Source of the DNA: Clostridiaceae bacterium
GTDB taxonomy: Bacteria > Bacillota > Clostridia > Lachnospirales > Lachnospiraceae
Direction: 5' to 3'
Assembly: GCA_910574345.1 (NCBI GenBank)
Contig: CAJSZV010000040.1
Location: 1 to 32,012, forward strand
Length of the DNA: 32,012 nucleotides
The notes under the pieces were generated by a model that had not been told where the DNA came from, ran no database searches, and was given only the letters and a program-made list of their open reading frames with translations. Made by a program: the position numbers and the translations under genes. How positions within the stretch are numbered: position 1 is the first letter of the stretch; each line of letters starts with the position of its first letter. Shown here in pieces: positions 1 to 32,012 of this stretch.

Positions 1-96
1 ATATTGCTATAGAATAAAACAAATTTTTTGACAAAAAAATACAGGCTTTATAGGGCCTGCAAGCATCTTTTCTATTATCAAACTGTCAAACACCCG
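1..96. repeat. Left copy of 96-bp terminal inverted repeat
   Basis: Bases 1-96 are identical, base for base, to the reverse complement of 31915-32010. The repeat contains a small hairpin (CAGGC/GCCTG) followed, on the minus strand, by a T-run, so it resembles a transcription terminator. It abuts a truncated SDR gene at about position 96. The simplest reading is that both window ends run into the same end of a multi-copy element lying outside the window. I do not recognise the element family. Confidence 0.9.
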
Positions 97-157
97 CATA
101 GCCAATACCGGAGCTTGCCCCGGTGATGACCGTATATTTTCCTTTTTCCTGAACCAT
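86..157 (-). pseudogene. SDR-family oxidoreductase, N-terminal stub
   Basis: An ATG at 157 follows a strong ribosome site (GAAGGAGG, 9 nt upstream) and opens a 23-codon frame ending at 86. The peptide contains TVITGASSGIGYA, the NAD(P)-binding TGxxxGxG glycine motif at the start of classical short-chain dehydrogenases. A full SDR has about 240-280 residues. Here the frame runs into the terminal inverted repeat at about position 96 and stops three codons later, so the gene has been cut by whatever lies beyond the left edge. It is transcribed divergently from the MerR gene at 241 and has a MerR-type promoter, so the regulator probably controlled this oxidoreductase. The remnant cannot encode a functional enzyme. 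Confidence 0.8.
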
Positions 158-189
158 TTGATAATCCTCCTTCGATTTGATATAATCCA

Positions 190-220
190 ACCATACAATG
201 TAGAGTGAACTCTATGTCAA
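190..220 (-). promoter_or_regulatory. MerR-type promoter/operator of the SDR gene
   Basis: On the minus strand TTGACA (220-215) and TATGGT (195-190) are separated by 19 bp, the elongated spacer typical of MerR-activated promoters. The spacer holds a perfect palindrome, TAGAGT-GA-ACTCTA (201-214 on the plus strand). The neighbouring MerR protein is the obvious ligand-dependent activator. That assignment is inference from family behaviour and position. Confidence 0.8.
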
Positions 221-240
221 GAGGATTGGAGTGATTTTTT

Positions 241-621
241 ATGAAATATTCCATCGGGGAATTTTCAAAACTGACGGGGCTTGGCATCCATACCCTGCGC
301 TACTATGAACAGGAAGGGCTGATTGCCCCGGAGCGCAATTCTGGCAACCGCCGCTGCTATTCCGATAACGACCTCACATGGATTGCGTTTATCAAACGCC
401 TGAAAGACACTGGTATGCCCATTAAGGAAATCAGACACTATGCCGAGCTACGCGCTGACGGTGATCCAACCCTTTCTGAAAGAATGGAAATGCTGGTGCA
501 GCACCGACAGGCACTCAATAAGCAGATTACACGGCTACAGGAGCATAAGATAAAACTGAATGAAAAAATCGAGTTTTATAGAAATGAGATTGAACGAACA
601 CAGAATAATGTTTCTTCCTGA
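241..621 (+). CDS. MerR-family transcriptional regulator
   Basis: This 126-residue protein has the MerR layout. An N-terminal winged helix-turn-helix (about residues 1-70) includes YSIGEFSKLTGLGIHTLRYY and the wing sequence RRCYSDNDL. A long dimerisation helix follows (about 80-120, LQEHKIKLNEKIEFYRNEIE). The C-terminal effector region is very short and lacks the cysteines of metal sensors, as in regulators placed beside SDR or aldo-keto reductase genes. The ATG at 241 follows GGAG about 10 nt upstream. The protein probably binds the 19-bp-spaced promoter at 190-220 and twists it for transcription of the divergent SDR gene. Its natural target gene is now truncated, so the regulator may be orphaned. 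The inducer cannot be read from the sequence. Confidence 0.9.
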   Translation: MKYSIGEFSKLTGLGIHTLRYYEQEGLIAPERNSGNRRCYSDNDLTWIAFIKRLKDTGMPIKEIRHYAELRADGDPTLSERMEMLVQHRQALNKQITRLQEHKIKLNEKIEFYRNEIERTQNNVSS

Positions 622-796
622 GTATTACGCTGCCGTAAAAGATAACAGTCCCTTTCCGGCTTTATCACTTATCCCATCTTCTTGAACGTGCCAGCTATTC
701 CCCCAACAAGGCTCCACTGGCGCTACATATAGGATTTCAGTTTTTTCGTGCTTTGCCGATAAACCTCACGGACTGTTTCTGAATTATCAGAACGTC

Positions 797-1426
797 TTAT
801 CCCTTACCGTCCCTGCCATTTTTTGTGAAATACCGGCAGGACAGACTGGCCGTACTTATAAGAAAACTCAATGGTCTGCAGAGCATGATTCCATAAAACC
901 CGATATACCGCACCGAAACAAAGGCAAAGGCTGTACGGAACCCTAATTCAAGCATGGTATTAAAAACCGGATATCCAATCTCCCCTGCCCCGCGCAGGAA
1001 ATTCGTGAGCAGATAAAGGCTGACGCAGAAGGGGAATGTCAGGGAAACGATATGGAGGCAGCGCCCCCCGATGCGGACAACCTCCTTTTCGTCCCCCACT
1101 AACAAGTACATGAACTGTGGCGAGACAGCCCATATAACAGCCACCACCGCAGCCGCAAATACCATTGAAATCTTAAAACCGTCCCTTAACCCCTTACGAC
1201 ATCTTTCAAAATTTTTAGCCCCCGCATTCTGTGCTGTGAAAACACTGAGCGAAGCCCTCAGATTGACTGCCGGGATTGTCAGTATCGTTTCAATCCTATA
1301 TGCCGTTGCATAGGCAGATATTTCATTGATGCCAAACTGATTAATCACTCCCTGGATAAAGAACATACTGACAGCGGAGGCCCCATTTTGCACGATGCTT
1401 GTTACGCCAAGACGGAATACGGGCAG
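797..1426 (-). pseudogene. MATE-family efflux transporter, C-terminal half
   Basis: The frame encodes about 210 residues resembling the second half of MATE multidrug/Na+ antiporters: a GVTSIVQNGASA-like entry to TM7, several hydrophobic helices, and the NFLRGAGEIGYPVFNTMLEL region. Intact MATE proteins have about 440-460 residues and 12 helices, so the first six are missing. Homology continues upstream of the GTG at 1393 (FRLGVTSI) to about 1426, where it switches abruptly to relaxase-like Sel1 repeat sequence. There is no start codon with a ribosome site at the junction. This is a deletion or recombination scar joining a chromosomal-type gene to the conjugative-element remnant. It is unlikely to make a transporter. 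Confidence 0.8.
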
Positions 1427-1882
1427 TACATGCCATCCTGAAAATGCTCCTCCGCCTGTTCTGCCGACTTCACGGTCCCTGTTCCGTCCCGGAACATTTT
1501 CGCCAGCTCATAACTTGCATAGGGATTTCCCTGTGAGGCAGATGCGTGATACAGGGAAAATGCGCGCTTCAGATCTTTTTCCACGTCCTGGCCTTTTGCA
1601 TACAGACCGGCAAGCGTGTACTGGGCATACCTATGGCTTTTCTCAGCTGTCCGATCCGGTACTGCAGATACGTCTTTTTTCTCTCTGGCAATTCTTTTTC
1701 AGCAGAAAGAAAGGCATTCAGCGCTTTCAGGTACCATTCCTTCGCTGTATTCGGATCTGCCTCCACTCCAAGGCCGTCCGCCCACATCCGGCCCAGATTA
1801 TACATGTGTAGCGTACATGGTTCTGCAGATGCTCTGGCGGAGCGTCACGGATGTAGCGGCTGATGAAGATTAGTTTTGCCAT
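1427..1882 (-). pseudogene. MobP3-type relaxase, internally deleted and frameshifted
   Basis: An ATG at 1882 with a GGAGGG ribosome site opens a frame reading MAKLIFISRYIRDAPPEHLQ, the N-terminus I associate with MobP3-type relaxases of Clostridia conjugative elements. After about 27 codons the frame breaks. From about 1805 the sequence continues in another frame with Sel1-like repeats (YNLGRMWADGLG, then YAQYTLAGLYAKGQ, then NPYASYELAKMFRDGTGT), matching the C-terminal repeats of these proteins. A further one-base frameshift lies in the A-run near 1643-1646. The catalytic centre (tyrosine and HxH motif) is entirely missing. The 3' end fuses to the MATE remnant near 1426. No nicking activity is possible. 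Confidence 0.72.
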
Positions 1883-1939
1883 TTTCCCTCCATCATAATA
1901 AAAAGACAGCCATCTCTGACCGCCCTTTCCAAAATCCTA

Positions 1940-2113
1940 TCATACATTTGCCTTTTCACTCTGCCGCAGCCTCTCCAATATTACTGCAGCCCCTTTCCGG
2001 GTATCCTCTATGATCTCTCCGGGAGTCATCTGGACATGGCGCAGGGAATTATATTCCCGGATTTTCCGGATGTCCTCCAGATTAAAATCCTTGCTGACTA
2101 TCGGTTTCGTCAT
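1940..2113 (-). CDS. Small partner protein of PIN-toxin gene (57 aa)
   Basis: Within a longer open frame, the ATG at 2113 has a well-placed GGAAGGAG site and starts MTKPIVSKDFNLEDIRKIRE. The product is a 57-residue charged helical protein (TPGEIIEDTRKGAAVILERL). Small proteins of this type commonly sit next to PIN-domain genes in Lachnospiraceae, which suggests an antitoxin or accessory partner. That recollection is not verified here. The same frame continues upstream into the PIN remnant without a stop, so a 115-residue fusion could also be made from 2287. Function is inferred only from the neighbour. Confidence 0.5.
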   Translation of the reverse strand: MTKPIVSKDFNLEDIRKIREYNSLRHVQMTPGEIIEDTRKGAAVILERLRQSEKANV

Positions 2114-2287
2114 CGTCATCATCTCCTTCCAGAAGTACGAGGGCGGATAAACAGAGATGTACACTTCATAGTGTCCCTGTCTGAACAGTTCCCACAATTC
2201 CAGCGTATCTTTCATTTTTTCCGGTGTGTCCAGCTGATACAGGTAGCTGACCACTGAGGTGTCCAGATAAACCTTCAATTTACGCAT
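2114..2287 (-). pseudogene. PIN-domain (VapC-like) toxin remnant
   Basis: ATG at 2287 with GGGAGG 8 nt upstream. The first 45 residues begin with LKVYLDTSVVSYLYQ, which matches the first acidic strand of PIN ribonucleases (D followed by T/S-S), and continue with a helix that ends YEVYIS. The remaining PIN acidic residues are absent. After YIS the sequence jumps to VYPPS, which resembles the C-terminal end of this family. In another frame the next bases encode an acidic LLEGDDDDDET tail. I read this as an internal deletion plus a frameshift in a toxin of about 140-150 residues. It should be inactive as an RNase because the catalytic acidic cluster is missing. Confidence 0.6.
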
Positions 2288-2399
2288 CGCATGCCTCCCG
2301 TCTTTTATTCTATTCTACCATGAAACACCTGAAAAGTCATTCCCTGTATTTTTAATTTTATCATCATCGTAAAGCCAGGCAGTGTACTGCTCCTTCCTG

Positions 2400-2690
2400 T
2401 TACAGCACACCCAGCTTCTTCAGCAGCGCCACACAGTCCTTCGCACCCTGCTCATACAGATACAGGCAGTCGTGATCCGCCGCCAGCAGTGTCGCCTCCA
2501 CATAATCCGTGATAGCCTTCTTCACATCCTCCGGCAGGTCTTTGATCTTCTCCTGCATCTCCTTACTCAGTCTGGCCACCCTGTCCTGGAGTTCCTGCTC
2601 CTCCGATGACTGCTCATTGCGCTCCCGCACTGCGGTTTCTGTCATCTCCCGGATCACCATCTCGTAGATTTCTTCTCTGTCCATTTTCAT
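2400..2690 (-). CDS. Hypothetical protein of conjugative element (96 aa)
   Basis: The ATG at 2690 (MKMDREEIYEMVIREMTE) is preceded by AAGGAGTG at good spacing. This start fits better than the upstream in-frame ATGs. The protein is hydrophilic and helical, with a central charged segment and a C-terminal helical stretch (DYVEATLLAADHDCLYLYEQ, then GAKDCVALLKKLGVL). There are no membrane segments or known catalytic motifs. It lies between the relaxase remnant and a ribbon-helix-helix gene on the same strand, so it probably belongs to the same degraded element. I do not recognise a function. Confidence 0.6.
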   Translation of the reverse strand: MKMDREEIYEMVIREMTETAVRERNEQSSEEQELQDRVARLSKEMQEKIKDLPEDVKKAITDYVEATLLAADHDCLYLYEQGAKDCVALLKKLGVL

Positions 2691-2752
2691 TTCACTCCTT
2701 TTTTCAATCAACATAAACGGAACTGTCCGCACAGGTGAAAACTTTTTATCTT

Positions 2753-3160
2753 TTAGTTTTCACGTTTCTGATACTTGTATGCGCCGTTGAGACGCTTCAC
2801 TTCCTCCACGCACTTTGCATGGAGCTTCCAGAAGACACTTTCATCGATCCGGTTTTCCGAATGATAGGCGATCATGTGCGCCAGCATGGAAAGCTCCACC
2901 GCCATCTTAAAGTCCATACAGGCCAGACGGTTCTTGGTATCCTGTACCGTGCTGGTGAGGACCGAGGACAGGGACTGCAGCAGATAGTCTTCGGCCTTCC
3001 CGGAATTCAGATAACCGCAATAGAACTTCAGCGCCTCCGTGACAAACTCATTCCGGGAGCGCACATTGGCGGCTGGCAGAAGACTGTCCGCCATCTCCAG
3101 TACTTCCTTCTCGATGTAGATACCTTCCCGCACCTTTTCCTTTCCCTTGGCCATCATCAT
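2753..3160 (-). CDS. Ribbon-helix-helix-type DNA-binding protein of conjugative element
   Basis: The first 55 residues (VREGIYIEKEVLEMADSLLP, then RSRNEFVTEALKFYCGYL) fit a ribbon-helix-helix fold: one beta strand, then two helices with a turn at RSRNEF. The C-terminal 80 residues are helical. Proteins of this form sit beside MobP relaxases in Clostridia integrative elements, where relaxosome accessory or copy-control roles are plausible. The start is one of three tandem ATGs at 3160-3152 behind a weak AAAGAAAGA site. The gene appears intact (135 residues) although its relaxase neighbour is destroyed. Confidence 0.65.
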   Translation of the reverse strand: MMMAKGKEKVREGIYIEKEVLEMADSLLPAANVRSRNEFVTEALKFYCGYLNSGKAEDYLLQSLSSVLTSTVQDTKNRLACMDFKMAVELSMLAHMIAYHSENRIDESVFWKLHAKCVEEVKRLNGAYKYQKREN

Positions 3161-3183
3161 TCTTTCTTTTGTTTATGCTTCTA

Positions 3184-3969
3184 CTATAAGGCGGGAGACT
3201 GTCCCATCCCCTTCTGCGCCTGCCCCTCCTTAGGAAACGGGATCTCAAACAGCCGCAGGATCTCTTTCTGGGACTCAAACTCCCTCTCCGCAATCAATTC
3301 CATAAAACCCCTGTCATCCCTGTGCGCCCGCTCCAGCAGGGACACATAATCCCCCCGCAGGATGGGCGGCACAACTACAGGCAGGTATCCGTCCTGGATC
3401 AGCGCCAGGTTCATCAAAAGCCTTGCCACCCTGCCGTTCCCGTCCTTGAAGGGGTGGATGAACACAAACCTCTTGTGGAGCTGGGCGGCAAATTCCACGG
3501 GATGGTATCCCTCCCTCTCCTTCTGTACCCAGGCAAACAGACGGTCCATCTCCCTCTGTATCCTCTCCGGGGCAGCCACGGGATACTGCGACCCTGTGAT
3601 CAGCACCCGGACATCCCGGTAGCGTCCGGCATACCCCGGCTCAATATTCTGGTAGAACAGCCCATGGATCTTCAGCACGGTCTGCTCGTCAATGCGCCTG
3701 TCCCGGAACACGGAGAACATAAAATCATAGGCTCTGGCATGGTCCACCGCCTCCAACACGTCCCGGAGCGGTTTCCCGCCCACCGTCAGGCCGTCCTCCA
3801 GGAGCACTTTCGTCTCGCTCTCTGTCAGAGAGTTCCCCTCCAGCGCGTTGGATGTCCATGTCAGTCCAATCCGGTAATAATCCTGTATCTGCCCCAGCAT
3901 TTCGCCTTCCATCGGACGCAGCCCATGGATCTCTTTCTGGAAAAGGTCTATTTTTCTCAGTATCTCCAT
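3184..3969 (-). CDS. Fic-family protein (AMP-transferase), class II
   Basis: This 261-residue protein carries the full Fic active-site loop HPFKDGNGRVAR (residues 172-183, HxFx(D/E)GNGRxxR), used to transfer AMP from ATP to hydroxyl side chains of target proteins. An N-terminal inhibitory motif SNALEGN (40-46, (S/T)xxxE(G/N)N) marks it as class II, whose alpha-inh helix is part of the same protein and whose glutamate blocks productive ATP binding. The beta-hairpin flap region lies near residues 118-135. The ATG at 3969 follows AAAGGA about 10 nt away. It appears complete. It sits on the same strand as the conjugative remnants, but no separate antitoxin gene is needed for class II enzymes. The target is unknown. 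Confidence 0.92.
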   Translation of the reverse strand: MEILRKIDLFQKEIHGLRPMEGEMLGQIQDYYRIGLTWTSNALEGNSLTESETKVLLEDGLTVGGKPLRDVLEAVDHARAYDFMFSVFRDRRIDEQTVLKIHGLFYQNIEPGYAGRYRDVRVLITGSQYPVAAPERIQREMDRLFAWVQKEREGYHPVEFAAQLHKRFVFIHPFKDGNGRVARLLMNLALIQDGYLPVVVPPILRGDYVSLLERAHRDDRGFMELIAEREFESQKEILRLFEIPFPKEGQAQKGMGQSPAL

Positions 3970-4047
3970 CCTGTCACCATCCTTTCAAACCCATTGACAT
4001 CATACCACAAAATCCCCTGAAAAGGTAGGGTGAAAAAGCGTTCCCGC

Positions 4048-4350
4048 CTAATCATCCGGGATGATCCACCTCTCCCCGTCAAAGTCCTCAAACTTCTCAC
4101 TGGTCACGTTCTGCTCGTAATACACAACCATGATCCGCTTGATATCCTCACTCCCCGCCCGGCTGGCAGAGAATCCCTGCTCTTTTAAGGATTTTTCGAT
4201 GCGGTCCAGGTAGGAGAACACCTCCGTCCCTTTCTTGTTGTGGAGCCGGATGATGATTAAAAATTCCCTGGCCGTGGCCATCTGCACCTGGATACGGTCC
4301 AGGAAGTTCTGGTCACACTCCAGAAATATGCGTTTCTTCTTCGTCAGATG
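4048..4350 (-). pseudogene. Conjugation-gene C-terminal fragment
   Basis: The frame is open from about 4350 to 4048 and encodes roughly 100 residues: LTKKKRIFLECDQNFLDRIQ, QMATAREFLIIIRLHNKKG, and a C-terminus DIKRIMVVYYEQNVTSEKFE. The tail resembles proteins encoded just before VirB4-type ATPases in Tn1549-like elements. This is from memory and unverified. No start codon with a ribosome site precedes the homologous part, and a TAG lies directly upstream, so the 5' part is lost. Its upstream edge joins the remains of a TetR gene. A functional product is unlikely. Confidence 0.5.
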
Positions 4351-4436
4351 CTATTTCTGATGTTCGCTCTTCTCCCATCCATCACTTCCCTATAAAAGAA
4401 TTCTCCTTTCAGGATCTCTGTGTGAATATTATCCTC

Positions 4437-4497
4437 CTTGGGAGCCACCAGTTTCCCGCTTGAGAGCCACCTGGAAGTTTCCATCTTGAGAGCCACC
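4437..4497. repeat. Three direct repeats CTTG(G/A)GAGCCACC
   Basis: Copies start at 4437, 4459 and 4485 (periods 22 and 26 bp), with partly similar spacers containing GTTTCC. On the minus strand the unit reads GGTGGCTCTCAAG. Spaced subterminal repeats of this kind occur at ends of IS21-type elements, so this may be a leftover transposon end lodged in the TetR gene. That family assignment is a guess. The repeats lie exactly where TetR similarity stops. Confidence 0.55.
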
Positions 4498-4883
4498 CCT
4501 GACACCCATCCTGCGGTGTAGAAATCATTTAACTGCCGCAGAAATATCTTCGCGTCTTCAAACGGCATTCTGTGCAGGACCATTTCAAAAAAAGCTCCTA
4601 TCATCCCCGTTGCCATGATATGCTCCAGCCTTTCATCAATCTTAGGAGCAGGAGTGCCGAGCTGTTCCAGAACCTTATAATATATAGGATGGGTCCACCA
4701 AAGCCGCAAACAGTTCTTCTTTGCTATCATAATAGCCATAAAACGCCCCAGTGGTCACGCCTGCGGTTTTGACGATATTGCGCAGAGAGGCTGCCTGAAC
4801 CCCCTTTTTCCATAAATTCCTCTTTAGCCGCTGTATGCATCAGCTCCAATGTACTTTTTTCTGACTCGCCTATTCTGCTTCAC
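4498..4883 (-). pseudogene. TetR-family regulator, multiply frameshifted
   Basis: Reading from about 4883, different frames give consecutive pieces of a TetR protein: a helical start (STLELMHTAAKEEFMEKG), the helix-turn-helix (SLRNIVKTAGVTTGAFYGYY), DSKEELFAALVDP, and later a C-terminal ligand-domain piece (LRQLNDFYTAGW). At least one frameshift lies in the G-run at about 4805-4809. A deletion with frame change follows the VDP segment, and the C-terminus runs into the GTGGCTC repeats. A GTG at 4883 behind GAGGGG is the likely original start. Its autoregulatory promoter is still recognisable just upstream. Non-functional as it stands. Confidence 0.75.
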
Positions 4884-4904
4884 GCCCCTCTATAACAACG
4901 TCAT

Positions 4905-4946
4905 ATAACACTGTTATGGTATAGTTCATGCAAATAGTTTTGTCAA
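4905..4946 (-). promoter_or_regulatory. TetR gene promoter with palindromic operator
   Basis: On the minus strand TTGACA (4946-4941), a 17-bp spacer and TATACC (4923-4918) form a sigma-70 promoter. Directly downstream is a perfect palindrome ATAACA-C-TGTTAT (4905-4917, plus strand), a plausible TetR autoregulation site overlapping the transcription start. Confidence 0.65.
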
Positions 4947-4962
4947 GAAAATAAATTCCTTA

Positions 4963-5011
4963 TTGACAGCTCAGAAAACAGATGATAGAATACGGGTTAG
5001 TTTCAGCTAAC
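4963..5011 (+). promoter_or_regulatory. Promoter of siderophore-uptake operon with first operator
   Basis: TTGACA (4963-4968), a 17-bp spacer and TAGAAT (4986-4991) form a strong sigma-70 promoter. The start region overlaps an inverted repeat GTTAG-N6-CTAAC (4996-5011). The same 5-6-5 arrangement recurs at 5083-5098. The half-site resembles the TTAGGTTAG core bound by DtxR/IdeR-type iron repressors, which would fit an iron-uptake operon. The repressor identity is inferred. Confidence 0.7.
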
Positions 5012-5016
5012 TGATA

Positions 5017-5074
5017 GTAAGAAGACATTCTGCACAAAGGATTTGTGAAGGCATCTTACGATGCTTTTCTTTTC
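5017..5074 (+). promoter_or_regulatory. Attenuator-like leader with alternative hairpins
   Basis: In the 120-nt leader, GTAAGA (5017-5022) can pair with TCTTAC (5054-5059), enclosing a perfect hairpin CACAAA-GGA-TTTGTG (5033-5047). TCTTAC overlaps a competing terminator hairpin GCATC-TTAC-GATGC (5051-5064) followed by TTTTCTTTT. The two pairings exclude each other, as in transcription attenuation or riboswitches. No known riboswitch core was recognised. Confidence 0.5.
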
Positions 5075-5082
5075 GCCAGATA

Positions 5083-5098
5083 GTTAGCGTTAACTAAC
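5083..5098 (+). promoter_or_regulatory. Second GTTAG-N6-CTAAC operator
   Basis: The palindrome GTTAG-CGTTAA-CTAAC lies 23 bp before the first permease start. It has the same half-sites and spacing as the site at 4996-5011. A metal-dependent DtxR-type repressor is the likely binder (inference). Confidence 0.6.
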
Positions 5099-5121
5099 TA
5101 AAGTAGAAGGGAGTTGATACA

Positions 5122-6117
5122 GTGAAAAAATCGGGAATAACAATAGGATTAGCAGTATCCTTATTGATACTGTCAATCCTGTCTCTGTTTATCGGGGTCA
5201 TTGATCTGGACGCCCTGTCACTTTTGTCCGGAGATGTATGGCAGCTCAGAATTTTTATCATTTCAAGGCTGCCTCGGCTGCTCGCCCTCCTGTGTACCGG
5301 AATCGGAATGAGTGTGGCGGGCCTTATCATGCAGCAGCTTTGCATGAATAAATTCGTGTCGCCCACCACAGGCGCGACCATTTCCTCCGCGCAATTTGGA
5401 ATTCTGCTGGCATTGCTGTTTATGCCGGATTCTACACTGTGGGGAAGGACGCTGTTCGCCTTTGCTGCGGCTGTAGCCGGAACATGGGGTTTTGTCTGGT
5501 TTATTCAGCGTATCCAATTTAAGGATGTTGTCATGGTGCCTTTGATCGGAATCATGTTCAGCAATATCATCGGAGGCATCACAAATTTTCTCGCCTACAA
5601 GTTTGAAATGACCCAGGCCCTTTCCACCTGGCTCACCGGACATTTTTCGCTGGTGCTGAAAGGCAGGTATGAACTGGTTTATCTGGCAGTCCCGCTGGTA
5701 ATCCTTGCTTTTCTATACGCAAACCACTTTAACATCGCGGGCATGGGCCGGGACTTTTCAAAAAATCTCGGTGTCAATTATAACGTCATCTTATTCATGG
5801 GGCTGACCATTGCGGCGATGATCACAGCCAGTGTGGTAGTGGTGGTAGGCGCTGTCTCCTACATAGGCCTGATTGTCCCAAATGTGGTTTCCCTGTTTAA
5901 GGGCGATAACATACGGGGAACCCTGGCAGATACCGCATTATTCGGCGCGCTGTTTGTACTGGTCTGCGACATAGCCGGACGTATTGTCATTGCGCCCTAT
6001 GAACTGCCCATTGAGCTGATCATAGGAATCATCGGAAGCATATTGTTCATCATGCTCCTGTTCTACAGGCTTCGTGGCGGCAGAAAATCTGTCAGGCTGG
6101 GAGGGGTGGTCAAATGA
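5122..6117 (+). CDS. Ferric-siderophore ABC transporter permease 1 (FecCD family)
   Basis: This 331-residue, very hydrophobic protein has about nine predicted membrane helices and FecCD-family landmarks. These include SRLPRLLALLCTGIGMSVAG near residue 48 and GAVSYIGLIVPNVV near 242, the latter being the coupling region that contacts the ATPase. It imports an iron-siderophore complex through the cytoplasmic membrane as a heterodimer with the next gene product. The GTG start at 5122 has GAAGGGA 9 nt upstream. It overlaps the second permease by 4 bp (ATGA). The gene order permease-permease-ATPase-binding protein matches the B. subtilis yclNOPQ petrobactin system and FatD/CeuB-type importers, so a catecholate siderophore is a reasonable but unproven substrate. 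Confidence 0.92.
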   Translation: MKKSGITIGLAVSLLILSILSLFIGVIDLDALSLLSGDVWQLRIFIISRLPRLLALLCTGIGMSVAGLIMQQLCMNKFVSPTTGATISSAQFGILLALLFMPDSTLWGRTLFAFAAAVAGTWGFVWFIQRIQFKDVVMVPLIGIMFSNIIGGITNFLAYKFEMTQALSTWLTGHFSLVLKGRYELVYLAVPLVILAFLYANHFNIAGMGRDFSKNLGVNYNVILFMGLTIAAMITASVVVVVGAVSYIGLIVPNVVSLFKGDNIRGTLADTALFGALFVLVCDIAGRIVIAPYELPIELIIGIIGSILFIMLLFYRLRGGRKSVRLGGVVK

Positions 6118-7088
6118 GAATGGAAATTTATCGTTCCAATTTAAGAAAGCTCCTCTTTCTGACGGTGCTTGCGGCTTTGGCTGCCGCTATGTACATGACA
6201 GTGGAGGTGAATTTTGAAAATGCCAGACTCCTGCGCTATGCATTGAAGATACGTGCCCCAAAGTTGATTGCCATGCTGATCGCAGCCTCTGCCATCGGCG
6301 GAGCGTCCATTGTCTTTCAGTCTATTATCAATAACACCATCGTGACACCATGCCTTTTGGGAATGAACTCCTTATACACCCTCACCCATACAGCGGTGGT
6401 GTTTGCGGCAGGTTCCGGCAGTATCCTTGCTGCCAATGCCAACGCCGCGTTTGCCACAGATCTGGTTTTGATGGGGATTACGGCAACGGTTCTTTACAGT
6501 TACCTGTTCCGCAAAACCAACCACAATGTACTGTATGTGCTTCTGGTGGGTACTGTTTTGACATCCTTTTTCGGGAGTATTCAGTCCGCCATGATCCGAA
6601 CCATGGATCCCAATGAATATGACAGTCTGCTGAGTACCCTGGTCGCAAGCTTCAGCAATATCAACAGCGAAATTATCCTATTTACAGTGATTGTGCTTGC
6701 GGCGGTTGTTTTTGCTTTGCGAAAAGAGCTTGCGCTTCTGGACGTGATTACCCTGGGCAGGGAGCAGGCCATCAATCTTGGAGTGGATTATGACCGCACA
6801 CTCCGCCGATTGCTTTTGGGCGTAACGCTCTGCATTGCCGCAGCCACAGCTATGGTAGGGCCGATCTCCTTTTTAGGCCTGATCATTGCGAATCTGGCAA
6901 GGCAGTTTCTGAAAACCTACCGCCACAGTTTTTTAATAACAGGCTCCTCCTTATTTGGAATGCTTGTGCTTGTAGGCGGACAGCTGGCTGTGGAACATGT
7001 TTTTTCCTACGCAATACCGGTCAGCGTATTTATCACAGCAGGCGGCGGTATTTATTTCCTTTACCTGCTTTTGAGAAAAGAAAAATAG
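6114..7088 (+). CDS. Ferric-siderophore ABC transporter permease 2 (FecCD family)
   Basis: 324 residues, mostly hydrophobic helices, starting at an ATG that overlaps the previous stop, which suggests translational coupling. The family coupling segment is visible as MVGPISFLGLIIANLARQFL (about residues 243-262). The N-terminal KIRAPKLIAMLIAASAIGGA and TPCLLGMNSLYTL segments parallel those of the YclO/CeuC type of permease. It pairs with the 5122 gene product to form the membrane channel. The ATPase gene follows after 16 bp. The length is normal for the family and no damage is seen. Confidence 0.92.
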   Translation: MRMEIYRSNLRKLLFLTVLAALAAAMYMTVEVNFENARLLRYALKIRAPKLIAMLIAASAIGGASIVFQSIINNTIVTPCLLGMNSLYTLTHTAVVFAAGSGSILAANANAAFATDLVLMGITATVLYSYLFRKTNHNVLYVLLVGTVLTSFFGSIQSAMIRTMDPNEYDSLLSTLVASFSNINSEIILFTVIVLAAVVFALRKELALLDVITLGREQAINLGVDYDRTLRRLLLGVTLCIAAATAMVGPISFLGLIIANLARQFLKTYRHSFLITGSSLFGMLVLVGGQLAVEHVFSYAIPVSVFITAGGGIYFLYLLLRKEK

Positions 7089-7104
7089 GAGGATATGCAG
7101 ACAT

Positions 7105-7857
7105 ATGAAAGCAGCACAGCTTACAAAACAATACGGCGGAAAGCGGGTCGTGGACGATGTCACCTTTGAGATACCTAAGGGTAAGGTGATTTCCCTGATC
7201 GGCCCCAATGGCGCAGGAAAATCTACAGTCATGGGCATGATTTCCCGGCTGATTGCAGCAGACAGCGGGACTGTGGGGCTTTCCGGAAAAGACATCCGTA
7301 GGTGGAAAAGTAAAGAACTGGCTAAAAAACTGGCGATCCTGACCCAGCACAACCAGGTGCAGATGAAGCTTACGGTACGGGAACTTGTTTCTTTCGGCAG
7401 ATTCCCTTATTCCGGAAACCATCTGAAATCCGAGGACCTGGAGATCGTAAACCGTGCCATCGGCTATATGGAACTGGAGAAATTTCAGGACAGGTTTATT
7501 GATGAATTGTCCGGTGGACAAAGGCAGAGGGCCTATATCGCCATGGTCATCGCCCAGGACACGGAATACATACTTCTTGACGAGCCCACCAACAATCTTG
7601 ATATTTATCATGCCACAAATATGATGAAAATCGTCCGCCGTCTGTGCGATGAGCTGGACAAGACGGTGATTTTAGTGCTGCACGAAATCAACTACGCGGC
7701 ATTTTACTCCGATTACATCTGCGCTTTCAAAGACGGAAAAATCGCAAAATTCGGAACGGTAAAGGAGGTGATGACCAGAGAAATTCTATCCCGGATTTAC
7801 CAGGTGGACTTTGAAATCATGGAGATTCAGGGGAAACCACTGTCTATTTACTATTGA
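7105..7857 (+). CDS. Ferric-siderophore ABC transporter ATPase
   Basis: This 250-residue nucleotide-binding subunit has Walker A GPNGAGKST (33-41), Q-loop Q81, signature LSGGQ (135-139), Walker B ILLDEP (156-161) and the H-loop histidine H193. It hydrolyses ATP on the cytoplasmic side to drive import through the two FecCD permeases upstream. It most resembles YclP/CeuD-type ATPases of iron-siderophore uptake. The ATG at 7105 follows AGGAGG at normal distance. It lies 16 bp after the permease gene and 36 bp before the binding-protein gene, so all four are probably one transcript. Confidence 0.95.
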   Translation: MKAAQLTKQYGGKRVVDDVTFEIPKGKVISLIGPNGAGKSTVMGMISRLIAADSGTVGLSGKDIRRWKSKELAKKLAILTQHNQVQMKLTVRELVSFGRFPYSGNHLKSEDLEIVNRAIGYMELEKFQDRFIDELSGGQRQRAYIAMVIAQDTEYILLDEPTNNLDIYHATNMMKIVRRLCDELDKTVILVLHEINYAAFYSDYICAFKDGKIAKFGTVKEVMTREILSRIYQVDFEIMEIQGKPLSIYY

Positions 7858-7893
7858 TCGGATCCAGCCGAAAAACGAAAGGAGATTATTATT

Positions 7894-8991
7894 ATGAGAA
7901 AGAAACATTTATTCGCTTTAGTTTTCACCATGGTGGTGAGTCTTGGGCTTACTGCCTGCGGTACAGGCCAGACGCCCAACAGCAGTACCACCCCCTCTTC
8001 CGAAAGCACGCAGAACCAGGAGTCTGTTCCGCAGGATGATAGCGGAAACCAGGAAAACCAGATATTGGAAACTGCAGATTCCACAAGTCCGGAGGCAGAC
8101 CAGGAGTCTCAGACCCTGGATACCGTGACCATCACAAGCCTAAACGGAAACCGTGAAATGTTTGAACTGGAGGTTCCTTACAACCCGGAGCGCATCGCTA
8201 TTTTGGATATGGCATCTATGGATATTCTTGATAACCTTGGGGTAGGCGACCGCATCGTAGGATCCGCCAGTACATCTCTGGATTACCTTCAACAATACGT
8301 TACAAATGACAATGTAGCAAACCTTGGAACCATCAAGGAGGCGGACATGGAAGCGGTTATGGCCTGCGAGCCTGACATCATTTTTATTGGCGGCAGGCTG
8401 TCCAAGTCCTATGACGATCTCAGTGAAATCGCACCTGTAGTCTACCTTGCCACAGACATTGAAAAAGGAGTAGTGGAAAGCGTTGGCGCCAATGCGCGAA
8501 CCATTGCTTCTATCTTTGGGCTGGAGGATCAGGTGGATAACAAGATGGCTGGCTTCGAAGATCGAATCGCCGCCCTCCGGTCCTTTGCGGAAGGTAAAAA
8601 CGCCATCGTAGGGCTTGTTACAAGCGGCGGTCTGAATGTGCTTGGCAATGACGGAAGATGCTCTGTCATAGGGCGGGAAATCGGCTTTGAAAACATAGGC
8701 GTAGATGCCAATATCGACACTTCGACCCATGGAAATGAGGCTTCCTTTGAGTTCATCGTGGAGAAGAACCCCCAGTATCTCTTCATCATGGACCGTGACG
8801 CCGCCATTCAGTCAGAAGGGGCAAAACTGGCGCAGGAAATCGTGGAAAATGAACTGGTTACGGGAATTGATGTCTATAAGAACGGCAATATTATATATCT
8901 GGCCCATCCGGCAGTATGGTATACGGCGGAAGGCGGCATCACTGCATTGGATCTGATGCTTCAGGATCTGGAAACAGAGCTTTTAGACTGA
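7894..8991 (+). CDS. Siderophore-binding lipoprotein (periplasmic-binding family)
   Basis: 365 residues. A short signal peptide ends in the lipobox LGLTAC with C22 as the lipidation site, so the mature protein is tethered outside the membrane. A Ser/Thr/Gln/Glu-rich linker (about 25-80) precedes a type III solute-binding fold with NPERIAILDMASMDILDNLG and MACEPDIIFIGGR. This layout matches YclQ-like petrobactin/catecholate receptors. It delivers the ferric-siderophore to the permease pair. AAAGGAG lies 8-9 nt before the ATG. The long disordered linker is unusual but common in Firmicute lipoproteins. The exact ligand cannot be told from sequence. Confidence 0.93.
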   Translation: MRKKHLFALVFTMVVSLGLTACGTGQTPNSSTTPSSESTQNQESVPQDDSGNQENQILETADSTSPEADQESQTLDTVTITSLNGNREMFELEVPYNPERIAILDMASMDILDNLGVGDRIVGSASTSLDYLQQYVTNDNVANLGTIKEADMEAVMACEPDIIFIGGRLSKSYDDLSEIAPVVYLATDIEKGVVESVGANARTIASIFGLEDQVDNKMAGFEDRIAALRSFAEGKNAIVGLVTSGGLNVLGNDGRCSVIGREIGFENIGVDANIDTSTHGNEASFEFIVEKNPQYLFIMDRDAAIQSEGAKLAQEIVENELVTGIDVYKNGNIIYLAHPAVWYTAEGGITALDLMLQDLETELLD

Positions 8992-9020
8992 TCCTTCGAT
9001 AAAACGATCTCCGAAACATA

Positions 9021-9067
9021 ATGAAGCGGGAGTCCGGCGAGATCACTTTACCGGACTCCCGCTTCAT
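9021..9067 (+). terminator. Perfect 17-bp hairpin after iron-uptake operon
   Basis: Bases 9021-9037 pair perfectly with 9051-9067 around a 13-nt loop. It lies 30 bp after the binding-protein stop. There is no T-run, so it may act as a 3' stabiliser or a non-canonical terminator. The remaining gene-poor stretch 8992-9403 holds only this hairpin and the doubtful small frame at 9152-9256. Confidence 0.6.
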
Positions 9068-9151
9068 GCATCATGTTGCGGACGCTTTCGGGAGAGAGCA
9101 GTCTCTCTGATGGGAGCAGACAGGGAAACGGCAGTCCCTTCAGCAGCAGAT

Positions 9152-9256
9152 TCAGAATGGAATCATCCATGTATCCGCACTGCTGCCGAAATCTTCTGCT
9201 CTGGCCGACAGTTCCGTACTCCGGCCATGACACAGCAAACTAATTTGAAGTTTCAT
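9152..9256 (-). CDS. Possible small ORF or gene stub (34 aa)
   Basis: An ATG at 9256 has an excellent AAAGGAG site 5 nt upstream and opens a 34-codon frame beginning MKLQISLLCHGRSTELSA. The first residues recall the start of some glycosyltransferase proteins, but the similarity is too short to rely on. The frame ends at 9152 and may be a truncated gene. No partner gene is apparent. Treat as tentative. Confidence 0.25.
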   Translation of the reverse strand: MKLQISLLCHGRSTELSARAEDFGSSADTWMIPF

Positions 9257-9403
9257 AATTACTCCTTTGGCAAATTTATTTGACGCTTACAATCAAAGAC
9301 AAAATTTAGGGAAAAACAGAGGATATACACAGCGCTTAGTTCCAATATATCCGCTGGTCTAAATAGAGATGTTTTCATACCTACCACATCAAAGCATTCA
9401 GAG

Positions 9404-10315
9404 TTAATTTTCAAAGTTCTTTTGAGATGATCTCTTTTTTGCTTTATAAAGGGATATTCCTGTCAACATCGCAAAATAAAACAGCATCGCAACCAAAACG
9501 ATAATGCAAAAATCTCGTTTTGACGAATAACTCGTAAAGCTAATTCCTTTTGTGCAAAGATGCGCTGCCATATAGGATATCGGAAAAAGTAGAGCTCTGT
9601 CAATCCATACAATTATTGCTTGCTTATTTTTCAATAAAAAACGCAGAACTGCAAGTATGGCAAGGACAAGAAAAGCTAGCATAAAATATGGCAAGAAAAT
9701 TTGTCTTGGCAATGTTACAGTATCTTGATAAGCATTATCATTTATCCCATAAATCAATACATCTTCGGAACCATCGTTTTGAGCATAGAAAATCTGAATG
9801 TTAGTTTCTCTATCAAAGGGAATAACCATATTTTGTTTCCCACGATTGGATGAATATATGTCCCAAGTCGTAGCCCAAGCATTTATCTGATAAATCTGTG
9901 TTTTCGTTTCATCATTAAATTCTTTCATACAGCTATAACCCGTTACCTTATTATCAAAGGCGATGGTAATGCTCCCGTCAGCGCCACTATCAACATTGAA
10001 CAAGTCATCGGAATAGGAGAAAAATTTAGGTGATGTTAAAATCCCAAAGATAACCGTCACTATGGCACATGCCAAAACCGCTGTTAAAAAAACAGTCTGA
10101 AGGCGTTTGATAAATAACTCCTTTTTTATTCTTCTTAGCGGAACAATATCAGTGTTGGGGATAATGTCTGCAGGTTTTCGTATATGTTCAAGCTCTGCAC
10201 GGCACGCTTCACAATGTTCGAGATGTTCACTGACAAACTCTCGTGTATCCGTACTTACCATATCTTCTGCATAAAGCGGAAGGATGTCTCTGATTAAATT
10301 ACATTTATTATTCAT
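9404..10315 (-). CDS. Anti-sigma factor, zinc-finger membrane protein
   Basis: 303 residues. The N-terminus holds a zinc-binding anti-sigma (zf-HC2/ZAS) motif HLEHCEAC with H31, C35 and C38, which would hold an ECF sigma factor inactive in the cytosol. One membrane helix follows at about 72-94 and an extracytoplasmic domain at about 95-205. Three to four further hydrophobic segments lie near 207-230, 238-252 and 268-288. The start overlaps the end of the sigma gene by 8 bp, so the two are translationally coupled. This is the standard sigma/anti-sigma arrangement. The extracytoplasmic domain has no recognised fold, and the inducing signal is unknown. Confidence 0.88.
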   Translation of the reverse strand: MNNKCNLIRDILPLYAEDMVSTDTREFVSEHLEHCEACRAELEHIRKPADIIPNTDIVPLRRIKKELFIKRLQTVFLTAVLACAIVTVIFGILTSPKFFSYSDDLFNVDSGADGSITIAFDNKVTGYSCMKEFNDETKTQIYQINAWATTWDIYSSNRGKQNMVIPFDRETNIQIFYAQNDGSEDVLIYGINDNAYQDTVTLPRQIFLPYFMLAFLVLAILAVLRFLLKNKQAIIVWIDRALLFPISYMAAHLCTKGISFTSYSSKRDFCIIVLVAMLFYFAMLTGISLYKAKKRSSQKNFEN

Positions 10316-10808
10316 CTTTGTCCTCCATTTGTGTTAATATTTTATTTCTTGCTCTGTGATAAGTGACACAAGCCCAATTATCTGTTTTTTGAAAAATATC
10401 TGCAATTTGTTTAAAACTTAACTCTCCAAAGACCCGTAGCATAAAAACTTCTTTATAAGGTTCAGCTAAATTATGCAGCAGGAGATGTATTTGCATCGCA
10501 TCATATTGCTTTGATATTTGTTCTTCAATAGTGTCTTGATTGCCTGGAAAATCAATATCATCAATATTTTCAATACGCTGTTGCTTTTTCAAGTAGGAAA
10601 AATAACAGTTTTTTGCAATTTGGCAAAGCCAGACACGGACATCTGTTTCACCACGAAAATTATCTATTGAACGCATTGCCTTAAAGAAAGTTTCACTTGT
10701 GATTTCCTCTGCAATACTTCCGTCTTTTGACAGCCTTTTGAGAAAAAGAAATACATCATTAAAATATCTTTTATAAATCTTCTCAAATTCTTCTTCAAAA
10801 CCTGCCAC
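10308..10808 (-). CDS. ECF-type RNA polymerase sigma factor
   Basis: 166 residues with two sigma domains. Region 2 includes NDVFLFLKRLSKDGSIAEEI, ETFFKAMRSIDNFRG and VRVWLCQIAKNCYFSYLKK. Region 4 includes YKEVFMLRVFGELSFKQIAD and the recognition helix CVTYHRARNKIL. There is no region 3, so it is an ECF (group 4) factor. I chose GTG at 10808 because AAGGAGGTGA lies 4-7 nt upstream. The longer frame to 10841 would place that site inside the gene. It is followed by its anti-sigma gene with an 8-bp overlap. It probably autoregulates its own operon, but I could not define the promoter with confidence. Confidence 0.9.
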   Translation of the reverse strand: MAGFEEEFEKIYKRYFNDVFLFLKRLSKDGSIAEEITSETFFKAMRSIDNFRGETDVRVWLCQIAKNCYFSYLKKQQRIENIDDIDFPGNQDTIEEQISKQYDAMQIHLLLHNLAEPYKEVFMLRVFGELSFKQIADIFQKTDNWACVTYHRARNKILTQMEDKDE

Positions 10809-10852
10809 TTTCTCACCTCCTTCACTTATAAGACTTCGCATTTCAAAGAATC

Positions 10853-11048
10853 TTACAAGTTTTTTGAAATATTTTTATTTTTCTTTTTTCGTGCATCGTC
10901 TGGCTTAACAGTATTTTGCGGTATAAGCCACACACGATTAACATTTAAAGCCCCCCTCAACACGGTTTTCTTTGCAGAGCCGCCGCACCCATCTAAGCGA
11001 TACATTCCATTTTTCCGCGGCTTCCTGTGCTGTCATATATTCAAACAT
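10853..11048 (-). pseudogene. Small helix-turn-helix protein, frameshifted in a G6 tract
   Basis: ATG at 11048 with AGGAGG 6 nt upstream. The first 32 codons read MFEYMTAQEAAEKWNVSLRW and VRRLCKENRVEG, an excisionase-type helix-turn-helix module. At the run of six C on the plus strand (10951-10956) the frame shifts by one base. In the shifted frame the family continues as ALNVNRVWLIPQNTVKPDD, ending at 10853 after a lysine-rich tail. As written, the protein stops after about 36 residues. A homopolymer change could be a sequencing error, a true mutation or slipped-strand phase variation. It lies immediately upstream of the sigma gene on the same strand. Confidence 0.7.
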
Positions 11049-11214
11049 TTTAGACCTCCTGTTGTGTATTGTATATAGTATAGACGTTCAAACGAACTGT
11101 ATTAAGCGCAGAAATATGAACTTTAATCAAAGTTCTCCGAAAAGAAAAGCGACAGAGCTTTAACCCTCTGCCGCCATGTTACCTATGCACTCTCCATAAG
11201 CCTCCCCGTCTCTG

Positions 11215-11532
11215 TCAAACAGCAGGCTTCATTCCCTCTAATATTGTCATGTATTTCTCTGTCATAGCCTCTATTTCCGTCAGCTCTGCTTCTGTCGCAT
11301 CCTCCAAATCATGTTCCGTGTCCTGGAGGACATCCATAACAATCTCCTCTTTCAGACATTGGAGCAGTTCTTCCGGCGTTTCAATAACCTCCGGTATATA
11401 GGCAAAATCACCCGTATCCGGATCATAATGAAGAATGATATATCCAAACTTCGTGTGACACACATCTATGTATTTACTCCTGGTAATATACCCCTGAAAT
11501 GCATTGACAATATCTGTAAAACTCCAATCCAT
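11215..11532 (-). CDS. Acidic hypothetical protein (105 aa)
   Basis: The ATG at 11532 (MDWSFTDIVNAFQGYITRSK) has AAGGTGAG upstream and is a better start than the upstream in-frame codon at 11580. The N-terminal half is mixed alpha/beta (FGYIILHYDPDTGDFAYIPE). The C-terminal half is strongly acidic and helical (DVLQDTEHDLEDATEAELTE). There are no signal peptide, membrane segment or catalytic motifs. The strong acidity could suit a nucleic-acid-mimic or inhibitor protein, but that is speculation. It stands alone between the helix-turn-helix stub and the metallopeptidase block. Confidence 0.55.
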   Translation of the reverse strand: MDWSFTDIVNAFQGYITRSKYIDVCHTKFGYIILHYDPDTGDFAYIPEVIETPEELLQCLKEEIVMDVLQDTEHDLEDATEAELTEIEAMTEKYMTILEGMKPAV

Positions 11533-11720
11533 ATTCTCACCTTCTTTGCAAACATATGTTCTGTTTATACAGCATACCATAGAGCATGGTGAGTGTCAAT
11601 CACGAATTTTCTTTTAAAAAACGCCCTGCAGTTTGCAATAGACTTTGTTCAATGATACTATTTATATGATTCGGTTCACTCCGGCAAAACTTACCACTAT
11701 CTCACAGAGGAGGCTTTCTT

Positions 11721-11790
11721 ATGATCAAGACATTCACGCTTGAACCTGGCCAACCATTAACAGACGAACATCTGGGAGAAATAAGGGATT
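11721..11790 (+). pseudogene. BrnT-partner antitoxin, N-terminal stub
   Basis: An ATG at 11721 behind GAGGAGG (8 nt) begins MIKTFTLEPGQPLTDEHLGE, clearly related to the antitoxins at 30044-30232 (MIKTATLDKDQKPTDEMLRE) and 24662-24859. Similarity ends after about 22 codons (near 11785-11790). The reading then passes antisense through the 3' end of the metallopeptidase gene, stopping at 11894. The FDED and C-terminal parts are missing. This is a recombination junction between a toxin-antitoxin locus and the metallopeptidase gene. Confidence 0.6.
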
Positions 11791-12515
11791 TTAAAAATAT
11801 TCTCTTTTCTTTTCTGAATCTCAGGGTGCGTCTCCGTTCCTACATACGCCTGAAATTCCTCCTGGTGGCTCTGTTTCTTTGTCTGCCTGCTTAATCCGCC
11901 TTTCTTATCATGGTTTAAATATATATGGGCCAGTTCATGGGCCAAATTGAATGCGGTAATGGTCCAATAACAATCTTCTGCAAGATTGATTACCTGGAGA
12001 TCCCCGTTGACTGTTCTTAACAAAGTTTCTGACGCATTAGCGTCCGGCAGCCTTCCCAAAATGCTTACATCATTTAATGTGTACAAAGCATGAATAAAGC
12101 CAAATCCGTAAGTCTCCAGATTATCAAACTCTTTGGTCCACTTAAACATAGACAGGAAAAAAGAAAGAACTGCCGCTTCATATAATTCGTCTATATGGAT
12201 GAAACTATTTTCGCCTTCTTTTTCCCCTTCACAAACATAGCTGGAAATATTTCCCTGATAACGGTTGTTCAGCTCTACTTTGCTGTCAGAAAATTCATAC
12301 TCCTTCCTAAAAAAATATTGAATCTGTTCCAACATCTTTTCCAGGCTGTACTTTTCCAAATTTTCTTTTATCAACTCCTCTGAGAACTGGTCTTTTGGAA
12401 GATATTCAAGGATTTTCTTCATTCCATAACGTAAATCTTTCGCCCGGATTCCCCCATATTTTAAAAGCTCATACTTATTAGGAATCAGGAAACGAGGCAT
12501 TCCCCATTCTTTCAT
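11757..12515 (-). CDS. HExxH metallopeptidase-like protein, possibly 3'-truncated
   Basis: 252 residues with no signal peptide. Residues 186-202 contain HELAH (193-197), a zincin HExxH motif in the helix AFNLAHELAHIYLNH, as in ImmA/IrrE-like cytosolic peptidases. A candidate third zinc ligand is in QEEFQAY (219-225). The N-terminal 180 residues match no domain I recognise. The ATG at 12515 overlaps the preceding small gene's stop (ATGA), so translation is coupled. The last about 11 residues are read antisense through the BrnT-partner stub at 11721-11790, so the native C-terminus is probably lost. Downstream of a NACHT NTPase on the same strand, it may be an effector protease or a toxin. Both ideas are inference. 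Confidence 0.6.
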   Translation of the reverse strand: MKEWGMPRFLIPNKYELLKYGGIRAKDLRYGMKKILEYLPKDQFSEELIKENLEKYSLEKMLEQIQYFFRKEYEFSDSKVELNNRYQGNISSYVCEGEKEGENSFIHIDELYEAAVLSFFLSMFKWTKEFDNLETYGFGFIHALYTLNDVSILGRLPDANASETLLRTVNGDLQVINLAEDCYWTITAFNLAHELAHIYLNHDKKGGLSRQTKKQSHQEEFQAYVGTETHPEIQKRKENIFKIPYFSQMFVC

Positions 12516-12661
12516 CGCATCTCTAACCTCTCCCTCAATCGTTCTCTTGCCTGATCTTTGCTAAAAGTTTCAGCCCCGTTTATACGTTCCCCTTCAGCCT
12601 GAAGCACCCTTTCCCGAAGCTTTAGCTTCTGTTCCCTTTTCTCAAAGACATCAATCCTCAT
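12512..12661 (-). CDS. Small charged helical protein, antitoxin-like (49 aa)
   Basis: ATG at 12661 with AGAGGA 6 nt upstream; 49 codons. The sequence is almost all charged helix (MRIDVFEKREQKLKLRERVL, then QAEGERINGAETFSKDQARE). This recalls the N-terminal helical part of small RelB/Phd-like antitoxins with a GA-(E/K)T turn. The stop TGA overlaps the ATG of the metallopeptidase gene, the classic antitoxin-before-toxin arrangement. It sits 63 bp after the NACHT-associated frame on the same strand and may be part of that operon. Too short for firm family assignment. Confidence 0.6.
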   Translation of the reverse strand: MRIDVFEKREQKLKLRERVLQAEGERINGAETFSKDQARERLRERLEMR

Positions 12662-12724
12662 AAGTATCCTCTTTTTCCCCATTTTTTGTATGGATAATTA
12701 TATTTTTATGCTGTAAATTACTCC

Positions 12725-14452
12725 TCAATTAATCCCCAATATATAATCTTTCGCCTCATCAACAGTCCACTTCCGTTGAACACTCTGCCTATAACTCTCT
12801 TTCGCTTCTTCCAACCAATACTCTAATTGCAATCTTTTTGAAAATGTTATCGTATCTTCTCCAATCCTCTTTTCCAACAAGGCTTTTACCCTCTCATATC
12901 CGTCCCCGCCGCTTCCTGCTATTCCAAAAAGCGCTATTCCTAATGCATTGCGCAGACCTCCATATTCCATATCCTCAAAATCCGGCTGACACCACAATTC
13001 CACTAATTTAAACAATTCTTCCCAAAGTTCCTCCTTCCGGATATTTCCAATACTTCTCAATAATTCACTCTCTATATAATTCTTTTCAGTTCTTCGTTTC
13101 TTCTCCAAAGTCTCACGATAAGCCTTTAATCCACGGTTATCCTGCAGTTGGATAAGATACCTATAACAGAAATTTTTGTCCTTATCATCCCTTTGGGCGT
13201 AATTCCACAGCAAATCTTCCAGCCCCTCTGGCCTGTTTTCCACTATTTTAGAAACTGTATCCATAAACATTCTTCCATCTAAATTTGGAAGAATCACCTG
13301 GCATACTGCCTCCGGCCCAATTACTTTATAAAAATATTTAATAGCTCTTTCCCTGACCCACTCTGACCGTGTATCATCCACCGCTATCTTTCGTATCGCA
13401 TCTGCACATTCACAGATTTCAAATTCTTTGCAATATCTTAAATGCAGACACAAATCGTCCCCTTTGAGTCCACCATGATTCATGTTGCACAGCACAATTT
13501 TTTTAAGTTCCTCTTTAGTAAAATGTCTCTCTAACAGACTGCGTATCTGTTCCTCATCCAAAAAATATGTCGCTGTAAGAATTCCTTCTGCCTTTCCTTT
13601 CTCCATTGGAAAATCAAATAGCCATGCAAAGTAAAGCATCCTTTGCCCTCTCCCATCCAATATTTCATATTCTTCATCTGTCAGCCATCTGATCATTTGG
13701 GAAAAATTTATTATTTCTATGTTTCTGTCAAAATATGCTTTTGCTGCATCCTCAATTTCATCAGGAATATCCTCTTTTTTTCCTTTATATTTATAAAGCC
13801 AGTTTATAACCAATCTGCTTTCATACTCTTTCCACTGCTGCTCAACGCTGTTTCTCCACTCTTGTATGGTTTCTGTGTTATCACTTCGAAAATAGTCAAA
13901 TTTTACCTGTTCTAAATCATAGCGGTTCCGTTCCCATTCAATTAGACCTTCCTCCATATCTTTCCTGGTCAATCTTTCCTTTCCGTATAAGCCTATTAAC
14001 TCTTCAATCAAAGAAAGATATTTTCTTTTACATGTAATTGCATTCAGATACTTCGCGTCTCCCTGTCTGCGAAGTCCATCGTAATCAATCCTCTGTCTGG
14101 TCTGTATCTGAATACCTGTTTTCTCATAATACAATGCCGTAAGCTCATTAAATACCGCATTTTGACTGTCCATAAAGTCAATACATAATCTTACCTGGGT
14201 TTGATTCAGCTTCCCATTTTTATATTGATCCAATACCCATTTAGATACTGCATGGTCAAGCAGCTGCCTTATAATCATCCATGAACAACTACCCTCTTCC
14301 ACGTTTTTTAACTCATACTGGCATAACTTTATTTTCTCTCCTGCATCAGAAAAATAGTTTGAAACCATATTTTCCAAATTATGCAGGCCATTAGAAGATA
14401 CGATCTCATAAAATTCTACTAATGTACTCCATTTGTCGTCTGTAAATCTCAC
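12725..14452 (-). CDS. Helical-repeat C-terminal part of NACHT protein (575 aa)
   Basis: 575 residues, almost entirely helical, with HEAT/ARM-like pairs in the second half (CADAIRKIAVDDTRSEWVRE, AIKYFYKVIGPEAVCQVILP). There are no membrane segments or catalytic motifs. It begins with GTG at 14452, the codon immediately after the TAA of the NACHT frame and in the same frame, with no good ribosome site before it (only GGA about 16 nt away). The two frames therefore look like one protein of about 1,358 residues interrupted by a single nonsense codon. In STAND NTPases such C-terminal helical arrays usually recognise the trigger. Alternatively it is a separate subunit made by termination-reinitiation. 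Confidence 0.7.
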   Translation of the reverse strand: MRFTDDKWSTLVEFYEIVSSNGLHNLENMVSNYFSDAGEKIKLCQYELKNVEEGSCSWMIIRQLLDHAVSKWVLDQYKNGKLNQTQVRLCIDFMDSQNAVFNELTALYYEKTGIQIQTRQRIDYDGLRRQGDAKYLNAITCKRKYLSLIEELIGLYGKERLTRKDMEEGLIEWERNRYDLEQVKFDYFRSDNTETIQEWRNSVEQQWKEYESRLVINWLYKYKGKKEDIPDEIEDAAKAYFDRNIEIINFSQMIRWLTDEEYEILDGRGQRMLYFAWLFDFPMEKGKAEGILTATYFLDEEQIRSLLERHFTKEELKKIVLCNMNHGGLKGDDLCLHLRYCKEFEICECADAIRKIAVDDTRSEWVRERAIKYFYKVIGPEAVCQVILPNLDGRMFMDTVSKIVENRPEGLEDLLWNYAQRDDKDKNFCYRYLIQLQDNRGLKAYRETLEKKRRTEKNYIESELLRSIGNIRKEELWEELFKLVELWCQPDFEDMEYGGLRNALGIALFGIAGSGGDGYERVKALLEKRIGEDTITFSKRLQLEYWLEEAKESYRQSVQRKWTVDEAKDYILGIN

Positions 14453-16801
14453 TTATTTTTCAGTAAATCCGGTAAAAATATGTTCTACCACTTTGTCAAT
14501 TTGGAAGATATGAAAATATCTCTTGTTGTCTGCTAATTCCTTAATCACTTTCAAAGCTGCGGAAGGTTCCTCTACACACATCAGAGCATAATGCAGTTCT
14601 GAAGACTCATTCCCCAGCCTTCCTTCATTCCGGCAGACATATTTTAATCCATCTGTTAAGAACCAAATATACTTATCGGCCTTTCCTAAAACACGAATAC
14701 AGCGATATAGAGCATAGCGGACCTCTGATACTTCTGTTTCCTGAAAAATTTGCATTAACTTTTCAAACTCCTTCTCATCCATCAAACCCAATTCCAACAT
14801 ACAAAGTATTGCACGCTCATAAACGCCCTCATACTCCTGTTGTATTTGGCATAACTCCATCAGAGTATCCCGAACTCTATCATCACATCCAAATAAATTA
14901 GGGCAATAACTTAATGCAAGAATTGCATTCTGCTGTATTACAATGTCCAGGGGATTCCTGATTTCGTTTAAAAACATATCAATTTCCAGATAATTTACTC
15001 CAAATTGCATTAATTTCTCCGGCCGATATCGCTGTCTTGTAATCCATTCATGTTGCTTTTTTAATCTTTCCCATTCTTTGCGCAAGATTTTTGAACGCTT
15101 TGGAGCCGGAATCCGGGTTATATCTGAATCGAAAAACAAAGTAAAATCCGCTTCCAAAAGCCACGCCTCTATATCCTCATTGCCCATAAAGAGCAAATAA
15201 GACAATACATGATTCCAGTTTCTGCTGATTCCCAGTTCCGGATATCCTGCTGATACAAGAGTTTTCACCTCATCAAACGGACACCTGGCAAGATACTCTG
15301 CCGCCAGGTACTCGCCAAAATTATTGTGGGAAAACTGCCAGCCCTCTTCCTGAAATTTCCAAATACTGCTATAGCGCAAAAGCTCCCTATCCTCCAAAGA
15401 AGGGATAAACTTCTGATAATCTTTTTCCGGAAGAGAATGGCAATCCATCCCATGCATTGCAGCCGCAATTTTTTGAAGCTGAGAAAATATCCTCGTCTTC
15501 TGTCCCGCTAAATCAATATCCATTGTCATTCGGAACTTCCTGGAATCTTCGGCAAATTTATGTTCCATTAACTCCTTCATTAATTGACTTCGTTCCGGAA
15601 GTGTCTTTTTTTCCTGATAGATACTGCATAATTCTATTAAATAAAAAGGAATCAAGAGTAATTCTTTTAAGCTGCGCTGTTCAATTTCTAATAAAAATTT
15701 CCTATCATCTATCCCTGATTCCCTGACAAACTCTGTAACATCCTCATCTGTCAGCGAATCTATCCATACAGTTTCAAAATAATCCCCTAAGATGTCCTTG
15801 CGGTAAAAATTATTTCTTGCGGATACTAAAAATCTTGCTTTCGGATTCTGTTCATGGTATGCTGTCAACTGTTTTAAAAAATTTTGTTTATTCCCTCCTG
15901 ATATCTCATCAAATCCGTCAATAAGAAAAAATAATTCATGCTCTTTTTCTATAAAGAATCCGTGTTTTTTAGCTAAGTCCTCTATGGTTTCATCTATGTA
16001 CGTTTTTAAAGTCAGATAAACCGGCCTTGGCAAATCTGAATTTTCACTATAAAACGCAGCCGTCCACTGTAATTCTGTGGATTTTCCATTTCCAGCTTCT
16101 CCTAGCAGGATAATAAAAGGATATTTCTGACATAGTTCTGTCAATTGAAATTTATTTGCAAATTTGCTCTCTCCTGTCAACCGATTCTCCTGGTTATAAC
16201 AATACCGCTTTATATGAAGTGCAGGACACTCATACTTTTTTTCTGAAAACTCTGTTTTCTCTCTTTCAAACAACTTTTCCATCCAGTCAGTCTGCGATTC
16301 ATTGGCCTGCCAGATATTCCGTATCATCTCATTCTGTCTGTACTTTTGAGGCAAATCCATCTGTCCGTTCAAAATATCCCTGGCCCCGTCAGCCAATACC
16401 TGATATAATTCCTTTAAAACCAATTGATCCTTTGCCGTAAGTTCCCTGCCGTTTACTTGGGCTATCTCCCTTGCGTCACACACAAGACGGCCTATAAAGC
16501 CGTCCTGAACAATTCGACCATGCTCCCCCCTGTCTCCGACAAGATATTCTACTATTTTCTCAACTGGATTCTGATATTTTAAAAAATCACAAAACCAATC
16601 GGAATCTAAAAACAAATCTTCTTCATGATTTATCATAAAAGAACGCAGCTTATCTTCTAATTGAGTACTGATACTTCTTTTAGCACAGCAATTCTTTTCA
16701 AATTGACTCTTTTTTGTCCACTTGTCATATATATTTTGTCCAACTTCATATGCTGAGATCAATTCCATAATAATATCAAAAGCTGCCTTCCCAAACTCCA
16801 T
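14453..16801 (-). CDS. NACHT-type STAND NTPase (782 aa)
   Basis: A 782-residue protein. An N-terminal helical region (1-190) contains a DLFLDSDWFCDFLKYQNP segment like those preceding bacterial NACHT modules. The NTPase follows with Walker A GEAGNGKST (234-242), Walker B FFLIDGFDE (291-299, with the small residue and second acidic pair typical of NACHT) and a sensor-like RFLVSARN (323-330). A winged-helix-like region ending HNNFGEYLAAEYLA comes next, then helical repeats (after about 560). STAND NTPases oligomerise on sensing a trigger, and many bacterial ones are antiphage. No recognisable nuclease, protease or TIR effector is fused to the N-terminus. The ATG at 16801 has AAGGG 6 nt upstream. 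It ends at TAA 14455-14453, directly followed in frame by the helical-repeat frame. Confidence 0.85.
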   Translation of the reverse strand: MEFGKAAFDIIMELISAYEVGQNIYDKWTKKSQFEKNCCAKRSISTQLEDKLRSFMINHEEDLFLDSDWFCDFLKYQNPVEKIVEYLVGDRGEHGRIVQDGFIGRLVCDAREIAQVNGRELTAKDQLVLKELYQVLADGARDILNGQMDLPQKYRQNEMIRNIWQANESQTDWMEKLFEREKTEFSEKKYECPALHIKRYCYNQENRLTGESKFANKFQLTELCQKYPFIILLGEAGNGKSTELQWTAAFYSENSDLPRPVYLTLKTYIDETIEDLAKKHGFFIEKEHELFFLIDGFDEISGGNKQNFLKQLTAYHEQNPKARFLVSARNNFYRKDILGDYFETVWIDSLTDEDVTEFVRESGIDDRKFLLEIEQRSLKELLLIPFYLIELCSIYQEKKTLPERSQLMKELMEHKFAEDSRKFRMTMDIDLAGQKTRIFSQLQKIAAAMHGMDCHSLPEKDYQKFIPSLEDRELLRYSSIWKFQEEGWQFSHNNFGEYLAAEYLARCPFDEVKTLVSAGYPELGISRNWNHVLSYLLFMGNEDIEAWLLEADFTLFFDSDITRIPAPKRSKILRKEWERLKKQHEWITRQRYRPEKLMQFGVNYLEIDMFLNEIRNPLDIVIQQNAILALSYCPNLFGCDDRVRDTLMELCQIQQEYEGVYERAILCMLELGLMDEKEFEKLMQIFQETEVSEVRYALYRCIRVLGKADKYIWFLTDGLKYVCRNEGRLGNESSELHYALMCVEEPSAALKVIKELADNKRYFHIFQIDKVVEHIFTGFTEK

Positions 16802-16870
16802 CTTTATCCCTTCCTCTTTAAAAAACTTATAGTGTTACATATAGCTTATTTGGCAAAAGATTCCAATTTC

Positions 16871-16886
16871 ATAGCAGAATTGCTAT
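16871..16886. promoter_or_regulatory. Palindrome upstream of NACHT gene
   Basis: ATAGCA-GAAT-TGCTAT is a perfect inverted repeat about 70 bp before the NACHT start. On the minus strand it lies just downstream of TTGATA...TATAAAAT-like promoter sequence (about 16890-16912). It may be an operator. The binder is unknown. Confidence 0.4.
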
Positions 16887-16990
16887 ATCTATTTTATAAC
16901 AATTATCAAGATTTGTATAGAAGGCTTAAACACATATGGGACTTACCATACATTACCCCAAATTTTTCCTTATGCCCGCCACTTCCGACT

Positions 16991-17150
16991 TTAAATCTCC
17001 GTCCCGACTTCCGCACTATTGTGGAAGGTGAACACCACCCTGCCGTCCGAATAGACCGTTGCGTAATTCACAAGTCTGTGGAACAGCTCCCTTATCCGCT
17101 GCTCGTACAGATGCACAGAGGTATCTGCTCTCGCCTTGCTACTTAAAAAG
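16991..17150 (-). pseudogene. Large serine recombinase, C-terminal remnant
   Basis: The minus-strand frame ending at TAA 16991 encodes about 50 residues: LYEQRIRELFHRLVNYATVY, SDGRVVFTFHNSAEVGTEI. This resembles the extreme C-terminus of large serine recombinases of Clostridia elements (a helix, then a two-strand hairpin ending near EI/EV). The catalytic, recombinase and zinc domains are absent. No start codon or ribosome site accompanies it. It marks the edge of a former mobile element on the upstream side of the NACHT gene. Confidence 0.5.
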
Positions 17151-17178
17151 TGGCTTGCAGGGCGGCATAAGCACGAAA

Positions 17179-17203
17179 CCTGCCGAATGGTTTAAACGGC
17201 AGG
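17179..17203. terminator. Hairpin CCTGCCG/CGGCAGG
   Basis: A 7-bp GC-rich stem with an 11-nt loop lies just 3' of the TSUP permease remnant. It is flanked by modest T/A-rich DNA on both sides, so it could terminate the minus-strand gene. Confidence 0.45.
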
Positions 17204-17215
17204 CTTCTGATTTCA

Positions 17216-17720
17216 TTATTTCAAGTAATTCACTGTCAGGATAACCACTCCCAGAACAGCAAGCACAACGCCAGTTGCACAGTTTAATGTCGCTGCGTTG
17301 GCTTTATTTGCGAATTTGGCGGCAATCCTCGCCCAGAGCAGTGTAGAGGCCACACAGAACAACAAGCACCATACATCCGGCATACCGCCTATGGCAAAGT
17401 GACTGACAGCGCCTGTAAAGGCCGTAAAGCCATGATAAACACACTTGTCCCAACGGCGGTCTTCAATTTATACCCTAGATTCCGAGGATCAGTGTCATGA
17501 ATACGGAGAAACTGCCCATAGTGGTATTCGGAACGCAGCTTGCGGCCACCCCACCAATGTAAAAATCAGAACGGTCACCATCATTACAAGGCCATTGCGA
17601 ATATCAAGGTTTTTATTTTTCCCATAAGTGTATGCGCTTATGGCACTTGGAAGAACATCACTCGCCAGTGCAATGCCGACTGCCTCATATGCCGGAAGCC
17701 CCAGAAAAGTAATCAGCATA
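17216..17720 (-). pseudogene. TSUP (TauE/SafE) permease, internally deleted
   Basis: Pieces of a sulfite/organosulfonate-type exporter are in order: MLITFLGLPAYEAVGIALAS, SAYTYGKNKNLDIRNGLVMM, a MGSFSVFMTLILG-like segment, then after a gap and frame change KTAVGTSVFI, HFAIGGMPDVW and a hydrophobic C-terminus ending VVILTVNYLK. About 60 central residues (including the GFVGAGGG-type repeat) are missing near 17470-17500. There is at least one frameshift near 17435. The N-terminal signature repeat is also replaced by another gene's end. Not functional. Confidence 0.7.
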
Positions 17721-17866
17721 GGACTGTTGTGCAGGATACGGTCATTTTGTTTTTTCATCCTGTCAATTTCCTCCTGTGAAAAACCATCCAGCATGATTGA
17801 AATGAATTCCTCCTGTGCGGCCTGCCCATCATGGATGATGCCCATAGCCCCTTTGCATATCCTCAA
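17721..17866 (-). pseudogene. Regulator C-terminal fragment (MarR-like) fused to TSUP remnant
   Basis: The segment QAAQEEFISIMLDGFSQEE, IDRMKKQNDRI resembles the C-terminal dimerisation helices of MarR-type regulators rather than any permease. It runs in frame into the TSUP fragment at about 17720. No ribosome site supports the start at 17866. It looks like a deletion that joined the end of a regulator gene to the middle of the transporter gene it may once have controlled. Family assignment is weak. Confidence 0.35.
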
Positions 17867-18050
17867 ATGTGCTGTCTTACATGAGATTTTCCTTGTATAC
17901 CATTTACTCAGTTCCTGTTATGTTTCATACCAATTATGTCTGGGAATCGTGACCGATTATCCACGCAATCCAGTAGGGGAGGCTTTTTCTCCTGCCCGCT
18001 GTGTGGTTCCCGTGCCGCCAGATGGTAATACTTCTTTTGGAATCTGCACA

Positions 18051-18081
18051 TAGAAAAAAGGCCTGCACAAACAGACCTTCT
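18051..18081 (-). terminator. Rho-independent terminator of SOS polymerase operon
   Basis: On the minus strand GGTCTG-TTTGTG-CAGGCC is followed by TTTTTT. It lies about 30 bp after the stop of the companion gene at 18110. One G-T pair is within the stem. Confidence 0.75.
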
Positions 18082-18109
18082 AAAAAATAACAGGTAAAAA
18101 TCCAAACGC

Positions 18110-18424
18110 TTATGGAACACTTAAGACCCACCGGTTTTCTGTCTGGTAATAAATGAGCCATGCCCTTATTTCCCGATTCCAGGCAAACAGTGTACAGTCA
18201 TATTCAATGGAAGGAATCCCCGCGTACATTCGTTTCTCCTGGGAATGAATCTTGATCTTTCGAATGGTCTGAATCTGGCCGTCCTCATCTTCAATTTTCA
18301 GCATCAGCGGTATCATCCTCCCGGTACTGGTAAACCAACACTCACAGGCAACCTTCTTCTGGATCCCTCTGATACATCCCCCTCTGTCCGGCTGTGGAGA
18401 ATGAATACCGATTCCAAATGCCAT
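18110..18424 (-). CDS. Companion protein of Y-family polymerase (104 aa)
   Basis: ATG at 18424 behind GGAGGGAG; 104 residues. It reads as a small beta-rich protein (MAFGIGIHSPQPDRGGCIRG, CECWFTSTGRMIPLMLKIED, YAGIPSIEYDCTLFAW, LIYYQTENRW). It begins 11 bp after the polymerase stop and is followed by a terminator, so it is almost certainly co-transcribed with the polymerase. Similar small proteins accompany DinB/UmuC-like genes in Lachnospiraceae. I know of no demonstrated function. It could assist or restrain the error-prone polymerase (inference). Confidence 0.7.
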   Translation of the reverse strand: MAFGIGIHSPQPDRGGCIRGIQKKVACECWFTSTGRMIPLMLKIEDEDGQIQTIRKIKIHSQEKRMYAGIPSIEYDCTLFAWNREIRAWLIYYQTENRWVLSVP

Positions 18425-18435
18425 ACGTCTCCCTC

Positions 18436-19698
18436 CTACCCGATCTCGATTCTGTCATAGTCAACGCTTCTCTTCTCCCTGGATATACCGCCGCTCATGT
18501 GGTCGATATTCTGACCTAAAAATACAGCCCGTTTTACCGCATCTATTCCATAGCAGTTCCTGATCTCATCAACCGTTTCATCCAGCCTGGAAATTTTCTC
18601 ATAGTCAATCGCGTCAAACAGGCTGCCTTGCCTGCAAGGTTGTCCATGGCTTATTCTGGTTGTATGCACCCCCAGGTGCCGGACTGGCCTGCCAGCCCAC
18701 AATTCCCGGAACAGCTGGCAGGCTGCCCTATAGATCTCCATGGTCCCATTCGTGGCATCATACAAGATCTTTTGATGGGAAGCATGAGAAAGATCGGAAT
18801 ACCGGATTCCCACAGAAATCACCCCTGCCCTGACCCCATCCATGCGCAGGCGGGCGCCAATCGTTTCGCAGAGAGCCAGCAGGACCTTATCCGCCGTTTC
18901 TGCATCTGTCACGTCTGCAGAAGTGGTGGTACTGTTTCCGTATCCTTTATTGGCCGGGACCTCCCCAAGAACCGGAGATAAGTCCACCCCGTTGGCAAAT
19001 CCCCAGATCACTTCCCCATGTTTCTTTAACAGCCCCTTAAGCCATCTGGGGTCTGCCGCCGCCAGCTCTCCTATGGTCCGTATCCCGACAGAAAACAGCT
19101 TTTTCGCCGTAGCCCTCCCAACAAAAAACAGGTCTGACACCGGAAGGGGCCACATTTTCTCTTTTATCTCTCCCGGGTACAGGGTATGTACCCGATCCGG
19201 TTTTTGAAAGTCAGAAGCCATCTTGGCAAGGAGCTTATTCTCTGAAATCCCGATATTAACCGTAAATCCCAAAGTTTTATGAATCTGTTCCTTAATCTTC
19301 ACCGCTGTCTCCTCCGGCGTGCCAAACAAATGGCAGCTGGCGCTCATATCCACAAAGGCCTCATCGATACTGTACGGCTCCACCACATCGGAATAATCCC
19401 GGAGAATTTCCATAAATGCCGCGGAACATTTCTCATACAGCCCGTAATTGGGCGGCACCACGACTAAATCGGGACATTTCCTTCTGGCCTCCCAGACTGC
19501 CTCCCCTGTTTTCACTCCATACTTTTTCGCTGGAATGGACTTGGCCAGAATGATTCCATGCCGCAGGGCCGCGTCCCCTCCTACAGCGGAAGCAATGGAC
19601 CTTAAGTCCTGTTTCCCTCCTTTATGAGCCAGACGATAAACAGCCTCCCAGGAGAGGAAGGCTGAATTGACATCAATATGAAAAATGATCTTGTTCAA
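18436..19698 (-). CDS. Y-family translesion DNA polymerase (DinB/UmuC type)
   Basis: About 420 residues. FHIDVNSAF (6-14, first catalytic Asp D9) and PYSIDEAFVDMS (D112, E113) are the Y-family metal-binding motifs. LLAKMASDFQKPDRVHTLYP and helix-hairpin-helix-like DLFFVGRATAKKLFSVGIRT follow, then a little-finger domain to about residue 350 and a C-terminal tail. It carries out low-fidelity synthesis past DNA damage. I chose the TTG at 19698 because AGGAGG is 11 nt upstream. The GTG at 19710 would overlap that site. The promoter contains a LexA-type box, so it is SOS-induced. Downstream is the 18110 gene after 11 bp. The SRAP gene upstream belongs to the same response. Confidence 0.92.
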   Translation of the reverse strand: MNKIIFHIDVNSAFLSWEAVYRLAHKGGKQDLRSIASAVGGDAALRHGIILAKSIPAKKYGVKTGEAVWEARRKCPDLVVVPPNYGLYEKCSAAFMEILRDYSDVVEPYSIDEAFVDMSASCHLFGTPEETAVKIKEQIHKTLGFTVNIGISENKLLAKMASDFQKPDRVHTLYPGEIKEKMWPLPVSDLFFVGRATAKKLFSVGIRTIGELAAADPRWLKGLLKKHGEVIWGFANGVDLSPVLGEVPANKGYGNSTTTSADVTDAETADKVLLALCETIGARLRMDGVRAGVISVGIRYSDLSHASHQKILYDATNGTMEIYRAACQLFRELWAGRPVRHLGVHTTRISHGQPCRQGSLFDAIDYEKISRLDETVDEIRNCYGIDAVKRAVFLGQNIDHMSGGISREKRSVDYDRIEIG

Positions 19699-19723
19699 AC
19701 CTATGTTCACCTCCTGTATCTAC

Positions 19724-19752
19724 ATACTAGCAAACATACGTTCTCATTGCAA
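19724..19752 (-). promoter_or_regulatory. SOS promoter with LexA box
   Basis: On the minus strand TTGCAA (19752-19747), a 17-bp spacer and TAGTAT (19729-19724) form a promoter. The spacer contains GAAC-GTAT-GTTT (19743-19732), one base from the Firmicute LexA/DinR consensus GAAC-N4-GTTC. LexA bound there would block RNA polymerase. Confidence 0.75.
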
Positions 19753-19802
19753 CCGGTAATTTCTGCCATACCTTTTCACAACTTTTCATGCATACCCTAA
19801 CC

Positions 19803-20408
19803 CTAAAACAATGTCAGCTGTTCATAATCGGATCTCCTCTCCAGAAGACAGGGCGTCTTATGAAGGAGCCCTTCCGCCTCTTCCTCATCCAGAATCCATG
19901 GAACAATCTCCTTCTCTTCCAGAATCAGCGGCATCCGGTCATGGACAGGCTTCATGGAAGCATTGGCCCCGGTGGTGAGGATCACAAAACGGACTCCATC
20001 CTCATACTGCCTGCAGCACCCCGCCATAAACAGAATTGATGCATCCTTTCTGTAAAAGGTATTCTTTTCCTTCCTCTGGTTCCACTCATAAAACCATGCA
20101 GCAGGAATCACGATACGTCCATGGCGGATACTGTCACGAAACATCGGCTTTTCCATGGCGGATTCACATCTGGCGTTAAAGATCACCTGTTTTTTCTGAA
20201 AGCCGGGAAATCCCCATCTCTGCCATCCACAGCAGAGAGCGCTGCCCTTTCCTGCCAGAACGGGAGCCATCTGGGTGGGATACATGTCTTTTTCTGTAAT
20301 CTTTTTGATGGCAGCCATGGAATTCTGCCTCAGCTTTGTCTCTGCCTGCCTGATCAGCTTTTCGATTTCTCTTGCTGTCTCATCATCTACATAATATCTG
20401 CCGCACAT
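19803..20408 (-). CDS. SRAP-family (YedK/HMCES-like) abasic-site protein
   Basis: 201 residues starting MCGRYYVDD. C2 becomes the N-terminal catalytic cysteine after Met removal. The conserved FNARCES motif (N78, R80, E82), FYEW (E108) and KPVHDRMP (H156) complete the active site. Family members covalently cap abasic sites in single-stranded DNA as a thiazolidine link and protect replication forks. RBS AGGAGAAG precedes the ATG at 20408. A LexA-like box lies just upstream, and the SOS polymerase gene is the next gene on the same strand after about 100 bp. The length is normal and the gene looks intact. Confidence 0.93.
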   Translation of the reverse strand: MCGRYYVDDETAREIEKLIRQAETKLRQNSMAAIKKITEKDMYPTQMAPVLAGKGSALCCGWQRWGFPGFQKKQVIFNARCESAMEKPMFRDSIRHGRIVIPAAWFYEWNQRKEKNTFYRKDASILFMAGCCRQYEDGVRFVILTTGANASMKPVHDRMPLILEEKEIVPWILDEEEAEGLLHKTPCLLERRSDYEQLTLF

Positions 20409-20419
20409 AAGCTTCTCCT

Positions 20420-20431
20420 GAACACGTTTTC
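20420..20431 (-). promoter_or_regulatory. LexA-like box before SRAP gene
   Basis: GAAC-ACGT-TTTC (plus strand), i.e. GAAA-ACGT-GTTC on the minus strand, is one base from GAAC-N4-GTTC. It overlaps the leader immediately upstream of the ribosome site. Confidence 0.5.
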
Positions 20432-20477
20432 TCTATCTTACTACTTATTCTGCGTCCTCTCAAGCAATATATACAAA

Positions 20478-20497
20478 GAGCCGGGATGTCCCGGCTC
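20478..20497 (-). terminator. Terminator of YafQ/DinJ operon
   Basis: A perfect 9-bp stem GAGCCGGGA/TCCCGGCTC with a 2-nt loop (small, so the terminal pair probably opens) is followed on the minus strand by TTTGTATATAT. It lies 10 bp after the toxin gene. Confidence 0.7.
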
Positions 20498-20507
20498 CTC
20501 CAACTTT

Positions 20508-20861
20508 TCACCGCCTCTTGTAATCTGTTCCATCAGCCCCCTGCATTTCCAATATAAAGACTGAACCATTTCCCAGCTTCCGTTTATTTCTCTTTCCAGA
20601 CAGGTTCCGGAACACAGAGTAGGAAGCATTCAAAACATTTTCAATGAGGTAGACAAGCAGCCAGTCCGGTTGAATGTGGCACTCACGGTGCCCCGCCCAG
20701 TTTCCGGTTAATGCATGGTCTTTATTTTTTTCTGGCAGCTGTTCGCCGCCTGCCAGCTTACAGATAATGTTATCAAGAAGTTCTATGTCCAAATGGCGCT
20801 TTATCGCCAGTTTATAGTCTTTCTTGAACTGACCTGTCCAGACAATATCCAGATGATTCAT
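20508..20861 (-). CDS. YafQ-type mRNA interferase toxin with altered C-terminus
   Basis: The 117-residue frame begins MNHLDIVWTGQFKKDYKLAI and carries GGEQLPEKNKDHALTGNW and HRECHIQPDWLLVYLIEN, the YafQ/RelE fold that cleaves mRNA in the ribosome. YafQ proteins normally end about 12-16 residues later with an L-T-RTGSHSDLF-like strand carrying catalytic residues. Here a frame change after IEN replaces this with VLNASYSVFRNLSGKRNK and about 25 further residues. The other frame reads MLPTLCSGTCLE, a better match to the expected end. The toxin is probably inactivated by a one- or two-base indel near 20645. The start overlaps the antitoxin stop by 4 bp. Confidence 0.75.
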   Translation of the reverse strand: MNHLDIVWTGQFKKDYKLAIKRHLDIELLDNIICKLAGGEQLPEKNKDHALTGNWAGHRECHIQPDWLLVYLIENVLNASYSVFRNLSGKRNKRKLGNGSVFILEMQGADGTDYKRR

Positions 20862-21133
20862 TCTTTTAATTCCCGCAACGCTTCCTCTACATCAGAATAG
20901 CGTTTTACAGATGGGTCATGTGCAATGTGCTCTGCTTCCAGCATTGCCGCAATCGTCTCTTTGTTAGGCTGTTCCATGCGAACATCAAAAGGGAAACCGC
21001 CGACACGAAGAGACTGACGGAGAAATACATTAATAGCGGTTGTAAGATTAAGCCCCAACTCACCATATAAGGCTTCACATTGTTTTTTAATATCACTGTC
21101 CAGACGGACACTGAAATTCGTTGTGTTAGCCAA
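20858..21133 (-). CDS. DinJ/RelB-family antitoxin
   Basis: 91 residues from the TTG at 21133, chosen because AAGGAG lies 8 nt upstream. The TTG at 21142 abuts that site. The N-terminal ribbon-helix-helix (TTNFSVRLDSDIKKQCEALY, GLNLTTAINVFLRQSLRVGG) binds the operator and dimerises. The C-terminal segment (KRYSDVEEALRELKE) would wrap the YafQ toxin. The coding regions overlap by ATGA. The promoter has an 11-bp inverted repeat, consistent with autoregulation. It appears intact although its toxin has a damaged end. Confidence 0.88.
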   Translation of the reverse strand: MANTTNFSVRLDSDIKKQCEALYGELGLNLTTAINVFLRQSLRVGGFPFDVRMEQPNKETIAAMLEAEHIAHDPSVKRYSDVEEALRELKE

Positions 21134-21152
21134 ATTTATCAACTCCTTTCAC

Positions 21153-21196
21153 TGCTATTGCATCTATATTATATGTCATTTGCAATGCAATAGCAA
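21153..21196 (-). promoter_or_regulatory. DinJ/YafQ promoter with 11-bp inverted-repeat operator
   Basis: On the minus strand TTGCTA (21196-21191), a 17-bp spacer and TATAAT (21173-21168) form the promoter. TGCTATTGCAT (21153-21163) and its exact complement ATGCAATAGCA (21185-21195) flank the -10 box. This is a fitting site for two antitoxin dimers. Confidence 0.8.
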
Positions 21197-21369
21197 TATA
21201 TCAAACGCAAATATATGGAGATTTAAAGATATACAGAAGGAAATCCCTACAGTCAAAAGGCAGCCTGGTTTTCACAGACTGCCCTGGTTTTCAGCATATA
21301 TATTTATATTTTCCTGACACGGCACACCTTAAGACATCCCTTTTATCTTCCGTGCCTGTTATTTTTCTC

Positions 21370-21655
21370 TCAGCTGCTGCCGTTTTTCTTCCCAGGCTCT
21401 TTCTCATACAGCTCATGGGGGCCGTCCAGCACCTTTTTTTCTTCCTCGCTCTCAAAATACCATCCATAAGGCTCCAGGGCTTCATATCCCTTCAAAAGTG
21501 CCTTCCATTTGGAAGGATTAAAGTTCACCTGAATCCGTGAAATTGGTTGTTTTATGAAGCCAATCCTAAATCTGATTGGCTTACTCTTGATAAATTGTCC
21601 TTCAAAGACAGTATTTTTATGAATGATGATTGATTTTGGCTCTAAATGACAGTTA
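21370..21655 (-). pseudogene. Unknown protein, 5'-truncated by IS1380-like remnant
   Basis: A minus-strand frame open from about 21655 to 21370 encodes PNCHLEPKSIIIHKNTVFEG, QFIKSKPIRFRIGFIKQP, WKALLKGYEALEPYGWYFE and ends KEPGKKNGSS. The composition looks like genuine protein. There is no start codon with a ribosome site in this frame, and a stop lies upstream inside the transposon end. The 5' part was probably removed when the IS1380-like element inserted. I do not recognise the family. The C-terminal half contains an acidic EEEKKVLDGPHELYEKE segment. Confidence 0.4.
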
Positions 21656-21728
21656 GGAATACTGGAAAACCTTAAAAAATGGCATACTTTCCCCTTGGTT
21701 TTTTATATGGTTACCTGGCAGGACGATT

Positions 21729-22046
21729 TTACAATTGGAAATCTGCGAAAGCTGTATATACCTCCGCAAAAGCATGCCGCCATATATTACTTCGGCCAAG
21801 ACCTATCAACAACTGACGGGCATGCTCTGTAACGTGGCTTGCCTTCATGATCATGTTTCTGATTACCGTGCGCAGCCTCCTGCGTCTGACTTTATGGCTT
21901 CTGACAGTGCTGTTTTCCCTCCCGCAGTTCACAGTTGGCCAGATAACCTTCCGTACCAATATATGCCATGATTGGTGCGTAGCCGTCATATCCTTTATAA
22001 GTTCTGGAGACACCCTGCTTTTTCGTCTTGGATTTTCTGTCCGTTG
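21729..22046 (-). mobile_element. IS1380-like transposase remnant
   Basis: Minus-strand pieces of an IS1380-type transposase are present. A frame reading KKQGVSRTYKGYDGYAPIMA, YIGTEGYLANCELREGKQHC is followed, after an internal deletion and frame change, by RTVIRNMIMKASHVTEHARQ, LLIGLGRSNIWRHAFAEVY and the stop at 21729. Catalytic acidic residues between these blocks are missing. The 5' end stops at about 22046, where plus-strand AraC coding sequence begins. The non-coding 3' end of the element probably extends to about 21655. Confidence 0.7.
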
Positions 22047-23215
22047 AGAACGATTCTCTTTCCAATCGTCTAAAGAGCAGTATGAACGCAGTAAAAGACC
22101 AGCGCCTTTATCGCCTTCTAAGCGGCAGCTATGTTTCCCGTGAGGATTTTAACCTGGACTGTTCCGAGTTGGATCTGTCCCTTCCATATGAATATTATTC
22201 GGTTGCGATTATAATGCTTCACGTACCGATACCCGACCTCAATGCTCTGGCCGAAGAGTTGGTGGGTGCCTTTCCGCCCCCATCTGTCTGCTATTCCTTT
22301 TGCAATTTTCACCCCGATCAGATCGTCTTTTTGTCCAATATCGAAAAGCCCTCTGACCAGACAGACAGCCTTTTCTTAAAACTTCAGGATTACCTTCTTA
22401 AAAATCATGGCCTTATGGCCACTATGGGGATTGGCTCTGTGTCCAATGCCACGGACTTAATTCCTCAATCCTATATGGAAGCAGCCAGCGCTTTGGATTA
22501 CCGCTTTGTCAAGGGCAACGGCACTATTATCCGGTTTCAGGAAGTCTCAGGCTCCACACAAACTCCTGTATGTTATCCGCATCAGGAATTTGAGGCTCTT
22601 TACAATGCCCTTTTATCCCGCAGCGAACAGAATATACCACTGGCCATCGACAATATTATCCTCTTTATGCAAAAAAAACAGATTCCCCTTTATCTGGCCA
22701 GAAGTATCTGCTTTGACTTAATTCATATGGTCAATAATCATTATCAGGGAACCAGAACCGGTTTTCCCGAATCTCCCCTTGCGCTTTCGGGAATGGAGAC
22801 TGCCCAGGAAATTATCCGGATGCTTCAGGACTGGAGCCGTGAATTCAGCGCCCACTCGTTCCAGGCTGCTGAAAAAGCTGGTATTGAAGAGATTCTTGCT
22901 TACCTTGACCAGAACTGTCTGCGATGTGACTTCTCAGCCTATGAAACTGCGGAATATTTCCACATGACCCTTCCTGCCTTCAGTAAATATTTCAAAGACT
23001 CCACGGGGCAGAATGTGATGGATTATTCCATAAATATGCGAATTCAAAAAGCGAAAAAACTTCTCTCATCCACCAATCTGCCTCTGAAAGATATCTCAGA
23101 ACAGGTAGGCTACTATAATGTATCCAGTTTTACCAGGCGTTTCAAATTAAACCAGGGAGTTACCCCCAGTGAATACCGGAAAATCACCGGCAATTCGACT
23201 GTGAGTTGCCATTAA
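22047..23215 (+). pseudogene. AraC-family regulator, N-terminally truncated
   Basis: About 390 residues are open. The N-terminal part (ENDSLSNRLKSSMNAVKDQR onward) matches the linker and GGDEF-like middle domain of large membrane-anchored AraC regulators. The last 100 residues form two helix-turn-helix motifs (ETAEYFHMTLPAFSKYFKD; LKDISEQVGYYNVSSFTRRF) ending GVTPSEYRK. The family normally has about 700-780 residues with an extracellular Cache-type sensor and two membrane helices. All of that is gone, replaced by the IS1380-like remnant on the opposite strand. The ATG at 22028 lies in the transposon piece and has no ribosome site. It could still make a soluble DNA-binding protein, but this is unlikely. 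Confidence 0.75.
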
Positions 23216-23220
23216 AAACA

Positions 23221-23253
23221 GCCGTTGCAGGAATGCTGATTTCCTGCAGCGGC
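23221..23253 (+). terminator. Hairpin after AraC gene
   Basis: A 13-bp stem (one G-T pair), GCCGTTGCAGGAA with TTCCTGCAGCGGC and a 7-nt loop, begins 6 bp after the stop codon. It lacks a clear T-run. Confidence 0.6.
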
Positions 23254-23268
23254 TGCTCTATAGAAACT

Positions 23269-23299
23269 AAAATGAGTCCTGTCTTCAAAGGCTCATTTT
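23269..23299. terminator. AAAATGAG/CTCATTTT hairpin
   Basis: An 8-bp A/T-ended stem with a 15-nt loop that could act on either strand. It lies between the AraC gene and the minus-strand gene tail at 23326. Confidence 0.4.
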
Positions 23300-23325
23300 G
23301 GGAAAAGCATCCTGATTCAAACGTT

Positions 23326-23405
23326 TTAAAATTCGACCTCCATTCCATCATACGACACCAGAAACCCTTCTTTCACTGCCTCCGGAATCAATTCATCATA
23401 TTTAT
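23326..23405 (-). pseudogene. Gene tail next to IS1182 element (about 26 aa)
   Basis: A minus-strand frame KYDELIPEAVKEGFLVSY, DGMEVEF followed by TAA at 23326 looks like the acidic C-terminus of a protein. The frame is closed by a stop just inside the IS end at about 23410. No family recognised. Possibly a gene cut by insertion of the IS1182 element. Confidence 0.25.
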
Positions 23406-23420
23406 TTTTCTATATATAGT

Positions 23421-24519
23421 ATGATGCTGGGGTCAAAAACCCACAAAATAGAACCTTAAAAATTTAATATTTTACAGTAAATACAAGCATTCCATCGCTT
23501 TATAAGTTATAATAGTAATAACTTCTGAAAGGTGGTATGTTCTATGTCTTTTAAAACAAATGATTGTCAGCAATTATCATTAGATGATAGTTTTATGGCT
23601 CTTACTGAACGCGAAAGAAAAGCTTTGGAAAAATCATGGGCGAAGATTTTTGCTGATGAAATTTTTCCATCTATAGATGAGGAACGCTTTTCTGTCCTGT
23701 ACTGTGATAAAGCATCCAGACCTAATGCACCTGTAAACGTTATTATCGGTGCGCTCATCATCAAGGAACTTTTTGATTATTCTGATGATGAAATCGTTGA
23801 GAATCTGATGCTTGATCTCCACCTTCAATACGCGTTGCATACCACAAGCTTTGCAGAACAGCCGATATCAGACAAAACCCTGAGCCGTATGGAGTTGATC
23901 TATACCTTTATATCTAAACTGGTTGTTTATCTTACAAAGAAACAGCCAGATATGGTTCCTGAGCCACTAAAGCATTACGCAGACCCGAATGATTATAACC
24001 GTATCTTCTATCGTCAGAGAAATGATGACATGGAAGCAATGATTCAAACCTTGCTGGCAGACAGTGACTGCCTGCTGGAACTGTGCAAAACAGATTTTGA
24101 AGAAACGACAGAATACCAGCTTTTTGTCAGATGCCTTTCTGACCAGACAGTTGTTGAAAATGATAAACGTCGTCTGAGGACCAGGGAAGATGGCACCATG
24201 AATTCATCGGCACTTAACCATTCCGGCCAATATCCGAAAGAATTACCATCTTGACAAACTTCCAAGAGGTAAACAACGGGGTAAATTCTTTTTTGGAAGT
24301 AAAATAGCAGCCTTAAATTTCAGAAAGCTCTTTGGATTCCGAAAGGGCTTGGGGAATTATGCACAAAATCCGGTGTTGGCATAGAAATAAGCCGGAAGTA
24401 CATCAACAATTTAAAGGCAATGAAGTCTTTTACAAAAAATCTACTATAAAATATTAAATTTTCAAGGTTCTTGCAGAGTATCAAACATAGAAAACACTAT
24501 GTTTTGACCCCGGCATCAT
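23421..24519 (+). mobile_element. IS1182-family element, internally deleted
   Basis: The element is bounded by 18-bp inverted repeats ATGATGC(T/C)GGGGTCAAAA at 23421-23438 and, reversed, 24502-24519 (one mismatch). An AGAACCTT(A/G)AAAATTTAATATTTTA-type segment is shared inside both ends. At 1,099 bp it is shorter than full IS1182 elements (about 1.6-1.9 kb), because the transposase gene has lost its middle. No obvious target duplication is seen in the flanks. It may be mobilised in trans. Confidence 0.8.
23544..24384 (+). pseudogene. IS1182-family transposase, internal deletion
   Basis: The ATG at 23544 has AAAGGTGG 8 nt upstream. The N-terminal about 220 residues match the DUF772-type domain (RFSVLYCDKASRPNAPVNVI, YALHTTSFAEQPISDKTLSR, FVRCLSDQTVVEND). 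After EDGTMNSSAL the frame changes to the protein's far C-terminus (YHLDKLPRGKQRGKFFFGSK, NFRKLFGFRKGLGNYAQNP), ending at TAG 24382. The whole catalytic DDE middle is deleted, about 250-300 residues. As written the first frame stops at 24254. Inactive. Confidence 0.82.
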
Positions 24520-24574
24520 GACATTGCATAAAATCAAGGTTTTTTCGACTTTTGCAAATAGTATTTTCATGTTT

Positions 24575-24635
24575 CTACACAAAAATGATTTGTGTAGTAA
24601 TTTCTAAAATATATTTCTTGGTGGTACTACACAAA
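24575..24635. repeat. Three CTACACAAA units, two forming a hairpin
   Basis: CTACACAAA at 24575-24583 pairs perfectly with TTTGTGTAG at 24589-24597 (5-nt loop). A third direct copy follows at 24627-24635. It lies just 3' of the BrnT-partner gene and 55 bp from the IS1182 end. It could be a terminator-like structure without a T-run, or a protein-binding cluster. Confidence 0.5.
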
Positions 24636-24661
24636 TTTTGAAACTTGCATATCACTGTATA

Positions 24662-24859
24662 TCATGCTAGACTTTTGCCAGCCAACTTACGCGGAGGATT
24701 CACTCTGCGAAATTTTATAGCTTTTTCAGGACTGACTTCAGGACAGTCTTCATCGAATGTGATAGGCATTTTTCTTGCCTGCTCTAATTCTTTCAGTTCC
24801 TCTTCTGTAAATGCCAGTTCTTTCCTCATCTCTTCCGTTATACTATTCATATTTACCAT
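24662..24859 (-). CDS. Antitoxin partner of BrnT (65 aa)
   Basis: The ATG at 24859 (MVNMNSITEEMRKELAFTEE) follows GAGGGGA at 8 nt. The body contains LEQARKMPITFDEDCPEVSP, matching the KKxxIVFDEDSPE(L/M)SP core of the small proteins at 30044-30232 and of the stub at 11721. It overlaps the end of the BrnT gene by 17 bp in another frame, so the pair is translationally coupled. Toxin-first order is typical for BrnT systems. It lacks the ribbon-helix-helix of classical BrnA, so it is a different antitoxin type or an accessory factor. Confidence 0.7.
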   Translation of the reverse strand: MVNMNSITEEMRKELAFTEEELKELEQARKMPITFDEDCPEVSPEKAIKFRRVNPPRKLAGKSLA

Positions 24860-25250
24860 AATAAATTCCCCTCTCAAAGCTTGTTGCTAATCTTGCCGAT
24901 ATAAGTCTGGTGATATCTGTCTGTATGCCATTTTCTTCTGTTCTCACTCTTTCCGTATATACAACAAATAAAATATCATTAGCCGTTCCCACAAGCCGAT
25001 CTATATTTCCAATCGTTGTGTTAGCTCCAAGCGATAGTTTTCCTGCTGAGATATCGCCTATCGTATCATAACGATCCTCATCATCGCTGTGTTCCTCATC
25101 ATAAAGCTCAATTCGATCATAATCAAAGAAAACGCGTGCCGCATTCCTGAATGATATTCCATGCTTTTGGACATTTTTCCGATTCTTTTCTTCATCATAC
25201 TCAAAAACCATTCCACCCAATGTAAATGTTACCATTCTCTTTTGAACCAT
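24843..25250 (-). CDS. BrnT-family ribonuclease toxin with internal insertion
   Basis: 135 residues. FEYDEEKNRKNVQKHGISF, EDRYDTIGD, NDILFVVYTERV and LISARLATSFERGIYYGKY are the BrnT signatures (RelE-like fold, inhibitor of translation). BrnT proteins usually have about 90-105 residues. Here about 25-30 extra residues (ISAGKLSLGANTTIGNIDR) sit between the TIG and NDILFVVY strands. The related pseudogene at 30207 lacks this insert. The insert includes a second TIG, suggesting local duplication. ATG at 25250 with AAGGATT upstream. It may be active or impaired; the sequence cannot decide. Confidence 0.78.
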   Translation of the reverse strand: MVQKRMVTFTLGGMVFEYDEEKNRKNVQKHGISFRNAARVFFDYDRIELYDEEHSDDEDRYDTIGDISAGKLSLGANTTIGNIDRLVGTANDILFVVYTERVRTEENGIQTDITRLISARLATSFERGIYYGKYE

Positions 25251-25534
25251 TCATAATCCTTCCTGCTACTAATTTACCATTATCTCATATGGATAAATAA
25301 TTATGTATAAGGTGGACAGATACCGCAGAAAAACAACCCGACTTCACCCTATCGTCTATCCCTTATTCCCAATCTTCTTTCATATATAATAACATAGATG
25401 AATATGGACTGCAAGGCATATTCTTCGCTGCTAACCTTCAAAAATATGGCTTTCACTATTAGCTTCACTAAATTCCTCTTTCTTATGTATTTATTCGTAT
25501 AGCATCATACATATTAAAAAGGGGATAACTTTTC

Positions 25535-26200
25535 CTATTTCAATTTCATATTTTCCCCAATAATAGTCACTAATTCTTTGCCTAATCTTTCTGCTTCAGC
25601 TCTCTCTTCATTATTTACTGACTTAAAGTCTGCCATTGCCATCTGAGTTAAACCATCGCTTGGATTCATACCTGTACTGTAAAACAGTATATTGGATCTA
25701 TCTTCTCGCTCTGCTTTTCGCAGCTTTTCATCCAAAACCCACATACGAAATCTTGGGCCAGCACCACATCTTTGCCAAATATACCGTAAATCACCAAACA
25801 TCAGCCCTTCTAAAGATTCTGTATAAACAATGATTGCCGTGATTTTTTCGAAAGCCTCAGGCGAAATACCAATCTCTATTGCTAATTCCGGATGTATTAA
25901 AATGCCGTTAATCTCATTGGTCATCAAGGACCATGCCTCCAAAAAACTATTGGAAGGGAAATCACGATAAGACCAGTTAATATAAAGCAAATTAAATTCA
26001 CATTCTCCTGGATTTCTAAACTTGTCTACAGCACTGTTGATAAAGTCTTTCGGTTTCTTTACTCTGGGGTCCAGATACTTTATGCCTTTATCTTTACAGA
26101 ACTTTTTTACTTTCTCCCTTCCTGGATCTGTAAGAAGCACTGTTGGAATTATAATTCTTTCGTTTTCATGTCGATCATGTGGGAACTCTGGCGATTTCAC
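25535..26200 (-). CDS. Hypothetical protein, possibly 5'-truncated (221 aa)
   Basis: GTG at 26200 without a convincing ribosome site. Sense-looking sequence extends upstream to a TGA near 26237 (TNKKLEKKVTINIEVKSPEF), so the gene may lack its 5' end. The protein is soluble and alpha/beta: ERIIIPTVLLTDPGREKVKK, NLLYINWSYRDFPSNSFLEA, EKITAIIVYTESLEGLMFGD. The IPTVLLTDPGRE strand-loop and YINWSYRDFPS segment look conserved-like, but I cannot match a nuclease or other family. It follows the HEPN gene by about 40-70 bp on the same strand and may be its partner. AT-rich relative to the SOS block. About 280 bp upstream of the BrnT gene (25251-25534) hold nothing recognisable. Confidence 0.5.
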   Translation of the reverse strand: MKSPEFPHDRHENERIIIPTVLLTDPGREKVKKFCKDKGIKYLDPRVKKPKDFINSAVDKFRNPGECEFNLLYINWSYRDFPSNSFLEAWSLMTNEINGILIHPELAIEIGISPEAFEKITAIIVYTESLEGLMFGDLRYIWQRCGAGPRFRMWVLDEKLRKAEREDRSNILFYSTGMNPSDGLTQMAMADFKSVNNEERAEAERLGKELVTIIGENMKLK

Positions 26201-26268
26201 CTCAATATTTATTGTAACTTTCTTTTCAAGTTTCTTATTGGTACATCACTAATCCTATACCGGAATAA

Positions 26269-27138
26269 TTAATCATCTTTCGGATCAAAAAAATGCCACA
26301 TTTCTCTATCAAAATCAGGCAATTTCCCCTCTCCTTCAATTTTAATCTGAAATACCTTATAAACCCAGGAGTACATAGAACGATTATGATAAAATCTATA
26401 GCATATTAATTCCTTTCCTATTCCCATACTATTTAGTATCAAGCATCTATATAGCTCCTTTGTCACTGCTGCAATATCCATCAGTTCTTCAAAGTCAAGT
26501 TTCGGCTTGAGCCTTTTTGACGAATGAGTGTAGAAATTCCTATCATTTACAATCTTTGAAATAGTTGTTTTATGAGCTTCTCTAAATTCTCCTTCATTTG
26601 TTATCTTAAATATTGATATTCCCTTCAAATAATAGTTTATTACAGCTTCTCTAAATGTTATTCCCGGCATCATTAATCCTGTTTCTATATAGTCCTTATC
26701 ATCTTCATCTTGTAATTTTGCTATTATTTCTTCTTTCCGCTTTTTGAAATCTTTCACTGCCTCTTTTTCGTCTGCATAGGCTTGGGAATAACCTTCAATT
26801 AACTGCATAGCTGCCAAATATTTATTCACTGTAATTATTTTCACGTTTTCATCCAAAAGTATTCTGCTATGGGCCTGTTGCGCATTATAAAGTGCCTCAT
26901 AGTGTTCAAACCAATAGTTCAACGCCTCTTTTAAGTCAGAAAAATCGGTTATTTTAAATATAGATATACTTTTAAAATTATTAGTATCCATCCCGGAATT
27001 ATCAAGTGTACTTAAAATATTGCGTTTAAAATTGCAATATCCTAAATATTCATGAATGTCTATTCCTTCCTGATTTTCCTCAATCAAAGACAACTTATTA
27101 AGTCCAGCAGGCATATTTTCTATCAAATTTATCTTCAT
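26269..27138 (-). CDS. ApeA-like HEPN abortive-infection protein, C-terminal portion
   Basis: 289 residues. The C-terminal third has VNDRNFYTHSSKRLKPK (RNxxxH, an Rx4-6H HEPN ribonuclease motif) within a helical bundle ending TKELYRCLILNSMGIGKELI. This pattern is typical of ApeA-type abortive-infection proteins. The middle (LKEALNYWFEHYEALYNAQQ, NKYLAAMQLIEGYSQAY) also fits the family. ApeA proteins are normally about 400-550 residues with an N-terminal beta-rich domain, only partly present here, and the ATG at 27138 has no good ribosome site. I infer 5' truncation. If expressed, it may be an RNase that halts growth on phage infection. Confidence 0.6.
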   Translation of the reverse strand: MKINLIENMPAGLNKLSLIEENQEGIDIHEYLGYCNFKRNILSTLDNSGMDTNNFKSISIFKITDFSDLKEALNYWFEHYEALYNAQQAHSRILLDENVKIITVNKYLAAMQLIEGYSQAYADEKEAVKDFKKRKEEIIAKLQDEDDKDYIETGLMMPGITFREAVINYYLKGISIFKITNEGEFREAHKTTISKIVNDRNFYTHSSKRLKPKLDFEELMDIAAVTKELYRCLILNSMGIGKELICYRFYHNRSMYSWVYKVFQIKIEGEGKLPDFDREMWHFFDPKDD

Positions 27139-27191
27139 AGGACAGCTGTTTCCAAAATCCCTTCCGCATAATGACTACCTCTTTCCTACTC

Positions 27192-27810
27192 TCATTCCTC
27201 TGTCTCATCTTTCAGAGCTATCTCCAATAATTCTGACGCTATCTGGGCTGACCGGATCCTCATCAAATTATCCCATATATCTTCTTTACCCAAAAGATTC
27301 ATTCCGCCATGCCAGACAAGTTCATCATCCAGGACAGCAAAGTGCTCTTCCACATCTTCTTTTACGATAACATGAATACCATTTCCCCGCATCGTATCAA
27401 TAAGCTCCTGACAAAACTCCGGACTGCCATAAGCAATGTTCTGCGGTTCTGTCGTTATAACCGTAACCTTACACCCTGCTTCCTGACTCGCTTTCACAAG
27501 ATATAGGAACCGTTCTACCTTATTTTTGGTAATCTCCGGACTCGACACAATCATCTGCTTCCCGCATTCCACAATATCCTGTTCAAATACGTCCGTATAA
27601 CTGCCGCTGTCATAAATCGCATTCACACTTTGCTTTTCCAAAACATCATTTGTAATCAGCTCAAAGCCGATTCTCTTATAGGTACGAAGCCTTTTGGCAT
27701 ACATCTTGTCAAAAACCCGGATATGGGAATCGATGTAGTCGTAAACAATCACTTCCTTCTTTCCCTCATAATCCCGATTCAATCTGCCGATATACTGCTC
27801 CAGTCTTCCC
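27192..27810 (-). pseudogene. Helicase-PLD protein, C-terminal fragment
   Basis: From about 27810 the frame reads LEQYIGRLNRDYEGKKEVIV, a superfamily-2 helicase motif VI region (QxxGRxxR). Then come VYDYIDSHIRVFDKMYAKRL and a phospholipase-D-like module (IVSSPEITKNKVERFLYLVK, CKVTVITTEPQNIAYGSPEF, HFAVLDDELVWHGGMNLLG). The HxK-like active site is replaced by HFAVLD. Full-length relatives are DEAD/DEAH helicases of roughly 900-1,000 residues seen in TOTE-type conflict elements. That link is from memory. The helicase core is missing and the fragment joins a VapB remnant at about 27811. The ATG at 27782 lacks a ribosome site. Confidence 0.65.
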
Positions 27811-27981
27811 TCAAATCATCTGGATTCCATTTTGTAAGCCGGCCCATTTCGATGTTTTAGGAATCAACATTACGATTTCACCTACCCTGTTTATGAATAC
27901 CTCGTCTTCCGAAAAGCAGTATTCTTTAGGAAGCCTTACTGCCTAGCTTCTCCCATTTTCAAATATCTTGGCTGTTGTCAT
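27811..27981 (-). pseudogene. VapB antitoxin with in-frame stop at codon 13
   Basis: ATG at 27981 with GGGAGGAG upstream reads MTTAKIFENGRS, then TAG (27945-27943), then AVRLPKEYCFSEDEVFINRV and GEIVMLIPKTSKWAGL before a stop at 27811. This is the AbrB-like swapped-hairpin domain of VapB antitoxins, where GRSQAVRLPKE is nearly invariant. The TAG therefore replaces a glutamine codon (CAG to TAG). The toxin-binding C-terminus and the VapC gene are absent and the helicase fragment begins instead. The promoter (28031-28060) is preserved. Confidence 0.75.
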
Positions 27982-28030
27982 AATGATCTCCTCCCTTGTT
28001 GCCAAACTCCTGCCTTCAATCCCCATATAT

Positions 28031-28060
28031 AGTATATATTATGACATATATCAAGGTCAA
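28031..28060 (-). promoter_or_regulatory. Promoter of VapB remnant
   Basis: On the minus strand TTGACC (28060-28055), an 18-bp spacer and TATACT (28036-28031). The surrounding AT-rich palindromic sequence could be the VapB autoregulatory site. Confidence 0.5.
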
Positions 28061-28138
28061 CTCTTGTAGCATCATATCATTACTAAGTCTTTCTGTTTTT
28101 TCCAAAAAATCCGTAGGCTATCATTTACTGTACAAAAA

Positions 28139-28186
28139 ATGGAAACCTCTCTCCCTATAAGTACATAGGAATCAAAAGGTTTCCAT
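28139..28186. terminator. Long hairpin 3' of integrase
   Basis: ATGGAAACCT (28139-28148) pairs with AGGTTTCCAT (28177-28186). An inner CCTAT/ATAGG stem extends the structure. A-rich DNA precedes it on the plus strand, so it could terminate the integrase transcript on the minus strand. An att site may lie nearby, but none can be defined. Confidence 0.55.
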
Positions 28187-28216
28187 TATCACTATATTTC
28201 ATAAAATTTTCTATTT

Positions 28217-29431
28217 TTATTTTCCTTTTAAGATATACTCATTAAACTTAGTAATATCATCCTCTAAAAACATTTCATCCAAATACGTATAAATATCCAT
28301 GGTGGTTGATATTTTTGCATGCCCCATTAACTTTTGTGTTGTCTTTACATCCATTTTCGCGGCATAACAAATGGAAGCAAATGTATGTCTCAGCGCATGT
28401 GGATAAACCCTTTCAAACAAAACCGGTTCTCTCTGTTCTCTTTTTGCTTCATAAGCTTCCTTAGTATTAATAGAATCTACCACTTTATTGATTGTTTTTT
28501 CTGCATTATGCCTGATTAGGGGAGATCCCAGTGTGGTAACAAATACCAGATCCTCAAACTCTCCTTTTCCCCGATATCTGTCCTTCAGTTCTCTTTTTAA
28601 AAGTTCAACCTGTTCTTTCTGCTGAAGGAACATCTCTTTGACCTGACCCATAAAAGGAATTTTCCGATAGGAATTAGTCGTTTTTAGTGTTGTGAGAGAT
28701 ATTAGTTTTTTCCCTTGCTTATACTCTACTGACAGTGCCTGTTTCAGTTCTATATATCCGCCTTCCAGATGGACATCCCCCCATTTCAATCCTCCCACTT
28801 CTCCAATACGCATTCCTGTGTAGATCATAATATAATGCAGCGGAAACCAAAATGGGTAAGACTCCTTCGTTTCATCTAAAAAGATTTTTATTTCATCCAC
28901 ATTCAGCCAACGTCTCTCCTTCCAGGGTTCCTCTTTAAATGGTACCACCAGATCATGGGCCGGATTGGTCAGCATATAACGGTTATTCACCGCAGACGCA
29001 AAGCAGTCAGATAAGCGATTCAGAGCTTCTGATATAGACGATTTTGCAATTCTCCCCGCTTCCAATAACTCCTTGATTGCAATTTGTAAGTCAATACTCC
29101 TCACTTCATCAAGCATCCTATCTCCTACATAGGGAAGAAATGTTCCTTCTACCTTTCTCTTCATGGGGGCAATACTGCTTTCTTTAATCATGGGAACTTT
29201 ATAAGTATCAAACCAGATATGAAACCATTCGGACACAGTATAATCTGGTTTATTGAAGATACTACTTTTTGCTTTTTCCTTGGCTGCCTCCAGATCCTTT
29301 TTTAATTGCTGATAATTGCTCCCATACAGGCATATTGTTTCCCCATTCACCATAGCTCTGGCACAATAAGTACCATCCTTCCGCTGCACAATGCCTTTCC
29401 CTAATTTTTTTCCACGCAAATCTTTTCCCAT
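28217..29431 (-). CDS. int: Tn916-like tyrosine integrase
   Basis: 404 residues from ATG 29431 (AGGAGG 5 nt upstream), against 405 for Tn916 Int. An N-terminal arm-binding domain (LGKGIVQRKDGTYCARAMVN), a core-binding helical domain (62-165) and a catalytic domain follow. The catalytic domain has R208 (TGMRIGEV), K250 (TTLKTTNS), H345-x-x-R348 (HALRHTFA), H371 (MGHAKISTT) and nucleophile Y381 (MDIYTYL). It catalyses integration and excision of a Tn916/Tn1549-type element. The excisionase gene lies directly upstream, with 8 bp between stop and start. No complete conjugation module is in the window, so its own element may be decayed or lie to one side. All catalytic residues are present. Confidence 0.95.
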   Translation of the reverse strand: MGKDLRGKKLGKGIVQRKDGTYCARAMVNGETICLYGSNYQQLKKDLEAAKEKAKSSIFNKPDYTVSEWFHIWFDTYKVPMIKESSIAPMKRKVEGTFLPYVGDRMLDEVRSIDLQIAIKELLEAGRIAKSSISEALNRLSDCFASAVNNRYMLTNPAHDLVVPFKEEPWKERRWLNVDEIKIFLDETKESYPFWFPLHYIMIYTGMRIGEVGGLKWGDVHLEGGYIELKQALSVEYKQGKKLISLTTLKTTNSYRKIPFMGQVKEMFLQQKEQVELLKRELKDRYRGKGEFEDLVFVTTLGSPLIRHNAEKTINKVVDSINTKEAYEAKREQREPVLFERVYPHALRHTFASICYAAKMDVKTTQKLMGHAKISTTMDIYTYLDEMFLEDDITKFNEYILKGK

Positions 29432-29439
29432 ATATCCTC

Positions 29440-29616
29440 CTATGGCGCTCTCCTGCATTGCTTTTCCAACCATTTATCCAACAGATTTTTATTGCTGTAC
29501 AGACGATTCCCAATGCGGCATCCAAAAGCTTCTCTACGCATCAGTTTCCTTGTCATGGTCTCACCTAAACCTAAGTATTCTTGTGTTTCACCAACTGTTA
29601 ATAATACTTTTTCCAT
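29440..29616 (-). CDS. xis: Tn916-type excisionase
   Basis: 58 residues: MEKVLLTVGETQEYLGLGET, LMRREAFGCRIGNRLYSNK, NLLDKWLEKQCRRAP. This is a winged-helix excisionase of the Tn916 Xis type, which bends DNA and steers Int towards excision. AGGAGG precedes two tandem ATGs (29619, 29616). I use the second. The stop is 8 bp upstream of the integrase start and overlaps the integrase ribosome site region, so the two are co-translated. Confidence 0.85.
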   Translation of the reverse strand: MEKVLLTVGETQEYLGLGETMTRKLMRREAFGCRIGNRLYSNKNLLDKWLEKQCRRAP

Positions 29617-29845
29617 CATTCTTCCTCCTTGTATATTTCTTTATAGAATGATGCAGGTTTTTTTTAGAAAATTAGTTTTTTACTGTTTCTATAATTCCTT
29701 GCTTTTTTTTCACTTTCCTTTCCTGCTTTCTTCCGTTTCCCTTTCGTGATTTTTCACTGATTCCTATATCTATGTTTCAATAGAATTATGGTGTCAGATT
29801 CTTCTGGTAAATCTCATTTCACAGTATTATCTTTTACTTTTGCAA

Positions 29846-29874
29846 CAAAAAAACTGCCTAAGGCAGCTTTTTTG
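29846..29874. terminator. Bidirectional terminator
   Basis: CAAAAAAA-CTGCC-TAA-GGCAG-CTTTTTTG: a GC stem flanked by A- and T-runs, able to stop transcription from both directions. It separates the integrase/excisionase unit from the second BrnT locus. Confidence 0.85.
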
Positions 29875-29892
29875 TTCATCACTTATTGTTGT

Positions 29893-29985
29893 TCAGCTAG
29901 TTCTCACAAAATACATTTCTAGTAATAGCCGGATCATTGTATCAGTTAAATCAAACAGAGTAACATTCACCACTTTAGCAATTAG
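29893..29985 (-). other. Possible Rpn-type C-terminal remnant
   Basis: A minus-strand frame reading LIAKVVNVTLFDLTD resembles the tail TIAKMVNVQVSVIRE of the Rpn-type protein at 30628 and ends at TGA 29893. It may be debris of a second copy. The rest of the gene-free stretch 29617-30043 holds the excisionase leader and the terminator at 29846. Confidence 0.25.
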
Positions 29986-30043
29986 AGCATAAGGTGTTCC
30001 AATATTTTATGTGCTTTCATTATGAAACACAAGTAAATCTTCT

Positions 30044-30232
30044 TCAGGATACCGTCATTTTTTTCTGAGTATTTCTATTTTTTGCGGCCAGACGAAAAGC
30101 TTTTTCCATCGCTGGTGTCATCTCTGGGGAATCCTCATCAAAAACAATTTCTTTTTTCGCCGCCTCCCTTATCTCACGGAGCATCTCGTCCGTTGGCTTC
30201 TGATCTTTATCCAAAGTAGCTGTCTTGATCAT
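30044..30232 (-). CDS. Antitoxin partner of BrnT, second locus (62 aa)
   Basis: ATG at 30232 with AAAGGAG upstream. MIKTATLDKDQKPTDEMLRE, KKEIVFDEDSPEMTPAMEKA and a basic C-terminus. It is the better-preserved relative of the stub at 11721 and of the 24662 gene. The start lies inside the 3' end of the decayed BrnT gene (overlap 26 bp). It looks intact, so an orphan antitoxin may persist after loss of its toxin and could protect against related toxins (inference). Confidence 0.7.
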   Translation of the reverse strand: MIKTATLDKDQKPTDEMLREIREAAKKEIVFDEDSPEMTPAMEKAFRLAAKNRNTQKKMTVS

Positions 30233-30483
30233 AGTAAACACTCCTTTCCCGTTTGGTCGCAAGTCTTGCCGATATCAATCGGATATTTTCTTTCCGTGTA
30301 AACCACAAATAATATATCATTTACACAGCCAATTGTTTTATATCTATTCTCATCACCACTATGCTCAAAATCATAAATTTCAATGCGATTATCATCATTA
30401 AAAACCAGCATAGCTGTTTCAAAAGAAATACCATGTTTCTGTCGATTAGTCCAATTTTTCTCTTCATCCTATTCAAATTTCAC
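30207..30483 (-). pseudogene. BrnT toxin, nonsense and frameshift mutated
   Basis: From GTG 30483 the sequence reads VKFE-stop-DEEKNWTNRQKHGISFE, then MLVFNDDNRIEIYDFEHSG, ENRYKTIGCVNDILFVVYTE. A one-base frameshift near 30285 follows, and in the other frame IRLISARLATKRERSVYYD. A TAG replaces the tyrosine of the invariant FEYDEEKN motif. Both lesions are inactivating. There is no insertion between TIG and NDILFVVY, unlike the 24843 gene. It is the third BrnT-type locus trace in this window. Confidence 0.8.
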
Positions 30484-30627
30484 TTTATTGTATCCCCATT
30501 AATCATCAACCATCTATCTGTTTCGCCACATAAAAAGAACTTGTAATCAGAGCGTTTCAAAACTTTCGATGCGGCACTTTTTTTAATATGGACAGATTTT
30601 ACTGGCTGCTTTCTATGACCTTTACAT

Positions 30628-31611
30628 TTATTGCTTACCTTCAGCAAACCACTCCCTGATGACAGAAACCTGGACATTCACCATTTTAGCAATAGTCTCT
30701 TCTTCCAATCCTATGGTCCGCAGATTGAACGCAGTTTCCTTCGCCTGCTCCATTCTTCCATAGTCCTCACCTTCCTTGCGGCCTTCCTCACGCCCTTGCT
30801 GCCAACCCTCTCTTAAAATTGTTTTCGCCTCATGTTCAAGAACCTTTCCGCCCATAACTGACTTCACTCCTTCCCTGACATGCTCATATTTCTGGGCAAT
30901 ATTCTCCAGCACTTTGTCCGACATTTCCATAATGATTTTTCTTGTATAAGCACTGATACTCCCTTTTTCCAATAGCTGATCCAACCGTGCCATAATATCT
31001 GCGTATTCGACCTTTAAAGTTGCCAACTTATCTTTATCATTATTATACTCCTCAAAGCGGCTTTCATGTGAAAAGATATAAAATGGAATCAAAAATAACA
31101 GATTCTTCTCAAAGATTTCGTCTATCCCATACTTCTGAGCCTTCATTACCGGAATATCAAAAGAAACCGTACCACCAGGTGTTGTCATCTCTATTTTCAT
31201 TTTATCCGGTGTTGACCTGGTACTTCTGAGAAACAGGATTGCTGAATGGGGGATTTCTACTTTAAGAGTACTCTCAATAATTTCCCCCTGATCTAAAGCA
31301 ATCTGAGTTGCATATTCAAAAATCCTTACCAACATGCTGCTGTCCGCAGTGCTCTGACATTCATACAGAAATTTTTTCTTTTCCTTCCCCACGATTGTAA
31401 AACTACTGTCAGTAATCCGTTTCACTTCCTCCCCATCCTGCTGATTCAAAAAGTGGATTTCAGGAGAAAAGACCACCTTCTCTTCCCCACTATAGCATTC
31501 ATGGAACACTTCGTTAATAACGGGTATAATCAGTCTGCTGCAATCATTCAAAAGTGTGCGGAACACATCATCATAGGGGGTATTGACGATCTTGCTATTG
31601 GCTGTTTTCAT
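30628..31611 (-). CDS. Rpn-family PD-(D/E)XK nuclease-like protein
   Basis: 327 residues from ATG 31611 (TGGAGG 8 nt upstream). The longer frame to 31704 lacks a site. NTPYDDVFRTLLNDCSRLII opens the fold. ITDSSFTI (D68) and KKFLYECQS (E84, Q86) form the PD-(D/E)XK-type core of Rpn recombination-promoting nucleases. A helical middle contains LLFLIPFYIFSHESRFEEYN and MSDKVLENIAQKYEHVREGV. A QGREEGRKEG-type repeat precedes a C-terminal segment (LRTIGLEEETIAKMVNVQVS) typical of Rpn tails. Such proteins are found in many copies in Lachnospiraceae. The family is implicated in RecA-independent recombination or phage defence. It appears intact and stands alone. Confidence 0.75.
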   Translation of the reverse strand: MKTANSKIVNTPYDDVFRTLLNDCSRLIIPVINEVFHECYSGEEKVVFSPEIHFLNQQDGEEVKRITDSSFTIVGKEKKKFLYECQSTADSSMLVRIFEYATQIALDQGEIIESTLKVEIPHSAILFLRSTRSTPDKMKIEMTTPGGTVSFDIPVMKAQKYGIDEIFEKNLLFLIPFYIFSHESRFEEYNNDKDKLATLKVEYADIMARLDQLLEKGSISAYTRKIIMEMSDKVLENIAQKYEHVREGVKSVMGGKVLEHEAKTILREGWQQGREEGRKEGEDYGRMEQAKETAFNLRTIGLEEETIAKMVNVQVSVIREWFAEGKQ

Positions 31612-31837
31612 TAAATAGACCTCCAGTCTGGCAGGAATCCCTGCTTTTCCTTGTCCTAGTGTTATTTTACCATAAAAAGTCTGTCTGTGGCAATATGATG
31701 CCAAAATTCCTTAAATTCCTAAAATTTTTCTGCAACTCTCGAAATATTCAGGATATGCTGTATCCAAACTCTCTTGTTTTAAGATTACGGGTACACATAT
31801 CCTATCAATCTCAAGACAAATTACTTTTACATTCCAA

Positions 31838-31902
31838 TATCAGTTACATGATAGGGATTCCTATCAGCTTCGTGATATATTTTTCCTATCAGTTACATGA
31901 TA
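31838..31902. repeat. Three phased palindromes TATCA-N6-TGATA
   Basis: Perfect 5-6-5 palindromes occur at 31838-31853, 31862-31877 and 31887-31902. The N6 is GTTACA, GCTTCG and GTTACA, with centre-to-centre spacing of 24 and 25 bp. A half-site TATCA occurs at 31803. The cluster lies within the gene-free stretch 31612-31914, 12 bp inside the right terminal repeat. It looks like a binding-site array for a dimeric protein. The protein is unknown. Confidence 0.7.
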
Positions 31903-31914
31903 GTCCTGGTTGTA

Positions 31915-32010
31915 CGGGTGTTTGACAGTTTGATAATAGAAAAGATGCTTGCAGGCCCTATAAAGCCTGTATTTTTTTGTCAAAAAATTTGTTTTATTCT
32001 ATAGCAATAT
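31915..32010. repeat. Right copy of 96-bp terminal inverted repeat
   Basis: Exact reverse complement of 1-96. On the plus strand it carries CAGGC...GCCTG followed by ATTTTTTTG (31952-31978), a terminator-like hairpin pointing out of the window. Confidence 0.9.
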
Positions 32011-32012
32011 TT

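Follow-up and report, generated by a model that had tools for sequence, protein, structure and literature searches.

A probable decayed composite of NACHT, antitoxin and metallopeptidase genes in a Clostridiaceae bacterium and a candidate two-gene peptidase-partner module

In this work, we analysed a block of four minus-strand reading frames (Table 1) in a 32,012-nucleotide stretch of Clostridiaceae bacterium DNA, referred to here as the window. We conclude, with a probability of roughly 0.68, that three unrelated parts have come together and decayed in this block: a one-gene bNACHT sensor interrupted by a stop codon, a decapitated Phd/YefM antitoxin gene, and the first half of a separate module, made up of a metallopeptidase and a partner of about 190 residues, which is found intact elsewhere in Clostridia, repeatedly near unrelated defence genes. 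The window copies of the NACHT gene and of the peptidase module are probably non-functional. An earlier note, made from the window's letters, had read the frames as four proteins of a conflict operon. All four frames exist, but they do not encode separate intact proteins, since the NACHT gene is split by a TAA and the peptidase is truncated, and, L008 apart, the NACHT, small-protein and peptidase genes are not kept together in the other loci found. What survives of that reading is an antiphage-type NACHT/STAND protein in mobile-looking surroundings and, as a plausible idea, a metallopeptidase that could serve as a defence effector.

Results

Table 1. Features of the block (window positions; L008 and L009 are loci with close relatives of the window NACHT gene)
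Feature	Position	Strand	Basis
NACHT-STAND gene, 5' part (codons 1-782): N-terminal region, NACHT NTPase, beginning of helical repeats; in-frame TAA at its end	14453..16801	-	Pfam and motifs; single ORF in L008 and L009
Same NACHT gene, 3' part: presumed sensor region, severed by the stop	12725..14452	-	Single-ORF relatives
Match to C-terminal half of Phd/YefM-type antitoxin, 56 aa, DNA-binding half missing	12512..12682	-	BLASTP, Pfam, PHROGs
M78/Lit-like HExxH metallopeptidase gene, truncated; 159-bp in-frame gap after the HELAH...EEF codons, foreign 3' end	11757..12515	-	Comparison with L008, family scans
Joint left by the in-frame loss of 159 bp present in L008; short direct repeat at the joint	11843..11856		
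Joint of ~2.1-kb deletion relative to L008 (L008 15181-17284); peptidase 3' end and partner gene gone	11781..11782		

What the earlier note had listed as a NACHT protein and a helical-repeat protein are abutting halves (782 and 575 aa) of one gene, which lie in a single frame and together make 1358 codons with one TAA; the genome search likewise aligned the whole stretch as a single match with '1 TAA' inside. The 782-aa half does carry the reported Walker A (GEAGNGKST) and Walker B (FFLIDGFDE) motifs, and it matches Pfam NACHT (PF05729, E 4.7e-8) at 33.5 bits, above the cut-off of 26.7, while its N-terminal region matched no Pfam family. A scan of genome contigs with the NACHT protein gave 2 loci. 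In the two close relatives, L008 and L009, the gene is an uninterrupted ORF of 1358 aa, 94-95% identical to the window, and three distant relatives (L006, L044 and L023, the last with an open 5' end) also have the N-terminal, NACHT and C-terminal parts in one long ORF; among these relatives, the one on a B. ovatus plasmid measures 1329 aa. The window copy, in contrast, stops after codon 782. Its dN/dS against L008 is 0.24, with constraint still visible, so the stop is recent. In L023 and L044 a phosphoesterase occupies the N-terminus. The NACHT halves found no match in viral contigs, nor did a profile search of PDB sequences with the NACHT protein return anything at E 0.01. Matches in G300 and G310 (30% over ~100 residues) and in a Nostoc plasmid were left uncounted.

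The small ORF is 56 aa long from its first ATG and 49 aa from the next, the start that the earlier note had used, and its ATGA overlap with the 252-aa HELAH frame is confirmed. By BLASTP (E 7e-12) it matches residues 44-92 of a 99-aa protein; this protein falls in Pfam PhdYeFM (E 4e-8), and a ParE toxin gene (E 1.3e-7) comes directly after its own. It also resembles the C-terminal half of the phrog_2268 antitoxin (E 0.0019), and the Pfam scan of the ORF itself gave no family. A type II Phd/YefM antitoxin comprises a DNA-binding half and a toxin-binding tail, and the small ORF matches the tail alone. The L008/L009 similarity stops 29 bp past the NACHT stop codon, 13 bp ahead of this ORF. Stage II sporulation protein R was considered as an identity and rejected, both matches being below cut-off (Pfam E 0.034, NCBIfam E 0.0047). 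As for the toxin-antitoxin debris that the earlier note placed at the flanks of the block, the 56-aa ORF itself resembles such debris. What looks by eye like a recombinase remnant lies upstream of the block, and the DNA of the whole block had no match in phages.

The 252-aa window peptidase is a deletion product. Its counterpart in L008 has 361 aa, and relative to this the window lacks 53 residues past the HELAH motif (residues 193-197), the C-terminus and the next gene. In alignment A6, HExxH and EE[FY]xAD are both present in all five non-window rows (one of them partial). The window copy has HELAH and not the second motif, and is therefore incomplete as a metallopeptidase of the kind that combines HExxH with a downstream EE[FY]xAD.

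Related peptidases were found at six other loci (L008, L022, L041, L042, L043 and L045), and in five of them, all except L045, a partner gene of about 190 residues lies directly 3' of the peptidase gene. The peptidases of these five loci match by tblastn at E 4e-98 to 4e-47. The partner was matched by tblastn in L042 (E 9e-34), L043 (E 9e-31) and L041 (E 2e-12); the L022 partner is assigned by pairwise BLASTP (E 3e-13), place and length because tblastn, run at three settings to E 10, misses it. Peptidase and partner frames overlap or abut in L008, L041, L042 and L022. The four complete partner-associated peptidases are 352-380 aa long, with conserved regions also outside the M78 core, and the partners 180-198 aa. 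The divergent peptidase of L045 has an upstream neighbour of 157 aa and no partner match. The independent loci are few: apart from L008 they come from four genomes or records, L042 and L043 sharing one genome and L045, a virome scaffold, being unverified. The L043 peptidase is severed by a contig end and its partner ORF starts late; L041, L043 and L045 have short flanks.

The pair has defence genes for neighbours: a UG5 reverse transcriptase-nitrilase (RT_UG5-nitrilase, E 9e-183), Wadjet JetA (E 9e-165) and a methyltransferase fragment (E 1e-13). The divergent L045 peptidase precedes Gabija (GajA E 3e-35, GajB E 6e-26). Such neighbours are no proof that the pair itself acts in defence. We regard the pair as the novel part of the locus, a candidate two-gene defence module in which a Lit/M78-like peptidase is joined by a partner that belongs to no known family. 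Neither the peptidase nor the partner had a match in plasmids or viral contigs, and the same held in phages for the window peptidase protein and the partner. Several weak peptidase matches were dropped: G001 (E 6e-4, residues 38-95 only); G649, G610, G430, G404, G727 and G408 (E 0.001-0.01), of which G610 looked by eye like an ImmA-like protein adjoining a repressor and G430 like a housekeeping stretch; G1251 (E 4.6e-4, containing a stop); and G362 (E 0.18) together with a second site in the window's genome (E 0.2). Weak partner matches in G377 and G380 were also dropped, and the one in G428 (locus L031) was retained merely as a distant, uncertain relative.

Family scans place the peptidase near two known groups. 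Pfam M78 (cut-off 22 bits) scored 25.0 for the intact L008 protein, over a span of ~47 residues, and 20.2 for the window, with no match in L022. The NCBIfam model of Lit, whose MEROPS family is Peptidase U49, matched residues 179-293 of the L008 peptidase (E 1.7e-7, 30.7 bits) and scored 18.7 for the window and nothing for L022, against a cut-off of 274; PADLOC Lit matched the L008 peptidase at E 1.6e-6, and PADLOC capP matched L008 (E 0.003) and L041 (E 0.001). The L008 and L022 partners matched no helix-turn-helix (HTH) family in Pfam or NCBIfam. Two partner identities were rejected: archaeal chorismate mutase (L008 E 8e-4, below cut-off and not repeated in L022) and PD-T4-10B, as named in PMC9519451 (a local match in L008 at E 8e-4, and none in PADLOC for the L022, L041, L042 and L043 partners). 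The structure models are of low confidence; that of the peptidase (mean pLDDT 51) is mostly helical, and that of the partner (mean pLDDT 69) closes with helices and one short beta hairpin; none of the partner model's 178 matches in a viral structure library reached E 0.001. Searched as profiles against PDB sequences, neither peptidase nor partner gave anything below E 0.1.

Discussion

The lesions of the window could be artefacts, with the locus in truth intact, and the genome is indeed a 106-contig draft (completeness 97.02%, contamination 3.27%), which permits such a reading. We judge it very improbable, however, given three separate lesions and the sequence beyond the 2.1-kb gap, where the window again matches L008 downstream sequence (89.7% over 475 bp, 11191-11664; 86% over 84 bp, 11699-11782), as would be expected of real deletion and divergence. 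More improbable still is that the 56-aa protein acts as antitoxin to the peptidase. Its antitoxin-like sequence and ATGA coupling do recall type II toxin-antitoxin pairs, but it covers only the part of a Phd/YefM antitoxin that lacks the DNA-binding half, and the L008/L009 similarity breaks right ahead of it. Moreover, L022, L041, L042, L043 and L045 had no tblastn match to it at E 0.1, and searches up to E 10 gave at most chance-level matches upstream of peptidases (L043 contains no upstream sequence). The role of peptidase restrainer once proposed for it sits poorly with a protein that looks like an antitoxin fragment and, among the other peptidases, was found with that of L008 alone. Whether the NACHT protein senses infection and activates the metallopeptidase in trans, with the small protein as restraint, was the central idea of the earlier note, and we consider it improbable. 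In its favour, the window and L008 agree in strand and gene order, the intact pair of L008 lying downstream of the NACHT gene, and a figure legend on gasdermin operons names Peptidase U49 and NACHT among conflict-system genes (PMC9612521). L031 also points this way: a protein there that distantly resembles the partner (hhalign E 1.3e-5, probability 81%; BLASTP only E 0.025) has a STAND-like NTPase on one side and an EAD7-trypsin protein on the other, so combinations of STAND, protease and a partner of this type may exist. Against it, the expected adjacency of NACHT, small protein and HExxH protein in other genomes was seen, among the loci found, in L008 alone, itself a close relative of the window. 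A relative of this NACHT is found at one of the six other peptidase loci and the 56-aa protein likewise at one, and the peptidase is absent from four of the five other NACHT relatives, including the L009 genome (NACHT 94% identical; best peptidase match E 0.18), although L009 could have lost the pair secondarily. By the standard that the earlier note had set for itself, this pattern largely refutes its reading. This NACHT also has an N-terminal region of its own, at the place held by the phosphoesterase in L023 and L044. The link between NACHT and peptidase is therefore best read, from these sequences, as the adjacency of one lineage, and intact NACHT relatives would act alone through their own N-terminal domain.

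From the observed anatomy, breakage, co-occurrence of peptidase and partner and missing NACHT link at the other loci found, we infer the biochemistry of the intact pair. Tentatively, and at somewhat less than even odds, it is an uncatalogued two-gene abortive-infection module that moves between Clostridia defence islands, the coupled partner of ~190 aa being sensor, adaptor or pro-effector of the Lit/M78-like metallopeptidase. The partner, translationally coupled to the peptidase, would hold it inactive, steer it to its target, or be a pro-effector that it cuts; infection would free the HExxH peptidase, the target would be cleaved and growth would stop, as with Lit or other protease-partner pairs of immune systems. 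Alternatively, the pair could be a regulator in which an ImmA/CapP-like peptidase cleaves a winged-helix repressor, the partner, and so switches on adjoining defence genes. The M78 score above cut-off in L008, the capP matches and the end of the low-confidence partner model, which would fit a winged helix, its matches to such domains being non-significant, are consistent with this. We nevertheless think it unlikely, as no HTH family was recognised in the L008 and L022 partners, the neighbours to be switched on vary among L008, L022, L041 and L042 (that of L022 being divergent), and the four complete partner-bearing peptidases are long and conserved beyond the M78 core.

Altogether, a false four-part immune operon is removed, and a testable two-gene peptidase module takes its place. 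Wadjet JetA, a NACHT gene and a UG5 reverse transcriptase are found close to copies of the module, and Gabija follows a divergent peptidase. In the scanned copies, Pfam, NCBIfam, PADLOC and PHROGs gave partial matches around the peptidase core only and no partner family. Literature searches found no paper joining any four of Lit, metalloprotease, NACHT, antitoxin and ImmA, none uniting any two of EruA, HyoA and NACHT, and none combining three of five terms for two-gene NACHT systems. Should the module prove to be a defence system, it would join a Lit-type peptidase to a partner of its own.

Among known systems, the window NACHT gene resembles the bNACHT antiphage proteins in that a long C-terminal part comes after its NACHT NTPase. 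The nearest named models are EruA (NF058535), which matches residues 216-510 of the L008 protein (NCBIfam, E 3e-15), and HyoA (NF058534), but the equivalog scores are not reached (55.5 and 44.2 bits for L008 and 49 and 44.2 for the window ORF, against 1000 and 1200); unlike these proteins, the window copy is split by a stop and has an N-terminal region that no Pfam family matched. With Phd/YefM-ParE toxin-antitoxin systems the window shares the C-terminal half of the antitoxin, without its N-terminal DNA-binding half and without a toxin. In the gasdermin operons with Peptidase U49, a peptidase and a partner are likewise proposed to work together in cell-death defence, and NACHT/NLR genes are listed there too (figure legend, PMC9612521); the partner described here (180-198 aa), in contrast, matched no Pfam gasdermin model. 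ImmA/IrrE (Peptidase_M78) and CapP of CBASS have the HExxH...E..AD metallopeptidase core in common with our peptidase, which differs in its length of 352-380 aa and in having no recognised HTH repressor gene beside it in the regions viewed. The trypsin-MBL nuclease pairs, as outlined by Tuck et al. 2025 (PMC12799240), are also two-gene sets of a peptidase and a partner near varied defence systems; our pair, unlike these, has a metallopeptidase, a partner that is not a recognised nuclease and no sensor fusion, and is known from five loci only. Lit, the phage exclusion protein of the E. coli prophage e14, shares the HExxH peptidase, although the equivalog score is not reached (30.7 against 274 bits). 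Lit is stated to cleave EF-Tu once the T4 Gol peptide is bound (PMC3014915); unlike Lit, the peptidase described here comes with a coupled partner gene.

Results

The minus-strand ORFs that an earlier note had described as a candidate operon of a NACHT NTPase, a small protein and an HExxH metallopeptidase are present, with motifs as stated (translation, Pfam), and the observation is real in outline; however, the operon is best read as a set of neighbours in one lineage, and it is broken in the window. That these three genes would be kept adjacent elsewhere was not borne out outside the closely related locus L008: among other loci with a related peptidase, L022, L041, L042, L043 and L045 contain neither a NACHT relative nor a relative of the 56-aa small protein (tblastn, E 0.1), in sequence that includes ~840 bp upstream of the peptidase in L041, ends inside it in L043 and is a 9.3-kb record for L045. 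The peptidase, in turn, was not found in three loci with distant NACHT relatives (L006, L023 and L044; tblastn, E 0.1), with ~1 kb past the NACHT gene covered in L023, nor in the genome of L009, a close NACHT relative (best E 0.18), which may have lost the pair described below.

Coordinates of features in the window and in related loci
Sequence	Coordinates	Feature	Match
Window	11757-12515	Peptidase ORF	M78, sub-threshold, 20.2 vs 22 bits (Pfam)
Window	12512-12682	56-aa ORF	
Window	12725-14452	NACHT gene, second ORF	
Window	14453-16801	NACHT gene, first ORF	NACHT, above Pfam cut-off
Window	17495-17866	TauE/SafE transporter gene fragment, upstream of NACHT block	Pfam E 5e-7, below cut-off
Window	20508-21142	RelE/DinJ-like toxin-antitoxin pair	By eye
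L008	15181-17284	~2.1 kb absent from window	
L008	16267-16695	Thg1-like fragment 3' of intact pair; region lost or diverged in window	Pfam E 2e-19
L008	17029-17379	Weak P-loop fragment 3' of intact pair; region lost or diverged in window	AAA_33, E 0.003
L023	73-4191	NACHT relative, calcineurin/SbcD-like phosphoesterase before NTPase	Pfam E 2e-4
L044	8617-13008	NACHT relative, calcineurin/SbcD-like phosphoesterase before NTPase	E 0.004 to SbcD, weak
L045	2583-3533	Divergent peptidase relative; 157-aa ORF before, Gabija pair after	
L031	G428:C98:45000-54500	Neighbours of partner-like gene	

The two NACHT ORFs abut in the same frame with a single TAA between them, and are one broken gene. A scan of genome contigs with the NACHT protein returned two loci, L008 and L009, each with one 1358-aa ORF (95.8% and 94.3% DNA identity to the window, respectively); further relatives are ORFs of 1329 aa on a Bacteroides ovatus plasmid, at least 1372 aa on the virome scaffold L023, and 1463 aa in genome G583 (L044). 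Since constraint is still visible in the window gene (dN/dS 0.24 against L008, 0.21 against L009), the in-frame stop is probably recent. Relatives are rare in the genomes sampled: besides the window's own, one genome among 236 at class level had a match at E 1e-10, and 99 relatives gave only two, at 30% over ~100 residues. Identity between the window, L008 and L009 reaches 99% in other blocks of the gene and drops to 83-90% at nucleotides 2101-2700, in most comparisons of two 300-bp blocks; this stretch may be mosaic or fast-changing.

The small protein looks, by sequence, like the tail of an antitoxin. Its best relative, and sole match at E 0.1 in a plasmid collection, is residues 44-92 of a 99-aa Subdoligranulum plasmid protein (BLASTP E 7e-12), a PhdYeFM antitoxin (Pfam) followed by a ParE toxin gene, and in PHROGs it matches the C-terminal half of an antitoxin family (modest, E 0.0019). 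Similarity between L008 and L009 stops 29 bp past the NACHT stop, 13 bp ahead of the small ORF start, and the simplest reading is that a junction here has left an antitoxin gene without its first part. L008 carries this 56-aa ORF too, then a 361-aa peptidase, then a 198-aa ORF.

Compared with L008, a stretch of 159 bp is missing from the window, in frame and between short direct repeats, just 3' of the codons for the HExxH region, as well as a further ~2.1 kb, beyond which the match resumes. The window peptidase is truncated, with 109 of the 361 L008 residues, including a strongly conserved block, lacking a counterpart, and the partner gene, which encodes a ~190-residue protein downstream of the peptidase, is absent.

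It is in this peptidase-partner pair that interest survives, and the pair is the real unit. The partner gene lies directly downstream of the peptidase in five of the six other peptidase loci (L008 included), L045 being the exception, and the frames overlap or abut in L008, L041, L042 and L022. The peptidase was recovered by tblastn in L041 (E 4e-98), L042 (4e-94), L043 (1e-48, partial), L022 (4e-47) and L045 (3e-15), and the partner in L042 (9e-34), L043 (9e-31) and L041 (2e-12). Three tblastn settings, each at E 10, did not recover the L022 partner; it matches in pairwise BLASTP (24% identity, E 3e-13), and its place and length agree. In L043 the partner ORF begins late and the contig ends within the peptidase gene. 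HExxH and EE[FY]xAD are kept in all five non-window rows of the peptidase alignment, the window row having HExxH only; the L045 peptidase, on an unverified 'Bacteriophage sp.' scaffold where the usual partner was not matched, has HELYH and a similar ELRAD.

L022 (genome G378) came from a sample of 391 genomes, and L041 (G1158), L042 and L043 (both G1307) from one of 231; the samples overlap, so counts are not additive. G1307 holds two copies of the pair, on separate contigs. Besides the window, neither a phylum-level sample of 398 nor a family sample of 299 gave convincing peptidase relatives, and among 38 genomes of the G378 family only G378 itself gave one.

Discussion

The pair keeps varied company. 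It follows NACHT in L008, lies back to back with an RT_UG5-nitrilase gene in L022 (E 9e-183) and ~2.5 kb from JetA in L041 (E 9e-165; assigned to Wadjet from JetA alone), and in L042 has as its neighbours a methyltransferase fragment (E 1e-13) and, judged by eye, an integrase-like ORF; in L045 the peptidase precedes GajA (E 3e-35) and GajB (E 6e-26), both scored against solved Gabija proteins. In L031, ORFs for a STAND-like NTPase (1368 aa), a distant partner-like protein (208 aa; hhalign E 1.3e-5), a ThiC-like protein and an EAD7-trypsin protein adjoin one another on one strand, possibly as a STAND-protease set.

The NACHT protein itself would suit a self-contained sensor-effector protein with its own effector, by analogy with bNACHT proteins, so described in an extract of one report (PMC12169576); the phosphoesterase-NACHT layout of L023 and L044 would fit that description. 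N-terminal to NACHT, the L008 and B. ovatus proteins gave no Pfam match.

In L008 the peptidase is similar to Lit (NCBIfam E 1.7e-7, PADLOC E 1.6e-6) and to M78 (25.0 bits, Pfam). The L022 peptidase matches neither (Pfam, NCBIfam, PADLOC), and in PADLOC the L042 peptidase matches Lit at E 0.006 and the L041 peptidase capP at E 0.001; we therefore regard the peptidase as a relative of Lit in kind, outside that family. Lit acts in infected cells, where it cleaves EF-Tu, according to an extract of PMC3014915. That the two genes are tightly coupled and occur together suggests a partner that controls the peptidase or feeds it, be it as an inhibitor, adaptor, repressor or substrate. Extracts of two reports describe pairs of a protease and a nuclease that several immune systems have acquired (PMC12799240) and, in a figure legend, Peptidase U49 among gasdermin operon genes (PMC9612521); by analogy, these may serve as a model for the use of the peptidase-partner pair, and no more.
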